A program made the translations under genes and the position numbers. This document shows, one piece after another, positions 1 to 64,000 of a DNA stretch of 64,000 nucleotides. This DNA is from Psychroserpens mesophilus (lineage in GTDB: Bacteria; Bacteroidota; Bacteroidia; Flavobacteriales; Flavobacteriaceae). Where the stretch lies: NCBI RefSeq assembly GCF_000826645.1, contig NZ_JXJP01000013.1, forward strand, positions 1 through 64,000. Direction: 5' to 3'. The notes below the pieces were generated by a model, which worked only from the letters and a program-made list of their open reading frames with translations, did no database searches and was not told the origin of the DNA. Numbering within the stretch: position 1 is the first letter of the stretch; every line of letters begins with the position of its first letter.

Positions 1-26
1 TTAGTGGTTAGTGGTTAGTAAAAATA

Positions 27-300
27 GAAATTTCTGAAGCGATGAACACAACTCAACACCTAAACAAATCAACGTATTAACAACTTAAACTACAATTCGT
101 ATGTCATTCCGACCGAAGTGGAGGAATCTCAATAATCTACAGTTTTGTGAAAGCATCCTCTTAACAAATCAACACATAAACCTATTAACTACTTAAATAA
201 TAATTTGTATGTCATTCCGACCGAAGTGGAAGAATCTCAATAATCAACAGATTTCTGAAAACAACATCTTAACAAATCAACAAATAACCAAGTTTCAACT
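27..300. repeat. Degenerate tandem repeat, unit about 105 bp
   Basis: Two nearly complete units can be aligned (61-160 and 161-268), each opening with TTAACAAATCAAC-like sequence. Each contains the core GTCATTCCGACCGAAGTGG followed by GAATCTCAATAATC (cores at about 101-137 and 209-245). A third unit begins at 269, and the tail of an earlier one lies at 27-60. The first 20 bases also hold a short TTAGTGG tandem run. No ORF is seen. GTCATTCCGA...GGAATCTC sequences are familiar as dispersed intergenic repeats in Flavobacteriaceae, which I recall rather than searched. Confidence 0.75.
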
Positions 301-1930
301 ATAAATCAAGCGCTTTGATACTCTCAATTTTATTACGCTCTAAATACGCATCAATCGTTTCAAAATGTTCAATCACACGCTGATCTTTAAACTCGAAGAC
401 TTTTTTAGCCAAGCCTTGAAGAAAATCACGATCGTGTGACACGAGTATTAGCGTCCCATCAAAATTTTGAAGGGCTTCTTTCAACACATCTTTCGATTTT
501 AAATCGAGGTGATTCGTAGGCTCATCCAGAATCAAGACATTCACAGGTTCGAGCAACAGCTTGACCATCGCTAATCTGGTTTTCTCTCCACCAGACAAGA
601 CACTCACTTTTTTATCAATCTCATCGCCTTTAAACATAAAGCGACCTAAAATGTTTTTAATTTGCGTTCTCACATCACCTTTAGCAACCTCATCAACTGT
701 TTGAAAAATAGTCAGATTTTCATCTAATAAAGCGGCTTGGTTCTGAGCAAAATAACCAACCTTCACATTATGTCCTAAAGCACAAGTGCCTTCCACATCA
801 ATTTCGCCTAAAATGGCTTTGATCATGGTCGATTTCCCTTCACCATTCCGACCGACAAAACAAACTTTTTCGCCTCTGGCAATCGACATATTCGCATTTT
901 TAAACACCACATGATCTCCATACGATTTAGACACATCCTTAACCGTTACAGGATAATCTCCTGAACGTTGCGTTGGTGGAAATCGCAATTTCAAAGCCGA
1001 CGTATCGATATCATCAATTTCAATAATCTCTAACTTTTCAAGCATGCGTTCTCGGGAGGAGACCTGATTGGTTTTTGAATATGTTCCTTTAAATCGGTCA
1101 ATAAATGCCTGATTATCTGCAATAAATTTTTGCTGTTCCTGATACGCTTTGATTTGATGGGCTCTTCGGTCTTCTCGTAATTGCAGGTAATGCGTATACT
1201 TGGCTTTATAATCGTAAATGCGACCCATGGTGACTTCAATCGTACGATTGGTAATATTATCAATAAAGGCTCTGTCGTGAGAAATCACCACGACAGCATT
1301 GGCTTTATTCACTAAAAAATCTTCAAGCCAAATCACCGATTCAATATCAATATGGTTGGTAGGCTCATCTAATAAAATCAAATCTGGTTTTTGCAATAAA
1401 ATCTTAGCGAGTTCAATGCGCATTCGCCAGCCACCAGAAAACTCATTGGTCTGTCTTGTAAAATCAGCTTGCTTAAAACCTAAACCTTTGAGTGCTTTCT
1501 CCACTTCAGCATCGTAATTCACATCTTCTAAGGCGTAATATTTTTCACCTAAATCAGAGACACGTTCGATAATTTTCATATACTCATCCGATTCATAATC
1601 GGTTCTGGTCTCGAGCTGTTTGTTCAAGCCTTCCATTTCATCACGCATAGCAAACACATGACTAAACGCTTTAGACGCTTCATCAAATACAGTGGTGTTG
1701 TCTTCCGTTAATAAATGCTGTGGTAAATAAGCAATAACAGCATCTTTAGGCGTTCTCACATGGCCACGAGTGGCATTTTGAACACCTGCGATAATTTTCA
1801 TCATGGTCGATTTTCCTGCACCATTTTTACCCATTAAGGCAATTTTATCATCTGCATTAATCGTAAACGACACATCGCTAAATAAGGTGTGACCACTAAA
1901 TTCTACTGCTAAATTATCTACTGAAATCAT
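299..1930 (-). CDS. ABC-F family ATP-binding protein
   Basis: Soluble ATPase with two ABC domains in one chain (543 aa) and no membrane segments, as in the ABC-F family, whose members act on ribosomes or in related housekeeping. Domain 1 has Walker A GKNGAGKST (about residues 34-42), signature FSGGW and Walker B LILLDEPTNHID. A charged helical linker (about 230-310) follows. Domain 2 has Walker A GRNGEGKST, signature LSGGEKTR and LILDEPTNHLD. Organisation is YbiT/Uup-like, without a long C-terminal coiled coil. The ATG at 1930 is preceded by a -7 like TAGATTTG. Which ABC-F subfamily it belongs to cannot be settled by eye. Confidence 0.93.
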   Translation of the reverse strand: MISVDNLAVEFSGHTLFSDVSFTINADDKIALMGKNGAGKSTMMKIIAGVQNATRGHVRTPKDAVIAYLPQHLLTEDNTTVFDEASKAFSHVFAMRDEMEGLNKQLETRTDYESDEYMKIIERVSDLGEKYYALEDVNYDAEVEKALKGLGFKQADFTRQTNEFSGGWRMRIELAKILLQKPDLILLDEPTNHIDIESVIWLEDFLVNKANAVVVISHDRAFIDNITNRTIEVTMGRIYDYKAKYTHYLQLREDRRAHQIKAYQEQQKFIADNQAFIDRFKGTYSKTNQVSSRERMLEKLEIIEIDDIDTSALKLRFPPTQRSGDYPVTVKDVSKSYGDHVVFKNANMSIARGEKVCFVGRNGEGKSTMIKAILGEIDVEGTCALGHNVKVGYFAQNQAALLDENLTIFQTVDEVAKGDVRTQIKNILGRFMFKGDEIDKKVSVLSGGEKTRLAMVKLLLEPVNVLILDEPTNHLDLKSKDVLKEALQNFDGTLILVSHDRDFLQGLAKKVFEFKDQRVIEHFETIDAYLERNKIESIKALDL

Positions 1931-1949
1931 TACTTAAAATTTGAGCCTA

Positions 1950-1957
1950 CAAATCTA
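1950..1957 (-). promoter_or_regulatory. -7 promoter element for the ABC-F gene
   Basis: On the minus strand this reads TAGATTTG, a full match to the Bacteroidota -7 consensus TAnnTTTG, 19 bases before the ATG at 1930. No clear -33 TTG is seen at the usual distance. Confidence 0.45.
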
Positions 1958-2133
1958 GTAAATGGTAACTCATTATTTATAAATTGGTACATAAAATAAT
2001 GATTTGAATCATTTCAGTTAATTCTAACTTTATATAAGTCAAGTGTTACGTCTTGTACAAACTATATTAGACATGAATAAAACCAATTTTTAACCAATAC
2101 GTAAACTGATTATAAACTTAAAATTTAACTATC

Positions 2134-2283
2134 ATGATAATTACTAAAGTACTCGGACTAACGAGTGCATTAACCAAGAGTAAAAAAGCTAAAATCGCTA
2201 TATTAGGTATCGAAATGGTCATCTTGGGCTATGCACTTTTTCAACAAAAGCAAGAAAATAAAAATAAACAACTCAATTCTTAG
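2134..2283 (+). CDS. Small hypothetical membrane protein (49 aa)
   Basis: A 49-codon ORF opens with ATG and ends with TAG. The N-terminal part is basic (SKKAKIA), one hydrophobic helix spans about residues 20-38 (AILGIEMVILGYALF), and the tail is polar and rich in Lys, Gln and Asn. That pattern fits a single-pass inner-membrane peptide. It sits alone between the divergent ABC-F gene and tsaC, 42 bases before tsaC. Codon use resembles its neighbours. No family is recognised. Confidence 0.5.
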   Translation: MIITKVLGLTSALTKSKKAKIAILGIEMVILGYALFQQKQENKNKQLNS

Positions 2284-2325
2284 ATGTATTAGATTTTGAA
2301 CTAATTTTGTGGTCTGAAAGCAAAT

Positions 2326-3288
2326 ATGAGTATTATTTCAACAGACATATCAAAAGCAGTTACTATTCTCAGTAATGACGAACTGGTAGCAATTCCTACC
2401 GAAACGGTTTATGGTTTGGCTGGAAACATTTTCAGCGAAAAAGCAATTAAACGTATTTTTGAAACCAAGAAGCGTCCGTTTTTTAATCCGTTGATTGTTC
2501 ATATTCCTTCTGTTGAGCTCTTACCAACCATTGTACGTTACATTCCAGAAAAGGCACAATTACTAGCAGATGCGTTTTGGCCTGGACCTGTAACGCTTGT
2601 GCTTCCTAAAAATTCAAACATTCCAGATCTAATTACTGCAGGAAAAGATACGGTTGCAGTTCGAATTCCTAATCATCCTGTAGCTCTGGAATTATTAAAT
2701 GCCTTAAATTTTCCATTGGCTGCTCCTAGCGCAAATCCGTTTGGAAGTATTAGTCCGACTACTGCTCAGCACGTCAATGACTATTTTAAAAATGATATCA
2801 AAATGGTACTCGAAGGTGGACCATGTGAACGCGGCATAGAATCGACCATCATTGGTTTTAATGGTGATGAACCCATTATTTACCGTTTAGGCTCAACTTC
2901 AATTGAAGCTATCGAAGCTATCGTTGGACCAATAGAAATCAAAAACAAAAAAGAAATCGCTCCTGATGCGCCAGGAATGCTCGATCGCCATTATGCGCCA
3001 AAGACTGAAACGATTTTAGTAGATAACCTTTCCGAAGCCATCAAAAATCATAGCGATAAACGCATTGGTATTTTAGCCATTAATACATCTTCAGAACACG
3101 AAGCTATTGCATTTCAGATTATCCTTTCAGAAGCAACAGATTTGCAGGAAGCTGCTTCAAAATTGTATGATGCCTTACATCAATTAGACAAACAAGATTT
3201 AGACCTTATTATAGCAGAACGTTTTCCAGATGTTGGTTTAGGAAAATCAATTAACGACAGATTGCAACGAGCGACTGTGAAAGCTTAA
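2326..3288 (+). CDS. tsaC: L-threonylcarbamoyladenylate synthase (Sua5/TsaC2 type)
   Basis: Makes threonylcarbamoyl-AMP from threonine, bicarbonate and ATP, the first step of t6A modification at position 37 of ANN-decoding tRNAs. The YrdC-like domain covers about residues 5-195, with PTETVYGLAG near 24-33, KKRPFFNPLIVHI near 48-60 and AAPSANPFGSISPT. The C-terminal part (about 235-318) matches the extra Sua5 domain, giving 320 aa as in the long Sua5 form rather than the short E. coli TsaC. A TAATTTTG -7-like box (2302-2309) lies 16 bases before the ATG. Confidence 0.92.
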   Translation: MSIISTDISKAVTILSNDELVAIPTETVYGLAGNIFSEKAIKRIFETKKRPFFNPLIVHIPSVELLPTIVRYIPEKAQLLADAFWPGPVTLVLPKNSNIPDLITAGKDTVAVRIPNHPVALELLNALNFPLAAPSANPFGSISPTTAQHVNDYFKNDIKMVLEGGPCERGIESTIIGFNGDEPIIYRLGSTSIEAIEAIVGPIEIKNKKEIAPDAPGMLDRHYAPKTETILVDNLSEAIKNHSDKRIGILAINTSSEHEAIAFQIILSEATDLQEAASKLYDALHQLDKQDLDLIIAERFPDVGLGKSINDRLQRATVKA

Positions 3289-3343
3289 ATTCTAAATAAT
3301 TCAAACGGCTCATATTTTTGTCTATAAAAAACACTTACGTCTG

Positions 3344-3374
3344 TTTGGTAATCAAATATTTAATCGTAAATTTG
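3344..3374 (+). promoter_or_regulatory. Promoter of rplM-rpsI
   Basis: TTTG (3344-3347), 19 bases, then TAAATTTG (3367-3374). Both elements and the spacing match the Bacteroidota housekeeping promoter (TTTG / TAnnTTTG). Transcription should begin near 3380, giving a leader of about 60 nt before the rplM GTG start. Confidence 0.75.
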
Positions 3375-3405
3375 CAAACTCTTTTTGAGAGAGAAAAGTT
3401 TAACC

Positions 3406-3422
3406 GTCTGTCGTGTACAGGC
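3406..3422 (+). promoter_or_regulatory. Hairpin in the rplM leader, candidate r-protein leader
   Basis: GTCTGT (3406-3411) pairs with ACAGGC (3417-3422), with one G-U pair, around a 5-nt loop CGTGT. It lies between the mapped-by-motif promoter and the rplM start, 17 nt from the initiation codon. Autoregulatory leaders in front of L13-S9 operons are known in other bacteria, so binding by L13 or S9 is possible but not shown. Confidence 0.4.
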
Positions 3423-3439
3423 AATTAATATGAATAAGT

Positions 3440-3895
3440 GTGGACACATTAAGCTACAAAACGATTTCAGCAAACAAAGCTACTGTTAATAAAGAGTGGG
3501 TTTTGGTTGACGCTGAAAATCAAACGCTAGGTCGTTTAGCTTCTAAGGTAGCAATACTTTTAAGAGGTAAACACAAGCCTAACTTCACACCACATGTTGA
3601 TTGCGGAGATAATGTAATTATTATCAATGCTGAAAAAATCAACTTAACAGGTAACAAGTGGAATGACAAAACGTACATTCGTCACACAGGTTATCCAGGT
3701 GGTCAGAGAAGTTTAACTGCGACTGAATTGTTTGGAAAAGATCCAGCAAGAATCGTGGAAAAATCAGTAAAAGGAATGCTCCCTAAAAACAAATTAGGTG
3801 CAGATTTATTCCGTAATTTAAACGTTGTAGTTGGTTCAGAGCACAAACATGAAGCTCAAAAACCAAAAGCAATTGACTTAAACCAAGTTAACTAA
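3440..3895 (+). CDS. rplM: 50S ribosomal protein L13 (uL13)
   Basis: Large-subunit protein of 151 aa, the usual Bacteroidota length. The family pattern is clear: [18 protein letters not shown] near the N-terminus, HTGYPGG in the centre and [11 protein letters not shown] near residue 110. The start is GTG at 3440, because the protein then opens [13 protein letters not shown] as in relatives; the ATG ten bases upstream is out of frame. Its TAA overlaps the rpsI ATG by one base (TAATG), so translation is probably coupled. Confidence 0.97.
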
Positions 3896-4281
3896 TGGAA
3901 GTAATTCACAAAATCGGTCGTAGAAAGACGGCTGTTGCTCGTGTGTACCTTGCTAAAGGAAAAGGCAAGATCACGGTAAACAAAAAAGACATGGCGGCTT
4001 ATTTTCCTACTGCAACATTGCAGTACAAAGTAAACCAACCTTTAACCATGACTAACAACGATGGCAACTTTGATATTACAGTAAACGTTTATGGTGGTGG
4101 CATTACAGGCCAAGCCGAAGCGATCCGTTTAGCATTATCTCGTGCAATGTGTGAGATTGATGCAGAAAACAGACTAATATTAAAGCCAGAAGGATTATTA
4201 ACTAGAGACCCAAGAATGGTTGAACGTAAAAAGTTCGGTCAGAAGAAAGCAAGGAAGAAATTCCAGTTCTCGAAACGTTAA
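3895..4281 (+). CDS. rpsI: 30S ribosomal protein S9 (uS9)
   Basis: Small-subunit protein, 128 aa. It begins [19 protein letters not shown] and ends with the basic tail RKKFGQKKARKKFQFSKR, whose last Lys-Arg reaches toward P-site tRNA in known ribosomes. GGGITGQAEAIRLALSRA is the central family motif. Second gene of the L13-S9 operon. A strong hairpin (4333-4365) follows. Confidence 0.97.
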   Translation: MEVIHKIGRRKTAVARVYLAKGKGKITVNKKDMAAYFPTATLQYKVNQPLTMTNNDGNFDITVNVYGGGITGQAEAIRLALSRAMCEIDAENRLILKPEGLLTRDPRMVERKKFGQKKARKKFQFSKR

Positions 4282-4332
4282 TCCTATTCTTTTTTATTAT
4301 TCTGAATTTTCTTCGGAATATAAAAAATTTCA

Positions 4333-4365
4333 AAAGCTGTTCTGGTTATTCATCAGAACAGCTTT
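4333..4365 (+). terminator. Terminator-like hairpin between rpsI and rpsB
   Basis: Perfect 12-bp stem AAAGCTGTTCTG (4333-4344) with CAGAACAGCTTT (4354-4365) and a 9-nt loop. The U-tract is weak (only CTTTA), so it may act as a partial terminator, an RNA-stabilising 3' end or a processing site. Confidence 0.55.
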
Positions 4366-4376
4366 AGATTACAACC

Positions 4377-4475
4377 GCTGAAATTTTTCAGCAAACATTA
4401 AAAATCCTGAAACGAGTTCAGGTACAGTTTAGCATCTAAATGATGAAGGCGAGCGAAAGCGACCACTTAATCATT
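4377..4475 (+). promoter_or_regulatory. Structured leader of rpsB (three hairpins)
   Basis: Three further hairpins precede rpsB: GCTGAA / TTCAGC (4377-4392), CCTGAA / TTCAGG (4406-4422, loop ACGAG), and AATGAT (4439-4444) with ATCATT (4470-4475). The last encloses a GCGAGCGAAAGCGACC region that can fold further. No clean TAnnTTTG promoter is visible between rpsI and rpsB. rpsB leaders bind S2 in gamma-proteobacteria; a similar role here is inference. Confidence 0.4.
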
Positions 4476-4506
4476 GCTAATTTAATAGAACGTAAACAAT
4501 TACAAC

Positions 4507-5310
4507 ATGGAAAAAGTAGAAGTAAAAGATTTACTTGACGCAGGTGTACACTTTGGTCACTTGACAAGAAAATGGGATCCAAACATGGCGCCTTACATTT
4601 ATATGGAACGTAACGGTATCCATATCATCAACCTTTACAAAACGAAAGCAAAAATTGAAGAAACTTCTGAAGCATTACACAAGATTGCTGCTTCTGGTAA
4701 GAAGATTTTATTTGTTGCTACAAAAAAACAAGCTAAAGACATCGTTGCTGAAAAAGCAGGTGCTGTAAACATGCCTTACATTACTGAAAGATGGCCAGGT
4801 GGAATGTTAACTAACTTCGTAACAATTAGAAAAGCTGTTAAAAAAATGGCTATGATTGATCGTATGAAGAAAGACGGAACATTCAACTCGCTTTCTAAAA
4901 AAGAGCGTTTACAAGTAGATCGTCAAAGAGCTAAATTAGAAAAGAATTTAGGTTCTATTTCTGATATGACACGTTTGCCTGGAGCATTATTTGTTGTAGA
5001 TATCAAACGTGAGCACATCGCAATTAAAGAAGCTCAAAAATTAAACATTCCAATTTTCGCAATGGTCGATACAAACTCTGACCCTCGTGAAGTTGATTAT
5101 TTAATTCCTGCTAACGATGATGCTTCTAAATCTATCAACTGCATCATGTCTGTTGTAACATCAGCAGTTGCAGATGGTTTATCTGAAAGAAAATCAGACA
5201 AAGCTGAAAAAGATGCTAAGAGTGAAAAATCACCAGCAGCAAAAAAAGAAGCTAAAACTGAGAAAAAAGCTAAAGTTGCTGCACCAGTTGCAGCTAACGA
5301 AGAAGAATAA
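4507..5310 (+). CDS. rpsB: 30S ribosomal protein S2 (uS2)
   Basis: Small-subunit protein of 267 aa. VKDLLDAGVHFGHLTRKWDPNM at the N-terminus, ERWPGGMLTNF near residue 95 and the downstream VDIKREHIAIKEAQKL and VDTNSDP are the S2 signatures. The core ends near residue 227. A tail of about 40 residues rich in Ala, Lys and Glu follows (SEKSPAAKKEAK), disordered in appearance and common in Bacteroidota S2. It pairs with tsf downstream, the usual order, but a perfect terminator hairpin separates the two. Confidence 0.97.
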   Translation: MEKVEVKDLLDAGVHFGHLTRKWDPNMAPYIYMERNGIHIINLYKTKAKIEETSEALHKIAASGKKILFVATKKQAKDIVAEKAGAVNMPYITERWPGGMLTNFVTIRKAVKKMAMIDRMKKDGTFNSLSKKERLQVDRQRAKLEKNLGSISDMTRLPGALFVVDIKREHIAIKEAQKLNIPIFAMVDTNSDPREVDYLIPANDDASKSINCIMSVVTSAVADGLSERKSDKAEKDAKSEKSPAAKKEAKTEKKAKVAAPVAANEEE

Positions 5311-5333
5311 ATTAACAATTACACAATATAATT

Positions 5334-5382
5334 AAGTCGTTTAATTGTTTTCTTTCAGAACTACGAATTAAACGACTTTTTT
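5334..5382 (+). terminator. Rho-independent terminator/attenuator between rpsB and tsf
   Basis: AAGTCGTTTAATT (5334-5346) pairs perfectly over 13 bp with AATTAAACGACTT (5366-5378), followed by a run of T. It ends 15 bases before the tsf ATG and no separate tsf promoter is obvious, so partial read-through probably sets the S2:EF-Ts ratio. Confidence 0.8.
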
Positions 5383-5397
5383 AAATTTTATATCACT

Positions 5398-6372
5398 ATG
5401 GAAAATACTGTAAAAATTACAGCCGCAGAAGTAAATAAATTAAGACAAGCCACTGGAGCTGGTATGATGGATTGTAAAAAAGCCTTAGTTGAAGCTGGAG
5501 GTGATTTTGACAAAGCCATTGAAGTACTTCGTAAAAAAGGACAAAAAGTTGCAGAGAAAAGAGCCGACAGAGATTCTTCTGAAGGTGCTGCAATCGCAAA
5601 AATTAATGCAGATAACACGTCTGGTGTTGCAATTGTATTAGGATGTGAAACGGATTTCGTTGGAAAAAATGAAAACTTCGTAGCCTTAGCAAACGAATTA
5701 GCAGAACTAGCTTTAAACCACAACACTAAAGAAGAGTTTTTAGCTGCTGATTTTGGTGGCATGACAGTTGCTGAAAAATTAATCGAGCAAACTGGAGTTA
5801 TCGGTGAAAAATTAGACATCACTGCTTTCGAAAGATTAGATGCACCTTATGTTGGACAATATGTACATATCAATAAAATTGCTGCTCTAGTTGGTTTATC
5901 TGCAAAAGTAGATAACGTTGAAACTTTAGTGAAAGATGTTGCTATGCAAGTGGCTTCAATGGGAGCTACTACTCTATCTTACAAAGATTTTGATCCTGCA
6001 TTTATCGCATCAGAAACTGAAGCTAGAATCGCAGTTATTGAAAAAGATAATATCGAATTAGGACGTTTAGGAAAAACTTTAAAGAATGTACCAAGCTACA
6101 TCTCTATGGCGCAATTAACTCCTGAAGTTATTGCTGAAGCTGAAGAAGCTGCAAAAGCTGAATTAAAAGCTGAAGGCAAACCAGAACAAATCTGGGACAG
6201 AATCTTACCAGGTAAAATGGAGCGTTTCATTTCTGATAACACAACTTTAGATCAAGAACAATGTTTATTAGATCAAAAGTTTATTAAAGATGAAAAGCAA
6301 ACTGTTGCTCAGTATGTTGAATCTTATGGTGATGTTTCAGTTACTGGATTTAAGCGTGCTACAGTTGGATAA
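5398..6372 (+). CDS. tsf: Translation elongation factor Ts
   Basis: Nucleotide exchange factor for EF-Tu, 324 aa, slightly longer than E. coli EF-Ts and normal for this phylum. The N-terminal UBA-like domain (about 1-50) contains LRQATGAGMMDCKKAL. The core begins with the EF-Tu contact motif CETDFVGKNENF (about residues 83-94). The C-terminal end VAQYVESYGDVSVTGFKRATVG closes the dimerisation core. It lies between rpsB and pyrH and is followed by a strong terminator. Confidence 0.97.
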   Translation: MENTVKITAAEVNKLRQATGAGMMDCKKALVEAGGDFDKAIEVLRKKGQKVAEKRADRDSSEGAAIAKINADNTSGVAIVLGCETDFVGKNENFVALANELAELALNHNTKEEFLAADFGGMTVAEKLIEQTGVIGEKLDITAFERLDAPYVGQYVHINKIAALVGLSAKVDNVETLVKDVAMQVASMGATTLSYKDFDPAFIASETEARIAVIEKDNIELGRLGKTLKNVPSYISMAQLTPEVIAEAEEAAKAELKAEGKPEQIWDRILPGKMERFISDNTTLDQEQCLLDQKFIKDEKQTVAQYVESYGDVSVTGFKRATVG

Positions 6373-6397
6373 TCTGTTCACTATTTTTATAAAATTA

Positions 6398-6425
6398 AAC
6401 CTCTCAATAACTGAGAGGTTTTTTT
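6398..6425 (+). terminator. Terminator after tsf
   Basis: AACCTCTCA (6398-6406), loop ATAAC, TGAGAGGTT (6412-6420), then T up to 6425. A classical intrinsic terminator closing the rpsB-tsf unit. Confidence 0.9.
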
Positions 6426-6462
6426 ATATCCAAATTCTACTTTTCTAAATTACAATAATGAT

Positions 6463-6470
6463 TATATTTG
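6463..6470 (+). promoter_or_regulatory. -7 promoter element upstream of pyrH
   Basis: TATATTTG matches TAnnTTTG. It follows the tsf terminator, so pyrH-frr is probably transcribed separately. Only a TTTT (6441-6444) is seen at the -33 position. The leader would be about 105 nt. Confidence 0.5.
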
Positions 6471-6579
6471 CTAAACTTTCAACACAATTATGAAATGAGC
6501 CAAGGCAAATAACTTATTCGTAAGTTATTTTTAATATGGTGAATTACATTTGACCTTAAAAGGCAATAAAGACGACCAA

Positions 6580-7287
6580 ATGAAATACAAAAGAATTCTA
6601 CTCAAATTATCTGGTGAAGCTCTAATGGGCTCACGTCAATATGGAATTGATCCTGAGCGTTTATCTGAATACGCTAAAGACATTAAAGAAATTACAGATT
6701 TAGGAGTAGAAGTCGCCATTGTTATTGGTGGTGGAAATATTTTTAGAGGTGTTGCTGGTGCTATGAACGGCATGGATCGAGTTCAAGGTGACCATATGGG
6801 AATGCTAGCTACTGTAATTAACGGATTGGCATTACAGAATGCCCTTGAGGACGCTGGTGTTAAAACACGCCTACAAACTGCTATTAAAATTAATGAGGTT
6901 GCTGAACCGTTTATCAGACGAAAAGCCATGAGTCATCTGAATAAAGGACGTGTGGTTATTTTTGGTGGAGGAACTGGAAACCCTTATTTCACTACAGATT
7001 CTGCTGCGGTTTTAAGAGCTATTGAAATAGAAGCTGATGTAATCTTAAAAGGCACTCGAGTCGATGGGATTTACAATGCAGATCCTGAAAAAGATTTAAC
7101 TGCTGTAAAGTTTGACCATATTACGTTTGATGACGTGTTGCGAAAAGGACTTAAGGTTATGGATACTACAGCATTCACACTTAGTCAAGAAAACAAGCTC
7201 CCAATCATTGTATTTGACATGAATAAAAAAGGAAATTTACTCAAGGTGGTTTCCGGAGAAAATATAGGAACTAAAGTGAATTTATAA
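6580..7287 (+). CDS. pyrH: UMP kinase
   Basis: Phosphorylates UMP to UDP with ATP in pyrimidine nucleotide synthesis; bacterial PyrH is a hexamer of the amino-acid-kinase fold. The start chosen is the ATG at 6580, giving [17 protein letters not shown] and 235 aa, the family length; an upstream TTG at 6550 only adds a non-homologous extension. Motifs: KLSGEAL (phosphate binding), [10 protein letters not shown], and [18 protein letters not shown] in the nucleotide and UMP region. Followed by frr 50 bases on, the usual pairing. Confidence 0.96.
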
Positions 7288-7337
7288 TATTTGGCTTATA
7301 TTTTGATAAATGGTTTACGAATAAAAGTTTTTTTAAA

Positions 7338-7895
7338 ATGAACGAAGACATAAAATTTATATTAGATACAGCTCAGGAAGCTATGGATGGTGCTATCAAA
7401 CACCTTGAAAAACAATTTGTAAATATTAGAGCAGGAAAGGCAAGTCCGGCAATGCTGGGAAGTGTGATGGTGGATTACTATGGTTCTCAAACACCATTAT
7501 CTCAGGTCGCAAACGTTAACACACCTGATGGTAGAACCATTACAGTTCAACCATGGGAAAAAAGTATGCTTCAAGAAATTGAGCGTGGTATTATGATTGC
7601 CAATTTAGGCTTCAACCCAATGAATAATGGTGAAACCATCATTATTAATGTACCACCTTTAACTGAAGAACGCAGACGTGATTTATCTAAGCAAGCTAAA
7701 GCCGAAGCTGAAGACGCTAAAATTGGTGTGAGAAGTGCTAGAAAAGAAGCTAATCACGATATTAAAAATTTAGAAGACGCTTCTGAAGACCAGCAAAAAA
7801 ATGCTGAAATTGATATACAACAAATGACAGACAAATACGTTAAAAAAATAGACGATATTTTCGAGGTCAAAGAAAAAGAAATTATGACTGTATAA
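7338..7895 (+). CDS. frr: Ribosome recycling factor
   Basis: Splits post-termination ribosomes together with EF-G. 185 aa, standard length. The three-helix bundle ends carry the family patterns: KQFVNIRAGKASPAML near residues 25-40, TVQPWEKSMLQEIERGI in the small domain and PPLTEERRRDLSKQAKAEAEDAKIG in the second long helix. Probably cotranscribed with pyrH and closed by its own terminator. Confidence 0.97.
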   Translation: MNEDIKFILDTAQEAMDGAIKHLEKQFVNIRAGKASPAMLGSVMVDYYGSQTPLSQVANVNTPDGRTITVQPWEKSMLQEIERGIMIANLGFNPMNNGETIIINVPPLTEERRRDLSKQAKAEAEDAKIGVRSARKEANHDIKNLEDASEDQQKNAEIDIQQMTDKYVKKIDDIFEVKEKEIMTV

Positions 7896-7903
7896 ACCTA
7901 AAT

Positions 7904-7930
7904 AAGCGACCTGTTAAATGTCGCTTTTTT
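7904..7930 (+). terminator. Terminator after frr
   Basis: AAGCGAC (7904-7910), 9-nt loop, GTCGCTT (7920-7926) and a T-run to 7930. Confidence 0.85.
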
Positions 7931-7963
7931 ATTCAATTTTATTAATCCATTATAAAATTATCA

Positions 7964-9241
7964 ATGCATAAGTGTTTACTTTTATTACTTATAACACTAG
8001 GCTCTTATGCACTACACTCTCAGGAACCTACAATCCAAAGAGATTCTTCAGCTATTGAAAATGATACGATTTCTAAAATTGATTATCTCAAATATCTTGG
8101 AAATGGTTATTTCCCAACCAAATTTTTAAATGTAGATCTTCGGTATTTAGTAAAATTTAATCAATACGAAGGATTTAGAACTGGTTTAGGTGGTATAACT
8201 AATGACGAATTTTCAGAAAAATACCGCATCAACAGTTATGTTGTTTACGGATTCAAAGATCATAGATTCAAATACAGAATTGGAGGTGGTTTTAGAATTA
8301 ATGAAGCTACCGATACTTGGATCAACCTCTCCTATACTGATGATTTACAAGAAACAGGAAGTTCAAGTTTCTTAACTGACAAACGCTTTTTTCAGTTTTT
8401 TGAACCACGTTTATTGAATATAGATTTATTCCATAAACACATTACCAAAGCGATTAATATTGAACATAAACTTACCAATCATCTGGTTACTGAAACTGAA
8501 TTCGCCATTAGTAAAATTGAACCAACTTACAGTTATAATTTTGTCATTGGAAATGAAAGCTTTAGAAGTTTTGATATTTCAACTGCCAAAATTAGTGCAC
8601 AATGGAGTCCGTTTAGTCATTTTGAAACTATTAAAGACAAAGTAACTCAAACTAAAGAGGGTTTTCCTAAATTCACGCTTCAATTAACACAAAGCTTTAA
8701 AAATGTGCTCAAAGGAGATTTTAATTATTTTAAAGTCGATTTTAGAACACGATATAAAATAACCCATAATGACAAGGTCTTTTCTGAAATTGTATTGAGT
8801 AGCGGACTTGCGACTGGAAATACGCCATTAACGCATTTGTACCATGCTTATCCAAATAATATAACCAAAGAAACAGTTTTACAGCGCTTTTCTGTAGCAG
8901 GTATTAATAGCTTTGAAACCATGTATTTTAATGAATTCTTCTCAGATAGATTTGCAACACTTCAGATAAAGCATTTTGTAAAACCTTTCAGAATTACTGA
9001 ACGCTACAGACCACAACTGGTTTTAATATCGAGATTTGCTTTAGGGAATATGCAAGATATCGAACGACATCAAAATATTACATTTGGCACTCTTAACAAA
9101 GGCTACTCTGAAGCCGGTTTTGAAATCAATAAATTGCTGTTTGGTTTCGGTCTAAGTTTCGCCTATCGATATGGAGGATATCATTTACCTGAATTTGCCG
9201 ATAATTTAGCCGCTAAATTCACTTTTAATGTTAGCTTATAA
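7964..9241 (+). CDS. DUF5686-type outer-membrane beta-barrel protein
   Basis: 425 aa with an N-terminal signal peptide (LLLLLITLGSYALHSQ) followed by alternating polar/hydrophobic strands and a terminal aromatic-rich strand ending FTFNVSL, as expected for an outer-membrane barrel. The C-terminal stretch GYSEAGFEINKLLFGFGLSFAYRYGGY resembles the end of DUF5686 proteins. Those are usually about 800 aa with a carboxypeptidase-regulatory-like domain in front, so this copy would be a barrel-only form. Function is unknown. Its position after the frr terminator suggests its own promoter. The family call rests on memory of the C-terminal pattern. Confidence 0.65.
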   Translation: MHKCLLLLLITLGSYALHSQEPTIQRDSSAIENDTISKIDYLKYLGNGYFPTKFLNVDLRYLVKFNQYEGFRTGLGGITNDEFSEKYRINSYVVYGFKDHRFKYRIGGGFRINEATDTWINLSYTDDLQETGSSSFLTDKRFFQFFEPRLLNIDLFHKHITKAINIEHKLTNHLVTETEFAISKIEPTYSYNFVIGNESFRSFDISTAKISAQWSPFSHFETIKDKVTQTKEGFPKFTLQLTQSFKNVLKGDFNYFKVDFRTRYKITHNDKVFSEIVLSSGLATGNTPLTHLYHAYPNNITKETVLQRFSVAGINSFETMYFNEFFSDRFATLQIKHFVKPFRITERYRPQLVLISRFALGNMQDIERHQNITFGTLNKGYSEAGFEINKLLFGFGLSFAYRYGGYHLPEFADNLAAKFTFNVSL

Positions 9242-9289
9242 TAACAATAAATTAGCATTAATTTATAGAGCATATCCTTTGGTTTTTTC

Positions 9290-9297
9290 TACCTTTG
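9290..9297 (+). promoter_or_regulatory. -7 promoter element before the MMPL exporter gene
   Basis: TACCTTTG matches TAnnTTTG and ends 21 bases before the ATG at 9319. No convincing -33 element at 17-21 bases upstream. Confidence 0.45.
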
Positions 9298-9318
9298 TCG
9301 CTCCTTTTTAATAGGTAG

Positions 9319-11733
9319 ATGTTTAAATTATTTTCAACAGGTTTTTGGGAAGTTATTGCGCGATTAATTTTACGTAATAAAATTGGCATACTCATTAGTA
9401 TTGTAGTGGCAACTATTTTCTTTAGTTACCAGTGGAAACACATGCGTTTTACCTACACTGAAGCTAATTTACTACCTGATGATCATGAAGTCAATGTGAC
9501 TTATAATGAGTTTTTAGATATTTTTGGCGAAGAAGGAAATCTTATCATTCTTGGTGTTAAAGACCCGACACTATTTACGGTTGAAAAATTAAATGCCTGG
9601 AACCAACTTTCGGAAGATTTTAAATCTTACAACGAAGTGGAAACGGTTGTTTCAATCAAAGACCTTCAGAAATTAGTAAAAAATAATGAAGCTGAAAAAT
9701 TCGATTTAGAGCCATTCATTAAAGATTCTATTACATCTATCGAGCAAATCGATAAGCTTCAGGATGAGCTCTTTAAGCAGTATCCCTTTTACGATAATTT
9801 TCTGTTTAATAAGGACACCAAAACCATCCGAACAGCCATCTATCTTAAAAAAGATATTGTAAATACTTCAGCGAGAAAAGATTTTATACTACTCTCCCTT
9901 CAGGAGAAAATAGATGAATTTGAAGCCAAAAACAATCTTGATGTAAGAGTTTCTGGTATGCCTTATATCAGAACTTTAAACTCTCAAAATATTGTAGATG
10001 AAATTGGTCTTTTCATCGGTTTAGCACTAGGAGTTACTTCTTTAATTTTCTTCTTATTCTTTCGCTCATTTAGAGCGACGTTTATATCGCTTATCGTAGT
10101 CTGTATTGGTGTAATGTGGACTTTCGGAATTTTAGGATTACTCAAATATGAGATCACAGTATTAACGGCTTTGATTCCGCCATTAATTATCGTTATTGGA
10201 ATTCCGAATTGTATTTTCTTAATCAATAAATACCAGCACGAGGTTAAACTTCATGGCAATAAAGTGAAATCATTACAACGTGTCATTACAAAAATTGGTA
10301 ATGCTACACTAATGACTAATGTCACAACAGCCTCTGGTTTTGCTACTTTTATTTTAACAGAAAGTACCTTACTCAAAGAATTTGGTATTGTAGCATCGTT
10401 GAGCATTCTCGCTATTTTTATGTTGTGTTTATTGGTTATACCAATCATTTATACCTTTTTACCATATCCTAAAGAACGACATCTAGAGCATTTGAACAAA
10501 CGTTGGATTGGTGGTTTTGTAGATTGGATTGAACGTATGGTAAAGCATAAAAAAATTACCATTTATATCACGTCGCTAGTGCTTTTAATTGCCAGTATTA
10601 TTGGTATTTATCAAATTAAAATCTCTGGAAGTCTTATTGAAGACATGCCAAAAGACGCAGCGTTCTTTAAAGACATTAAATTTTTTGAAAGTGAGTTTAA
10701 TGGCATCATGCCTCTAGAAATTATGATTGATACTAAACGCAAAAAAGGTGTCATGAAACTAAGTACGCTTAAGCGCATGAACGAACTGGAAGAACTTATT
10801 ATTGAAACGCCAGAGTTATCCAGACCGATTTCAGCAGTAAGTTTGGTGAAATATAGCAAACAAGCTTACTATAATGGCAATCCGAAATATTATCAGTTAC
10901 CTACAAGTCAGGAAAACAGCTTTATTTTATCTTACGCTAAAAACTCATCTTCTAATGTAGATATGCTTAAAAATTTTGTTGATAGTACTGGTCAATATGC
11001 GCGTATCACAACATTTATGAAAGACATTGGTACTGATAAAATGGAGCGTATAGAAGAAAATCTTCAAACTAAAATTGATAAGTTATTTCCTAAAGATCGC
11101 TTCGAAGTTACCATGACTGGTAAAGCTTTAGTCTTTCAAAAAGGAACAAAATACCTGGTTAGAAATCTGGTTATTTCCTTAAGTCTAGCCATTTTTCTTA
11201 TTTCAGTATTTATGGCTTATATGTTTAGATCCTTCAGAATGATAATTGTGTCATTGGTTCCAAACTTATTGCCATTACTAATTACAGCAGGCTTGATGGG
11301 CTTTTTAAATGTTCCTATAAAACCTTCAACTATATTAGTATTTAGTATCGCTTTCGGAATTTCTGTGGATGACACCATACACTTTTTGGCCAAATACCGA
11401 CAAGAATTACAGGCGAATCACTGGAAAATTAGAAAATCGGTCTACGCAGCTCTAAGGGAAACAGGTGTTAGCATGTTTTACACTTCTATCGTATTATTCT
11501 TCGGTTTTATCGTCTTTACAACGTCTAGTTTTGGAGGCACAAAGGCTTTAGGTGCATTAGTTTCAGCAACACTCCTATTTGCTATGTTATCGAATTTATT
11601 GTTGTTACCTTCTTTACTATTGTCTCTTGAAAGAAATATTGCCAACAAAGAAGTCCTAAAAGAACCTGCAATAAATATCATACCAGAAGATGATGAAGAC
11701 GATGTTGATTCAGAAGAAGATTCCATTTCATAA
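9319..11733 (+). CDS. RND/MMPL-family exporter
   Basis: 804-aa inner-membrane protein with the duplicated RND layout. One helix at about 15-35 is followed by a periplasmic domain (about 40-220) and a cluster of helices (about 225-385). A second single helix near 415-435 precedes a second periplasmic domain and a second cluster (about 625-770). SVDDTIHFLAKYRQE in the second cluster resembles the proton-relay region of MMPL proteins. Size and topology fit the predicted-exporter group (lipid or hopanoid-type substrates in studied members) rather than the 1000-aa drug pumps. The acidic C-terminal tail (EDDEDDVDSEED) is cytoplasmic. The substrate cannot be told from sequence. Confidence 0.85.
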   Translation: MFKLFSTGFWEVIARLILRNKIGILISIVVATIFFSYQWKHMRFTYTEANLLPDDHEVNVTYNEFLDIFGEEGNLIILGVKDPTLFTVEKLNAWNQLSEDFKSYNEVETVVSIKDLQKLVKNNEAEKFDLEPFIKDSITSIEQIDKLQDELFKQYPFYDNFLFNKDTKTIRTAIYLKKDIVNTSARKDFILLSLQEKIDEFEAKNNLDVRVSGMPYIRTLNSQNIVDEIGLFIGLALGVTSLIFFLFFRSFRATFISLIVVCIGVMWTFGILGLLKYEITVLTALIPPLIIVIGIPNCIFLINKYQHEVKLHGNKVKSLQRVITKIGNATLMTNVTTASGFATFILTESTLLKEFGIVASLSILAIFMLCLLVIPIIYTFLPYPKERHLEHLNKRWIGGFVDWIERMVKHKKITIYITSLVLLIASIIGIYQIKISGSLIEDMPKDAAFFKDIKFFESEFNGIMPLEIMIDTKRKKGVMKLSTLKRMNELEELIIETPELSRPISAVSLVKYSKQAYYNGNPKYYQLPTSQENSFILSYAKNSSSNVDMLKNFVDSTGQYARITTFMKDIGTDKMERIEENLQTKIDKLFPKDRFEVTMTGKALVFQKGTKYLVRNLVISLSLAIFLISVFMAYMFRSFRMIIVSLVPNLLPLLITAGLMGFLNVPIKPSTILVFSIAFGISVDDTIHFLAKYRQELQANHWKIRKSVYAALRETGVSMFYTSIVLFFGFIVFTTSSFGGTKALGALVSATLLFAMLSNLLLLPSLLLSLERNIANKEVLKEPAINIIPEDDEDDVDSEEDSIS

Positions 11734-11738
11734 ACATT

Positions 11739-11746
11739 TATATTTG
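11739..11746 (+). promoter_or_regulatory. -7 promoter element of asnS
   Basis: TATATTTG, a full TAnnTTTG match, 17 bases before the asnS ATG. It implies a leader of only about 10 nt. No -33 TTG at the proper spacing. Confidence 0.5.
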
Positions 11747-11763
11747 CATAAAAATTAATAAAA

Positions 11764-13194
11764 ATGACATATTCAGTTTCACAATTATTAACACAAGATA
11801 TTAAGTTACAACCTATCGAAATTAAGGGTTGGGTAAGAACCTTCAGAGCGAATAGATTTATAGCTTTAAATGATGGTTCTACAATTAATAATATCCAGTG
11901 CGTTGTTGATTTTGAAAGCACTGACGAGGCCATTCTTAAACGAATTACAACTGGAGCTGCAGTTCATATCAAAGGTGATTTAGTCGAAAGTCAAGGGAAA
12001 GGTCAGAAGGTAGAAATACAAGTGAGTTCAATTGATATTTTAGGAGATTCTCATCCTGAAGACTATCCTATCCAACCTAAAAAACACTCGTTTGAATTTT
12101 TACGCGAAAATGCACATTTGCGTACCAGAACAAGTACATTTAGTGCTGTAATGCGTTTGCGTTCGTCACTCTCTTTTGCGATTCATAAGTATTTCAACGA
12201 TAACGGCTTTTACTATATGCACACACCAATTATTACTGGAAGTGATGCCGAAGGTGCAGGAGAAATGTTTCGGGTAAGCACTTTAGATACTAAAAATCCG
12301 CCATTGACTGATGATGGTAATGTTGATTACAAAAAAGATTTCTTCGGAAAAGAAACCAATCTTACAGTTTCTGGTCAATTAGAAGCTGAAACTTACGCGA
12401 TGGCCTTAGGTAAGGTATATACTTTCGGACCAACATTTAGAGCTGAAAACTCTAATACATCACGACATTTAGCAGAATTCTGGATGATTGAACCCGAAGT
12501 TGCCTTTATGGATTTAGCTGGAAATATGGATTTGGCTGAAGACTTTATGAAATCGGTTTTAAGTTATGTTTTAGAACATAATTGTGAAGATTTAGAGTTT
12601 TTAGAAAACCGTTTACTGGATGAGGAAAAAACGAAACCTCAAGCTGAGCGTTCAGAAATGAGCCTGATTGAAAAAATAAAATTTGTTGTCGATAATAATT
12701 TCAAACGCGTTAGTTACACCGAAGCGATTGATATTTTAAAGAACAGTAAACCAAACAAGAAAAAGAAATTCAACTACATTATTGAAGAATGGGGAGCCGA
12801 TTTACAAAGTGAACACGAGCGCTTCCTCGTTGAAAAACATTTTAAATGTCCAGTGATTTTATTCGATTATCCTGCAAATATTAAAGCGTTTTACATGCGT
12901 TTAAATGAAGATGGAAAAACAGTTCGCGCAATGGACATTCTGTTTCCTGGAATTGGCGAAATGGTTGGAGGATCACAACGTGAAGAGCGTTTAGACGTAT
13001 TGAAAGAGAAAATGAAAGCGTTAGATATCGACGAAGAAGAATTATGGTGGTACCTCGATTTACGTAAATACGGAACTGCTGTACATTCAGGTTTCGGACT
13101 AGGGTTTGAGCGTTTAGTGATGTTCGCAACAGGCATGGGAAATATTAGAGATGTCATTCCTTATCCTAGAACGCCTCAAAATGCAGAATTTTAA
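11764..13194 (+). CDS. asnS: Asparaginyl-tRNA synthetase
   Basis: Class IIb synthetase of 476 aa charging tRNA-Asn directly. The N-terminal OB-fold anticodon-binding domain covers about 15-100 (IKGWVRTFRANRFIALNDG). The catalytic domain has the motif 2 region FRAENSNTSRHLAEFWMIEPE and motif 3 GFGLGFERLVMFATGMGNIRD, with the C-terminal PYPRTP characteristic of AsnRS rather than AspRS. Present in addition to aspS in this window. Single gene between the exporter and rpoN, with its own promoter and terminator. Confidence 0.97.
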   Translation: MTYSVSQLLTQDIKLQPIEIKGWVRTFRANRFIALNDGSTINNIQCVVDFESTDEAILKRITTGAAVHIKGDLVESQGKGQKVEIQVSSIDILGDSHPEDYPIQPKKHSFEFLRENAHLRTRTSTFSAVMRLRSSLSFAIHKYFNDNGFYYMHTPIITGSDAEGAGEMFRVSTLDTKNPPLTDDGNVDYKKDFFGKETNLTVSGQLEAETYAMALGKVYTFGPTFRAENSNTSRHLAEFWMIEPEVAFMDLAGNMDLAEDFMKSVLSYVLEHNCEDLEFLENRLLDEEKTKPQAERSEMSLIEKIKFVVDNNFKRVSYTEAIDILKNSKPNKKKKFNYIIEEWGADLQSEHERFLVEKHFKCPVILFDYPANIKAFYMRLNEDGKTVRAMDILFPGIGEMVGGSQREERLDVLKEKMKALDIDEEELWWYLDLRKYGTAVHSGFGLGFERLVMFATGMGNIRDVIPYPRTPQNAEF

Positions 13195-13220
13195 ACTTTA
13201 TTTGGCATAAAAATTGACTA

Positions 13221-13262
13221 AAACAATCTATGTTTACATAAAAATATAGATTGTTTTTTTTT
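13221..13262 (+). terminator. Terminator after asnS
   Basis: AAACAATCTAT (13221-13231) pairs perfectly with ATAGATTGTTT (13246-13256), followed by a T-run to 13262. Confidence 0.88.
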
Positions 13263-13290
13263 AACTTTACTACAACACCAAATTCAATAC

Positions 13291-14757
13291 ATGCTTAAAC
13301 AATATTTACAGTTTAAATTATCGCAGAAATTGTCGCCACAACAAATTCAACTTATGAAGTTGATTCAGTTGCCAACGCAAGCATTTGAACAGCGTTTAAA
13401 GCAAGAATTAGAGGAAAATCCAGCTTTGGAAGATGGCAAAGAATCTAAAGATGAATTTGAAGATAACATGGACGAGTTTGACAATTCTGATGATGAATAT
13501 AACGATAATGAAACCATTGAAGCTGACGACATTAATGTAGATGATTATTTAAGCGACGACGAAATTCCAGATTATCGTACGCAAGCCAATAATTATAGTG
13601 CTGATGATGAAGATAAAAATGTGCCTTACGCTGCAGGAACGTCATTTACACAGCATTTAACCAATCAATTAAATACCTTTCGACTTGACGACGAAGAATA
13701 TAATATTGCTGAATTCCTAGTTGGAAGCGTTGACGAAAGCGGTTATATTCGTCGGTCATTAAGCGATATTGTTGATGATTTGGCGTTTACACAAGGGGTT
13801 TATACAGATGAAGCTTCAGTAGAACAAATCTTAAATATCGTACATCAGTTAGATCCTGCTGGTGTTGGTGCCCGAAATTTACAGGAATGTTTAAGCATTC
13901 AACTGCACAGAAAAGAAAAAACGCCAGATATTGAGCTCGCTTGTGATATTATTGATAAAGCTTTTGATCAGTTTACAAAAAAACATTACAAAAAATTACT
14001 TCAAAAATTTGATATTACCGAAGCGCAACTTAAAGATGCTATTGAAGAAATTGAACGTCTTAATCCGAAACCAGGTGGTTCTTACGCGGGAAACAATAAA
14101 ATGGTGGAACATGTCGTTCCCGATTTTGCCATTAAAATTGTTGATGGCGAATTAGATTTAACACTCAACGGAAGAAATGCGCCTGAACTTCATGTATCCA
14201 GAGAATACAGCAACATGATGAAGGGCTATAAAGAATCGAAAGATAAGAGTAAGTCACAAAAAGATGCTGTTTTATTTATTAAACAAAAGCTAGATGCTGC
14301 CAAATGGTTTATAGAAGCTATTAAACAACGTCAACAAACGCTTTTTGTAACGATGAGCGCCATAATGCATTATCAAAAGGAATACTTTCTTACAGGTGAT
14401 GAGCGCAAACTTAAACCGATGATTCTAAAAGATATTGCAGATGAAATTGATATGGATGTTTCTACAGTATCTCGTGTAGCTAACAGTAAATATGTCGATA
14501 CACCTTATGGCACCAAATTGATTAAAGAATTTTTCTCTGAATCTATGACTAACGATCAAGGTGAAGAAGTATCTACTCGTGAAATTAAGAAAATTTTAGA
14601 GACGGTTATTGAAGAAGAAAATAAGCGAAAACCTCTTACAGACGAAAAATTAGCTTCTATTCTTAAAGAAAAAGGCTATCCAATTGCACGTCGTACCGTT
14701 GCAAAATATCGTGAGCAATTAGATATTCCTGTAGCCAGATTGAGAAAGAAGATATGA
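13291..14757 (+). CDS. rpoN: RNA polymerase sigma-54 factor
   Basis: Alternative sigma factor that needs an AAA+ activator. 488 aa. Region I (about 1-50) is the Gln/Leu-rich activator-interaction helix pair (KLSPQQIQLMKLIQLP). An acidic Asp/Glu-rich linker follows (about 50-120), then the core-binding domain. A helix-turn-helix lies near residue 395 (MDVSTVSRVANSKYVDTPYG). The RpoN box ARRTVAKYRE at about 466-475 recognises the -24 element. No sigma-54 activator gene is in the window. Its last codons overlap the next gene by 4 bases (ATGA). Confidence 0.97.
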   Translation: MLKQYLQFKLSQKLSPQQIQLMKLIQLPTQAFEQRLKQELEENPALEDGKESKDEFEDNMDEFDNSDDEYNDNETIEADDINVDDYLSDDEIPDYRTQANNYSADDEDKNVPYAAGTSFTQHLTNQLNTFRLDDEEYNIAEFLVGSVDESGYIRRSLSDIVDDLAFTQGVYTDEASVEQILNIVHQLDPAGVGARNLQECLSIQLHRKEKTPDIELACDIIDKAFDQFTKKHYKKLLQKFDITEAQLKDAIEEIERLNPKPGGSYAGNNKMVEHVVPDFAIKIVDGELDLTLNGRNAPELHVSREYSNMMKGYKESKDKSKSQKDAVLFIKQKLDAAKWFIEAIKQRQQTLFVTMSAIMHYQKEYFLTGDERKLKPMILKDIADEIDMDVSTVSRVANSKYVDTPYGTKLIKEFFSESMTNDQGEEVSTREIKKILETVIEEENKRKPLTDEKLASILKEKGYPIARRTVAKYREQLDIPVARLRKKI

Positions 14758-15362
14758 CAAGTCAGCTTCTTAAAAGCATATCGTATATTTTTCATCCGCT
14801 ATTAATGCCCTTATTAGGTGTTATTTTCTATTTTTCAAAAACACCTCGTTTTATTCCAGATCCAGTTCTTAAAGCAAAATTGTTTTCGGTTACAATTTTA
14901 ACCGTTGTTCTTCCCATGTTATTGTTTTACCTTCTAAAAACATTAAGAAAAGTCAACTCAGTACATCTTGAAACGACTGATGAACGGAAGCTGCCACTTT
15001 TATTGAACGGTCTTATCATCGCTTTAGTACTTATAAGAGTACTTCCTCAGAATGAAATCCCTGAGTTATATTTCTTTTTTATTGGTATTTTAATATCAAC
15101 AATCACCTGTTTTGCATTAGCAGTTGTGAAGTTTAAAGCAAGTATTCATATGATTGCCGCAACAGGCTTTTTTATGTTTGCTGTGGCTTTAGCTATACAT
15201 TTTAAAATTAATATAAACGGAACGATCGCTTTAATGTGTATTATTTTAGGTGCCATAGCGACTTCAAGATTACATCTAAAGGCACATACACCAACGGAGT
15301 TAATTATTGGTTTTTTTGTAGGATTAATGCCACAGATGGTTTTATTAAATTACTGGATTTAG
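14754..15362 (+). CDS. PAP2-like integral membrane protein
   Basis: 202 aa, about six hydrophobic helices across the whole length. Near the C-terminus SRLHLKAHTPTELIIGFFVG resembles the third phosphatase motif of PAP2 proteins (SR...H...E), but the first two PAP2 motifs are not obvious, so catalytic activity is uncertain. The ATG overlaps the rpoN stop codon (ATGA), which suggests translational coupling; I recall this pairing from related genomes. It converges on the PorT-like gene with a 5-base gap. A lipid-phosphatase or carrier role is possible but unproven. Confidence 0.6.
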   Translation: MTSQLLKSISYIFHPLLMPLLGVIFYFSKTPRFIPDPVLKAKLFSVTILTVVLPMLLFYLLKTLRKVNSVHLETTDERKLPLLLNGLIIALVLIRVLPQNEIPELYFFFIGILISTITCFALAVVKFKASIHMIAATGFFMFAVALAIHFKININGTIALMCIILGAIATSRLHLKAHTPTELIIGFFVGLMPQMVLLNYWI

Positions 15363-15367
15363 GATTT

Positions 15368-16087
15368 TTACAAGATATAAAACATCAACCCTATTCTCAC
15401 CGAATTCATATTAATAGATTCACCATTAGCTAAAGCTGCATCTTTAAAAATCTCATTAAGGCCGTAATACACGTGGAAACTAATATTTGAATAACCCGCA
15501 CTAAACGTTAAGCCATACTGAAGCGCATTGAAATTGTCTATACCAGATAATTTAATATCTCCTGTAGGACTATTAAATTTAGAAGAATTGAATAACACAT
15601 AACCTAACTTTATACCTGCATATATTCGCCAAAAGTCATAGTCTGTTGCTGTAGATGTTCGCCATCTAAACTCTATTGGAAACTCAACCAAATACGTCGT
15701 GAATTTATTTTTACTGTATTCAATTTCGTTATCATCCAGAATAACATATTGAAATTGATTATTCACTTCTGAAATTTGCAAGGTTTGATTATAAGAATTT
15801 GAAGATAATCCAATGCCGACACCAACAGCCAAATTTCTTCGCTTATTGATTGGCATATCTCTGATAAATCCGAAGTGATATCCGCTTGAAAAACCACTTT
15901 GTGAAACACCTTCAGGTTTGTTTCCAAGTAAATTATAAGTTACAGAAATATAAAACTGATCTTCTCTATACTTATGATCTACAACGGTTGATGTGTCAAT
16001 TTCAACACTAGGTTTGGATACATTTTGTGCTTCAGTCACATAACAACCTAAAAGCATAATAATGAAGTAGAAAAACGTAACTTTCAT
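15368..16087 (-). CDS. porT: PorT/SprT-like outer-membrane protein of the type IX secretion system
   Basis: 239 aa: signal peptide (MKVTFFYFIIMLLGCYVTEAQ), then a short polar stretch and a barrel-like domain of the porin/PorT family. YREDQFYISVTYN followed by GYHFGFIRDMPINKRRNLAVGVGIGLS resembles PorT of Porphyromonas and SprT of Flavobacterium, needed for T9SS secretion. The start is the ATG at 16087; an upstream TTG (16105) would place the -7 box inside the coding sequence. A T9SS-sorted protein at 47.4 kb shows the genome uses this system. Assignment to PorT rather than another small barrel is by pattern only. Confidence 0.7.
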   Translation of the reverse strand: MKVTFFYFIIMLLGCYVTEAQNVSKPSVEIDTSTVVDHKYREDQFYISVTYNLLGNKPEGVSQSGFSSGYHFGFIRDMPINKRRNLAVGVGIGLSSNSYNQTLQISEVNNQFQYVILDDNEIEYSKNKFTTYLVEFPIEFRWRTSTATDYDFWRIYAGIKLGYVLFNSSKFNSPTGDIKLSGIDNFNALQYGLTFSAGYSNISFHVYYGLNEIFKDAALANGESINMNSVRIGLMFYIL

Positions 16088-16091
16088 AGTA

Positions 16092-16099
16092 CAAATATA
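16092..16099 (-). promoter_or_regulatory. -7 element of porT, start-proximal
   Basis: Minus-strand TATATTTG with only four bases (TACT) before the ATG at 16087. The usual start-site distance puts the 5' end at or within a few bases of the initiation codon, suggesting a leaderless message. Confidence 0.5.
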
Positions 16100-16133
16100 A
16101 CGCAATAGGCCTTAAAATATTAAGAGGTAAGAA

Positions 16134-16166
16134 CAAAAAAAGCATCCTAAAATTTAGGATGCTTTA
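16134..16166 (-). terminator. Terminator of the exbB-exbD operon
   Basis: On the minus strand AAAGCATCCTA / TAGGATGCTTT (stem 16139-16149 with 16155-16165, further A-T pairs in the loop) is followed by seven T (plus-strand A 16135-16141). It separates the exb operon from porT. Confidence 0.88.
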
Positions 16167-16187
16167 ATTATTATGAATAGAAAATAC

Positions 16188-16667
16188 TTAATCTAAGTTT
16201 TTTGTAGCATCACCAGTAGCAGTCGTATAGTTAATTCTGAATGCACTAGCTTTTCTTAGCTCTTTCTTAATATCTCCTACAATACCCATATTTGCTTCTT
16301 TATCAACTTTTAATGATACCGTAAGCTTTGGTATTAATTCTTCTCTTAAAGCTGCTCTTTCAGAATTGATAAACGCTTGAATTTCACTAATTTCAGCCAG
16401 TTTATCATTCAGTTGTAATCGGGCTTCTGTACCAAATTTCTCGTAACCTTTTGCTGGTTTTCCTACATAGATATAACTAATAGGATATTTCTTATCTAAT
16501 TTTTCAACTTGATCTGCCTGTGGAAGTCTATTTTCGATTAATAGATTATCCTCTCTCATTACAGTTACAACCATAAAGAAAAACAATAACATAAATACAA
16601 TATCTGGTAAAGATGCTGTATTTACAGCAGGCAAACTATTATCTTTTTTACTTTTAAATTTAGACAT
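16188..16667 (-). CDS. exbD: ExbD-family energy transducer (second copy)
   Basis: 159 aa. Short cytoplasmic N-terminus, one helix at about 22-40 (DIVFMLLFFFMVVTVM) that starts with the proton-carrying Asp22 of ExbD/TolR proteins, then a periplasmic domain. In ExbB-ExbD motors this helix sits inside the ExbB pore and couples proton flow to TonB. It differs clearly from the 201-aa ExbD encoded just upstream, so the operon encodes two distinct ExbD subunits, as described in Flavobacterium psychrophilum. Last gene of the operon, 15 bases after its neighbour. Confidence 0.9.
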   Translation of the reverse strand: MSKFKSKKDNSLPAVNTASLPDIVFMLLFFFMVVTVMREDNLLIENRLPQADQVEKLDKKYPISYIYVGKPAKGYEKFGTEARLQLNDKLAEISEIQAFINSERAALREELIPKLTVSLKVDKEANMGIVGDIKKELRKASAFRINYTTATGDATKNLD

Positions 16668-16682
16668 GTTCTATGTTTTAAT

Positions 16683-17288
16683 TTATTCTACTTCTGAAAG
16701 CTTTTGAGGTATTTCAATTTTGATTTGCTCAATAACTTCTTTGAGTTTTTCTTTGTTACCAATAAATTTAGGATCATCGTAAGCTTTTTCCATCGCTAGG
16801 AAATCCATATCAGAAAATCCTTTTTTTGGTCCTAATTCTAAGGCTCTCCTATTACGAAGTTGATTATATGCTGCAACCAATTCATTTTGAACAGTAATAT
16901 AAGCGGCATATGAAGTTTGTCTATCGTTTTTTAAAGAAATAATAGCCTTATCAGGATTGTCTGATGATTTAGGATCTTTGGCACCTTTACAATACGTACA
17001 TGTTCCATCTCCTCCATTATCAAGAAATTTTACAGCAGCTTTTCTTAAGTCTTTAATCTCCATCAATTGATCCTCAACTAAAAGCTGATCTTTACCATTT
17101 AATAGTACGGTAAAAATATTTTTTTCCTTAATAATTACATCCTCATCATTTTCTTCAATTGGAGGCAACTTACGGGTAATACCTGAATCTTTAGGTATTG
17201 TAGTAGTTACCAGGAAGAATATGAGTAATAAGAATGCAATATCAGCCATAGATCCTGCATTTACTTCTGGTGCTGATCGTTTTGCCAT
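16683..17288 (-). CDS. exbD: ExbD-family energy transducer with periplasmic CxxC (first copy)
   Basis: 201 aa, longer than the usual 130-150 aa of ExbD. The transmembrane helix starts with Asp16 (MADIAFLLLIFFLVTTTI), the functional acidic residue. The periplasmic part has a typical beta-rich segment (about 55-90), then an insertion with GDGTCTYCKGA (Cys97 and Cys100), and a long C-terminal helical extension (about 115-201). The CxxC pair in the periplasm could form a disulfide or bind metal. Cotranscribed with exbB, the 4-TM protein and the second exbD. Confidence 0.9.
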   Translation of the reverse strand: MAKRSAPEVNAGSMADIAFLLLIFFLVTTTIPKDSGITRKLPPIEENDEDVIIKEKNIFTVLLNGKDQLLVEDQLMEIKDLRKAAVKFLDNGGDGTCTYCKGAKDPKSSDNPDKAIISLKNDRQTSYAAYITVQNELVAAYNQLRNRRALELGPKKGFSDMDFLAMEKAYDDPKFIGNKEKLKEVIEQIKIEIPQKLSEVE

Positions 17289-17304
17289 AATTTAGTTTGT
17301 ATTA

Positions 17305-17748
17305 TTATTTACTTAACATCTTTTTAACTCCGAAAAACAGCATCAGTCCAGCCGCTAACATAATTAAAATATAAAATGCTTTAATAGCACCTTCAATCAT
17401 TTGTGATTGTGCAGCAGTAAGCGTTGTGCCATCACTTAATATTCTTTCTTGTCCAGAAGACATCACATATCCTAAAACTAGAATTACAGCAAATACACCT
17501 AAAGAAAGAAGTGCCTTTTTTAATTTATCTGGATTGCTAACTAAATTTACCAGACTGAAAACTACTGCTGAAATTGCAGCGATTGCTAGTACAACAAGTG
17601 CTAAAGTAATGAATCCAGATAGTATGCCTTGGTTGGCAACATCTGCTTCAATTGCTTCATCACCAAGCATGATAATTCTTACTAAAAAGAATACTGCGAT
17701 CAGACCAATTACTAAAGCACCAATTTTGATTATTTTTTGAATATTCAT
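17305..17748 (-). CDS. Four-helix membrane protein of the exb operon, unknown function
   Basis: 147 aa, almost wholly hydrophobic. Helices at about 9-28, 43-70, 79-97 and 121-141, with short polar links, including SSGQERILSDGTTLTAAQ between helices 3 and 4. No family motif recognised. It lies between exbB (27-base gap) and the first exbD (16-base gap), so it is almost certainly made with the motor and may be a structural accessory of it. No homology to ExbB, ExbD or TonB is visible. Confidence 0.8.
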   Translation of the reverse strand: MNIQKIIKIGALVIGLIAVFFLVRIIMLGDEAIEADVANQGILSGFITLALVVLAIAAISAVVFSLVNLVSNPDKLKKALLSLGVFAVILVLGYVMSSGQERILSDGTTLTAAQSQMIEGAIKAFYILIMLAAGLMLFFGVKKMLSK

Positions 17749-17775
17749 ATTATCTATGATTTAATAATTTGGTTA

Positions 17776-18522
17776 TTACCTTTTGTGTCTTACCAATAAA
17801 TCCATAAGAGTTATTGAAGCATCTTCCATATCATTAACGATACTGTCAATTTTTGCAATGATATAGTTGTAAAAAATCTGAAGAATAATAGCTACGATAA
17901 GACCGAATACTGTTGTCAATAAGGCAATTTTAATACCTCCTGCAACTAATGATGGATTCATATCACCTGCAGCTTCAATTTTATCAAAAGCATCAATCAT
18001 ACCAAGTACAGTTCCCATGAAACCAAGCATTGGTGCTAATGCTATAAATAATGAAATCCAAGAGACATTCTTTTCTAATTGTCCCATTTGAACACCTCCA
18101 TAAGCGACTACAGCTTTCTCGGCAGCATCAATATCTTCATCTGCTCTATCTAAGCCTTGATAAAAAATGGAAGCAACAGGTCCTTTTGTGTTTCTGCAAA
18201 CTTCTTTAGCTGCCTCAACTCCACCTGATTGAAGAGCTTCTTCAACATTTTGAGTTAATTTTTTTGTGTTTGTAGTTGCAAGATTTAAATAAATAATTCT
18301 TTCAATAGCGATTGCTAATCCTAAGATTAAACACAGCAATACAATTCCCATAAAGAATGGTCCACCTTCAATAAAACGCTCTTTTACTTGTTGCGTAAAA
18401 GATAGTTCTTCAGTAGGTACATCTGCGTCTTGTAGTGTAGTTGCAATCTTTGTTGCAGCATTTACAGTAGTAGTGAAAGCCATTAATCCTGCTATGGCTA
18501 AGATAGAAAATAGTCTTTTCAT
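17776..18522 (-). CDS. exbB: ExbB/TolQ/MotA-family proton channel
   Basis: 248 aa. Unlike E. coli ExbB it opens with a signal-like hydrophobic segment ending TTTVNAAT, then a short stretch and helix 1 at about 55-75 (GPFFMGIVLLCLILGLAIAIERI). Helices 2 and 3 form the conserved C-terminal block: LEKNVSWISLFIALAPMLGFMGTVLGMIDAF and GGIKIALLTTVFGLIVAIILQIFYNYI. ExbB pentamers with ExbD energise TonB for outer-membrane uptake. First gene of the operon; TATCTTTA, one mismatch from the -7 consensus, lies upstream at about 18560. Confidence 0.92.
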   Translation of the reverse strand: MKRLFSILAIAGLMAFTTTVNAATKIATTLQDADVPTEELSFTQQVKERFIEGGPFFMGIVLLCLILGLAIAIERIIYLNLATTNTKKLTQNVEEALQSGGVEAAKEVCRNTKGPVASIFYQGLDRADEDIDAAEKAVVAYGGVQMGQLEKNVSWISLFIALAPMLGFMGTVLGMIDAFDKIEAAGDMNPSLVAGGIKIALLTTVFGLIVAIILQIFYNYIIAKIDSIVNDMEDASITLMDLLVRHKR

Positions 18523-18812
18523 CGTTCTAGTTCTTAATTTTATTAGTTTAAGCGTTAAAGATATAAAAAAATTGTAATTAAAAAATAAAATTCACATTAG
18601 AGTAAAAAGGTTTAACGTTATAAAGCTCCTTAGTAAATTCTACTTTAATACGAATTTAAATAAAAATATTATGCATTTCTTATTTCATGATAAATATTAC
18701 TAATAATATTTAAGTGATGTTAAGGTATTTGTACTGTATGCTTTTCTTTTACATTTTAATTTCAAGTATAAATTATAAAATGTAACTTTGAAATAACCCA
18801 AATAATTAAACC

Positions 18813-19403
18813 ATGATCGATAACTTTATATCAAACCTACAGCATGGCATCTACCATGTCGTTCATATCAATGCTTATGAGCATATTCTTTTTTTGATTG
18901 TATTATCACTTCCTTATTTTTTTAAAGACTGGAAACGCATTTTGTTACTCATAACTATATTTACGGTTGGTCATTGTTTATCTTTAAGTTTAGTTACCTA
19001 CAATATCGTAAGCTTAAATATAAGAGTCACATCCTTTTTAATTCCATTGACAATTTTAATCGTTTCGCTCTTTAATATTTTTACTTCTGGAAAAAAAACA
19101 CATCAAAGCAAATTTGGATTTCTCTTTTTTATAACCCTATTTTTCGGCCTCATTCACGGGCTTGGATTCGCCAATGAACTCAATGGTTTAATATCTGCAT
19201 CTGAAAACAAATTGCTCGCCATATTAGAAATTGCTTTAGGTATAGAAATCGGACAACTAATCATTGCGTTTATTGTAATCTTTTTAAGCTTTATTTGCCA
19301 GACTATTTTTAGATTTTCTAGGCGTGACTGGATTATGGTAATTTCAGCAATTGTGTTAGGAAGCGTATTACCAATACTTATTACGAATGAATTATTCTCT
19401 TAA
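18813..19403 (+). CDS. HupE/UreJ-like membrane protein
   Basis: 196 aa with about six hydrophobic helices. GLIHGLGFANEL (near residue 110) and an N-terminal HILFLIVLSLPYFF match the HupE/UreJ family, whose better-known members move nickel or cobalt; many Bacteroidota copies have no urease or hydrogenase neighbour, as here. A -7 box TAACTTTG (18783-18790) lies 22 bases before the ATG. The preceding 290 bp hold only the divergent promoters. Metal specificity is not predictable from the sequence. Confidence 0.78.
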   Translation: MIDNFISNLQHGIYHVVHINAYEHILFLIVLSLPYFFKDWKRILLLITIFTVGHCLSLSLVTYNIVSLNIRVTSFLIPLTILIVSLFNIFTSGKKTHQSKFGFLFFITLFFGLIHGLGFANELNGLISASENKLLAILEIALGIEIGQLIIAFIVIFLSFICQTIFRFSRRDWIMVISAIVLGSVLPILITNELFS

Positions 19404-19580
19404 AAAATTTAAGACGGCAACTTGTATTTTGGTAAAACTTTAACGTAAACTTCAAAAATTTAGTGTGTATCCCTTTTTTATAATCATTACTTTTGAAATG
19501 TAGTTATGTATTAGTCTATATACTATTGTAATTAAAATATGAACCGTTTATATTCGTTATATACATTTTAAAGACATATA

Positions 19581-20012
19581 ATGCCGAAAGAGAAACAACT
19601 TCGATACGATAAAGCCTATCTAAGAATTGCTAAAGAATGGGGAAAACTTTCCCACTGTAATCGTAAACAAGTAGGTGCACTAATTGTAAAAGATCGAATG
19701 ATTATTTCTGATGGTTACAATGGAACACCAACTGGGTTTGAAAACTATTGTGAAGATGATGATGGGTACACAAAATGGTATGTACTTCACGCCGAAGCTA
19801 ACGCCATCTTAAAAGTAGCCGCTTCAACGCAATCTTGTAAAGGAGCTACTTTATACATAACGCTCTCACCTTGTAAAGAGTGCAGTAAGCTTATACATCA
19901 GGCTGGCATAATTCGTGTTGTATATCACGAAGGATATAAAGATGATTCTGGGCTTCAGTTTCTTAAAAAAGCTGGAATAACTCTTGAACTTATTGAAAAT
20001 CTAAAGGCATAA
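19581..20012 (+). CDS. dCMP deaminase family protein
   Basis: 143-aa zinc deaminase. Ligands and catalytic Glu are visible: His70 and Glu72 in HAEANAI, Cys98 and Cys101 in PCKEC. The long loop YNGTPTGFENYCEDDDGYTKWYVLHAE is typical of dCMP deaminases (ComEB/DCTD type), which supply dUMP for thymidylate synthesis. Its TAA is followed directly by the ATG of the S41 peptidase gene (no gap), so the two are cotranscribed, an arrangement I know from other flavobacteria. Confidence 0.88.
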   Translation: MPKEKQLRYDKAYLRIAKEWGKLSHCNRKQVGALIVKDRMIISDGYNGTPTGFENYCEDDDGYTKWYVLHAEANAILKVAASTQSCKGATLYITLSPCKECSKLIHQAGIIRVVYHEGYKDDSGLQFLKKAGITLELIENLKA

Positions 20013-21620
20013 ATGAACTTTCAAAAAAAATACATACCATTATTATTAGGAATTGCCATTGCTGCTGGTGTATTTATTGGAGGAAAACTAAATTTTTCAG
20101 ATACTTCTGATCGTTTGTTTACGACAAACAGTAAAAAAGATAAACTCAACCGACTCATTGATTATATCGATTATGAATACGTTGATCAGGTTAATACAGA
20201 TAGTATCGTTGACGTCACAGTTAATGGTATTTTAGATAATCTTGATCCGCATTCCATCTACATTCCAAAAAGTGAAATGCAACGGGTTACCGATAATATG
20301 AAAGGTGACTTTATTGGAATTGGCGTTAGCTTTTATACCTATAAAGATACGGTTACTGTAATTAGACCTATTGAAGGTGGACCAAGTGAAAAAGCTGGAA
20401 TTAAAGGTGGTGACCGAATTATTATGGCTAATGGTGATTCTATTTTTGGTCGGGAATGGACTAATGAAGCTATCGTTAAAAAATTAAAAGGCGAAAAAAA
20501 TAGTAAGATTACGCTTAAGGTGTATCGTCCAGGAGAAGATGAATTATTGACCTTTAAAGTTAAATATTCAGACATACCAATCAAGAGTGTTGATGCGGCT
20601 TATATGCTAACTGACAACTTAGGATACATTAAAATTAATCGCTTTGCAGAGTCAACATATAAAGAGTTTAAAAAAGCCTTAAATCAACTTCAAGATCAAG
20701 GTGCCACAAAACTAGCATTAGACCTTCGTGATAATCCTGGCGGGTTTCTTGGTATAGCCGAACAAATAGTAGATGAGTTTTTAGAAGATGATAAACTTAT
20801 TTTATTTACTAAAAATAAAGCAGGCAAAATTGAAAAAAGCTATGCTACCAGACGTGGTGATTTTGAAGAAGGTGACATTTACATTCTAATTAATGAAAAT
20901 TCAGCGTCAGCCAGTGAAATTGTAGCCGGAGCTTTACAAGACAATGATAAAGGCACTATTGTTGGACGTAGAAGTTATGGCAAAGGCTTAGTACAACGTG
21001 AAATGTCTTTAGGTGATGGTAGTGCTGTCAGATTAACGGTTTCTAGATATTACACACCAACAGGTCGCTCAATTCAACGTCCTTATGACAATGGCAATAA
21101 CAACGATTATCATAATGATTATTATAAACGTTTGAGCAATGGTGAGTTTGAAAATTCTGAAAATATCGAAATCTCAGACTCACTGAAATTCACTACACCT
21201 AATGGGAAAATTGTATATGGAGGTGGAGGCATCATTCCTGATATTTTTGTACCATTAGATATTAGTGCCCAAAATGAAACGCTTAATTATATTAAACGCA
21301 GAGGTTATGTTAGCAACTTTGTGTTTGAAGAGTTAGATAAAGACCGAACAATTTACGATAACATAAACGCTTCAGAGTTTATTAGTAGCTTTGATGTTAG
21401 TGATGTAATGGTTGAAAAATTTCAGGATTTCCTTAATTTAAAGGAACGGACTAGTATTTCATTTATTAATTATCATGAACAAATGAAAACACTTATAAAA
21501 GCTGAGCTGGCAAGTCAACTGTATAGCAGTAATGTTTCAGAACAAATTATCAATGAAACAGACACGATGATTGAAGAGGTCATTTTATTAAGTAAATCCA
21601 GCGAAACTCTAAACGAATAA
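20013..21620 (+). CDS. S41 family C-terminal processing peptidase
   Basis: 535-aa secreted or inner-membrane-anchored serine protease. The N-terminal hydrophobic segment (about 8-24) is an export signal or anchor. A PDZ domain covers about 85-165 (IEGGPSEKAGIKGGDRI). The catalytic domain has ALDLRDNPGGFL, nucleophile Ser299 within NENSASASE and general base Lys324 in SYGKGLVQ; the 25-residue spacing equals that in plant D1 protease. Such CtpA/Prc enzymes trim the C-termini of periplasmic or membrane proteins. The substrate is unknown. Converges on the FAD oxidoreductase gene with a 4-base gap. Confidence 0.93.
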   Translation: MNFQKKYIPLLLGIAIAAGVFIGGKLNFSDTSDRLFTTNSKKDKLNRLIDYIDYEYVDQVNTDSIVDVTVNGILDNLDPHSIYIPKSEMQRVTDNMKGDFIGIGVSFYTYKDTVTVIRPIEGGPSEKAGIKGGDRIIMANGDSIFGREWTNEAIVKKLKGEKNSKITLKVYRPGEDELLTFKVKYSDIPIKSVDAAYMLTDNLGYIKINRFAESTYKEFKKALNQLQDQGATKLALDLRDNPGGFLGIAEQIVDEFLEDDKLILFTKNKAGKIEKSYATRRGDFEEGDIYILINENSASASEIVAGALQDNDKGTIVGRRSYGKGLVQREMSLGDGSAVRLTVSRYYTPTGRSIQRPYDNGNNNDYHNDYYKRLSNGEFENSENIEISDSLKFTTPNGKIVYGGGGIIPDIFVPLDISAQNETLNYIKRRGYVSNFVFEELDKDRTIYDNINASEFISSFDVSDVMVEKFQDFLNLKERTSISFINYHEQMKTLIKAELASQLYSSNVSEQIINETDTMIEEVILLSKSSETLNE

Positions 21621-21624
21621 TTAG

Positions 21625-22227
21625 CTAAATTTTATCATGAATTTTGGTATGCTTACCATCATTCCAAAGCGTTAAAATATCTGTAGCTACCTGTGCTCCG
21701 CTTCCTGAAGCTATAGCAAATTGACTTCGCCATCCAGCCATGGTTCCTGCAACATAAAGGTTTTCTTCAACCAAATGGTTGTGGTTCTTTAACCAGATGC
21801 GCTCTTTTTCAATAGCTGCCCTTGGATGTGGTTCTACATACATTTCAATACCATTAATATCTATTAAATTAGTATAACCAACAGCGACCACTACTAATTT
21901 TGATTCATATGCATTTTTGTTTGTGGTTACTGTAAATCCTTGCGGAGTTTTAGCAATAGAAATTACTTTTTCATTTTCAATTTGCTCAACATGAGGATAC
22001 AATTGCGACAATTGTGTTTTACCATCCTCTAATATAGAAGCTCCTGTAGTTCCTGGCGCTAAACCTAAAACATTATTAAATAAAGCGGTTTGTAAGTGAG
22101 ACGCTCTTTGATGCATCACAATTCCAATGCGTTTGTCTTCAGCAAAAGGTTTAGACTTAGCAGACCCTAAAACCAAAGCACATGACATACCTGCAGCTCC
22201 ACCTCCAACAATAAGTGCATCAAACAT
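21625..22227 (-). CDS. Short FAD-dependent oxidoreductase, thioredoxin-reductase-like
   Basis: Only 200 aa, against 300 or more for thioredoxin reductases. It keeps the FAD-binding fold: GGGAAGMSCAL at the N-terminus (about 8-18), VVVAVGY near 112 and the second FAD motif ENLYVAGTMAGWRSQFAIASGSGAQVA near 155-181. The inserted NAD(P)H domain with its own GxGxxG and the redox CxxC are both missing. It may accept electrons without a pyridine nucleotide, or be a reduced form acting with a partner. The ATG shares a base with the stop of the upstream 67-aa gene. Confidence 0.8.
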   Translation of the reverse strand: MFDALIVGGGAAGMSCALVLGSAKSKPFAEDKRIGIVMHQRASHLQTALFNNVLGLAPGTTGASILEDGKTQLSQLYPHVEQIENEKVISIAKTPQGFTVTTNKNAYESKLVVVAVGYTNLIDINGIEMYVEPHPRAAIEKERIWLKNHNHLVEENLYVAGTMAGWRSQFAIASGSGAQVATDILTLWNDGKHTKIHDKI

Positions 22228-22430
22228 TAGGAATTGTTTTTTAGTTTTTGATCAACTTTTTTAGACAGCCTCAAAATCTGTAACAAAGCTATAGCACAAA
22301 GCGAAGCGAAAATGGTAATTAATGCAACGACGCTTTGCCCTTCAAAAGGTGCTTCAAAATCAATTTCGGTGCTATTATATCCAATTAAAACAATAGCTAT
22401 TATAGTAACAATGATGGTGAAAAATTTCAT
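22227..22430 (-). CDS. Small two-helix membrane protein (67 aa)
   Basis: 67 aa. Helices at about 2-18 (FFTIIVTIIAIVLIGY) and 33-54 (VVALITIFASLCAIALLQIL), then a basic tail (LSKKVDQKLKNNS). The acidic loop between the helices (EIDFEAPFEGQ) should face the periplasm. Middle gene of a marC / small protein / oxidoreductase run, with a 9-base gap upstream and a 1-base TAATG overlap downstream, so coupling is likely. No named family recognised. Confidence 0.75.
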   Translation of the reverse strand: MKFFTIIVTIIAIVLIGYNSTEIDFEAPFEGQSVVALITIFASLCAIALLQILRLSKKVDQKLKNNS

Positions 22431-22439
22431 TTTAGATAT

Positions 22440-23033
22440 TTATACAAGTTCAAAAAGGGCCTTAATATTATGTGCAAAGAGTTTTACTGCAATAGCTAAT
22501 AATACCACACCAAATACTTTTCTGATAATATTTATTCCATTTTTACCCAAAACATGTTCAATTTTTGCAGAGGTTTTAAGCACAATAAAGATAACAATAA
22601 CGTTACAAATAACAGCAATAATAATGTTTTCAATAGCAAATTCTGCTCTTAATGATAGGAGTGTAGTTAAGCTTCCAGGTCCAGCAATGAGAGGAAATGC
22701 TAAAGGAAATACTGAAGCTGTCATTGCGCCTGAGCCATCATCTTTATACAATGTAATCCCAAGAATCATCTCTAATGCGATAAAAAAGATAACGAAAGCA
22801 CCTGCAACTGCAAATGAATTGACATCAATACCAATTAAATTAAGTAAACTTTTTCCTATAAATAAGAAAACAATCATAATCACACCTGCAATTATTGAGG
22901 CTTTCTCACTTTGAATGTGTCCAACTTTTTTGCGCAAATCGATGATAATGGGAATATTGCCAACAATATCAATAACTGCAAACAACACCATGAACGCTGT
23001 AAATATTTCTTTAAAATTCAATTGAATATCCAT
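22440..23033 (-). CDS. MarC family integral membrane protein
   Basis: 197 aa and six predicted helices, the MarC/YhgN layout: FMVLFAVIDIVGNIPIII near the N-terminus, the central AFPLIAGPGSLTTLLSL motif, and VFGVVLLAIAVKLF at the end. Function of the family is unresolved; its first member was named for a multiple-antibiotic-resistance locus, later shown not to need it. The ATG at 23033 is preferred over an upstream TTG (23042). TACTTTTG (23051-23058, minus) is a fitting -7 box 17 bases upstream. Confidence 0.9.
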   Translation of the reverse strand: MDIQLNFKEIFTAFMVLFAVIDIVGNIPIIIDLRKKVGHIQSEKASIIAGVIMIVFLFIGKSLLNLIGIDVNSFAVAGAFVIFFIALEMILGITLYKDDGSGAMTASVFPLAFPLIAGPGSLTTLLSLRAEFAIENIIIAVICNVIVIFIVLKTSAKIEHVLGKNGINIIRKVFGVVLLAIAVKLFAHNIKALFELV

Positions 23034-23138
23034 GACTCTCAAATTTTCGGCAAAAGTAAGTCTTTAAGACAGATTTATAACGTTAAAAAATGGTAAAGTT
23101 TAACTATTTTTACGGCTACGTAAAAAGCCAAAATAGCC

Positions 23139-23705
23139 ATGTTTCAGTTAGGGAAAACAATTGTTTCTGAAAGTATTATTGAAAAAGATTTTGTATGTAA
23201 CCTCTCGGCATGCAAAGGTGCCTGTTGTATTGATGGTGATGCTGGTGCTCCTTTAGATTCTGAAGAAATAGAAATCCTAAAAGACATCTACCCAAAAGTG
23301 AAACCGTTTTTACGCAAAGAAGGAATCGCTGCCATTGAAGCCCAAGGCACACATATCACTACAGAATTCGGAGATTTTGAAACTCCTTTAATCGATGGAG
23401 CAGATTGTGCATATGTGATTTTTGATGAGAAAAAAACAGCACTTTGTGGAATTGAAGAGGCTTATAATCAAGGTGAAATTTCTTGGAAGAAACCCGTTTC
23501 TTGTCATTTATATCCAATTCGGATTAAAGACTATTCTGAATTTTCTGCAGTTAATTATGACAAATGGGAAATTTGTGATGATGCATGCACTTTGGGAAAA
23601 GAATTACAAGTTCCAGTTTACAAGTTTGTAAAAGAAGCACTCATCAGAAAATTTGGCGAAGATTGGTATCAAGAATTAGAAAAAGTAGCTGAAACTTACA
23701 AATAA
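23139..23705 (+). CDS. DUF3109 family cysteine-rich protein
   Basis: 188 aa, soluble. The N-terminal cysteine cluster CNLSACKGACC (Cys20, 25, 29, 30) is followed by DGDAGAPLD, then further cysteines at GADCAY, ALCG, VSCHLYPIR and EICDDAC. This fits the DUF3109 family, related in style to zinc/iron-cluster YkgJ-like proteins. A metal site is likely; the function is not known. Divergent from marC with a 105-base shared upstream region. Confidence 0.82.
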   Translation: MFQLGKTIVSESIIEKDFVCNLSACKGACCIDGDAGAPLDSEEIEILKDIYPKVKPFLRKEGIAAIEAQGTHITTEFGDFETPLIDGADCAYVIFDEKKTALCGIEEAYNQGEISWKKPVSCHLYPIRIKDYSEFSAVNYDKWEICDDACTLGKELQVPVYKFVKEALIRKFGEDWYQELEKVAETYK

Positions 23706-23825
23706 ACGGCTAGTTGCCAACAATACAATATCTTCAACCAATTACACAATAGTGTACAACATCTACGCTTTATTTGTGTAGTTTTCAGGTTATCAATTAG
23801 TTAATTCCATAATTCATTTAAACTT

Positions 23826-24533
23826 ATGAAAACCACAAACACCGTTAAGCTTACTTTTTTAGTTACTTTTTTTATTTTCTTAGGACACATTACAGCCCAA
23901 ACCAAATCTAAGGCTGACCTACCAAATACTTATGATTTTGACTACGTTTATAAATTAAAAATAACACATAAAAATAAAGATGCACAGCTCGATTATTATC
24001 TTAAAAAAGATGCTTCATATTTTGGCTTTGACACCTCTGCAATGATGGAAGATAATAATGATGCTAAAATGTTTATGGTTATGGATAACGAACGTAGTGT
24101 CAGCGCAATGTTTATGGAAATGATGGGGAAGAAAATGGTGCAAAAATCAAGTCTGAAAGGAAACCATTTTACATCTGACGATTCGACTACGGATTTCACA
24201 TTTAAAAAAATTGGATCAAAAACTATTTTGGGTTACCACTGTGAAGGTTTTGAAGGTGAAAATGACGATTCTAAAATTACGTTTTATATTACAAACGAAG
24301 TGCCATTTAGTTTCCATCAAATTTGGGGAGCAGACATGAAAAATATACCTAAAGGATTTAATCCAGAGTTGATAGAAAAATATGCTGAGAACGGACTTAT
24401 GATGCAAATGATATTTATCGACAAGAAAAAAGATAAAAACAGTATGACTATGGAATGTGTAGGTCTTGATAAAACTGATTTCTCTATCGACACCACAACA
24501 TATGGCTCCATGATGGGAGCTTTTGGAAATTAA
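23826..24533 (+). CDS. Secreted DUF4412-like protein
   Basis: 235 aa. Signal peptide (LTFLVTFFIFLGHITAQ) followed by a soluble beta-rich domain rich in Met, Lys and Asp. The middle part KKIGSKTILGYHCEGFEGENDDSKITFYITNEVPF is the pattern of DUF4412 proteins (a lipocalin/LolA-like envelope group). Probably periplasmic. Function unknown. It converges on the histidine kinase gene five bases away and has no partner on its strand. Confidence 0.65.
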   Translation: MKTTNTVKLTFLVTFFIFLGHITAQTKSKADLPNTYDFDYVYKLKITHKNKDAQLDYYLKKDASYFGFDTSAMMEDNNDAKMFMVMDNERSVSAMFMEMMGKKMVQKSSLKGNHFTSDDSTTDFTFKKIGSKTILGYHCEGFEGENDDSKITFYITNEVPFSFHQIWGADMKNIPKGFNPELIEKYAENGLMMQMIFIDKKKDKNSMTMECVGLDKTDFSIDTTTYGSMMGAFGN

Positions 24534-24538
24534 AAAGT

Positions 24539-26521
24539 TTATGACGCTATAGACTGTGTAGGGATTTCTACGATAACCTTTGTGCCTGAAGCGTTTCGGT
24601 GTTGATCATAAAGGTCTTCAATCGTAATTTTGTAGTCCTGTATATATCCTTTTGAAAAGTTAGCCAACCTTGCCTTGGTCAATGAAATTCCAACAGATTT
24701 TCGCTTTAATAGTTTATCGTTATTAATCTTTGATGATTGTGCTCTTCCGATGCCATTATCTTCAATTGAAATGGTCACTAAATTTGCATTCGTTTGATAC
24801 ACATTAAGAATGATTTTTTTATCATCCTCTTTTTTAGATGATAAACCATGCCAAAGCGCATTTTCTAAAAATGGTTGTAAAATCATAGATGGCACTTTTA
24901 TTCCTGAAGTATTGATTTTGTCATCAATATTGACTTCAAAATGTATAGCATTAGAAAATCTAATATTCTCAATATTCATATAAAGCTTCATGGTATCGAG
25001 TTCATCTTCTAGAGAGATTTCTTTTTCTGTGGAGGCGACTAAAATCTTTCTGATGAGTTTTGAAAATTTATTTAGATAGTAAACCGCATTTTCCTTTTCG
25101 TTATTTATGATGTATAATTTTATAGAGTTGAGCGAATTAAATATGAAATGTGGATTCATTTGACTTCGCAACATATCCTGTTCTAAAGTTAGAATTTGTT
25201 TCTCTTGTTGCAGTTGTCTGGTTCTGTACAAAGCAACCATAATTGCTCCAATAATAGCCAATGCCAACATCGAATACCAGAACAACTTCTTATTGCGCTC
25301 AAGTCTGGATTTTACCAGTTCATTTTCATCTGCTAACGCTTTAATTTGATTATTCTTGGCTTCGTTTTCATACTGAATAATAACATCATTTACATATCTT
25401 AAATTACGTTCATTGGCTATTGTCTTTTCAAGATTTACTGCATCTCGGTAAGCATTAAGCGCTAAATCAGGTCTGTTCGTCAATTCATATAAATCTGATA
25501 GATGTTTCTGGGCTTCAACAATAGATGATTTAAGACCATACTTTTCCGCAATACCTAAACCTTTTTTTAAATTAATTTCAGACAAATCATTTAACTTTAA
25601 ATGTTTCTGAGCCCATCCTAAGTTGATATATGAAGATGCGATATAAAAGTGATCTCCAATATTTAAGACTTTTTCCAGTGCTTTTTCAATAATAACTTTT
25701 GCATCATTAAACTCTTTTTGCTTAATGTACACTTTTCCAATGCTGTTGTAACAAATGACGCGCCCAAGTTCAGAATCGATTTGATTGTTATAATCTAAAG
25801 AACGTTTATAATTTCTCAGCGCATTTTCAAGCTCACCTTGCGCTTCATAAGCAAAACCTATATTTTGGTAATTAATAGCCAAACCAAGTCTATTACCCAA
25901 CTCATTTTCAATCTCAATTGATTTTTGAAACTGACGCATGGCTAGTTCATATTGCTCAAGAACCAGATAAATATTACCAATACTATTTTGAGATACTGCA
26001 ATATTGTATTTAATTTCTTCAGAAGGTTGATCAGCAGATCTGGCAATATCAAGCGCTTTTGTATGGAAATCTAAAGCCGGTTTCACAAGATCCATACGTC
26101 GGTAAACTACACCAATATTATTGAGATTGATGATTCTCAATTCAAGATTGCCAACTTCTGCAGCAAGCGCATTTGCTTTTACATGCATATCAATGGCTTT
26201 CTCGTAAAGTGAATTATTTCTATAGAATACACCTAAATGGTTTAAAGCAAAACTTTCGCCATCGGGATAATTGAGCGCTTTAGATTTACGAACTAAAACA
26301 TTCATTTTTAAAGTATCCCTTTCAAATTTTGAAAACAGTGAATCTAATACCTTATAATCTCTAGGTTTAGATGTTGTAATAAATTCTAATTGTGAAGCAA
26401 AATCTGAATTTAAATCATATTGAGCATGAATATTTAAAGCTATTAAAAAGCAAGAAAACAAAACTAAAACACGTTTAATTCTGGCTATAGTATTAAAGCT
26501 TATATCCAAATGATGATTCAT
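24539..26521 (-). CDS. LytS-family sensor histidine kinase with TPR sensor region
   Basis: 660 aa. Hydrophobic N-terminal segment near 17-33 ending IHAQ (signal peptide), then about seven TPR-like helical repeats (about 90-370), so the sensor is probably periplasmic. A coiled coil (about 375-410), a transmembrane helix at 413-432 and a His-kinase domain follow, with His458 in MNPHFIFNSL and LQPFLENALWHG plus DNGIGRA in the ATPase part. It should phosphorylate the LytTR regulator encoded one base upstream. No ligand is indicated; TPR sensors often read protein partners. Confidence 0.93.
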   Translation of the reverse strand: MNHHLDISFNTIARIKRVLVLFSCFLIALNIHAQYDLNSDFASQLEFITTSKPRDYKVLDSLFSKFERDTLKMNVLVRKSKALNYPDGESFALNHLGVFYRNNSLYEKAIDMHVKANALAAEVGNLELRIINLNNIGVVYRRMDLVKPALDFHTKALDIARSADQPSEEIKYNIAVSQNSIGNIYLVLEQYELAMRQFQKSIEIENELGNRLGLAINYQNIGFAYEAQGELENALRNYKRSLDYNNQIDSELGRVICYNSIGKVYIKQKEFNDAKVIIEKALEKVLNIGDHFYIASSYINLGWAQKHLKLNDLSEINLKKGLGIAEKYGLKSSIVEAQKHLSDLYELTNRPDLALNAYRDAVNLEKTIANERNLRYVNDVIIQYENEAKNNQIKALADENELVKSRLERNKKLFWYSMLALAIIGAIMVALYRTRQLQQEKQILTLEQDMLRSQMNPHFIFNSLNSIKLYIINNEKENAVYYLNKFSKLIRKILVASTEKEISLEDELDTMKLYMNIENIRFSNAIHFEVNIDDKINTSGIKVPSMILQPFLENALWHGLSSKKEDDKKIILNVYQTNANLVTISIEDNGIGRAQSSKINNDKLLKRKSVGISLTKARLANFSKGYIQDYKITIEDLYDQHRNASGTKVIVEIPTQSIAS

Positions 26522-26522
26522 C

Positions 26523-27257
26523 TTATAATTTCTCTAAAAAATCAGACTTTCGCTGCCTGGCTACTGGAATTTTGTGATTGGATTGCATCACAACATAACC
26601 TTCACTTTTAATAAACTCTTTTATTTTGTTCAGGTTAATTATATATGAATTATGAATTCTGAAAAAACAGTGTTCTGGTAAAATAGCATCAACTTCTTTT
26701 AATTTTTTTGTAATGACTAACTTTTGAGCTTCTTCTAAAATGATAGTACTGTAGTTTCCATCAGACTCTACGTATAGAATGTCATCAATATTCAGAAAAA
26801 TAAGCTTCCCATCAGTATTAATCGTAATGCGCTTTTTATCGAGCTTGCCATTAAAATTGGTGAGCACCTCTTCAATTTTTGATACATTCAAAGCCCTGTA
26901 ATTGAATTTTTTAATTCTTTCAATGGTCGCTTCGAGGTCATCAGAATCTATCGGTTTTAATAAATAATCTATTGCTTCGTGTTTCAAAGCCTTAATAGCA
27001 TATTCATCATAAGCCGTAGTGATGACTACAGCAAAGTCTTTATTTGATAATTTTTCTAAAAACTGAAACCCGTCCATCGTTGGCATTTGAATATCTAAAA
27101 ACAGGCAATCTGGCGTATTGCTGTTGAGATATGCTATGGCTTCCTCCGGATTAGAAAAAGTTTTTATAACATCAATGTCGGTTCTGAAATTAGAGAGCTC
27201 CCAAGACAAACTTTGTATGGCTTTTGGCTCGTCATCAACGATTACAGCTTTTATCAT
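26523..27257 (-). CDS. LytTR-family response regulator
   Basis: 244 aa. The receiver domain (about 1-120) has the acidic pair Asp8-Asp9, phospho-acceptor Asp55 (LFLDIQMPTMDG), Thr81 in the VITTAYDEYA segment and KPIDSDDL with the conserved Lys. The LytTR DNA-binding domain covers about 140-244 (ILYVESDGNYSTIIL, FRIHNSYIINLNKI). The partner kinase follows one base after the stop codon. Transcribed away from a 690-bp gene-free region that probably includes its promoter. Confidence 0.95.
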   Translation of the reverse strand: MIKAVIVDDEPKAIQSLSWELSNFRTDIDVIKTFSNPEEAIAYLNSNTPDCLFLDIQMPTMDGFQFLEKLSNKDFAVVITTAYDEYAIKALKHEAIDYLLKPIDSDDLEATIERIKKFNYRALNVSKIEEVLTNFNGKLDKKRITINTDGKLIFLNIDDILYVESDGNYSTIILEEAQKLVITKKLKEVDAILPEHCFFRIHNSYIINLNKIKEFIKSEGYVVMQSNHKIPVARQRKSDFLEKL

Positions 27258-27262
27258 AATAT

Positions 27263-27270
27263 CAAATATA
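27263..27270 (-). promoter_or_regulatory. -7 element of the LytTR regulator gene, start-proximal
   Basis: Minus-strand TATATTTG, five bases before the ATG at 27257. This again implies a very short or absent leader. Confidence 0.45.
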
Positions 27271-27439
27271 TAATATTATAAAACAAATCATTTGTAATAT
27301 GTATGGTTAGCTAAGTTTTATGTGTATTATGCTTAAAAAAGTCTTTTAAAGGTGTTGTAAAAACTGAACTTACCAACTATACAGTTTTCAATACCAACCA
27401 CACAAATTCAATTTAGGTATCCTCTAAAAAATTTGATAT

Positions 27440-27560
27440 TTGTTTAACAAATTAAATGACCAATAAGTGTTAATAGGTATAAAAAAAGTGATCGTGGGGA
27501 TTCACTATTTGATTAAATGCTATTAATCATTAAAAGTCAGGGTCAAACCTGACTTTTTAA
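27440..27560 (+). ncRNA. Candidate small RNA upstream of nrdB
   Basis: No ORF of note. A short hairpin AGTGA (27487-27491) with TCACT (27502-27506) around a G-rich loop is followed by a strong intrinsic terminator (27530-27560). The nearest upstream plus-strand gene ends at 24533, so the terminator must close an unannotated transcript or an attenuated leader. GATATTTG (27435-27442), one base off the -7 consensus, could start it. The 5' end is a guess. It should be compared with Bacteroidota RNA families such as Flavo-1. Confidence 0.35.
27530..27560 (+). terminator. Orphan intrinsic terminator 1
   Basis: AAAAGTCAGG (27532-27541), loop GTCAAA, CCTGACTTTT (27548-27557) plus T. The perfect 10-bp stem is flanked by A- and T-rich runs, so it could work in both directions, slightly better on the plus strand. 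Confidence 0.8.
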
Positions 27561-27627
27561 TTTAAGGTCTTCATACAACTATTATTCAGTACATAATTTT
27601 AGTTAGTTTAATTAATTATTAGGGATT

Positions 27628-27657
27628 AAAGAGGGCTATAAAAGCTCTCTTTTTTTG
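27628..27657 (+). terminator. Orphan intrinsic terminator 2
   Basis: AAAGAGGGCT (27628-27637), loop ATAAA, AGCTCTCTTT (27643-27652) with one G-U pair, then T to 27656. It lies about 100 bases after terminator 1, also without a gene in front. Confidence 0.8.
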
Positions 27658-27948
27658 TTCTAATTTCAGGTCTGATTTTACAATCTAAACAACACAGTAA
27701 ACATGCATTACAACAGCATATTTAATAGGATAATACTTACTTTTTGTATTTATTTATTATATTGATTATCAGGTTTTTAAAATTATTTTTAACAAATCTT
27801 TAATTTTTTTGAGAATTCCGAATTGTTAAAAACTTGTTGAAAAGGTTTCATGAAAAAAGGTGAAATATCTCATACATTTTTGAATCTTTGTTAGTCCCAA
27901 ATCACCCGAAAATTTTCAGTTAATTTTTTAATAAAAAAACTAATAAAT
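27658..27948. other. AT-rich leader region of nrdB
   Basis: No ORF or strong hairpin is seen. Near-consensus -7 sequences AATCTTTG (27883-27890) and TACATTTT (27873-27880) are the best promoter guesses for nrdB. I do not see a clear NrdR-box pair. Confidence 0.35.
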
Positions 27949-28938
27949 ATGTCTCAAGTTGTAGAACCAATTTTACAAGAAAATAAGGATCGATTCGTGA
28001 TTTTCCCAATTCAACATCATGATTTATGGGAATGGTATAAAAAATCTGAAGCAAGTATGTGGACTGCTGAAGAAATTGATTTACATCAAGACATAACTGA
28101 TTGGACAGGAAAATTAACAGATGATGAACGCTACTTTATCAAGCATGTATTGGCATTTTTTGCGGCAAGTGATGGTATTGTAAATGAAAATCTTGCTGAG
28201 AATTTCGTGAATGAGGTACAATACAGTGAGGCTAAATTTTTCTATGGTTTCCAAATTATGATGGAAAACATTCATAGTGAAACCTACTCATTATTGATAG
28301 ATACTTACGTTAAAGACGAAAAAGAAAAGGCAATGCTTTTTAATGCTATTGAGACATTTCCAGCCATTAAGAAAAAAGCAGATTGGGCATTAAAATGGAT
28401 AGAATCTCCAAGTTTTGCTGAGCGTTTAATTGCTTTCGCTGCTGTTGAAGGTATATTCTTCTCGGGTTCATTTTGCTCAATATTCTGGTTGAAAAAACGT
28501 GGACTGATGCCAGGTTTAACATTCTCTAATGAATTGATTTCTCGTGATGAAGGTATGCACTGCGACTTTGCCGTTCACTTACACGAACATCACTTAGTAA
28601 ACAAAGTGCCAAAAGAACGCATTAAAGAAATTTTAGTAGACGCCTTAAATATTGAAAGAGAATTTATTACAGAATCTCTTCCTGTAAGTTTAATTGGTAT
28701 GAATTCTAAATTAATGTCACAATACTTAGAATTTGTAACTGATGGCTTACTTCAAGATTTGGGTTGTGAAAAAGTCTACAATACAGCTAATCCTTTTGAC
28801 TTCATGGACATGATTTCATTGCAAGGAAAAACGAACTTCTTCGAAAAACGTGTATCAGAATATCAAAAAGCTGGTGTTCTTAACAAAGAAGAAGAAGAAA
28901 ACAAATATGATTTTGGTTCAGATAGTTTCGATTTCTAG
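27949..28938 (+). CDS. nrdB: Ribonucleoside-diphosphate reductase, beta subunit (class Ia)
   Basis: 329 aa. Carries the di-iron centre and tyrosyl radical that start ribonucleotide reduction. Metal ligands appear in [18 protein letters not shown] and [17 protein letters not shown]. The radical tyrosine is Tyr99 in KFFYGFQ, the arrangement of the eukaryote-like R2 group, not the metal-only or Phe variants. The C-terminus [10 protein letters not shown] is the tail that docks into NrdA. Precedes nrdA by 207 bases containing a hairpin. Confidence 0.96.
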
Positions 28939-29055
28939 AACTAAAACAAAAGCAGAATTATTTTAACTGGTATCGTGTTTCTTTAGTTATACCAACTAAC
29001 AAAAGGTTTACAACCAGTTTTAATTTCAATATAAAAACAACTAATAATTAATCAG

Positions 29056-29084
29056 CTATTAATCAGCCTCCTACTGATTAATAG
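29056..29084 (+). other. Hairpin between nrdB and nrdA
   Basis: CTATTAATCAG (29056-29066) pairs perfectly with CTGATTAATAG (29074-29084) around a 7-nt loop. The left arm is part of a tandem ATTAATCAGC repeat. There is no T-run, so it is more likely an RNA-stability or processing element than a terminator. Confidence 0.5.
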
Positions 29085-29145
29085 TAGCTAACTAATCCCT
29101 TTTTCTGAATGGTGGCTTCAGAAAAAACTAAAAAATGTGTAACGT

Positions 29146-31623
29146 ATGTATGTAGTTAAAAGAAACGGAAGAAAAGAACCTATAATGTTTGACAAAATTA
29201 CGGCAAGAGTCCGTAAACTTTGTTATGGCCTCAATGAACTTGTAGATCCTATTAAAGTCGCAATGCGAGTGATTGACGGTCTGTATGATGGTGTAACTAC
29301 AAGTGAATTAGATAATTTAGCTGCTGAGCAAGCGGCTACAATGACGACAGCTCATCCTGATTATGCACGTTTAGCTGCTCGTATTTCAGTTTCTAACTTA
29401 CACAAAAACACAAAAAAGACCTTTAGTGAGGTCATGACCGATTTATACACGTATGTAAATCCGAGAACAGGTAAAAAAGCACCTTTGTTGAGTGACGAAG
29501 TTTATAAGGTCATTAGCGAAAATCAAGACAAACTGGATTCTGCTATCATCTATAACCGTGATTTTGGTTATGATTATTTCGGATTTAAAACGCTTGAACG
29601 ATCTTACCTTTTAAAATTAAATGGGAAAATTGCCGAGCGTCCACAACACATGTTAATGAGAGTATCCATTGGTATTCACCTTGACGATTTGGAAGCAGCC
29701 ATTGAGACTTACGAATTAATGTCTAAAAAGTATTTTACACACGCTACACCAACTTTATTTAACTCAGGAACACCTAAACCTCAAATGTCATCTTGTTTTT
29801 TATTAACTATGAAAGATGACAGCATTGATGGAATTTACGACACCTTAAAACAAACGGCTAAGATTTCACAATCTGCTGGAGGAATCGGTTTATCTATTCA
29901 TAATATTAGAGCTACAGGAAGTTATATTGCTGGTACAAACGGAACCAGTAATGGAATTGTCCCAATGCTGAAAGTATTTAACGATACGGCTCGCTACGTA
30001 GATCAAGGCGGTGGAAAACGTAAAGGAAGCTTTGCCATGTATATCGAACCTTGGCATGCAGACATTATGAGTTTCTTAGATTTGAAAAAGAATCATGGTG
30101 CTGAAGAACTGCGTGCTCGTGACTTGTTTTACGCCATGTGGATGCCAGATTTATTCATGAAACGTGTACAGGAAGATGGAGAATGGACGTTGATGTGCCC
30201 AAATGAATGTCCAGGTTTATGCGATGTACACAGTGAAGAATTTGAAGCATTATACACTAAATACGAAGCTGAAGGTAAAGGTCGTAAAGCGATTAAAGCG
30301 AGAGAACTCTGGGAAAAAATATTAGAATCACAAATTGAAACCGGAACACCTTACATGTTGTATAAAGATGCAGCAAACCGTAAGTCGAACCAAAAGAATT
30401 TAGGAACCATTCGTTCGTCGAACTTATGTACAGAAATTATGGAGTACACGTCTCCAGATGAAGTTGCTGTATGTAATTTAGCATCGATTGCCTTACCAAT
30501 GTTTGTTAAAAACGGAGAATTTGATCACAAAGAGTTATTCAGAATCACGAAACGTGTGACGAAAAACTTAAACAGAGTGATTGATAGAAATTACTATCCT
30601 GTAAAAGAAGCTGAAAATTCTAATTTCCGCCACAGACCAGTTGGATTAGGTGTTCAAGGATTGGCTGATACTTTTATCAAGTTGAGAATGCCATTTACGA
30701 GTGATGAAGCTAAAAAATTAAATCACGATATTTTTGAAACACTTTATTTTGCTGCAGTTACAGCAAGTATGGAAGAAGCTAAAGTTGATGGTCCTTACGA
30801 AAGTTATGAAGGTTCTCCTATCAGTCAAGGCGAATTCCAATACAACCTTTGGGGTATTAAAGATGAAGAATTAAGCGGACTTTGGGATTGGGCTAAATTA
30901 CGTAAGCAAGTTTTAAAACATGGTGTTCGTAATTCACTTTTAGTTGCTCCAATGCCAACAGCATCTACATCTCAAATTTTAGGAAACAATGAATGTTTTG
31001 AGCCTTATACGTCTAACATTTACACACGTCGTGTACTATCTGGTGAATTTATTGTTGTCAACAAGCATTTATTAGAAGATTTAGTTGAATTAGGACTTTG
31101 GAATGAAGATTTAAAGAACGAAATCATGAGAGCTAATGGGTCTGTACAAAATGTAGATTGCATTCCTCAGGATATTAAAGAATTGTACAAAACCGTTTGG
31201 GAACTATCTATGAAAGATATTATAGATATGTCTCGTCAACGTGGTTACTTTATTGATCAGTCGCAATCGCTTAACTTATTCTTAGAAGGCGCGACTATGG
31301 CTAAATTAACATCTATGCACTTTTACGCATGGAAAAGCGGCTTAAAAACCGGAATGTATTACTTACGTACCAAGAGTGCTGTCGATGCTAAAAAAGTTAC
31401 AATTACCAGACAAGCAAAAGCAGAGCCAGTTGCTGAAGTACAAGATGTAGCTGTAGATGATGTAGCACAAAAACAAATGAAAGCTGCTGAAACTGCTGCA
31501 AAATTTGCAAAAAAGACTGCTGAGAAAGTAGAAGTAGAACCCATGAGCGCTGAAGAAATGAAAGCTCTAATTGCTCAGGCTAAAGAAGCTGAAGGTGATG
31601 ATTGCTTAATGTGTGGTTCATAA
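29146..31623 (+). CDS. nrdA: Ribonucleoside-diphosphate reductase, alpha subunit (class Ia)
   Basis: 825 aa catalytic subunit reducing NDPs to dNDPs. It has an N-terminal ATP-cone (about 1-90, [20 protein letters not shown]), so dATP feedback inhibition is likely. The ten-strand barrel includes the active-site segments SSCFLL, SNLCTEI and [10 protein letters not shown], and the [19 protein letters not shown] loop. The C-terminal CLMCGS is the shuttle cysteine pair re-reduced by thioredoxin. An extra Ala/Lys/Glu-rich linker (about 750-815) precedes that tail. Followed by a strong terminator. Confidence 0.97.
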
Positions 31624-31646
31624 ACCTGAAACTATTTGTTATAAGT

Positions 31647-31678
31647 AAAAAAAGCATCTCATTAGAGATGCTTTTTTA
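31647..31678. terminator. Bidirectional terminator after nrdA
   Basis: AAAAGCATCTC, loop ATTA, GAGATGCTTTT (pairing 31647-31660 with 31665-31677). A- and T-runs on both sides suit both nrdA and the convergent lipoprotein gene. Confidence 0.88.
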
Positions 31679-31718
31679 TTAGTTCTATTTATTACCAGTA
31701 TTCACGTTATCTTTTTTC

Positions 31719-33413
31719 CTAAAAATTAATGAAAACATTACCGTTTAATGTAACTTCAGTTCCATCTCTACGAACCAATACACTAAATACGCCTTTGATA
31801 TAGGTGTCACATTCTTCAGTAATGGTTACAAAACCTGTTGGTGGATCAAAACTATCATAATAAATATTATTGTGGATGACTAGACTGGCATCCCAACCTT
31901 CATTTGATTCGCTTGCAGCACCAACTGGATATGTGCCAACACCTTGATAATTAAATGTTCTGAGATTTATAGTATGGGACAAAAACACACCATCTGCTTC
32001 GCGTCTTCCAGAAAGCAACAAAGAGCCTTCTCCTTGAGCATTCGCATAATAATTAAACGATTCCGCTTCAAATTCTTCTAAAGATAAGCCAGAAATACTA
32101 GCTGTAAAATAAGAGTCCTCTTCATTTTCACAAGTCTCGTAGCAGTAATCTTCATTGCCATATTGTTTAAAATATAAAGGCCCATAATTTATTCTTTGAA
32201 AATCTTTAGTATTAGATCCAGGTTCTTCATAAAGCGTTGTGCCATAAAACAAGTGCGCTGAACCTGTAGGTTCCTTATCATAAAACAGAGATTTGAATAA
32301 CGAATCTGCACTGGTTTTACATGTTGGTTCATCAAGAACTCGATAGGATACTCCACCAGTAGCAGCTTCGTAACCATAGTAAGCAATAGGATTTTTACTC
32401 ATCCAAGCAGGTTGTATGGGATCTGTATTTACGGTATTCCCTCTATGATTTATATACGAAAATGCGTTAAAACCACTATAACAAGCATTTGAAAACACAA
32501 TCGTATTATCTAAGTTAGGAAGTACACTACGTATTCCTTTAGATGTCAAGTTTAGGGTGCGCTTTATGTTTTGATTGTTCATATATTCTCCCCATAAATT
32601 ATCTAACACGGTATTTGGGTTATACTTATAGTAAATACTTACTCCCAAACTTCGATTAATGATGGCTAGAACCGTTTCAGTACCAAGTTGGTCAACAAGC
32701 GCATTGATAAACTCTTGTCTCGTGGTTGGGATGTTTTGTGGGTTAAACGATAAATCATTACCCAATTGTACATGAGTTGGACTTCCATGAGTGTCTAAAA
32801 CTACCATACCATATTGGTCAAACGTTTTCGTCACTTCCCAAGTACATTGTTCTTCTTTTAAAACCGTTACTTCAAGATCTAAATCACTATTTTGTATAAG
32901 ATTAACAACACGTGTTTCATATTCACCAGTATAATAAAAGTCGTCGTGAGCTGCCGCAAATAAAAGTACTTTTTTATTTTCTATTTTATTTACACAATCA
33001 CTATTAAGCTGCTGAGTCCTGAATGTCTTTAATGCTGAAGTGCCACTTTCGGCACCTCTATATAGCGATTTGCCATTTTCATCCACTTCATCAATTTGTA
33101 TTGAAGATGTAAAGCCTTTATAAGTCGTGACGTGAAGGTATCCAGTATCTACCTTGAATGCATGTTCTACGCCTTCTAATGCTTCAGCAAAAGCAACCAC
33201 ACGGTCGAGTGCAACATAAGGCACTAAATTTTGCTCTTCTCCAATACGTACAAATTCTGTATTGATGCTTTGCATGATTTGAAACATTTCAAAGGCACCA
33301 TCTTCATCACCAAGTGGTGCTTCATTAGTAGAGTCTTTTTCACAACCAATACAAATTAGCATAATTACTAAAACTGGAATTAGATAACCCTTAAAAAATG
33401 AGTGTTGTTTCAT
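31719..33413 (-). CDS. Lipoprotein with a caspase-fold (clan CD) peptidase-like domain
   Basis: 564 aa. Signal with lipobox LICIGC (lipidated Cys24), so surface or periplasmic membrane anchored. A helical and beta N-terminal part (about 40-140) precedes an alpha/beta domain with strand KKVLLFAAAHDDFY (about 147), strand-dyad segment MVVLDTHGSP (His209) and strand-dyad segment TIVFSNACYSG (Cys311). A hydrophobic strand followed by HG, and later a hydrophobic strand followed by [NS]AC.G, is the hallmark of caspase/gingipain/clostripain-type cysteine peptidases. The C-terminal 130 residues (ISGLSLEEF to the end) look like a DUF6252-type beta domain. The peptidase call is by motif only; it could be an inactive relative. 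Confidence 0.6.
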   Translation of the reverse strand: MKQHSFFKGYLIPVLVIMLICIGCEKDSTNEAPLGDEDGAFEMFQIMQSINTEFVRIGEEQNLVPYVALDRVVAFAEALEGVEHAFKVDTGYLHVTTYKGFTSSIQIDEVDENGKSLYRGAESGTSALKTFRTQQLNSDCVNKIENKKVLLFAAAHDDFYYTGEYETRVVNLIQNSDLDLEVTVLKEEQCTWEVTKTFDQYGMVVLDTHGSPTHVQLGNDLSFNPQNIPTTRQEFINALVDQLGTETVLAIINRSLGVSIYYKYNPNTVLDNLWGEYMNNQNIKRTLNLTSKGIRSVLPNLDNTIVFSNACYSGFNAFSYINHRGNTVNTDPIQPAWMSKNPIAYYGYEAATGGVSYRVLDEPTCKTSADSLFKSLFYDKEPTGSAHLFYGTTLYEEPGSNTKDFQRINYGPLYFKQYGNEDYCYETCENEEDSYFTASISGLSLEEFEAESFNYYANAQGEGSLLLSGRREADGVFLSHTINLRTFNYQGVGTYPVGAASESNEGWDASLVIHNNIYYDSFDPPTGFVTITEECDTYIKGVFSVLVRRDGTEVTLNGNVFINF

Positions 33414-33595
33414 AATAAGTGTATTTAAATAGTTCGGTTTAGTGTATCATCGTTTAATAATAAAATTGTCATCAAAAAAGAATTGTATTTTATTTAATAA
33501 TTTTCAATACCGTATTCGAAAGTTATTGACTACAGAGAGTACATCAGTACTAGATTATTTTTATATTTAGTTTTACAAAACCACAATGGACTGAA

Positions 33596-35356
33596 ATGAT
33601 AAGAAAAATACTATTTGCTTTTTTATTACTACTATTAGCTATAGTACTTTACTCTAATCCGAATTTTAAAACAATTGCAGCAGGAATTGCAATTTTACTT
33701 TTTGGGATGATCATGCTAGAGGATGGGTTTAAAGTTTTCACTAAAGGCCCCTTACAAAATGTATTAAAAAAAGCAACAGACAAATTATATAAAAGCATCA
33801 CTGCTGGTGCTGTAGTAACAGCCTTAATTCAATCAAGCTCCTTAGTAACCGTTATTACAATTTCATTTATTAGTGCAGGACTTATTAGTTTATCTGGAGG
33901 CATCGGTCTTATTTTCGGGGCAAATATAGGAACGACAGCAACAGCATGGTTAGTTGCTGCATTTGGTTTGAAAATTAATATTTCGGCATTAGCAATGCCT
34001 TTATTGGTGTTTGGGGTTATTTTTTCTGTTCAAAAAAAGACCTCATTACAAGGCTTAGGCAAGATTTTAGCAGGATTGGGATTCTTCTTTTTGGGTATTC
34101 ATTTCATGAAAGAAGGCTTTGATGTCTTTAAAGATTACATCGATTTAACGCAATATGCTATTTCAGGATTTAAAGGCGTAATTATTTATGCCTTGTTGGG
34201 AATCATTATTACAACAGTATTACAATCAAGTAGCGCCACATTGGCTTTAATCTTAACGGCATTAGCAGCTGGACAAATTGAATATGAAAATGCACTGGCA
34301 TTAGCAATTGGAGCCAACATAGGCACAACTATTACAGCAGTTTTAGGATCTATAGGTTCTAATATAGCCGGAAAACGATTGGCTGGTGCACATTTCATTT
34401 TTAATTTGGCGACAGGAATTGTGGCCTTAATTTTAATATACCCATTAGCACAATTGGTTAATAAGCTGTCTGAGTTCGCAAACATAGGCGTTACAGATTA
34501 TACCTTAAAATTGGCACTGTTTCATACCATATTTAATGTCATTGGAGTTATTATTATGATTCCACTTATTAAAGCTTTAGAACGAATTTTATTAAAATTC
34601 TTCAAAGACAACGAACACAAAGATATTGATGAACCAAAATTTCTAAATGAGGCAGTTTTAAAATTCCCAGGTACTGTTATTTCTGCACTGATTAATGAAT
34701 CCAAATATTTATATAAAAATGCCGTTTTTGAAATCGTTGCACATGCGTTAAATATTCATAGAGACGATATAATATCTGATGAAAAAATAAAAAACATTGT
34801 CAAAAAGTCCACAAAAAACTTACAAACTGACGTAGATAAACTTTACTACAAAAAGGTAAAAACTATTTATGGTGAAATCATTAGATACGCCATAACTGCC
34901 CAAAATGATTTAACACTAAATAAAAAGGAAAATATAGCTATAAGTGATATTAAAATCGCTAATCGTAAAATGGTTGAGATTATTAAAGATGCTGGAGAAC
35001 TTAATAAAAACATTAATTTGTCTTTAGATTTAGATAATCCGTATATGTTGAAAGAGTACGATGGTTTCAGAAAAAAAATCATTAAAGTGTTGCGAATTAT
35101 CTATCTGTTTAGAAAAGCTGAGGATACTGAAGTCTACGCAAAAAAATTGTTTAACTTAAAAAAGGAAGCCAAAGAGAACATTAGAAAAAGCAATAAATCT
35201 ATAGACAAATTAATCAGAGAAAATTTAATTTCGGCTGAAATGGCTTCTTCGCTATTTAATGATTACACCAACGTTAACGATATGAATAAAAAATTGATTG
35301 AAGTAGCCGAATTATTATATGGTAGAAAAGATAGTTTGCTCGACAATGGTTATTGA
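33596..35356 (+). CDS. Na/Pi cotransporter family protein with PhoU-like domain
   Basis: 586 aa. An N-terminal helix, then two inverted Na/Pi-cotransport repeats with the paired signatures ALIQSSSLVTVITIS (about 79-93) and TVLQSSSATLALILT (about 207-221), each within hydrophobic helices up to about residue 330. The C-terminal 250 residues are charged and helical and resemble PhoU, as in bacterial YjbB/NptA-like transporters. It imports or exports phosphate with sodium; direction cannot be told. Divergent from the lipoprotein gene, and near two other phosphate genes. Confidence 0.9.
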   Translation: MIRKILFAFLLLLLAIVLYSNPNFKTIAAGIAILLFGMIMLEDGFKVFTKGPLQNVLKKATDKLYKSITAGAVVTALIQSSSLVTVITISFISAGLISLSGGIGLIFGANIGTTATAWLVAAFGLKINISALAMPLLVFGVIFSVQKKTSLQGLGKILAGLGFFFLGIHFMKEGFDVFKDYIDLTQYAISGFKGVIIYALLGIIITTVLQSSSATLALILTALAAGQIEYENALALAIGANIGTTITAVLGSIGSNIAGKRLAGAHFIFNLATGIVALILIYPLAQLVNKLSEFANIGVTDYTLKLALFHTIFNVIGVIIMIPLIKALERILLKFFKDNEHKDIDEPKFLNEAVLKFPGTVISALINESKYLYKNAVFEIVAHALNIHRDDIISDEKIKNIVKKSTKNLQTDVDKLYYKKVKTIYGEIIRYAITAQNDLTLNKKENIAISDIKIANRKMVEIIKDAGELNKNINLSLDLDNPYMLKEYDGFRKKIIKVLRIIYLFRKAEDTEVYAKKLFNLKKEAKENIRKSNKSIDKLIRENLISAEMASSLFNDYTNVNDMNKKLIEVAELLYGRKDSLLDNGY

Positions 35357-35365
35357 TATTTTACA

Positions 35366-36088
35366 TTATTTTTCTAAAATATCTGTAGCTAAATAAGCAT
35401 CATCTCTATTATAATACCAGGCTCTAATTTTAGGCATAACAATTCCGTTTACAGTTTCAGTTTCAGACAACATGATATATTCGCCACTATCTGGTTTCAA
35501 GTTCCCGTTTTCATCGGTCTTAAAAAACTGATAGATTTCCATAGCAAACGATTCAGGATTAAAATAAAAAAACCAGACATCACTTCCTACAGATTCATCA
35601 TAACTCACTTTTAACACCAGATAATCTTTACCTTTAAACGTTTTTCGATTTACAGTTTCAGAAATATTTGTGCCTTTATCTTTAAGTTTCATAGGTAAAC
35701 CATAGAGATAGGTGTAATAATTTTTATAAAGCGTTGCGCGATCACAACTCAGGTTGTTTGAAAATAATTCAGCTTTACTTAAATCGGTCTTTCCATTCAA
35801 AGAAATTAAACAAGTTCCTTGATCAATTATGTATTCTGTTGTAACAGAATCCTGAATTGCTTTTACCTTAAAATATTCAGATGGAAGATCGATGCTTATT
35901 TGACTTATTCTTTTAGGATTTTCAGGCATTTCCATAACAACATTAAATTCACCTTGAAATGTTTGCCAATTATCAAAGGGATCATGATATTGAATTGCTT
36001 TTTCTAAAAGTAATGCACCACTCATATGTTGAGCTACAATGGATTGAATGCTGAAAACCAGAACTAGCAAGAGGGTACGTAAGGTCAT
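35366..36088 (-). CDS. Secreted DUF6503-like protein
   Basis: 240 aa. Signal peptide (LLLVLVFSIQSIVAQ), then GALLLEKAIQYHDPFDNWQTFQGEFNVVME, a typical opening of this Bacteroidota family, and a beta-rich, LolA/LolB-like body. WFFYFNPESFAMEIYQFFKTDENG and SETETVNGIVMPKIRAWY are consistent with a lipocalin-like sheet. Probably periplasmic; function unknown. Converges on the Na/Pi gene (9-base gap) and diverges from chrA. Confidence 0.7.
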   Translation of the reverse strand: MTLRTLLLVLVFSIQSIVAQHMSGALLLEKAIQYHDPFDNWQTFQGEFNVVMEMPENPKRISQISIDLPSEYFKVKAIQDSVTTEYIIDQGTCLISLNGKTDLSKAELFSNNLSCDRATLYKNYYTYLYGLPMKLKDKGTNISETVNRKTFKGKDYLVLKVSYDESVGSDVWFFYFNPESFAMEIYQFFKTDENGNLKPDSGEYIMLSETETVNGIVMPKIRAWYYNRDDAYLATDILEK

Positions 36089-36120
36089 AATTGTTATTTT
36101 AGATCCACTAATTTAAACTA

Positions 36121-36150
36121 TTTGATGTTAACTGAAGAATACTATATTTG
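36121..36150 (+). promoter_or_regulatory. Promoter of the chromate transporter gene
   Basis: TTTG (36121-36124), 18 bases, TATATTTG (36143-36150). Both elements match the Bacteroidota consensus. Confidence 0.65.
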
Positions 36151-36196
36151 AACTACAAGAACTTGATATTATTTTCAACCTGTGAAGATTTTAATT

Positions 36197-37324
36197 ATGA
36201 ATCCTAAACTCAAAGAAGTTGCCTTGGTGTTTTTTAAATTAGGTTGTTTTGCATTTGGTGGTCCTGCAGCGCACATTGCAATGATGGAAGATGAAATTAT
36301 AGAAAAGCGCAAATGGATGACAAGAGATTATTTTCTTGATCTTATAGGAACTACTAATCTAATACCTGGTCCGAACTCTACCGAAATGACCATGCATTGT
36401 GGTTTTGAACGAGCAGGTAAATCAGGTCTTTTTGTGGCAGGTATCGCTTTTATTTTTCCCGCAACCATTATTACAGCGCTTTTAGCATATCTCTATGTAA
36501 AATACGGACAACTACCAGAGGTTGAACCTTTCATTTATGGTATTAAACCAGCTGTTCTGGCCATTATAGCATCTGCAATTTTAAAATTAAGTAAAAAGGC
36601 AATTAAAAGTATAGAGCTCATCATACTTGGCCTATTGGTGTTAAGTGCTAGTCTCTTAGGTATTAATGAAGTGATTGCGCTGTTATTTGCTGGTGTTGTA
36701 GGCATGTTGTATTTCTATTTAAAATCTAAAACAGCGACTCATCTTAATTCAATTTCTCCGATTTTAATGTGTTTAGGTATAAACAGTATTGTTGCCAAGG
36801 TTTCGGCTGGAAAACTCTTTTTAATTTTTTTGAAAGTTGGAGCGATACTTTATGGTAGTGGCTATGTGCTTTTTGCCTATCTGGATGCAGAATTAGTAAC
36901 CACAGGATTATTATCGAGAGCTGAACTTATTGATGCTATCGCAATAGGTCAATTTACTCCTGGCCCTGTGTTATCTACCTCAACATTTATTGGGTATCAA
37001 CTATCAGGATTTACTGGTGCATTGGCAGCTACTACAGGTATCTTTTTACCTTCATTTTTATTTGTACTACTCTTAAATCCATTCATACCCAGAATGCGCA
37101 AATCTATTATCCTTCGCTATTTTTTAGATTCTGTTAATGTGGCAGCTGTAGCTGTAATGATTGCTGTTTTACTTATAATGGCGAAAGAAACGCTTATCGA
37201 ATGGCAAAGTATTGTAATTGCTCTAATAGCGATTTTTATCACCTTTAAAACAACAATAAGTACAATATGGACTATAGTAATTGGTGCTGTTTTGGGATAT
37301 ATATTAATCACTTTAGCACCATAA
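36197..37324 (+). CDS. chrA: Chromate transporter, two-domain (long-chain) CHR family
   Basis: 375 aa from the ATG at 36197 (an in-frame GTG lies at 36182). Two CHR repeats: the first starts FFKLGCFAFGGPAAHIAMMEDE and has LIGTTNLIPGPNSTEMTMHCGF; the second starts FLKVGAILYGSGYVLFAYL and has AIAIGQFTPGPVLSTSTFIGY. About ten helices. Studied members export chromate, but most environmental homologues have unproven substrates. Followed by a 9-bp hairpin. Confidence 0.92.
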   Translation: MNPKLKEVALVFFKLGCFAFGGPAAHIAMMEDEIIEKRKWMTRDYFLDLIGTTNLIPGPNSTEMTMHCGFERAGKSGLFVAGIAFIFPATIITALLAYLYVKYGQLPEVEPFIYGIKPAVLAIIASAILKLSKKAIKSIELIILGLLVLSASLLGINEVIALLFAGVVGMLYFYLKSKTATHLNSISPILMCLGINSIVAKVSAGKLFLIFLKVGAILYGSGYVLFAYLDAELVTTGLLSRAELIDAIAIGQFTPGPVLSTSTFIGYQLSGFTGALAATTGIFLPSFLFVLLLNPFIPRMRKSIILRYFLDSVNVAAVAVMIAVLLIMAKETLIEWQSIVIALIAIFITFKTTISTIWTIVIGAVLGYILITLAP

Positions 37325-37327
37325 GAA

Positions 37328-37355
37328 AAGCCATCACTAATGACAATGATGGCTT
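37328..37355. terminator. Hairpin between convergent chrA and pit
   Basis: AAGCCATCA (37328-37336) pairs with TGATGGCTT (37347-37355). Weak T-tracts on both strands; a moderate terminator serving both convergent genes is likely. Confidence 0.6.
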
Positions 37356-37380
37356 ATATTTAAATTACTGCTTTTAAGAC

Positions 37381-39693
37381 TTACTCTTCTTGGTCAGATG
37401 ATTCTCCTTTTTCAGTTATTTCATCAACAACAGTTATTTTTGCTGGTTCGACAGAACTATCAAAAGAATTATGATATTCATCCAATAAATTCATTGTCGC
37501 ATTAAGCAAATCTTTTGTTTCAAGAAGTAAACCAAAATAAAGGGTTGTATTTTTAGGACTTGACTCTTCAGTTCTTGTGCGTTGTACCTGCTTGTGTATT
37601 TTTTCCTTAACCAAATCGTATACTTCTTTCTTCTCACTTAGAATATTTCCTATTTGTTCAAAAGATTCCGATTTAAAAGCTTTTTCGGTATCACTAAATA
37701 ATATCTCAAGTTTATCATCTAATTCTTTTAATTCTTTTATTTGACTAAACTTAAGCTTCTTATGGTTATTATTAATATGCTTATAACTTACTTTAGAAAT
37801 ATATTCGAGTGATTGAGACATATCTTGCAAATGACCTAGCACATTAATATAAAAATTACTGGCCTCTAAACTAGATTCATCCAAATTCTTTATAAAGTAA
37901 AAAATATTGTCTCTTAAGTCATCTACCTCAGCTGTTAGTTTTACAACTTGCTTTTTACTCTTTTTAAGAATTGTTAAATCTTGTTTTGCTAATCCCACTA
38001 CAGAATTTGAATAAATTCTATTAGTTCTTTTAACAACATTAGCAATATTTTTAGCACTTTCTTGAATAACACCTTGAAGTGAACTACTTTCTGCTTTTTT
38101 AAGGCTATCCTCGTCAATAACTTTAGAGGATTTTCTTTTGTGAGACACATAATTTCTGTATAACAAAAGAACGGTAAGTAATAGTAAAATTGGGATGATC
38201 ACACTTGGATTCCAATTGATTAAAAACACTACAATACCAGCAGCAATAAATGCACCTATTGCAGTACCAAACCATCCGCCAATAACATTTAAAACACCCG
38301 CAACACGATAAACAGCACTCTCTCTTCCCCAAGCACGATCTGCAAGTGACGTACCCATGGCCACCATGAATGTGACATACGTTGTTGATAACGGTAATTT
38401 CATAGATGTTGCTATAGCAATTAACACACCAGCAACCATTAAATTAACTGAAGCACGAATCATATCGAATGCAGGAGCATCAATACTTTGATCTTTAGTT
38501 AATGCAATTTGATTTGGCTTTTCAAAACTCTTTCCTATTTTTTCTTGAATTGAATTCGGTATAACGATACCAAAATAGTTTGATAATTGAGTTGTTCCTT
38601 TAACAATTGATCTCGACAGGCGATTAGGTTCAAACTTTTCATGAGTTTCGCCTTGACGTGAAAGGCTTATTTCTGTTTCTGCTACCGTTTTAGCCTTTTT
38701 TGAAAACCACAATGTCAGAACCATAATAGCTCCTGAAATAAAAAGCAATAGAGGTTCGGCAGGGACTTTTTTCTCTAAAACCGCCATAGACATGGTAACG
38801 TCCATGCCTCCTGCTATCCATGCCTCGTATGAATGATAAGCTGCCATTGGGACACCTATAAAATTCACCAAATCATTTCCAGAAAACGCCAATGCCAATC
38901 CAAAAGTTCCCACAGCAATAACCACCAATAAAACTGTACGTTTAGTCAGCATTTCAAATAAGAATGAAAACAAAGTCCAGAAGATAAAACTTCCAACAAT
39001 AATATAAAATTCGTTGCCTTCTACTAAACTTTTTAATTCACTATAATAAGGTGTTCCCTTTAATCCTTTAAGGAAAATGAAATAGGTAATTGCTGTTAAA
39101 GCTAATCCACCGAAAACTATACCAAAATGCTTTATTTTTTTCTCATAATTAAACGTAAATATAAGTCTAGAAACCCATTGTACAAGGGCTCCAACAGAAA
39201 AAGCAATGACCACTGAAAGCAGAATTCCCGAGATAATTTCAATGGCTTTATCGGTATTGATATATGTGGCTAGATCTGCTAATGTTTCAGATTCAGAATT
39301 ACTAATTTTAATTAACGACATTACTACAGCTGCTCCAAGTAAATTGAAAACAATTGAAACGGTCGTTGATGTTGGTAAGCCTAAAGTATTGAAAAAGTCT
39401 AGTAACAAGATATCGGTAATCATCACCGCCATAAAAATGAGCATGATTTCACCAAATTCAAATTGGGCTGGCACAAAAATGCCTTTTCTCGCAACTTCCA
39501 TCATTCCACTAGAAAATACGGCTCCAATAAATATTCCCAAACTAGCAACAATCATAATGGTGCGCAGGGAAATGGCTTTAGAACCAATGGCTGAGTTTAA
39601 GAAATTAATCGCATCATTACTTACGCCAACAACGATGTCAGCAACTGCTAAAACTGTGATAGCAATTAACATTAACAAGTAAATATTATCCAT
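37381..39693 (-). CDS. pit: PiT-family inorganic phosphate transporter with PhoU-like C-terminal domain
   Basis: 770 aa, much longer than E. coli PitA. The PiT signatures are present twice: GVSNDAINFLNSAIGSKAIS near residue 23 and STTYVTFMVAMGTSLADRAWG near 435. About twelve helices extend to about residue 515. The last 240 residues are soluble, helical and acidic, resembling the PhoU/DUF47 proteins that are separate genes in other bacteria. A fusion of transporter and regulator is therefore likely. Its upstream region has two kinds of direct repeat, described separately. Confidence 0.93.
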   Translation of the reverse strand: MDNIYLLMLIAITVLAVADIVVGVSNDAINFLNSAIGSKAISLRTIMIVASLGIFIGAVFSSGMMEVARKGIFVPAQFEFGEIMLIFMAVMITDILLLDFFNTLGLPTSTTVSIVFNLLGAAVVMSLIKISNSESETLADLATYINTDKAIEIISGILLSVVIAFSVGALVQWVSRLIFTFNYEKKIKHFGIVFGGLALTAITYFIFLKGLKGTPYYSELKSLVEGNEFYIIVGSFIFWTLFSFLFEMLTKRTVLLVVIAVGTFGLALAFSGNDLVNFIGVPMAAYHSYEAWIAGGMDVTMSMAVLEKKVPAEPLLLFISGAIMVLTLWFSKKAKTVAETEISLSRQGETHEKFEPNRLSRSIVKGTTQLSNYFGIVIPNSIQEKIGKSFEKPNQIALTKDQSIDAPAFDMIRASVNLMVAGVLIAIATSMKLPLSTTYVTFMVAMGTSLADRAWGRESAVYRVAGVLNVIGGWFGTAIGAFIAAGIVVFLINWNPSVIIPILLLLTVLLLYRNYVSHKRKSSKVIDEDSLKKAESSSLQGVIQESAKNIANVVKRTNRIYSNSVVGLAKQDLTILKKSKKQVVKLTAEVDDLRDNIFYFIKNLDESSLEASNFYINVLGHLQDMSQSLEYISKVSYKHINNNHKKLKFSQIKELKELDDKLEILFSDTEKAFKSESFEQIGNILSEKKEVYDLVKEKIHKQVQRTRTEESSPKNTTLYFGLLLETKDLLNATMNLLDEYHNSFDSSVEPAKITVVDEITEKGESSDQEE

Positions 39694-39702
39694 GATTTTT
39701 AA

Positions 39703-39744
39703 TTAAAATAAGTTTACAAATTTACTTAAAATAAGTTTGCAAAT
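39703..39744 (-). repeat. 23-bp-spaced direct repeat in the pit promoter
   Basis: TTAAAATAAGTTTACAAAT (39703-39721) and TTAAAATAAGTTTGCAAAT (39726-39744) differ at one position and are offset by 23 bp, about two helical turns. On the minus strand each carries a TTTG, and the first gives TAAATTTG (39717-39724), a perfect -7 box. The repeat may be an operator or a duplicated promoter. Confidence 0.6.
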
Positions 39745-39768
39745 ATCTTTAGTTCATTTAAGTTTAAA

Positions 39769-39786
39769 GTTATCTAATTGTTATCT
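39769..39786 (-). promoter_or_regulatory. Pho-box-like 11-bp direct repeat upstream of pit
   Basis: On the minus strand AGATAAC, four bases, AGATAAC: a perfect 7-bp repeat at an 11-bp period, the geometry of PhoB/PhoP-type operators. It lies 22 bases before GATATTTG (39740-39747), a near -7 box, in the position of an activator site. Confidence 0.4.
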
Positions 39787-39795
39787 TTTAACACG

Positions 39796-41001
39796 TTAAA
39801 AGTGAATATCAAAACCAAGTCTAAAAGTCATGTTATCCTCGTTACCATTTATGGTTGTATAACTAATATCCGACTGTACTTTTAGTTTATGGCCGACAAC
39901 AAATTTATTAACTCCTAAGGTATACTGTTTCCTTGGAAGCGTTTCTGTAATGCGCTCAAAACTAACGGTTGTAAATCGAGCTGCTATTTCGTAATTACTT
40001 TTAAATAAATATCCAGCCTGTACATTTAAAGCATTTCCTGTTAAAACAACATCACCTGTGGGAGTAACACCATCCAACTCTGTTGCGATTTCATTGTCAG
40101 CTGTACGTTTAGCATACTCACCCATAAATGAAAATCCTTTGTATTTAAACATTGCATCAGCAAAAATAGTAGTTTGATCTGTTTCATAAAGAGAACCATC
40201 AGATCTCAACATATAATCTCCTGCAAATCCTCTCTCTCGAACAGCATCTTGATTATAATTATAGGTGATGCCTAACATTAATTTTGGTTTTTGCTCACGC
40301 TTTAAATCAGATTGACTGTAATCACCTTTAGATTTAAATGTTCCAAAAGGCAAAAATTCTAATCGAGCTGTATATTGCAAACCTCCTTCATTTCCTTCAG
40401 AAACATTTCGCCCTTCACCTTGTGAAATTGATAATTTTTCTCGCATTAAAAAATCTACTCCTAACTTGGTCTTATGACGTAATTGAATTCCTAAATCACG
40501 ATCAATATTAAACCTACTGTTCAATAAAGAGCGATCAATTAACTGAAGGTTTGCAGAAGAAACCACACGTTCAACATTTCCTGGTAATTTTGTTTGACCA
40601 GCCCAAAGTTCCCAGTTACCAGCAAAATTCCACATGATTACTGCATCGAGTATGTAACGTGGTGTATTTCTATTATATGCATTAGCTCCAGAAATATCTC
40701 GATTAGATAATCCAAGTTCAATCTTATATTTAAGTTTAGTACTATAAGCAAAACCATCAAACTTTAATCGGGCTCGTCTTACAATAAAATTATGTTCAGG
40801 ACTACCGTATTGATCACCATCATGATCCCATGATGAGATGGAACGCACTTGGAAACGAGGTGCAAATTTTACACTGAAAGAACTGTCTTTTGCAACGAAG
40901 TTTATCATTCCCTTGCCAAAGGAAGTGTCACTAATTTCTTGAGCGTTGATCGATGAGCATACACAAAGCACAAAAGTGATTAGAGTAATTTTAAGTTTCA
41001 T
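39796..41001 (-). CDS. Porin of the phosphate-selective O/P (OprO/OprP) family
   Basis: 401 aa. Signal peptide (KITLITFVLCVCSSINAQ) and an outer-membrane barrel. The opening FSVKFAPRFQVRS followed by FIVRRARLKFDGFAYSTKLKYKIELGLSN, WAGQTKLPGNVERVVSSANLQLIDRS and the ending TFRLGFDIHF are the family pattern. The start is the ATG at 41001; a TTG extension (41037) would spoil the signal peptide. It sits head-to-tail before pit. Family members carry phosphate or polyphosphate in Pseudomonas; the specificity here is inferred from the neighbours. Confidence 0.88.
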   Translation of the reverse strand: MKLKITLITFVLCVCSSINAQEISDTSFGKGMINFVAKDSSFSVKFAPRFQVRSISSWDHDGDQYGSPEHNFIVRRARLKFDGFAYSTKLKYKIELGLSNRDISGANAYNRNTPRYILDAVIMWNFAGNWELWAGQTKLPGNVERVVSSANLQLIDRSLLNSRFNIDRDLGIQLRHKTKLGVDFLMREKLSISQGEGRNVSEGNEGGLQYTARLEFLPFGTFKSKGDYSQSDLKREQKPKLMLGITYNYNQDAVRERGFAGDYMLRSDGSLYETDQTTIFADAMFKYKGFSFMGEYAKRTADNEIATELDGVTPTGDVVLTGNALNVQAGYLFKSNYEIAARFTTVSFERITETLPRKQYTLGVNKFVVGHKLKVQSDISYTTINGNEDNMTFRLGFDIHF

Positions 41002-41082
41002 TATAAGTAATAGTTTTTGTCGTGCACAAATAACCAACTTTAATGTTAACTAATCGTTTCCTAATTATTAAATTTTTAAAAC

Positions 41083-41109
41083 AAAAAAACTGCCTTGGCC
41101 AAAGGCAGT
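41083..41109 (-). terminator. Intrinsic terminator upstream of the porin gene
   Basis: Minus strand ACTGCCTT, loop TGGCC, AAGGCAGT (41089-41096 with 41102-41109), followed by seven T (plus-strand A 41083-41089). Confidence 0.85.
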
Positions 41110-41178
41110 CATTAGAATTCATGATAATTAGTCGACAAAAACTAATAGATTATACGAAACTAATATGTCTCATGAGAC
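41083..41178 (-). ncRNA. Candidate three-hairpin small RNA or attenuated leader of the porin gene
   Basis: Reading the minus strand from about 41178: hairpin TGTCT-CATG-AGACA (41166-41179), hairpin ATTAGT / ACTAAT (41127-41146), then an intrinsic terminator (41083-41109). A perfect -7 box TACATTTG (41184-41191) precedes it. The predicted RNA is about 95 nt with no ORF. It stops 82 bases before the porin ATG on the same strand, so it is either an independent sRNA or an attenuator in the porin leader. Confidence 0.5.
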
Positions 41179-41183
41179 AAGAA

Positions 41184-41191
41184 CAAATGTA
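41184..41191 (-). promoter_or_regulatory. -7 element of the candidate RNA
   Basis: Minus-strand TACATTTG, a full consensus match. At the -33 position only ACTG is found. Confidence 0.5.
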
Positions 41192-41292
41192 AATGAGATG
41201 TTTAATTACAGTGTCATCTTAGTATTAACTAATTATTAAACTTTAACTTTATTGTATAAATTTTCAAACAATTGATTTACAGTGTTTTACTG

Positions 41293-41314
41293 GTTTAATG
41301 TAAAATTAATGTTA
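41293..41314. promoter_or_regulatory. Pho-box-like 11-bp direct repeat before the MORN-like gene
   Basis: GTTTAATGTAA followed directly by AATTAATGTTA: TTAATGT is repeated exactly at an 11-bp period (41295-41301, 41306-41312). It ends nine bases before the -33 TTG of the MORN-like gene. On the minus strand it reads GTAACATTAAT-TTTACATTAAA, sharing the TAAC core with the repeats at pit and the TonB receptor. Confidence 0.4.
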
Positions 41315-41322
41315 CCAAATTG

Positions 41323-41353
41323 TTGCTTAAATATTATCTAATCTTTATATTTG
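41323..41353 (+). promoter_or_regulatory. Promoter of the MORN-like gene
   Basis: TTG (41323-41325), 20 bases, TATATTTG (41346-41353). Good match to the Bacteroidota consensus; start expected near 41360, leader about 23 nt. Confidence 0.7.
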
Positions 41354-41382
41354 AGTATTAAATAATTTTTAAACCCATAATT

Positions 41383-41742
41383 ATGAACAAAAGAGTATTG
41401 CTTGTATTCGTTTTATTAATCAGTATGGTTTCTTTTGCTCAGCAAGAGAGAAAATTAGAACTTAACAAAAACACCAATTTAATTGATGTAACTTATTATC
41501 ATGACAATGGATTGGTAAGCCAGACAGGAGCTTACACTTTAGATGGTAAATTACATGGTGAGTGGTTGAGTTTCGATACTGAAGGTAAAAAGAGTATTTC
41601 AGCGAATTATGATAATGGGAAAAAAGTCGGCAAGTGGTTTTATTGGAATGATACCACACTAAAAGAAGTAGATTATACAAATAATGCTGTAACAAGTGTT
41701 ACCGAATGGGACAACAAAACATCTGTTGCCATTCGAAATTAA
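41383..41742 (+). CDS. Secreted MORN-repeat-like protein (YwqK type)
   Basis: 119 aa. Signal peptide (LLVFVLLISMVSFAQ), then two or three MORN_2-like units: YYHDNGLVSQTGAYTLDGKLHGEWLSFD, TEGKKSISANYDNGKKVGKWFYWND. Such proteins are often labelled YwqK-family antitoxin by similarity, but no toxin gene is adjacent. Likely a small periplasmic or surface protein. Its promoter follows a Pho-box-like repeat and its 3' end is a perfect palindromic terminator. Confidence 0.78.
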   Translation: MNKRVLLVFVLLISMVSFAQQERKLELNKNTNLIDVTYYHDNGLVSQTGAYTLDGKLHGEWLSFDTEGKKSISANYDNGKKVGKWFYWNDTTLKEVDYTNNAVTSVTEWDNKTSVAIRN

Positions 41743-41750
41743 ACATTAAA

Positions 41751-41788
41751 TTACATATAAAAAAAGCATATGCTTTTTTTATATGTAA
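41751..41788. terminator. Bidirectional terminator, perfect 38-bp palindrome
   Basis: TTACATATAAAAAAAGCAT (41751-41769) is followed at once by its exact reverse complement (41770-41788). The A and T runs inside the arms supply a U-tract in both directions. It separates two convergent genes. Confidence 0.8.
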
Positions 41789-41806
41789 AATTAAAACTAA
41801 TTAACC

Positions 41807-43000
41807 TTAGTTATTATTTGTCCAACCAGCTCCCCAAGTTGCAAAGTTAGTTCCTGTAGCATTTGCTGCACTACCAAGAATAACATCAGCCTCAGTAACT
41901 GCATTTTCTAAATCATTTCCAGTATATGGAGTTCCTACTGATGCTGTGAAAGAAATATCAGTAAAAGACAAGTCTCCACTAACTACACCAGCACTTGTTG
42001 CACTTCCAGGCTCGTCATCTTCAATAACAATGCCTCTACCAAAGTTATCTACAGTTACATTTGAAAATATTCCTCTTGAACCAGCTCTCATTCTGAAAGC
42101 ACGACCAGAGTCACCATCACCAATAACAGTTACATTAGTTACCGTTGGTCGTGAGAAATAGCCAGCTTCATTAGAAAAATCAGTATTAAAACCGTCACAC
42201 TCAAAACCACTATCGTGATCTGTACCAGCGTTTTGAACAATATACACATCTGTCAAAGTCCCTGTAAACCCTTCTGTCCAGTCAATTGAATCATCTTCAG
42301 CATCAGTAACCACTATATGACTAGCGTTAACCGTTCCTCCAAAAAATTCAAAACCATCATCTGATCCTTTATAAACTTGTACATAATCGATTTCAGTTCC
42401 GTTTCCAACAGCGTACAGAGACACTCCATTTAATTCTGCGTTTCCATCAATCGCTCCACCAGCATATTCAACACGTACATATTTTAATGTCCCTGAATCA
42501 TCATTTGGATTATTTCCTCCGTAAGACAAACCTCCTACTTCAGTAGTAGCTGTATCTGTAGATCCATCTGCAGTAGAGTTAATTGGTGCATTACCACAAA
42601 TCACAATGCCTCCCCAATCTCCAGATCCAGGATTACCTGCATTAGAAGTAAATACAATTGGGTTTGAAGCTGTTCCTACTGCTTCAATTTTTGATCCAGG
42701 TAAAATTGCGATATAAGCATTAACACCTACAGGCTCAACATTAATAGTCGTTCCTGCTGGTATATTTAGTGTTGCACCAGATGTTATTAATAATGGACCA
42801 GAGATGATATACTCTTCACTGGCAATTAGGTTTAAATCAGAAGTATAAACACCCGCTAATGAGATAGCTCCTGGATTACTTGTGCTTCCGCCATTGTTAG
42901 TTATACTATTATCATTGATAATAATATCTGATGTATCATCGCTTTCGCAACCCATGAAGATTAAAGCAAAAGCTAGTAAATAAAATAAATTGGTTTTCAT
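41807..43000 (-). CDS. Beta-helix lipoprotein paired with a TonB-dependent receptor
   Basis: 397 aa. Lipobox LIFMGC (Cys18), an Asn/Thr/Ser-rich linker, then a domain of short beta-strands with many Gly, Asn and Asp (GTTINV, IVFTSNAGNPGSGDWGGIVICG, YVRVEYAGGAIDG, FEFFGGTVNASHIVVTDAEDDSID), typical of a right-handed parallel beta-helix. The DWGGI and FEFFGGTV motifs are shared with a Bacteroidota group often mislabelled as multidrug transporter. Encoded 42 bases after the receptor gene, so probably its surface partner. No catalytic residues are evident. Confidence 0.78.
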   Translation of the reverse strand: MKTNLFYLLAFALIFMGCESDDTSDIIINDNSITNNGGSTSNPGAISLAGVYTSDLNLIASEEYIISGPLLITSGATLNIPAGTTINVEPVGVNAYIAILPGSKIEAVGTASNPIVFTSNAGNPGSGDWGGIVICGNAPINSTADGSTDTATTEVGGLSYGGNNPNDDSGTLKYVRVEYAGGAIDGNAELNGVSLYAVGNGTEIDYVQVYKGSDDGFEFFGGTVNASHIVVTDAEDDSIDWTEGFTGTLTDVYIVQNAGTDHDSGFECDGFNTDFSNEAGYFSRPTVTNVTVIGDGDSGRAFRMRAGSRGIFSNVTVDNFGRGIVIEDDEPGSATSAGVVSGDLSFTDISFTASVGTPYTGNDLENAVTEADVILGSAANATGTNFATWGAGWTNNN

Positions 43001-43042
43001 TGTTTTAAAGTTTAAGTATTAAGTTCAATAATTATATATGTA

Positions 43043-45862
43043 TTAAAATTTATATTTAAGTGACATTCCTAAGTTGACACCCATGTTGTATTCGCTAATC
43101 GTGATATCTCCACTTCCTGTTCCTTCTCTTACTAAAGAAACATCTGGATCTAATAAATTTCTTGCAGAAATACTTAGGTCTAAGTTTTCAGTAATCGGAC
43201 TTTTAAATACGAAGTCTAATGTTGGGACCGATTTTTCAACAATGTTTCCTAAGCTACCTGATCCTAGTGAATAAATCCTATCAGAAAAATAAGACGCGAC
43301 TAAAGTTGCCGTAGGTTTAAAGTTTTTAATTGTTGGACTGTATGACAAATCTGTATTGAACACCCATTTTGAAGCGCCTTCTAATTCCTCTGTACTTCTA
43401 TTGAATGCTGTTCCGAACGTTCCTGAGATATCCTTCAAATCTTGCTCAGTGAATGTATATGATCCATTAAATCCAAAAGCTAATACTGGATCTTCATTTT
43501 CATTTATCGTTAAATTTTTACGTAATTCAAGTTCTAATCCGACTACATCAGCAGACTCTCCCGTTCTGAAATAACGCTGAGTTCCTGTAGCATCAGCAGC
43601 TACAACTCTGTTAACAGGATCATTAATTTGTTTTGCAAATGCTCCTAAGGATACTATTTCTCCAGTACTCATAAACCATTCGTATTTTAAATCGAAATTG
43701 TAGATTTCCGAATATGTAGGTCCGTTACCATCAACACCTCCTAATAAATCTGGGTTACCACCATATCTAACCGTTACATCTTCATAAACAAAAGGTGCTA
43801 CTTCTTTAAATTCAGGTAATGATGCTGTTTTACTGAAAGCAAATCTCAAGTTTGAATCTTCAGTTAAGGCGTATTTAATATTTAAACTTGGTAAGATTAA
43901 ATTTTCATAAACACTTCTGAAACCTGGATCATCTTGTCTGATGTTAATTACATCATACGTGATATCTTGTTGAAATGATTCTAATCGAATACCTGGAACA
44001 AATAACCATTTATCACCAACAGATAGTTCTGCATTGATATAACCTGCATGAATGTTTAGTTTTCCTTTATAGGTGTTTTCAGGCAAACCTGGTCTGTTCG
44101 TATTTCCAATATCATTGTTTATTGGATTCAATACAATCACATCATATAAACCAGAACCATCAGGAATATTAATATTGTTTACATTAAAAATGGTATTCAG
44201 GTTATTAACATCAAGAATAGGTGTTGCGTTTCTATCTACAATGTCATAACCATAACGAATACTATTAAAGCCTCTTTCTTTAGTTCTTCCATTATATCCA
44301 AAATTCAGTTTTACGTTTTCTGAAACGTTATATTCTAAATTAAGGAATGCATTATACTCATCGTCTTCAATACTCTGGAAAAAACGTTGATTATCAAAGG
44401 GAATATTGGTATAAAATACCGGATTTGTATTGGGATCTGTGTCTAAAGCAAATTGATAGTTTTCTAAGCTGATACGTTTTCTATCAGGTTCATTAGAAAA
44501 CACTTTGTTGTATCCAAATCCCCAATTTAGTTCAAACGTTTCGTCTACACTTTTGTGGTTTCCTAAAATTTGATTGACATGAACACGATCTTGATTAAAC
44601 TGAACGTTCATGGTGTAAAACCCAATATCGTTTGGATCTACACTTGCAATTCCATCTCTATTAAATCCTTGACCTTGTGTTCCGTAATATCCAACCTCAT
44701 CACCTGAACTGTTTATAAATAAAGAGTTAAAATTGATTTTGTTATAGTTATCTATTTTAAACGTTGTATTCAATAAAGCTGTTGTTGTGGTAGAATATTC
44801 ATATTCAGAAACATTTGGATAATCCACTTTGAGTACGTTAGTAAAATCACGTGCTACACCTTCTCTGTATTCAGAACCGTTTGAAAAACTAGCCGTAGCA
44901 AAAAAGCTTAATCGCGTATCTTCGTCAAAGTCGAAAGAATAACCTCCTTCAACTGCACCATTAAAATTTATCTGACTTTCGGATGCTTCAGGATCAACTC
45001 CATGAGACAGTACAATTGCAAAAGGATTATTATCATACCTATTATAGAATCCGAAATAACTGGTGCCTTCACTTCTAACAAAATCTTCTCCTATGGCATT
45101 AGAATTAACACCAGATCCTAAGGATAGATTAAAAAAACCTTTCCCTGTATATTCTTTTGAATTGATATTGACGTTTCCAGCAGCAAAATCACCATAAAAT
45201 GAAGGCGTATAGGCTTTACTTACTGAAATATTTTCAATAACATCTGTTGAAAATAAATCTAAATCAATATTCTTTTTATTGACATCTGTTGAAGGCAAAG
45301 ACAGGTTATTCATTGTTGTATTTTGATATCTGTCACCGAGACCTCTTACATATACATTACTAGAACCTCTTTGCTTAGAAATTCCCGATATTTTAGATAC
45401 AGCCTCACCTGCATCACCAACACCTTTTCTTGACAATTCTTGAGCTCCAATACTTTGTTTGATTTCTACCGCTTTCTTCTGGTCTAATAACAATGCTGCT
45501 TCACTTTCTTTTCTAGTTGTAGTCGTAATGATAACCTCATCTAAAGATGCAGCACTTGCTCCCATTGGCACATTAACCTCTGTAACTTTATTCGCAACAA
45601 CTTCAACTGTAATTTCCTGAGTTTCATAGCCAACAAAACTAAAAACCAAAATATAGGTTCCTGGTGATAAGTTGTCAAAACTATATAAACCATCAATATC
45701 AGATGTTGTTCCAGTAGTTGTTCCTTTAATTAGTACATTACCAAATGCTAAAGGTTCATTATTATATTCTTTATCAATTAATTTTCCAGCAATAGACCCC
45801 GTATTTTGAGTATATCCCAGTGATGTAAAAAACAATATGGTTAGTAGTACAAATGTTCTCAT
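43043..45862 (-). CDS. TonB-dependent receptor
   Basis: 939 aa outer-membrane receptor. Signal peptide (VLLTILFFTSLGYTQ), carboxypeptidase-regulatory-like domain (about 21-105, SIAGKLIDKEYNNEPLAFGNVLIKG), then a plug (about 115-235, with SIGAQELSRKGVGDAGEAVSKISGI and VYVRGLGDRYQNTTMNNLSLPSTD). The large barrel ends MGVNLGMSLKYKF, a terminal aromatic residue as needed for BAM. No SusD gene follows; instead a beta-helix lipoprotein does. The substrate is unknown; nearby phosphate genes and a Pho-box-like repeat at its promoter hint at a phosphorus-containing ligand. Confidence 0.93.
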   Translation of the reverse strand: MRTFVLLTILFFTSLGYTQNTGSIAGKLIDKEYNNEPLAFGNVLIKGTTTGTTSDIDGLYSFDNLSPGTYILVFSFVGYETQEITVEVVANKVTEVNVPMGASAASLDEVIITTTTRKESEAALLLDQKKAVEIKQSIGAQELSRKGVGDAGEAVSKISGISKQRGSSNVYVRGLGDRYQNTTMNNLSLPSTDVNKKNIDLDLFSTDVIENISVSKAYTPSFYGDFAAGNVNINSKEYTGKGFFNLSLGSGVNSNAIGEDFVRSEGTSYFGFYNRYDNNPFAIVLSHGVDPEASESQINFNGAVEGGYSFDFDEDTRLSFFATASFSNGSEYREGVARDFTNVLKVDYPNVSEYEYSTTTTALLNTTFKIDNYNKINFNSLFINSSGDEVGYYGTQGQGFNRDGIASVDPNDIGFYTMNVQFNQDRVHVNQILGNHKSVDETFELNWGFGYNKVFSNEPDRKRISLENYQFALDTDPNTNPVFYTNIPFDNQRFFQSIEDDEYNAFLNLEYNVSENVKLNFGYNGRTKERGFNSIRYGYDIVDRNATPILDVNNLNTIFNVNNINIPDGSGLYDVIVLNPINNDIGNTNRPGLPENTYKGKLNIHAGYINAELSVGDKWLFVPGIRLESFQQDITYDVINIRQDDPGFRSVYENLILPSLNIKYALTEDSNLRFAFSKTASLPEFKEVAPFVYEDVTVRYGGNPDLLGGVDGNGPTYSEIYNFDLKYEWFMSTGEIVSLGAFAKQINDPVNRVVAADATGTQRYFRTGESADVVGLELELRKNLTINENEDPVLAFGFNGSYTFTEQDLKDISGTFGTAFNRSTEELEGASKWVFNTDLSYSPTIKNFKPTATLVASYFSDRIYSLGSGSLGNIVEKSVPTLDFVFKSPITENLDLSISARNLLDPDVSLVREGTGSGDITISEYNMGVNLGMSLKYKF

Positions 45863-45884
45863 TATTCGTTTTAATTTGTTGGTG

Positions 45885-45932
45885 CAAAGAAACTGTCATT
45901 GTGTAAAGTCAAGGTTAATTAGAAGTTAAACC
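45885..45932 (-). promoter_or_regulatory. Promoter and Pho-box-like repeats of the TonB receptor gene
   Basis: Minus strand: TTG (45910-45912), 17 bases, TTTCTTTG (45885-45892), one base off the -7 consensus. Overlapping and upstream (45903-45932) lie TTTAAC, ATTAAC and CTTTAC at exact 11-bp intervals. The geometry resembles PhoP boxes (TTAACA-like units) of Bacillus. Confidence 0.4.
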
Positions 45933-46041
45933 TAAATGATAAAAAAGTTATGGCAACGTTATGAGATCTTTCTTTTTTTTATTCTAAGGAAACGATAATT
46001 TAACATTGAAGTGTTATCTTGCATAGTCTTAAAAATTTACT

Positions 46042-47388
46042 ATGAATTGGGAACAACTTTTATCTCTTAAACGCTTTGGTGACACACATAAAAGGTTACG
46101 AAAAGAGCAGGATGAAACGCGCTTGGGCTTTGAGGTTGATTACGACCGAATTATCTTTTCTTCAGAATTTAGAAGCCTTCAAGATAAAACGCAAGTCATC
46201 CCATTATCTGAAACCGATTTCGTTCACACACGATTAACACATAGTTTAGAAGTTAGTGTTGTAGGACGATCTCTTGGAAGAAAAGTTGGACAAAAGCTTC
46301 TGGAAAAACATCCACATCTTAAAGACTCTTTAGGTTATCGAGCAAACGATTTTGGAACTATTGTAGCTGCAGCATCGTTAGCTCACGATATTGGAAACCC
46401 TCCTTTTGGGCATAGTGGTGAAAAATCCATAGGCGAATTTTTTAAAACGGGTAAAGGCAAACGTTTCAGAAATCAGCTAACCGAAAAGCAATATCAAGAT
46501 CTTTGTGATTTTGAAGGCAACGCCAACGGATTTAAAATTTTAACCGAAAGCAGGCAAGGACGAGAGGGCGGATTGCGATTAAGCTACGCCACATTGGGAG
46601 CTTTTATGAAATACCCAAAAGAATCTCTCCCCAAAAAACCTACTTCGCACATTGCAGATAAAAAATATGGTTTTTTTCAAAGCGAAACCCTAGCTTTTTT
46701 AGATGTTGCTAAAGAACTTGGTTTAATTAAAAGAGGTGCCGAAAATGATATCAGTTTTTGCAGACATCCTCTGGCTTTTTTAGTAGAAGCTGCAGACGAT
46801 ATTTGTTACACGATTATCGATTTTGAAGATGGAATAAATCTTGGTTTAATTCAAGAAGAATATGCTCTTGAATATTTAATTAACCTCGTAAGGGCTACTA
46901 TAAACACCACAAAATACAACTCTTTAGCTACCACTCAAGACAGGGTAAGTTACTTAAGAGCACTCGCAATTAACACATTAATTAGTGAAGCTGTAGACAT
47001 ATTTATGGCGAATGAAGAAGATATTTTAAATGGAATATATTCTAAGGCACTCTTAGATCATAGCAAATATGAAGCACAAATTAAAGATATTATTAAACTG
47101 AGTGTAGAAAATATTTATCAATCTAAAGACGTTATTGATAAAGAAATTGCAGGTTTTAAAGTTATTAATGAGCTTTTAGACATCTTTACGACTGCTATTT
47201 CAAACAACTTTACTGGGTCGTCTTCTAGTTTTGATAAATTAATTTTGAAAGTTTTTCCTAAAAATATAGACTTAAGAAAAGATGATATGTACGACAATTT
47301 ATTGTCTGTATGCTTTTACATCTCTAAACTGTCTGATAGAAATGCCATATTAACGTTTAATAAATTAAAAGGAAACCATTATAATTAA
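46042..47388 (+). CDS. dgt: Deoxyguanosinetriphosphate triphosphohydrolase (dGTPase)
   Basis: 448 aa HD-domain enzyme splitting dGTP to deoxyguanosine and triphosphate. SSEFRSLQDKTQV precedes the metal site: His67 in RLTHSLEV and His115-Asp116 in AHDIGNPPFGHSGE, with a later VEAADDICYTIIDFEDG supplying the last Asp. Length agrees with type-1 dGTPases. It balances dNTP pools and in some bacteria limits phage replication. Followed by a T9SS-sorted protein gene 20 bases on. Confidence 0.94.
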   Translation: MNWEQLLSLKRFGDTHKRLRKEQDETRLGFEVDYDRIIFSSEFRSLQDKTQVIPLSETDFVHTRLTHSLEVSVVGRSLGRKVGQKLLEKHPHLKDSLGYRANDFGTIVAAASLAHDIGNPPFGHSGEKSIGEFFKTGKGKRFRNQLTEKQYQDLCDFEGNANGFKILTESRQGREGGLRLSYATLGAFMKYPKESLPKKPTSHIADKKYGFFQSETLAFLDVAKELGLIKRGAENDISFCRHPLAFLVEAADDICYTIIDFEDGINLGLIQEEYALEYLINLVRATINTTKYNSLATTQDRVSYLRALAINTLISEAVDIFMANEEDILNGIYSKALLDHSKYEAQIKDIIKLSVENIYQSKDVIDKEIAGFKVINELLDIFTTAISNNFTGSSSSFDKLILKVFPKNIDLRKDDMYDNLLSVCFYISKLSDRNAILTFNKLKGNHYN

Positions 47389-47408
47389 AAAAAGAAAAAT
47401 TGAAAAAG

Positions 47409-50201
47409 ATGAAAAAGAAATTACTAATTTTTACTTCAATTGTAATAGTGTCTTCTGTTGCAATATTATTGTTGAATAACAACACTGAAGAACAAGATGC
47501 CATTGCAAAATTACGACAGCAGCACGAAGAGTATTTAGAAAATAGTCCCTTCAAAGAAACTAAAATGCTGCCAAGAGCTGAAAGAAAGGCCTTAGGTTTA
47601 CCACCAAATGCTTATAACGAACAAATGTGGGAACTGACTATGGATCCTGCAACAGGAAAACCAATGCCAGAGCGAGTTATGACTGTTCAGGCAGAGTTAA
47701 GATCTCAAAGATCGGCTTTGAACAGAGGTGTTGGAGGAGATGCTAATAATCCTTGGATTGACAGAGGGCCTAATGATCAAGGTGGACGTACAAGAGGTAT
47801 TATGTTTGATCCTAATGATGTAGGAAATGCAAATCCAGCTGATGACTATACACGCGTATTTGCGGGAGGTGTTTCAGGAGGTTTATGGGTTAATGATGAT
47901 ATTACAGATCCTAATTCATCATGGACTCAAGTAAATATTCAAGCTAATATTTCTGTAACCGCAATTATTTTCGACCCTAACGATTTAAATACATTTTACA
48001 TAGCTTCTGGTGAATCCTTTGTTACTGGTCAAGCGGTAGGAAGAGGCGTCTGGAAATCAACAGACGCAGGTAATACTTGGACCAATATCTTAGGAGGATA
48101 TGATAGCTTTAGCTCAGCAACTGGAGACATCAACGGTATTTTCTATGTGAATGATATCGTTGCAAGAGACAATGGTGGAACTACAGAAATATATGCAGCA
48201 ATTTCGAGTGCTTCTTACGACTCTGCAAATAGTCCTAATAACTTTCATAGCTTAGATGAAATGGGCTTATATAAGTCGAATGATGGTGGTGCAAACTGGA
48301 ATAGATTCGATATAAGACATTCTAATAATAACTTTAAAAATCCTTGTGATATTGAGCTAGATATCAACAATAATATTTGGTTTACTACTACGAGAACTCC
48401 TTTTGGAGATGCAGGAGGAGATATTTATAAGTCGACGGACGGAGTTACTTTTACACTTGAAGCTACAATTACTGGTGCAGCAAGAACTGAACTAGAAGCG
48501 TCTCAAACTAATGCAAATTTATTTTGGGTTGCAGTTAATAGAGGTGGCGCAGATTTGTTTTTCACAAACAATGCATTTTCAACCGTAAGTGCCTTACCTT
48601 CAGAGCCAAATCCCGTGGATACTGGTCAACCTGACGATGATTATACAAGAGGACAAGCCTTTTACGATTTACCTATTGAAGCAGATGAAAACAATAACTT
48701 GTATGTAGGCGGAATAGATTTGTACAGGTCAACTAACTTTGGAATTTCATGGGACCAAATCTCAAAATGGTCAAACAATAATCTCTTAAGTAGCTTACAA
48801 GTACCTTTAGTTCATGCAGATCAACACGCCATAGTTTTTAGACCTGGTACCAATGGAACAGAGGCTGTCTTTGGAAATGATGGAGGCGTATATTATTCTC
48901 CAGATATTTTTGCGGCTAATTCAAATCCTGGAAATACAAACGCTATTCAGGCAAGAAATAGAGATTACAACACAGTACAATTTTACTATGGAGATATTAA
49001 TCAGGTTGATATCTTAGATGGTGATGACCTTGCAGGAGGAACTCAAGATAATGGTACACAAATGACATTTGATGCTGGAGTTGGTGCAAATGCTTTTGTT
49101 GATCCAAGAACTGGAGATGGTGCTTACACAGAGATTAGTAAAGATGGAACCTATCTTATTACTTCATATCCAGGTCAAGTCCATATTTTTTCAGATTATC
49201 CTAATGTGAATTCGAACGTTTACACCATTGTAAATGCAGCAGGTGGAGATTTTATAAATCAAGCAGAACTTGATGATAATAGAAATGTATTATATACAAA
49301 CGCTACTTCAGGTTCAAATAGAAGAATAGGAAGATACACCAATGTTAATAATCAAACACTTTTAAATTCATCATTTCTTTCTGATCCACTACTTAATTCT
49401 GCTCCATCTGCATTTAAATTGAATCCATATTCAACTGGAGGAGTTTCTCCAACAAATACAGCTACATTAATTGTTGGCTTAAAAAACGGAAGACTTTTAA
49501 AAGTTATAAATGCCGATAGTGCTCCTACTTTCAGCACCATTGGAAGTCCGACGTTTATCGGAAGTGTTTCTGATATAGAATTTGGGGAGAATGAAAACGA
49601 ACTTTTTGTAACCATGCACAATTATGGAGTACAAAGTGTGTGGTTTACTAATAATGGAGGTGCTAACTGGAGAAGTCTTGAAGGAAACTTACCAGATTTA
49701 CCTGTGAAATGTATTTTACAAAATCCCTTGCGTCCTCAAGAAGTCATTATTGGTACCGAACTCGGTGTTTGGGTAACTGATGACTATACGGTAACTAATC
49801 CCAACTGGGTTCAAGCTTATAATGGAATGAGTGATGTGACCGTTTTAGATCTTGATTTAAGAACTTCTGATAATACCATTTTAGCAACCACACATGGTAG
49901 AGGCATGTTTACAAGTCAGTTTACTGCTGCTCCTTTGAGCGTACTTGAAAGTCAGCTGGATTCTAATTTAATTGCAATATTCCCAACAGTTTCCAATGGT
50001 CAAATAACTGTAGCTTCTAAGAGCAACCTTGGAGATGCTGATGTGAACATCTATAACATTAACGGACAAAAAGTTCACACCACTAAAATCAATATGTCTA
50101 ATTCTAGAAATAAACTGCATTTAAATCTGGATTCTGGGATTTACTTTGTAAATATTAGCGTTGGTAATGTGGTCGAAACAAAGAAAATTATTATTAAATA
50201 A
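47409..50201 (+). CDS. Large secreted BNR/sortilin-like propeller protein with T9SS sorting domain
   Basis: 930 aa from the ATG at 47409 (a TTG at 47400 is possible). An N-terminal hydrophobic signal (KKLLIFTSIVIVSSVAILLL) and a propeptide-like stretch (to about 105) come first. Repeated BNR/VPS10-type blades follow, with Asp-box-like strings GVWKSTDAGNTWTNI, GLYKSNDGGANWNRF, DIYKSTDGVTF and WFTNNGGANWRSL. The C-terminal 75 residues (IAIFPTVSNGQITV ... VNIYNINGQKVHT ... LDSGIYFVNI ... KKIIIK) are a type A T9SS sorting domain. Surface-exposed or released; glycosidase residues cannot be confirmed. Confidence 0.9.
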   Translation: MKKKLLIFTSIVIVSSVAILLLNNNTEEQDAIAKLRQQHEEYLENSPFKETKMLPRAERKALGLPPNAYNEQMWELTMDPATGKPMPERVMTVQAELRSQRSALNRGVGGDANNPWIDRGPNDQGGRTRGIMFDPNDVGNANPADDYTRVFAGGVSGGLWVNDDITDPNSSWTQVNIQANISVTAIIFDPNDLNTFYIASGESFVTGQAVGRGVWKSTDAGNTWTNILGGYDSFSSATGDINGIFYVNDIVARDNGGTTEIYAAISSASYDSANSPNNFHSLDEMGLYKSNDGGANWNRFDIRHSNNNFKNPCDIELDINNNIWFTTTRTPFGDAGGDIYKSTDGVTFTLEATITGAARTELEASQTNANLFWVAVNRGGADLFFTNNAFSTVSALPSEPNPVDTGQPDDDYTRGQAFYDLPIEADENNNLYVGGIDLYRSTNFGISWDQISKWSNNNLLSSLQVPLVHADQHAIVFRPGTNGTEAVFGNDGGVYYSPDIFAANSNPGNTNAIQARNRDYNTVQFYYGDINQVDILDGDDLAGGTQDNGTQMTFDAGVGANAFVDPRTGDGAYTEISKDGTYLITSYPGQVHIFSDYPNVNSNVYTIVNAAGGDFINQAELDDNRNVLYTNATSGSNRRIGRYTNVNNQTLLNSSFLSDPLLNSAPSAFKLNPYSTGGVSPTNTATLIVGLKNGRLLKVINADSAPTFSTIGSPTFIGSVSDIEFGENENELFVTMHNYGVQSVWFTNNGGANWRSLEGNLPDLPVKCILQNPLRPQEVIIGTELGVWVTDDYTVTNPNWVQAYNGMSDVTVLDLDLRTSDNTILATTHGRGMFTSQFTAAPLSVLESQLDSNLIAIFPTVSNGQITVASKSNLGDADVNIYNINGQKVHTTKINMSNSRNKLHLNLDSGIYFVNISVGNVVETKKIIIK

Positions 50202-50221
50202 CATATACTTGTTATACTAAT

Positions 50222-50252
50222 AAAAAAGGGAACCATAGCGGTTCCCTTTTTT
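50222..50252. terminator. Terminator after the T9SS protein gene
   Basis: AAAAAAGGGAACC (50222-50234), loop ATAGC, GGTTCCCTTTTTT (50240-50252), a perfect 13-bp stem. Confidence 0.9.
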
Positions 50253-50336
50253 ATTTAATGCATTTCGTCGATTATATTTGCATTTAATCTTTATTATTAC
50301 TTATATTGATAAGCCCAAATCATTAAACCTACTATC

Positions 50337-50510
50337 ATGAGAAAAAATGCCCAATTTATTGTTGTTATCTTTTTTGTGACTTTAGCCTTTTTAATTATGT
50401 TAAATGATATCGCAAATAATAAATCTGCAAAACATCAAAATTCTGTTGAATTATACAATACAAGCGATCAGTCTGACATAGCGACTACCGATTTACAAGT
50501 TCAAGAGTAG
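50337..50510 (+). CDS. Small membrane protein (57 aa) overlapping the dxs 3' end
   Basis: 57 codons, ATG to TAG. One hydrophobic helix (about 6-23, AQFIVVIFFVTLAFLIML) and a polar C-terminal tail. TATATTTG (50273-50280), a full -7 match, lies upstream after the previous terminator, which supports real expression. The last 26 bases overlap the end of dxs on the other strand. No family recognised. Confidence 0.5.
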   Translation: MRKNAQFIVVIFFVTLAFLIMLNDIANNKSAKHQNSVELYNTSDQSDIATTDLQVQE

Positions 50511-52263
50511 TATTCAATATCTCGCAGATACTGGATTCATCAATATTCAAATATTGTTGTAATTCTTCTTTACTTCCATGTTCAACAAACGCATCTGGAA
50601 TACCTATTATTTGTATGGTATTTTTATAATCGTGTTTGGATGCAAATTCGAGAATTGCACTACCAAATCCTCCAGAAACAGTTCCATCTTCAATGGTAAC
50701 TATACGTTTATATTTTTGAAGTATCTTATGTAACAAATCTTTATCTAAAGGCTTTAAAAATCTCATATCATAATGAGCAAAAGCATCACTATTTTCGATA
50801 TTTTCCAACGAATTAGTAACCATCTCTGAAATGGTTCCGATACTTAAAATGGCTACACTATTCCCTGCTTTTAATTCCTCTCCTTTTCCTATCTCAATTT
50901 TGGAAAACGGTTGTTTCCAATCCATAATTTGACCCCTTCCTCTAGGGTATCTGATGGCAATTGGTTGATTTAATCCTAATTGAGCTGTAAACATAATGTT
51001 ACGTAACTCTATTTCATTTCTAGGTGCAAACAGAATTAAATTAGGAATACATCTTAAATACGCCAAATCAAACACGCCATGATGAGTTGCACCATCTTCA
51101 CCAACCAAACCTGCACGATCTAAACAAAAAATTACAGGAAGGTTTTGTAACGCAACATCGTGAATGACTTGATCGTAAGCACGCTGTAAAAACGTAGAGT
51201 AGATATTACAAAAAGGAATTAAGCCTTGGGTAGCCATTCCTGCAGCTAACGTAACTGCATGTTGTTCTGCGATACCAACATCGAAAGCACGTTCTGGAAA
51301 TCGTTCCATCATAAACTTTAAAGAACTCCCTGTTGGCATTGCTGGCGTTATACCAACGATTCTTTTATTCTCTTTTGCCAATTCAACAATAGTATGTCCG
51401 AAAACATCTTGAAACTTTGGCGGTTGTTTGGTATTAGATTTTAAAGGAACTTCTCCAGTTAGAGCATCAAATTTTCCAGGTGCATGGTATTTGACCTGAT
51501 CAGCTTCAGCTTGCTTTAAACCTTTTCCTTTGGTTGTTATGACGTGTAAAAATTTTGGTCCTTTAACTGTTTTCAAGCGCTCCAATTCTGAAATTAGCGT
51601 AGTTAAATCGTGACCATCAATAGGTCCTGAATAATCAAAATTGAGTGCTTCAAATACATTGTCTTGCTTTTCTTTTCCTGTTTTAACATTGGTTAAATAT
51701 TGTTTCAAAGCACCAACACTTGGATCGATACCAATAGCGTTGTCATTTAAAATCACCAATAAATTAACATCAGTTACACCTGCATGATTTAATCCTTCAA
51801 AGGCCATTCCGCTAGCAATAGATGCGTCTCCAATAACAGCGATATGATGTTTGTCTTCTCCTTTAAGTCTGGATGCAATAGCCATTCCTAAAGCAGCAGA
51901 AATAGACGTTGACGAATGTCCGACACCAAAAGCATCATAGTCACTTTCATCACGTTTAGGAAATCCACTAACACCACCAAACTGGCGATTGGTATGAAAT
52001 ACATCCTTTCTACCTGTTAGTATTTTATGGCCATACGCTTGATGTCCAACATCCCAGATTAATAAATCTTCAGGTGTATTAAAGACATAATGTAAAGCTA
52101 AAGTCAATTCTACAACACCTAGACTTGCGCCAAGATGTCCTTCCTTAGTAGCTACTATATTAATAATAAAGTCACGCAACTCTTGAGCGAGCTGTGGCAA
52201 CTCATCTGGATTTAATAGTTTTAAATCTGAAGGAAAATTAATATGATCTAATAATTTTTTCAT
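50485..52263 (-). CDS. dxs: 1-deoxy-D-xylulose-5-phosphate synthase
   Basis: 592 aa thiamine-diphosphate enzyme condensing pyruvate and glyceraldehyde 3-phosphate, first step of the MEP isoprenoid pathway. Signatures: DVGHQAYGHKILTGR (about 70), GDASIASGMAFEGLNHAG with the later NDN for ThDP/Mg binding, and DRAGLVGEDGATHHG plus EDGTVSGGFGSAI in the C-terminal half. The start is the ATG at 52263 (MKKLLDHINF); a longer ORF to 52317 would contain the -7 box TACATTTG and does not match the family. Confidence 0.96.
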   Translation of the reverse strand: MKKLLDHINFPSDLKLLNPDELPQLAQELRDFIINIVATKEGHLGASLGVVELTLALHYVFNTPEDLLIWDVGHQAYGHKILTGRKDVFHTNRQFGGVSGFPKRDESDYDAFGVGHSSTSISAALGMAIASRLKGEDKHHIAVIGDASIASGMAFEGLNHAGVTDVNLLVILNDNAIGIDPSVGALKQYLTNVKTGKEKQDNVFEALNFDYSGPIDGHDLTTLISELERLKTVKGPKFLHVITTKGKGLKQAEADQVKYHAPGKFDALTGEVPLKSNTKQPPKFQDVFGHTIVELAKENKRIVGITPAMPTGSSLKFMMERFPERAFDVGIAEQHAVTLAAGMATQGLIPFCNIYSTFLQRAYDQVIHDVALQNLPVIFCLDRAGLVGEDGATHHGVFDLAYLRCIPNLILFAPRNEIELRNIMFTAQLGLNQPIAIRYPRGRGQIMDWKQPFSKIEIGKGEELKAGNSVAILSIGTISEMVTNSLENIENSDAFAHYDMRFLKPLDKDLLHKILQKYKRIVTIEDGTVSGGFGSAILEFASKHDYKNTIQIIGIPDAFVEHGSKEELQQYLNIDESSICEILNTTLELVNR

Positions 52264-52270
52264 TCCATTA

Positions 52271-52278
52271 CAAATGTA
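52271..52278 (-). promoter_or_regulatory. -7 element of dxs, start-proximal
   Basis: Minus-strand TACATTTG, seven bases before the dxs ATG. The message would have almost no leader. Confidence 0.5.
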
Positions 52279-52291
52279 CCATTTGAAATTG

Positions 52292-52299
52292 TATTTTTG
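52292..52299 (+). promoter_or_regulatory. -7 element of tadA
   Basis: TATTTTTG matches TAnnTTTG, 20 bases before the tadA ATG, in the 56-bp divergent region shared with dxs. No -33 TTG at proper spacing. Confidence 0.45.
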
Positions 52300-52319
52300 A
52301 TTAAGAATTCTCCTCATAA

Positions 52320-52769
52320 ATGGAAAACCCGTTTGACGATACGTACTTTATGAAAAAAGCCTTAATTGAGGCTGAAAGTGCATTTGAAAAAGGTGAGATT
52401 CCTGTTGGCGCAGTGATTGTGATAAATGATAGAATTATCGCCAGATCTCATAATCTCACAGAATTATTAAACGATGTCACTGCTCATGCTGAAATGCAAG
52501 CCATTACTGCTGCTGCTAATTTTTTAGGCGGAAAGTATTTAACCAATTGTACATTATATGTCACCTTAGAACCTTGCCAGATGTGTGCAGGTGCTTTGTA
52601 TTGGAGTCAGATTTCTAAGATTGTATATGGTGCCAGTGATGATCAACGCGGATTTAAAACTTTAGGCACAACACTTCATCCTAAAACTGAAGTAATTCGT
52701 GGCGTTTTAGCTGATGAAGCATCCGAATTACTGAAGCGTTTCTTTATTGAAAAACGAAATTTGAACTAA
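52320..52769 (+). CDS. tadA: tRNA adenosine(34) deaminase-like nucleoside deaminase
   Basis: 149 aa zinc deaminase. His56 and Glu58 in AHAEMQAI and Cys86/Cys89 in EPCQMCAGAL form the site. FMKKALIEAESAFEKGEIPVGAVIV and the C-terminal FFIEKR helix are TadA features. It makes inosine at the wobble position of tRNA-Arg(ACG). The first ten residues (MENPFDDTYF) are a common flavobacterial extension. Nucleobase deaminases look similar, so the tRNA role is very likely but not certain. Confidence 0.88.
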   Translation: MENPFDDTYFMKKALIEAESAFEKGEIPVGAVIVINDRIIARSHNLTELLNDVTAHAEMQAITAAANFLGGKYLTNCTLYVTLEPCQMCAGALYWSQISKIVYGASDDQRGFKTLGTTLHPKTEVIRGVLADEASELLKRFFIEKRNLN

Positions 52770-52790
52770 GTTGCAATTTGCGTTAAGGAT

Positions 52791-52898
52791 GGAGGCTTTG
52801 TTGGAGCTCTTTTTACTATTTTATAGACCTTTCGACTACGCTCAAGGCGACAGTAAAAAAGCGACTGCCGAGAGCCTGACCCTTGTGGGAACGCCCAA
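52791..52898. repeat. GC-richer dispersed-type intergenic repeat
   Basis: This stretch stands out from the AT-rich surroundings. CCTTTCGACTACGCTCAAGG (52829-52848) belongs to a motif I recall as scattered through flavobacterial intergenic DNA, followed by GCGACTGCCGAGAGCCTGACC. No ORF. It lies between tadA and the csp terminator. Only one copy is in the window. Confidence 0.5.
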
Positions 52899-52908
52899 AA
52901 AATTACAC

Positions 52909-52938
52909 AAAAAAAACGCCTAACTTTCGTTAGACGTT
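52909..52938 (-). terminator. Terminator of the cold-shock gene
   Basis: Minus strand AACGTCTAAC, loop GAAA, GTTAGGCGTT (one G-U pair), then a run of T. Confidence 0.85.
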
Positions 52939-52960
52939 GAAACTGTAATAAAGTATATTC

Positions 52961-53152
52961 TTAGAGAACTTGCACGTTAGCGGCAACCATCCCTTTTCTT
53001 CCTTCTTCTTCGTTGTACTCTACACTATCGCCTTCACGCAATTCAACACCATTAAGGTTTGATACGTGTACGAAAATGTCTTTTCCTGTTTCGTCGTTGG
53101 TAATGAATCCAAATCCTTTTGAATCATTGAAAAATTTAACTGTTCCAGTCAT
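52961..53152 (-). CDS. Cold-shock domain protein
   Basis: 63 aa single OB-fold. RNP1 is KGFGFI (residues 13-18) and RNP2 is IFVHVSNL (about 26-33). It opens [17 protein letters not shown] and is slightly shorter than E. coli CspA, as usual here. An RNA chaperone that melts structure in the cold or in growth. The -7 box TACATTTG (53182-53189, minus) gives a leader of about 24 nt, much shorter than the long regulatory leader of E. coli cspA. Confidence 0.95.
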
Positions 53153-53181
53153 TGTAATAAAAATATATGTTAATTAAGATA

Positions 53182-53189
53182 CAAATGTA
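53182..53189 (-). promoter_or_regulatory. -7 element of the cold-shock gene
   Basis: Minus-strand TACATTTG, full consensus, 29 bases upstream of the ATG. Confidence 0.5.
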
Positions 53190-53306
53190 CGGCATAAAAT
53201 GATGCCATGTGTTAATTTATTGTAATTTTTTAAATTATTGAAAATAAACAAATTAAAAAACACTTTTTTAAGAATGTCGTAAATAAATCAAGCCCCAGTC
53301 TATTAT

Positions 53307-53546
53307 CTAGTACTTTTTCTCCTTTTGATTTTCTCGCATTTTATCTAAGTTTTCTCTGGTCAGCATATAATCTTTAACATTTTTATCTTTCCAGCGATGG
53401 TAAGAGAATAAAGGGAAAACAACGACCGCAAGTCCTAAAACTCCAAAACCAATAAGCTTTTGAGAATACTCTACTTCAAGTAAAAAACCACAGACTATAC
53501 TTCCAAAAGAGGCTAAAAAGGCTATAAGAATTATATATTTCATCAT
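53307..53546 (-). CDS. Small two-helix membrane protein (79 aa)
   Basis: 79 aa with helices at about 4-23 (YIILIAFLASFGSIVCGFLL) and 30-50 (LIGFGVLGLAVVVFPLFSY), then a strongly charged cytoplasmic tail (HRWKDKNVKDYMLTRENLDKMRENQKEKKY). A hypothetical protein of the type seen across Flavobacteriaceae. Between CLC and csp, with no evident operon partner. Confidence 0.7.
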   Translation of the reverse strand: MMKYIILIAFLASFGSIVCGFLLEVEYSQKLIGFGVLGLAVVVFPLFSYHRWKDKNVKDYMLTRENLDKMRENQKEKKY

Positions 53547-53660
53547 AGGATTGTCTTTAATTAAATTGTTTTAATTGGTGACATCAAACATGGTCTAAAG
53601 CTATTTAGTTTGTGATCTATGTTAGATTTCGGTTGCACTGTATTACACTCATAGAATTCA

Positions 53661-55439
53661 TTAAGATGTAAAATTAATCAATTCTCGTCTGTAGGCTGTT
53701 AAGAGCTTAGATTTGGAAACAAAGCCATAATAAATTCCATCTTTAATTACAGGAAGATTCCAGGCACCTGTATCTTGAAACTTTTTCATGACCATTTTCA
53801 TGGAATCTGTTTCATAATAAATATGTTCTGGTGGATTATGCATAAACGTTTCAACCGTAGTTGATTCATAAAGCGTTTGATCAAACATAACATCTCGTAT
53901 ATTATCTAGTAAAATAATACCAACCATCTGACGATAAATATTCACCACAGGAAATAAATTACGACTGGATTTGGCGACACCTTGATGCAGCATTTCTCCT
54001 AAAGTCATCTCTGGATAAAGAACTGTAAAATCTTGTTCTATTACACTATCTAAGCGCATTAAGGTTAGAACAGATTGATCTTTATCGTGCGTTAATAAAG
54101 CGCCTTTTTCGGCAAGCTCTTTGGTATATATGGTATAATCTATGGCGTTTTTAGTAATAATAAAAGACATCGATACGGTTATCATTAAAGGAACAAATAG
54201 CTGGTAACCACCCGTAATTTCTGCAATTAAGAAAATAGCTGTTAAAGGTGCATGAAGTACTCCTGCGATTAATCCTGCCATACCAATAAGTGTGAAATTT
54301 GATTCTGATACCTGAAATCCTAAGCCAATGTTATTAATAATTTTTGCTACCACGTTTCCCAACGCACTTCCCATAACCATTGTAGGAATTATAATTCCTC
54401 CTGCGCCACCAGCAGCAAAAGTTGTGGTCATCGCTACTGCTTTAAATATTGTAATACCGATAAGTAAGGCAATAACCACCCAAATATTACTTAAGTAATC
54501 ATCAAAAGGAGTTTTTCCTAAAGCGTGTAGATGATTGCCATCGAGCAAATCGTTTATAAATCCAAAACCTTCACCATAAAGTGGCGGAATAAAATAGAGC
54601 ATCACACCAATAGTCAAACCTCCTACAATAAGTTTTTGTCCGCTAGTTTTAAAGCGTTCAAAAAATTTATAAACTGCAAAATAGATTTTTGAAAAATAGA
54701 TTGAGGCTATTCCTGTACCAATACCTAAAATGATAAAAAACAAAGTGTCTCTTAAAGCGAAAGGTGTTGACACATTAAAATTTAAGAGCACACTGTTTCC
54801 AACAAAAAAATAAGAGGTTAAAACTGAAGATACTGAAGCAATTAATAAAGGTAATAACGATGCAAACGTTAAGTCAAGACTAAATACTTCAATGGCAAAG
54901 ATAATAGCTGCGATTGGCGATTGAAAAATAGAGGCGATAGCTCCAGCTGCAGCACAGCCAATTAATAAGGTTCTTGTTTTTCTATCGACATGAAACAACT
55001 GACTAATATTAGAGCTTACAGCAGATGCAGAAGCTATTGCAGGACCAAGCAACCCAACAGAACCTCCAAAACCAGCAGTGATTGGTGCTGTAATTAAGGG
55101 TAAATAAATTTTACTTCGTTTGAGTAGTCCATTCTTCTTAGACAATGAAAAGAGAATACTTGGTATGGCGTGCTCGACTTTTTGTTTAGACACATATTTT
55201 ACAAAGAGGTACACTAACCAAAGCCCGATAACCGGTAAAATAAAGTAAATACTATTTCTAGACACTATAGCAAGATGGTCTAGCATCCATTCGATTCCGT
55301 AAGTAATATTTTTAATGGTTACAGACACTAAACCTGACAACAAACCAATAAGCATAGCCAACAAAAACACAAAGTTTTTTTGTGAAATGTATTTATATCT
55401 CAGCAATAAAATACGTCTTATGATGGACTGTGTTTGCAT
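53661..55439 (-). CDS. CLC-family chloride channel-like protein with CBS domains
   Basis: 592 aa: CLC core (about 20-440) and a C-terminal pair of CBS domains (about 460-590). The core keeps GFGGSVGLLGP (124-133) and AAGGAGGIIIPTM. At the gating glutamate of CLC antiporters (E. coli Glu148, motif GREGP) it has GLLGP, that is Leu131. At the internal proton glutamate (E. coli Glu203, IIEEM) it has Val185 (AIEVF), as in animal CLC channels. This predicts a channel-like, uncoupled protein instead of a Cl/H exchanger. Confidence 0.9.
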   Translation of the reverse strand: MQTQSIIRRILLLRYKYISQKNFVFLLAMLIGLLSGLVSVTIKNITYGIEWMLDHLAIVSRNSIYFILPVIGLWLVYLFVKYVSKQKVEHAIPSILFSLSKKNGLLKRSKIYLPLITAPITAGFGGSVGLLGPAIASASAVSSNISQLFHVDRKTRTLLIGCAAAGAIASIFQSPIAAIIFAIEVFSLDLTFASLLPLLIASVSSVLTSYFFVGNSVLLNFNVSTPFALRDTLFFIILGIGTGIASIYFSKIYFAVYKFFERFKTSGQKLIVGGLTIGVMLYFIPPLYGEGFGFINDLLDGNHLHALGKTPFDDYLSNIWVVIALLIGITIFKAVAMTTTFAAGGAGGIIIPTMVMGSALGNVVAKIINNIGLGFQVSESNFTLIGMAGLIAGVLHAPLTAIFLIAEITGGYQLFVPLMITVSMSFIITKNAIDYTIYTKELAEKGALLTHDKDQSVLTLMRLDSVIEQDFTVLYPEMTLGEMLHQGVAKSSRNLFPVVNIYRQMVGIILLDNIRDVMFDQTLYESTTVETFMHNPPEHIYYETDSMKMVMKKFQDTGAWNLPVIKDGIYYGFVSKSKLLTAYRRELINFTS

Positions 55440-55454
55440 TGATTAAATCTACTA

Positions 55455-55481
55455 AAAAATCCTGCAAGAAGCAGGATTTTT
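55455..55481. terminator. Terminator after aspS
   Basis: AAAAATCCTGC (55455-55465), loop AAGAA, GCAGGATTTTT (55471-55481); functional on the minus strand for aspS and symmetric enough to work both ways. Confidence 0.85.
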
Positions 55482-55487
55482 AATTTA

Positions 55488-57239
55488 TCATTTCAAGTTG
55501 AGTTTTAAACTCAACTCTTTTAATTGTTCATCATCAATTGGAGCAGGAGCATCAATCATGACGTCTCGACCATTATTGTTTTTTGGGAAGGCAATAAAAT
55601 CCCGAATCGTTTCTTGTCCGCCAAGAATAGCCACTAATCTGTCCAATCCAAATGCGAGTCCACCATGAGGAGGAGCTCCATACTGGAAAGCATCCATAAG
55701 GAACCCAAATTGTGCTTTTGCCTCTTCAGGTGAAAAACCTAAATAATCAAACATTAAAGCTTGTGTTTCTTTATCGTGAATACGAATTGAACCACCACCA
55801 ATTTCATTGCCATTAAGCACTAAATCGTAAGCATTAGCTTTTACGGCTCCTGGATTTGTTTTTAATAATTCTAACTGACCAGGTTTTGGTGATGTAAACG
55901 GATGATGCATCGCGTGGTAACGCTCTGTATCTTCATCCCATTCTAAAAGCGGAAAATCCATCACCCAAAGTGGTGCAAAGGTCTTAGGGTCTCTTAAGCC
56001 TAAACGCGTAGCTAATTCCATACGAAGAGCACTTAATTGTGCTCTTACTTTATGAGTAACTCCTGAAAGCACACAAATTAAATCTCCTGGTTTAGCCCTA
56101 GTTTTTTCAGCCCATTTTGCCAAATCGTCTTGATCGTAAAATTTATCAACGGAAGATTTAAAGCTTCCATCGTCATTACATCTACAGTACACCATTCCTA
56201 AAGCACCAACTTGCGGACGCTTTACCCAATCGATAAGTTTATCAATTTCTTTTCTCGTATAACTATTGCCACCAGGAACTGCGATTCCAACAACTAATTC
56301 AGCAGAATTAAACACAGCAAAATCTTTATGTTGAGCAACCTCGTTTAACTCTCCGAATTCCATTCCGAAACGAATGTCTGGCTTATCATTTCCATAGAGA
56401 CGCATCGCATCGTCATAAAGCATTCTTGGAAATTTTTCGACCTCAACGCCGTTAACTTCTTTCAATAAATGACGCGTTAAACCTTCAAAAGCATTTAAGA
56501 TATCTTCTTGCTCTATAAATGCCATTTCGCAGTCAATTTGAGTAAATTCTGGCTGTCTATCGGCACGTAAATCTTCATCTCTAAAGCATTTGACAATTTG
56601 AAAATACTTATCCATGCCTCCAACCATAAGTAATTGCTTAAACGTTTGAGGTGATTGTGGTAAAGCATAAAACTGCCCTTCATTCATACGAGAAGGCACT
56701 ACAAAATCACGAGCACCTTCAGGAGTTGATTTAATTAAGTAAGGTGTTTCTACTTCAATAAATCCTTCTTTTGATAAATAGTTTCTAACCTCCTGAGTAA
56801 CTTTGTGTCTGAAAATCAAACTGTTTTTTACTGGATTACGACGAATATCAAGATAACGATACTTCATACGTAGTTCTTCACCACCATCGGTATCATCTTC
56901 AATTGTAAAAGGAGGTAATTTAGCTTCATTCAAAATCGTTAATTCTGAAACCAAAATCTCAATATCTCCAGTTGGAATGTTTGGATTCTTAGAGGCACGT
57001 TCAATCACAGTTCCTTTCACCTGAATTACAAATTCACGACCTAACTCTTGAGCTTGCTGCATCATTTCTTTAGATGTGCGTTCTTCATCAAACACCAATT
57101 GTGTGATACCGTAACGATCACGTAAATCTACCCAAACAATAAATCCTTTATCTCTTGATTTTTGAACCCAACCTGAAAGGGTCACTTCTGTATTGATGTG
57201 TGATGCTCTTAATTCACCACAATTATGACTTCTGTACAT
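55488..57239 (-). CDS. aspS: Aspartyl-tRNA synthetase
   Basis: 583 aa, bacterial type. OB-fold anticodon domain (about 1-105, [26 protein letters not shown]), class II catalytic core with [22 protein letters not shown] (motif 2), an inserted GAD domain (about 285-400) and motif 3 [16 protein letters not shown]. The bacterial GAD insertion separates it clearly from asnS at 11.8 kb. A -7 box TAAATTTG (57290-57297, minus) lies about 50 bases upstream. Confidence 0.97.
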
Positions 57240-57289
57240 AGTAAAAAATTGAATGACACCTTCACTTAATGCTCAGGTATTTAAAGATG

Positions 57290-57297
57290 CAAATTTA
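57290..57297 (-). promoter_or_regulatory. -7 element of aspS
   Basis: Minus-strand TAAATTTG, full consensus, 50 bases before the ATG; no good -33 found. Confidence 0.45.
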
Positions 57298-57322
57298 ATC
57301 AAGTTAACGGACTATAAAAATG

Positions 57323-57350
57323 AAAAAGCCATAACATTACGTTATGGCTT
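57323..57350 (-). terminator. Terminator of the efflux operon
   Basis: Minus strand AAGCCATAAC, loop GTAAT, GTTATGGCTT (57326-57335 with 57341-57350), followed by T. It lies 75 bases after the permease stop. Confidence 0.8.
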
Positions 57351-57424
57351 CTTCCGCTATTAATCAAACCTTTTTCATTCCATAAAAGGTTCTTCCACAT
57401 TGATAAATAACTCAATGTGTTCTG

Positions 57425-60400
57425 TTAGAATTGAGTTTCAATTCTTTTATCCATATTAAATGTTTCTTTAGGCACAACTTCTGTTGTTGAATTAGCACCT
57501 TTAATCCACATTTTAAAACGTGTCACCAGGTAAAATAATATGGGCACAACAACCAATGTAAGAAAGGTTGCAATAAATAATCCGTAAATAACTGTCCATG
57601 CCAATGGTCCCCAAAAAATCACGTTATCTCCACCAACATAGATGTTTGGATCGAACTCACTAAATAAAGTAAAGAAGTTGATGTTTAACCCGGTTGCTAG
57701 CGGAATTAATCCTAAAATGGTTGTAATTGCTGTAAGTAACACAGGACGCAATCTTGCTTTACCACCTTTAATAATGGCTTCTAATAAATCTTCTTTTTCA
57801 AGAAACTGATCATTATCCAGATTTCGTTTAATTTTCTTTCTATCAACCAAAAGTTGCGTATAATCTAAAAGAACCACACCATTATTCACAACAATTCCTG
57901 CCAAAGAAATGATTCCCATCATGGTCATCATAATTACAAACGCGCTACCAGTTATTATTAATCCGCCAAATACACCTATCAAACTTAGGAAAATAGCCAA
58001 CATAATGATTCCAGGTTTTGAAATTGAATTAAACTGAAAGATTAATAAAAAGAATATAAGTCCGAGTCCGATAAAAAAAGCAGACATCAAAAAGGCCATT
58101 TGCTTGTTTTGCTCTTCAATTTGTCCCGTATAATCAATTTTAACGCCTTCAGGTTTCCCTTCAAAAGATTTCATTTCATTCTGAATTTCAGATACAATTG
58201 CACCTGCATCAGTATAGCCAGCCGCTAAGGCAGAATATACAGTAACAACACGCTGTACGTCTTTATGTTTAATGGCACTAAATCCCGAAGAATTACTTTG
58301 ACTAGCGACAGCAGAAACCGGAATTTCTCTAATTTGGCCAGAAGCCATATCTCTAAAGGTGATTTTCTGATTAAAAATGGCACTTTTATTGTATCTGTTT
58401 TCTTCATTAAAACGCACATAAATATCATAATCGTCTCCAGCTTCTTTATAAATTCCTGCTTTTGCACCAAAAATTGAATTTCGCAATTGTTGTCCAACTT
58501 GCCCTGAGGAAATCCCTAATTCACCAGCTTTTTTACGATCAACATTCACTTGCATTGATGGTTTTGAACGGTTGACATCAATTTTTAATTCTTCAATTCC
58601 CCTTATGTTTTTAGTGTTTATAAAATCACGCATACGCTCGGCCGTGGCGATGAGTTCTTCATAATCTTTTCCTTCTAATTCAATATTAATTGGATAACCT
58701 GCAGGTGGTCCAACAGCATCCTTTTCTACTGAAATAGCAACACCTGGATAAATACCATCTAAATCATCCTGAACTTTTTTCAGTAATTCATGACTATCTG
58801 CTCCTTTACGATATTTGTATTCACGCATTGTTGCCGTAATCTTTCCTCGATGCGGCATCTCTGCGGCTGAACCACCATCAGTTTGAGGATTTCCTGCGCC
58901 TTCTCCTACTTGAGAAACAGCACTTTCAGTTAAGAAATTATAATCACCATCTTTATAAACAGGATCGTTTAAAATTTTGTAAACTCGCTGTTCTATATCT
59001 TTAGTGATGGCATTGGTTTTTTGAATGTCAGTACCTTCTGGATACTCTATATAAACAATGATTTGATTTGGCGTATTATCTGGAAAGAACTCCACTTTTG
59101 TACGCTGACTCCCGATAGAAGCACCAAATCCTCCAAAGGCAATAAATAATAAAATCACAGTTGCGATGGTAATTAGTACAGGACGTTTTCCTGACAAGGC
59201 AACTCTCAGTGTGGTTTCGTAGAAATTCTCTAGTTTGGGTAAGGTTTTAGTCTGAAAATTATTAGCCCATTTTCTAAGGAATAAACGGTAAGCCCAAAGT
59301 AAGATTGAAGTCACAATCATCAAGGTTCCTAAACCTCTATATTCTCCTCCAAAAATCAATATCAATATTCCAGTAGCAGCGATAATGCTCGTAATTTTTA
59401 TGATTTGCTTCAAAGGCATTTCTTTGTCTTCAACGGTCATATATTGCGATACTAACACAGAGTTGAAAAAGATAGCCACAAATAAAGAAGAGCCTAAAAC
59501 TACCGACAGCGTTACTGGGAAATAAATCATAAATTGCCCCATAACTCCTGGCCATAAACCAAGTGGTACAAAGGCAGCAACTGTAGTTAACGTAGATATA
59601 ATAATTGGAAATGCTATTTCGCCAATTCCTTTCTTTGCTGCTTCAACGCGACTCATGCCTTCGTCTTCCATTAACCTGTAAACATTTTCTACAACGACGA
59701 TACCATTATCTACTAACATTCCCAGACCCATAATTAATCCGAAGAGAATCATGGTATTCATGGTATATCCTAAAAGGTTTAAAATCATCAATGACATGAA
59801 CATTGACATTGGAATGGCGAATCCGACAAATAAGGCGTTTTTAAATCCTAAAAAGAACATTAAAACGGTAACTACTAAAATAATTCCAAAAATGATATTA
59901 TTCACTAAATCATCAACTTGGCCAATCGTTTTTTCAGATTGATCATTGGCTATGGTCACTTTTAAATCTGGAGGAAACCTGCTTGCAACAGCAGCATCAA
60001 CAATAGTTTGAATTTTTTCTGCAGCAGCCACCATATTTTCACCAGCTCGCTTCTTAACGTCGAGCATCACCACAGGTGCTCCAAACTCTCTTGCATAGGT
60101 GGTTCTATCTTCATCTTTAAACGTGACTTTCGCGATATCTTTTAGATAAATTGAATTCCCTTTTTCACTTTTAACTACAAAATCTTCAAGCTCTTTTGGA
60201 TCTTCAATTTCACCAAGAATTCTAATGGTACGACGTTGTCCACTTGAAATCAAATTTCCTGCCGACATGGTCATATTTTCGTTGTTAATGGCATTAATAA
60301 TATCACTAAAACTTACTTGTGCAGCCATCATTTTGTAAATATCTACGGCAACCTCAACTTCTTTTTCCTGGGCACCTCTAATATCTACTTGCTTGATTTC

Positions 60401-60952
60401 CAAAAGACTTTCTATTTCATCTTCAAGATATTCGCCATATTCTTTCAGTTTATCAACAGGATAATCACCAGAAATGTTGATATTCAAAATTGGAATTTCC
60501 TCAGACATACTCAAATCAAAAACATTAGGTTCAACTTTTGCACCATTAAAAGTTGGCCAGTCTTCTCCAGCTGTTTCCGAATCTACTTCATCTTTAACCT
60601 TCTGTTTAGCAGCTTCAACAGAAATTTTTTCGTCAAACTCAACAATAACAATAGAGTAATCTTCTTGAGATGTTGAAGTGATTTCAACGACATTACTTAC
60701 GGTTTTCAATTTATCTTCGATAGGATCAGTAATTAACTTCTCAATATCTTCAGCAGTATTTCCAGGATAAATCGAACTGATATAAATTTTAGTTTCCTTA
60801 ATTTCAGGAAAGTTCTCACGAGGCATACTAAAATACGCACCTGTACCTAATATTAAAATTAGAGTAATTAGCACATACATGGTGGTCTTGTTATTAATTG
60901 CCCAAGACGACAGTACAAACTCTTTATCTACTTTTTTCTTTTTCTTGCTCAT
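57425..60952 (-). CDS. RND efflux pump permease (AcrB-like)
   Basis: 1175 aa, somewhat longer than E. coli AcrB. Standard RND layout: helix 1 near 20-40, a large periplasmic domain with porter subdomains, helices 2-6 (about 345-550), a second helix and periplasmic domain, and the last six helices. MGLGMLVDNGIVVVENVYR in the helix 4 region carries the essential Asp of the proton relay. A cytoplasmic insertion (about 520-590) and a segment near 1085-1115 add length. The pump partner genes precede it, 12 bases away. Substrates (drugs, detergents or metals) cannot be told. Confidence 0.95.
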   Translation of the reverse strand: MSKKKKKVDKEFVLSSWAINNKTTMYVLITLILILGTGAYFSMPRENFPEIKETKIYISSIYPGNTAEDIEKLITDPIEDKLKTVSNVVEITSTSQEDYSIVIVEFDEKISVEAAKQKVKDEVDSETAGEDWPTFNGAKVEPNVFDLSMSEEIPILNINISGDYPVDKLKEYGEYLEDEIESLLEIKQVDIRGAQEKEVEVAVDIYKMMAAQVSFSDIINAINNENMTMSAGNLISSGQRRTIRILGEIEDPKELEDFVVKSEKGNSIYLKDIAKVTFKDEDRTTYAREFGAPVVMLDVKKRAGENMVAAAEKIQTIVDAAVASRFPPDLKVTIANDQSEKTIGQVDDLVNNIIFGIILVVTVLMFFLGFKNALFVGFAIPMSMFMSLMILNLLGYTMNTMILFGLIMGLGMLVDNGIVVVENVYRLMEDEGMSRVEAAKKGIGEIAFPIIISTLTTVAAFVPLGLWPGVMGQFMIYFPVTLSVVLGSSLFVAIFFNSVLVSQYMTVEDKEMPLKQIIKITSIIAATGILILIFGGEYRGLGTLMIVTSILLWAYRLFLRKWANNFQTKTLPKLENFYETTLRVALSGKRPVLITIATVILLFIAFGGFGASIGSQRTKVEFFPDNTPNQIIVYIEYPEGTDIQKTNAITKDIEQRVYKILNDPVYKDGDYNFLTESAVSQVGEGAGNPQTDGGSAAEMPHRGKITATMREYKYRKGADSHELLKKVQDDLDGIYPGVAISVEKDAVGPPAGYPINIELEGKDYEELIATAERMRDFINTKNIRGIEELKIDVNRSKPSMQVNVDRKKAGELGISSGQVGQQLRNSIFGAKAGIYKEAGDDYDIYVRFNEENRYNKSAIFNQKITFRDMASGQIREIPVSAVASQSNSSGFSAIKHKDVQRVVTVYSALAAGYTDAGAIVSEIQNEMKSFEGKPEGVKIDYTGQIEEQNKQMAFLMSAFFIGLGLIFFLLIFQFNSISKPGIIMLAIFLSLIGVFGGLIITGSAFVIMMTMMGIISLAGIVVNNGVVLLDYTQLLVDRKKIKRNLDNDQFLEKEDLLEAIIKGGKARLRPVLLTAITTILGLIPLATGLNINFFTLFSEFDPNIYVGGDNVIFWGPLAWTVIYGLFIATFLTLVVVPILFYLVTRFKMWIKGANSTTEVVPKETFNMDKRIETQF

Positions 60953-60964
60953 TTGATGCCAAAT

Positions 60965-62149
60965 TTAGTTGCTGGCTTGGTTCGATTCCATTCGAAGAAT
61001 TTTCACTTCTTGTCCGTCTTTTACACTTCGTGCGCCTTCTTGAATTATTTCATCATTATTCGTTAAGCCAGAAAGCACTTCTATATCATCACCTTGGGTT
61101 TTACCAGTAGTAATAATGGTACGTTTAGCTGAAGCAATACTGTCATTTTTATTAGAAATTGTATAGACATATTGTTCTCCTTCAGCATTTTCTGAAATAA
61201 TACTTAATGGTATTAAAATGGCTTTATCATTGGTGTAATCATTAATTCTCAATTTAGCCGTTAGGTTTGGTTTAATATTTTTATCAGTATTTGGAACTGC
61301 AACTTCTATCTTAAATGTTCGGTTTGCCGGATTGATAAAACTACCTGCCTGACGAATTTTAGCATCCATAGTCGTTCCTAAAACCGGAAAGTCTACTTTC
61401 ACTGTTTTTCCTTCAGTGACTGATGTAATATAGCTTTCAGGCACATCTGTTTCAATGTACATGTCATCAAGATTTACAATACGAAACAAGGCTTGACCAG
61501 GAGCAACAACACTTCCCTGTTCAGTGATTACATCGTCAATAGTTCCTGTAAAAGGCGCTTTTACAAGTGTTCTAGCGACTTGTTGTTGAAGTTGATTTAC
61601 CGCCTTTTGTTGTGACTCGTAAGCTGACTTAGACTGTAAATATTGAATTTCACTACCAATATTTTGATCCCAAAGCCGTTTTTGACGTTCAAAAGTTGTT
61701 TTGGCCAAATCGGCTTGAATTTGCAATTGTGCAACTTGCTGACTTAAACCTCCATCGTCAATTTTTGCCAAGGTTTGTCCTTTGGTAACGTTTTGACCTT
61801 CTTTTACAAAAACGGTTGTCAATACACCTGAATACTCAGGATAAATCAACAAATTTTTCTTTGTATCGACACTTCCCTGCAATTCAACAAAATGAACGAA
61901 CTCGCTTTCTTTTGCAGCAAACGTGGTGATTAAAGGAATTTTCTCCTGAGGATCTAATGCTTTAATTTTAACACTTAATTGCTTCAATTGGTTTTCTAAT
62001 TCTAGCTTTTGAGCATCAAGCTCGATTTTCTTTTGTCTGATTTGCTCTAAGTTGCCTGAAGCAATAATATCTTCAACACTTTTATGTTTATCACCTCCAC
62101 AAGAGAAAATAAAAAGAGTTATAAATGCAAATGTTATGATTTGTTTCAT
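60965..62149 (-). CDS. RND efflux periplasmic adaptor (membrane fusion lipoprotein)
   Basis: 394 aa. Lipobox LFIFSC (Cys17), a first coiled region (about 30-65, QKKIELDAQKLELENQLKQL), lipoyl-like half VLTTVFVKEGQNVTKGQTLAKIDDGG, an alpha-hairpin (about 130-190) and the second lipoyl half VKAPFTGTIDDVITEQGSVVAPGQALFRI, then beta-barrel and membrane-proximal domains. It bridges the permease and the TolC channel. Between tolC and permease genes, with gaps of 14 and 12 bases. Confidence 0.95.
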   Translation of the reverse strand: MKQIITFAFITLFIFSCGGDKHKSVEDIIASGNLEQIRQKKIELDAQKLELENQLKQLSVKIKALDPQEKIPLITTFAAKESEFVHFVELQGSVDTKKNLLIYPEYSGVLTTVFVKEGQNVTKGQTLAKIDDGGLSQQVAQLQIQADLAKTTFERQKRLWDQNIGSEIQYLQSKSAYESQQKAVNQLQQQVARTLVKAPFTGTIDDVITEQGSVVAPGQALFRIVNLDDMYIETDVPESYITSVTEGKTVKVDFPVLGTTMDAKIRQAGSFINPANRTFKIEVAVPNTDKNIKPNLTAKLRINDYTNDKAILIPLSIISENAEGEQYVYTISNKNDSIASAKRTIITTGKTQGDDIEVLSGLTNNDEIIQEGARSVKDGQEVKILRMESNQASN

Positions 62150-62163
62150 TGGGTATGTTTTTG

Positions 62164-63486
62164 TTAATTGATTGGTGTATTTAGAATGGTTTCTAGTTCA
62201 GCCTTAGAGTTAATCACATCTAACATCGCTTGTAAAAACTCTTGTTGTGCAGTATATAGTTGAGTTTGTGCTTGTCTAAGTTCGAAACTAGAACCAATGC
62301 CTTCAAAGAATTTAGTTTGATTTTTAGTCTCTATACGTTCAGCAAGATTTAAATTTTCTCTTTTATTTTCGTAATCTTCAATAGCAAACTTGTATTCGCT
62401 TTTAGAAGATGCAATTTGTAATTTTATCATCTGCTCGGTTTCGATTAAATCATCTTCAGATTTTTCTAAATTTATTTTGGCACGTTGTGTACGAGCGCTT
62501 TTAAGACCAGAACCAAATATTGGAATATCTAAATTTAACCCAAAAGCTGCTGTTCCGACCCATGGCTGACTATTACTAAAAAATCGAAACTTCTCATTAT
62601 TGCCTATGTACGATCCTGTAAAAAATCCGCTTAATGTTGGAAGTGATTTACTTTGTTCCAGTTTCACTAAAAGTTCTTTAGATACTTTATTATTTTCTGC
62701 AATCTTAAAATCTATGATATTTTTTACATCCTCATTAGTTTCCAAAAGCTCTAATTGCATGTTTTTTAGAGCAAGTGTTTCCAGATTATCTGTTAATATA
62801 GTATCACTATTAATGTCTAAACCTAAGGTTATGTTTAACATCTGATAGGACAAATCTTTTAATCTTTTGGTGTTACTTAGATTACTTTTAACGCTTGAAA
62901 GTGTGATTTTGAGTTGTTCTACACTTTCTTCTTCTTCTAGTCCGTTTTCATAAATTTTTGTGATATCATTTAAATTTTTTTCTAAGACATCAACATTTCT
63001 TTCGAAAATTTTTAAACTTTCTTCAGCTAATAATACATTTCCGTAAGCATTAATAACAGATTTTCTGACTTCTAAATCGGTTTTTACCTTGGCATTTTCT
63101 GAAATTTCTAAAAACACTTTTGCAGATTGCAGCCCTACAATATAAGATCCATCAAAAATAAGTTGGTTTAAAGTGGCTGAAGGCGTGATATTTTGCTTTG
63201 CACCAATATCTATAAAGCCATCATTATTAAAATCGATTCCAGGAAATTGACGCTCTATATTGTTAATATAGCTTACGTTACCATTTATTTGTGGCAAACC
63301 TGATGCGATGGCTTCCCACTTTTGTTTTATGGCAGCATCTATGTCTCGACTCGCATTTTTAGATTGTCTATTGTTTTCTAAAGCGTAGGCTATAGCTTCT
63401 TCTAGCGACAAACTATTAGAAATTTCCTGAGTATAGCCTATAGACATAGTGATTATACTTATAAATAGAATGAGTGATTGTCTCAT
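62164..63486 (-). CDS. TolC-family outer-membrane efflux channel
   Basis: 440 aa. Signal peptide (LILFISIITMSIGYTQ), then two repeats of long coiled helices, each opening near SLSLEEAIAYALENNRQ or containing QTKFFEGIGSSFELRQAQTQL, as in TolC/OprM proteins. It forms the outer-membrane duct of the pump. The start codon lies three bases after the stop of the TetR gene, so the two are translated from one message. Confidence 0.94.
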   Translation of the reverse strand: MRQSLILFISIITMSIGYTQEISNSLSLEEAIAYALENNRQSKNASRDIDAAIKQKWEAIASGLPQINGNVSYINNIERQFPGIDFNNDGFIDIGAKQNITPSATLNQLIFDGSYIVGLQSAKVFLEISENAKVKTDLEVRKSVINAYGNVLLAEESLKIFERNVDVLEKNLNDITKIYENGLEEEESVEQLKITLSSVKSNLSNTKRLKDLSYQMLNITLGLDINSDTILTDNLETLALKNMQLELLETNEDVKNIIDFKIAENNKVSKELLVKLEQSKSLPTLSGFFTGSYIGNNEKFRFFSNSQPWVGTAAFGLNLDIPIFGSGLKSARTQRAKINLEKSEDDLIETEQMIKLQIASSKSEYKFAIEDYENKRENLNLAERIETKNQTKFFEGIGSSFELRQAQTQLYTAQQEFLQAMLDVINSKAELETILNTPIN

Positions 63487-63489
63487 GAT

Positions 63490-64000
63490 TTATGATTGAT
63501 TCTTATTAATAAAATTATTTAATACGGTCATTCCTTTAGTCGTTACGATAGCTCTTAAGTGATACTCGAGATAACTTTCCATGAGATATTCCATAGTATA
63601 TTTTTCTTTTGGAAAAATAGTATCATCCTTAATTCCTGTCATCCCATTAAAATACATTCTGGAAATAAAATCTACATTGATATTTGACCTAAAGAGCTCA
63701 GTATCTACACCTTTTTGAATGCTTTCTTTTACAGATTCATGCATCTTCTCAAATTGTTTAAGATGAAGAATTTGGTATATTTTAGGATAATATTTTTTGA
63801 GTTGAAACTGAGGTGATGTCTTTTCATTTTTCAAATAATTCATCACATACATTTTAATGTCATACAATTCTTCAATAGGATTGTGTGATGCATTACAAAT
63901 ACAATCAATTCCATCACAAATATTCGAAAAGAGGGTAAATGTTACAGCTTCAACTAATTTGGTTTTGTTTTCAAAATGCACGTATATCGTCTTTTTTGAA
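63490..64000 (-). CDS. TetR/AcrR-family regulator of the efflux operon (partial at the window edge)
   Basis: The gene runs off the right end. The visible frame opens SKKTIYVHFENKTKLVEAV, the recognition helix and following turn of the TetR HTH, so the true start lies beyond 64000; the GTG at 63981 is an internal Val codon, not a start. The C-terminal ligand domain has a Cys pair region (CDGIDCICNAS) and ends NNFINKNQS. First visible gene of tetR-tolC-adaptor-permease, so it probably autoregulates and controls the pump. Confidence 0.9.
   Translation of the reverse strand, partial: SKKTIYVHFENKTKLVEAVTFTLFSNICDGIDCICNASHNPIEELYDIKMYVMNYLKNEKTSPQFQLKKYYPKIYQILHLKQFEKMHESVKESIQKGVDTELFRSNINVDFISRMYFNGMTGIKDDTIFPKEKYTMEYLMESYLEYHLRAIVTTKGMTVLNNFINKNQS

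Follow-up and report, generated by a model that had tools for sequence, protein, structure and literature searches.

The question raised by this locus is whether a short direct repeat in front of a phosphate transporter gene (pit) represents an operator for phosphate (Pi) starvation or a chance feature of AT-rich DNA. The minus strand of the window, i.e. the whole stretch of 64,000 nucleotides that was analysed, carries genes coding for a TonB-dependent receptor, a lipoprotein, an OprO/P-type porin, and Pit, with a divergent MORN-like gene between the lipoprotein and porin genes. The repeat and the minus-strand genes are the following:

39769-39786, minus strand: reported repeat AGATAACaattAGATAAC, whose units lie at -37 and -26 relative to the pit -7 box
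37381..39693, minus strand: pit, PHO4 family phosphate transporter of 770 amino acids (PF01384, E 1.7e-29)
39796..40998, minus strand: OprO/P-type porin (PF07396, E 4.9e-13)
41807..43000, minus strand: lipoprotein beside the receptor, related to the FI/FII/FIII-type lipoproteins beside phoB in Flavobacterium
43043..45862, minus strand: TonB-dependent receptor, assigned from its relatives and its best model (TIGR01782, below the cut-off of that model)

The repeat, AGATAAC-N4-AGATAAC, consists of two 11-bp units. The initial annotation had described it as an exact 7-bp repeat at an 11-bp period; this held, on the minus strand, and the exact copy was the only one in the window. With two mismatches allowed, shuffled sequences contained on average 0.92 matches to the bare repeat, so that the repeat alone is weak evidence. 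The looser pattern [AT]TAAC-N6-[AT]TAAC, which had been put forward as the signature of such sites, failed, as no enrichment was found: with one mismatch allowed, it occurred 43 times in the window versus 41 expected, and it was discarded as a detector for being at chance level. A three-unit pattern with one mismatch allowed was discarded too (17 matches versus 44 in the reversed control). Without mismatches, the three-unit pattern matched only once in the 3.68-Mb genome, at TTAAC-N6-TTAAC-N6-TTTAC (45903-45929, minus strand). The defining feature is a fixed distance to the -7 box. The repeat is likely a genuine and conserved operator, whose signal resides in that fixed register and not in the loose pattern; its binding by a regulator is inferred.

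Unit positions are given relative to the initial base of the -7 box, which ends in TTTG; a -7 consensus TAnnTTTG has been published for F. psychrophilum (PMC9723704). The promoters concerned, with their ranks on a matrix described below, are:

39738..39785, minus strand: pit promoter, units ATAACAATTAG and ATAACTTTAAA, degenerate third unit CTTAA, -7 box GATATTTG (39740-39747); rank 2 of 127,906, conserved
45883..45930, minus strand: TonB-receptor promoter, units TTAAC/TTAAC/TTTAC, -7 box TTTCTTTG; rank 1
41025..41072, minus strand: porin promoter, units TTAAT/GAAAC/TTAAC, -7 box GTTATTTG; rank 3
41184..41228, minus strand: promoter of a candidate small RNA, units TTAAT/ATGAC/ATTAA, -7 box TACATTTG; rank 17

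Alignments of eight Flavobacterium relatives, which stood in for F. johnsoniae itself, placed the TAAC-type units of the receptor and porin promoters at -37, -26, and -15, and those of the lipoprotein promoters at -48, -37, and -26. No good unit was present at -15 in front of pit. Family-wide, at least two of the three units occupied the Flavobacterium register in 63 of the 65 porin promoters and 53 of the 58 small-RNA promoters scored, promoters without a findable -7 box being omitted (two of 67 and 12 of 70, respectively). Other registers were represented by zero to two promoters, except for a 5-nt shift (25 small-RNA and 12 porin promoters), a deviation that, by inference, stems from the ATTA half of the unit. 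The 99.9th percentile of window scores was exceeded by 48/58 small-RNA and 62/65 porin promoters, and by 0.2% and 0.0%, respectively, of windows shifted by 1-10 nt. Of the properties expected of a PHO box, the presence of at least two direct units at an 11-bp period and a fixed position relative to the core promoter were both met; the presence of units at Pi-uptake genes was met for pit, the porin, and the TonB receptor, and not for phoB or two pstS genes.

Several claims of the initial annotation can be judged against this register. A -7 box had been placed just downstream of the repeat; the box fitting the pit repeat is GATATTTG, at a gap of 21 nt. The TAAC repeats claimed at the TonB receptor were confirmed, and form the strongest array of all. 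The single element in front of the porin, TAACATTAAAG, was confirmed as well, being the last unit of TTAAT/GAAAC/TTAAC. The repeat claimed at the MORN-like gene exists but lies on the minus strand, opposite to that gene, and its status as a target was not shown:

41300..41314, minus strand: TAAC/TTAC pair upstream of the MORN-like gene and opposite to it in direction, from intergenic comparison

An 11-bp-spaced TAAC/T[AT]AC pair was retrieved from 21/21 intergenic regions upstream of the MORN-like gene, the reported match in L224 and L225 being a different one, closer to the MORN start. As a target of the promoter register, the MORN-like gene was discarded (best rank 519 in the window), as was the Na/Pi cotransporter gene near the island (33596-35356, plus strand; best rank 508).

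The matrix was trained on 21 promoters (receptor, lipoprotein, and porin) from eight Flavobacterium genomes, none of them from the window. The TonB-receptor, pit, and porin promoters were its first, second, and third matches among all window positions, both strands included. In 40 resamplings of the window, a mean of 0.15 positions per strand reached the score of pit; the highest resampled score (16.6, once in 40 runs) exceeded that of pit (12.5) and remained below that of the receptor (20.9). The same promoters were the top three among 47 gene upstream regions, also when training was restricted to receptor promoters or to receptor and lipoprotein promoters. Upon training with lipoprotein promoters only, pit, the receptor, and the porin ranked 1, 2, and 4 of these 47, and upon training with porin promoters only, the receptor, the porin, and pit ranked 1, 4, and 7. 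None of 300 column-permuted matrices had the three promoters as its top three; 240 had none of them there, 56 had one, and four had two. When the matrix was applied to 21 additional Flavobacterium lipoprotein loci not used for training, the outcome was mixed: in eight of them, one of the three top-scoring matches lay 38-49 nt upstream of the lipoprotein (the highest-scoring one in four of these), and the other 13 lacked such a match. Concerning the lipoproteins and receptors themselves, the relatives of the window lipoprotein in Flavobacterium adjoin a receptor that diverges from phoB. In the same-genus loci L222-L226, L230-L233, L236, L237, and L239-L241, a second receptor, 28-30% identical, occupied the place of the receptor; in one of these loci, L240, the lipoprotein is preceded by a Pho-type promoter with a score of 23.1. 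Receptors of 28-33% identity were set aside, as no shared promoter was found for them and they are probably not orthologues.

The strict pattern TAAC-N7-TAAC-N25-TTTG preceded pit in 21/21 same-genus genomes (the own genome and 20/20 others) and in 17/19 genomes of other genera of the family (16/18 among the fetched genomes, plus L320), or 38/40 family genomes overall, own included. In the first survey, 26 loci were examined, and L242, one of the 22 same-genus genomes with pit, was dropped because of a contig end; for the other genera, 20 genomes were selected for retrieval among those listed with the small RNA, and 18 of them contained pit. The pattern also preceded pit in L243, of a second family. 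It was absent before pit in L381 (GATATTTA) and L386, both of other genera, and before four distant pit orthologues (L245, L247, L248, and L249). The pit site was kept in seven same-genus loci where no upstream porin was found, and same-genus pit genes scored 3.0 to 23.3 on the matrix. In the eight Flavobacterium relatives, no match to the window pit was found at E <= 1e-60, so that the pit site is not comparable there. In L389 and L390, pstS directly followed the porin, in the place where other genera have pit; no convincing promoter match was found for these pstS genes.

A first alternative explanation is that the repeat arose by chance in AT-rich DNA and lacks a function. The chance-level frequency of the loose pattern and the single match expected for the bare repeat with two mismatches speak for it. 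Against it stand the fixed spacing to the -7 box in nearly all family genomes examined, the ranks obtained with a matrix trained outside the genus, and the family-wide register test; chance is all but excluded. The preferred reading, of the repeat as operator of a Pi-starvation promoter under a PhoB-type regulator, is likely. Sequence, register, conservation, and gene neighbourhood are shown; the identity of the regulator, its binding, the direction of regulation, and induction at low Pi are inferred.

The strict pattern was not in general excess genome-wide. It matched 6 times in the own genome versus 0 in the control (two matches within this locus), 4 times in SLB02 versus 7 in the control, and 14 times in four closed same-genus genomes versus 12 in the reversed control. 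In the closed genomes, it recurred at pit (4/4) and at moxR (4/4), and it preceded moxR in the own genome and in SLB02 as well. The moxR sites were located at G000:C5:183832-183875 (minus strand), which is outside the window, and in L290, L291, L293, L297, and L258. Among 20 phoB loci, 19 could be scored, with 1.6 as the best score, and autoregulation of phoB through the same register was discarded. The enrichment at phosphate genes that had been proposed as a check did not extend to the phoB promoters and the two pstS genes, which were without a convincing match.

With respect to the regulator, the genome contains, elsewhere, one close PhoB with an adjacent kinase (G000:C1:160157); PhoB models fit this protein best, yet below their cut-offs. 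Upon Pi depletion of F. johnsoniae, 95 transcripts increase by more than 4 log2; the receptor Fjoh_0545 and the FII lipoprotein Fjoh_0546 change by +8.0 and +9.9 log2, whereas OprP (Fjoh_0542) is not induced (-1.3, not significant; PMC8115612). Of the three genes used for training, the receptor and the lipoprotein are counterparts of these Pi-induced genes; the porin (OprP) promoters of the Flavobacterium relatives carry units, although OprP is uninduced in F. johnsoniae. In Riemerella anatipestifer, PhoP binds the moxR promoter, the PhoP motif has TTTAACA and resembles that of ArcA, and expression of moxR falls upon phoP deletion (PMC9603813). In Bacteroides fragilis, the pstC promoter is bound by PhoB, and the published table apparently gives a value of -52 for a phosphate/sulphate permease in its phoB-mutant column (PMC3547664). 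Given the Pi induction of two training genes in F. johnsoniae and the TTTAACA motif bound by Riemerella PhoP, a regulator of the PhoB type is the most plausible interpretation, and a likely one; binding is inferred, a PhoP motif has been published for a relative only, and orthology to Riemerella PhoP is assumed. The shared Pho-type operator of a local phosphate regulon that the initial annotation had suggested is supported by the matrix, by the conservation before pit, and by the published induction and PhoP motif.

Alternatively, another regulator of the OmpR family, responding for instance to envelope or oxygen stress, may bind the units, the phosphate genes being only part of its targets. 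Arguments for this alternative are the occurrence of the pattern at moxR, the ArcA-like nature of the published PhoP motif (PMC9603813), the absence of the register from the scored phoB promoters, and the lack of Pi induction of F. johnsoniae OprP. However, three genes of phosphate uptake provide the top matches in the window, the training promoters came from the phoB neighbourhood with two of the genes Pi-induced, and moxR itself is a published PhoP target (PMC9603813). This alternative is considered unlikely, and a PhoB-type regulator is retained.

The operator shares head-to-tail 11-bp units at phosphate genes with the PHO boxes of Escherichia coli PhoB and Bacillus subtilis PhoP (PMC4415409), and the TTAAC core resembles the B. 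subtilis PHO box. It differs from the E. coli box in unit sequence (CTGTCAT in the latter; PMC4415409), and from both in its partner, a Bacteroidota -7 box TANNTTTG (PMC9723704), at a fixed register. Similarly, the PhoP motif of R. anatipestifer, Riemerella being a flavobacterium, has the TTTAACA core and moxR as a common target, but an 11-bp register to the -7 box is not described for it, the term 'direct repeat' is absent from the text, and no pit or porin sites are named in the relevant sections (PMC9603813). The Pi-starvation response of F. johnsoniae likewise involves a strongly induced TonB receptor and FII lipoprotein, which lie beside phoBR, whereas the window genes adjoin the porin and pit; 'Pho box' and 'motif' are absent from the main text of that study (PMC8115612).

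In the mechanism proposed, a PhoB-type response regulator would bind head-to-tail 11-bp units with a consensus close to TTAACNNNNNN. The units would occupy the region of a -33 element, from where the regulator would recruit RNA polymerase to the TANNTTTG-like -7 box, and they would be placed at -37, -26 and, if present, -15 from the first base of that box. The pit gene would use the first two units, and all three would serve the porin, the TonB-receptor operon and, probably, the candidate small RNA; the receptor operon, the porin, pit, and the candidate small RNA together would form a Pi-uptake island. PstS was not found in the own genome, and PstB was not found at E <= 1e-60 in 14/14 same-genus genomes, own included, making Pit plausible as the main Pi importer.

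A further component of the locus is a candidate small RNA facing the porin, with the following features:

41083..41183, minus strand: candidate small RNA of 101 nt, with two predicted stem-loops and a terminator (sequence, folding, and family search)
41133..41146, minus strand: AUUAGUUUUUGUCG, loop and stem strand complementary to the porin leader
41088..41110, minus strand: intrinsic terminator of the candidate small RNA, supported by compensatory changes
41011..41022, minus strand: porin leader segment CGACAAAAACTA, complementary to the small RNA (duplex tests)

Between the MORN-like gene and the porin, 14/14 same-genus loci with the porin, own included, contain a block that begins downstream of a -7 box and has a terminator at its end. 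In the seven same-genus loci without the porin, the conserved RNA core was missing, a weak 32-bit hit being left in L234. The predicted fold comprises a 5' stem-loop, a stem with a UUUUGUC loop, and the terminator. A covariance model retrieved the RNA from 146/397 Flavobacteriaceae genomes, in 107/237 genera, at E <= 0.01 per genome, a threshold at which about four chance hits are expected over 397 genomes. An Rfam search of 39600-46100 yielded no curated family that fits, the two sub-threshold hits lying elsewhere. Seventy loci out of these 146 genomes were examined, namely the best 30 (one of which is the window) and 40 chosen among lower scores. The RNA was followed by an OprO/P porin in 67/70, with the called open reading frame starting 51 to 171 nt downstream. 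In the three exceptions, it was followed by pit (L320), by an apparent porin remnant (L364), or by no porin that could be found, with pit further down (L344). L364 is a second small-RNA copy in genome G332, before a seemingly decayed porin.

The duplex between RNA and leader had a median energy of -26.1 kcal/mol, versus -11.6 kcal/mol for shuffles, and 62/67 RNA-leader pairs beat all 100 shuffles; L323, where the called start is early, failed. In 57 of the 62 loci measured, the end of the leader segment and the next ATG were 7 to 15 nt apart; the distance was shorter in four loci and 79 nt in one. The cores of the small RNA and of the leader were invariant or nearly so, and the invariant core in both partners therefore gives no test of pairing. 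At the flanks of the duplex, both-sided changes that keep the pairing occurred in single loci, e.g. L366 and L347. An alignment for covariation, which took in 57 of the 70 loci, displayed both-sided changes at 6/7 predicted pairs of the terminator stem and at 0/4 of the loop stem. The 5' stem-loop was not recovered in this 57-sequence consensus; it was recovered in 14 same-genus sequences, with both-sided changes at 2/6 pairs. The expectations for an antisense RNA are met on sequence evidence only, firstly regarding an own promoter and an intrinsic terminator, and secondly regarding complementarity to the translation start region of the porin.

An alternative for the small RNA is that the complementary segments form a hairpin in the leader of a read-through transcript, or serve as paired protein sites in the DNA. 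In its favour are the invariant core of both segments, which leaves pairing tested at few positions, the loop stem without both-sided changes in 57 sequences, and the absence of an observed transcript. Against it, a terminator with compensatory changes lies between the segments, the RNA and the porin each have their own -7 box and units, and the changes at the duplex flanks preserve pairing in a few loci. This alternative is not favoured. The conserved 101-nt candidate seems built to act on the adjacent porin; its transcription, control, and pairing are inferred, no transcript having been seen. A bolder reading, for which doubt slightly outweighs belief, is that this is a family-wide Flavobacteriaceae RNA, which would be induced by the PhoB-type regulator of the porin, pair through its UUUUUGUCG loop with the start of the porin mRNA, and block translation. 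This would constitute an incoherent feed-forward loop that decides whether uptake in Pi-starved cells proceeds via the porin and Pit or via the TonB receptor. For the porin, which has both a Pho-type promoter and a facing RNA, induction by low Pi should not be assumed, the uninduced OprP of F. johnsoniae serving as a warning.

MicF and similar enterobacterial RNAs target outer-membrane proteins. Like them, the candidate is short, ends in a terminator, and is complementary to a porin mRNA around its start, but it adjoins its target on the same strand, occurs in Bacteroidota, has a promoter in the Pho register, and lacks an Rfam match. With Rfp18 of F. psychrophilum, it has in common that it is a conserved flavobacterial small RNA (PMC9723704), whereas the reported targets of Rfp18 are metalloproteases and 'porin' is absent from the main text of that study (PMC9723704).

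In the open-access literature searched, neither such a promoter rule nor such an RNA was found, the nearest being the Riemerella PhoP motif (PMC9603813). Flavobacteria are important recyclers of phosphorus in sea and soil. The present analysis offers a searchable and mutable rule for their Pho promoters, in which TTAAC-type units of 11 bp occupy positions -37, -26, and -15 relative to the -7 box, and suggests that genomes without Pst may place Pit under Pho control. Few post-transcriptional regulators are known in Bacteroidota; the porin-linked RNA, if true, would be a widespread one.
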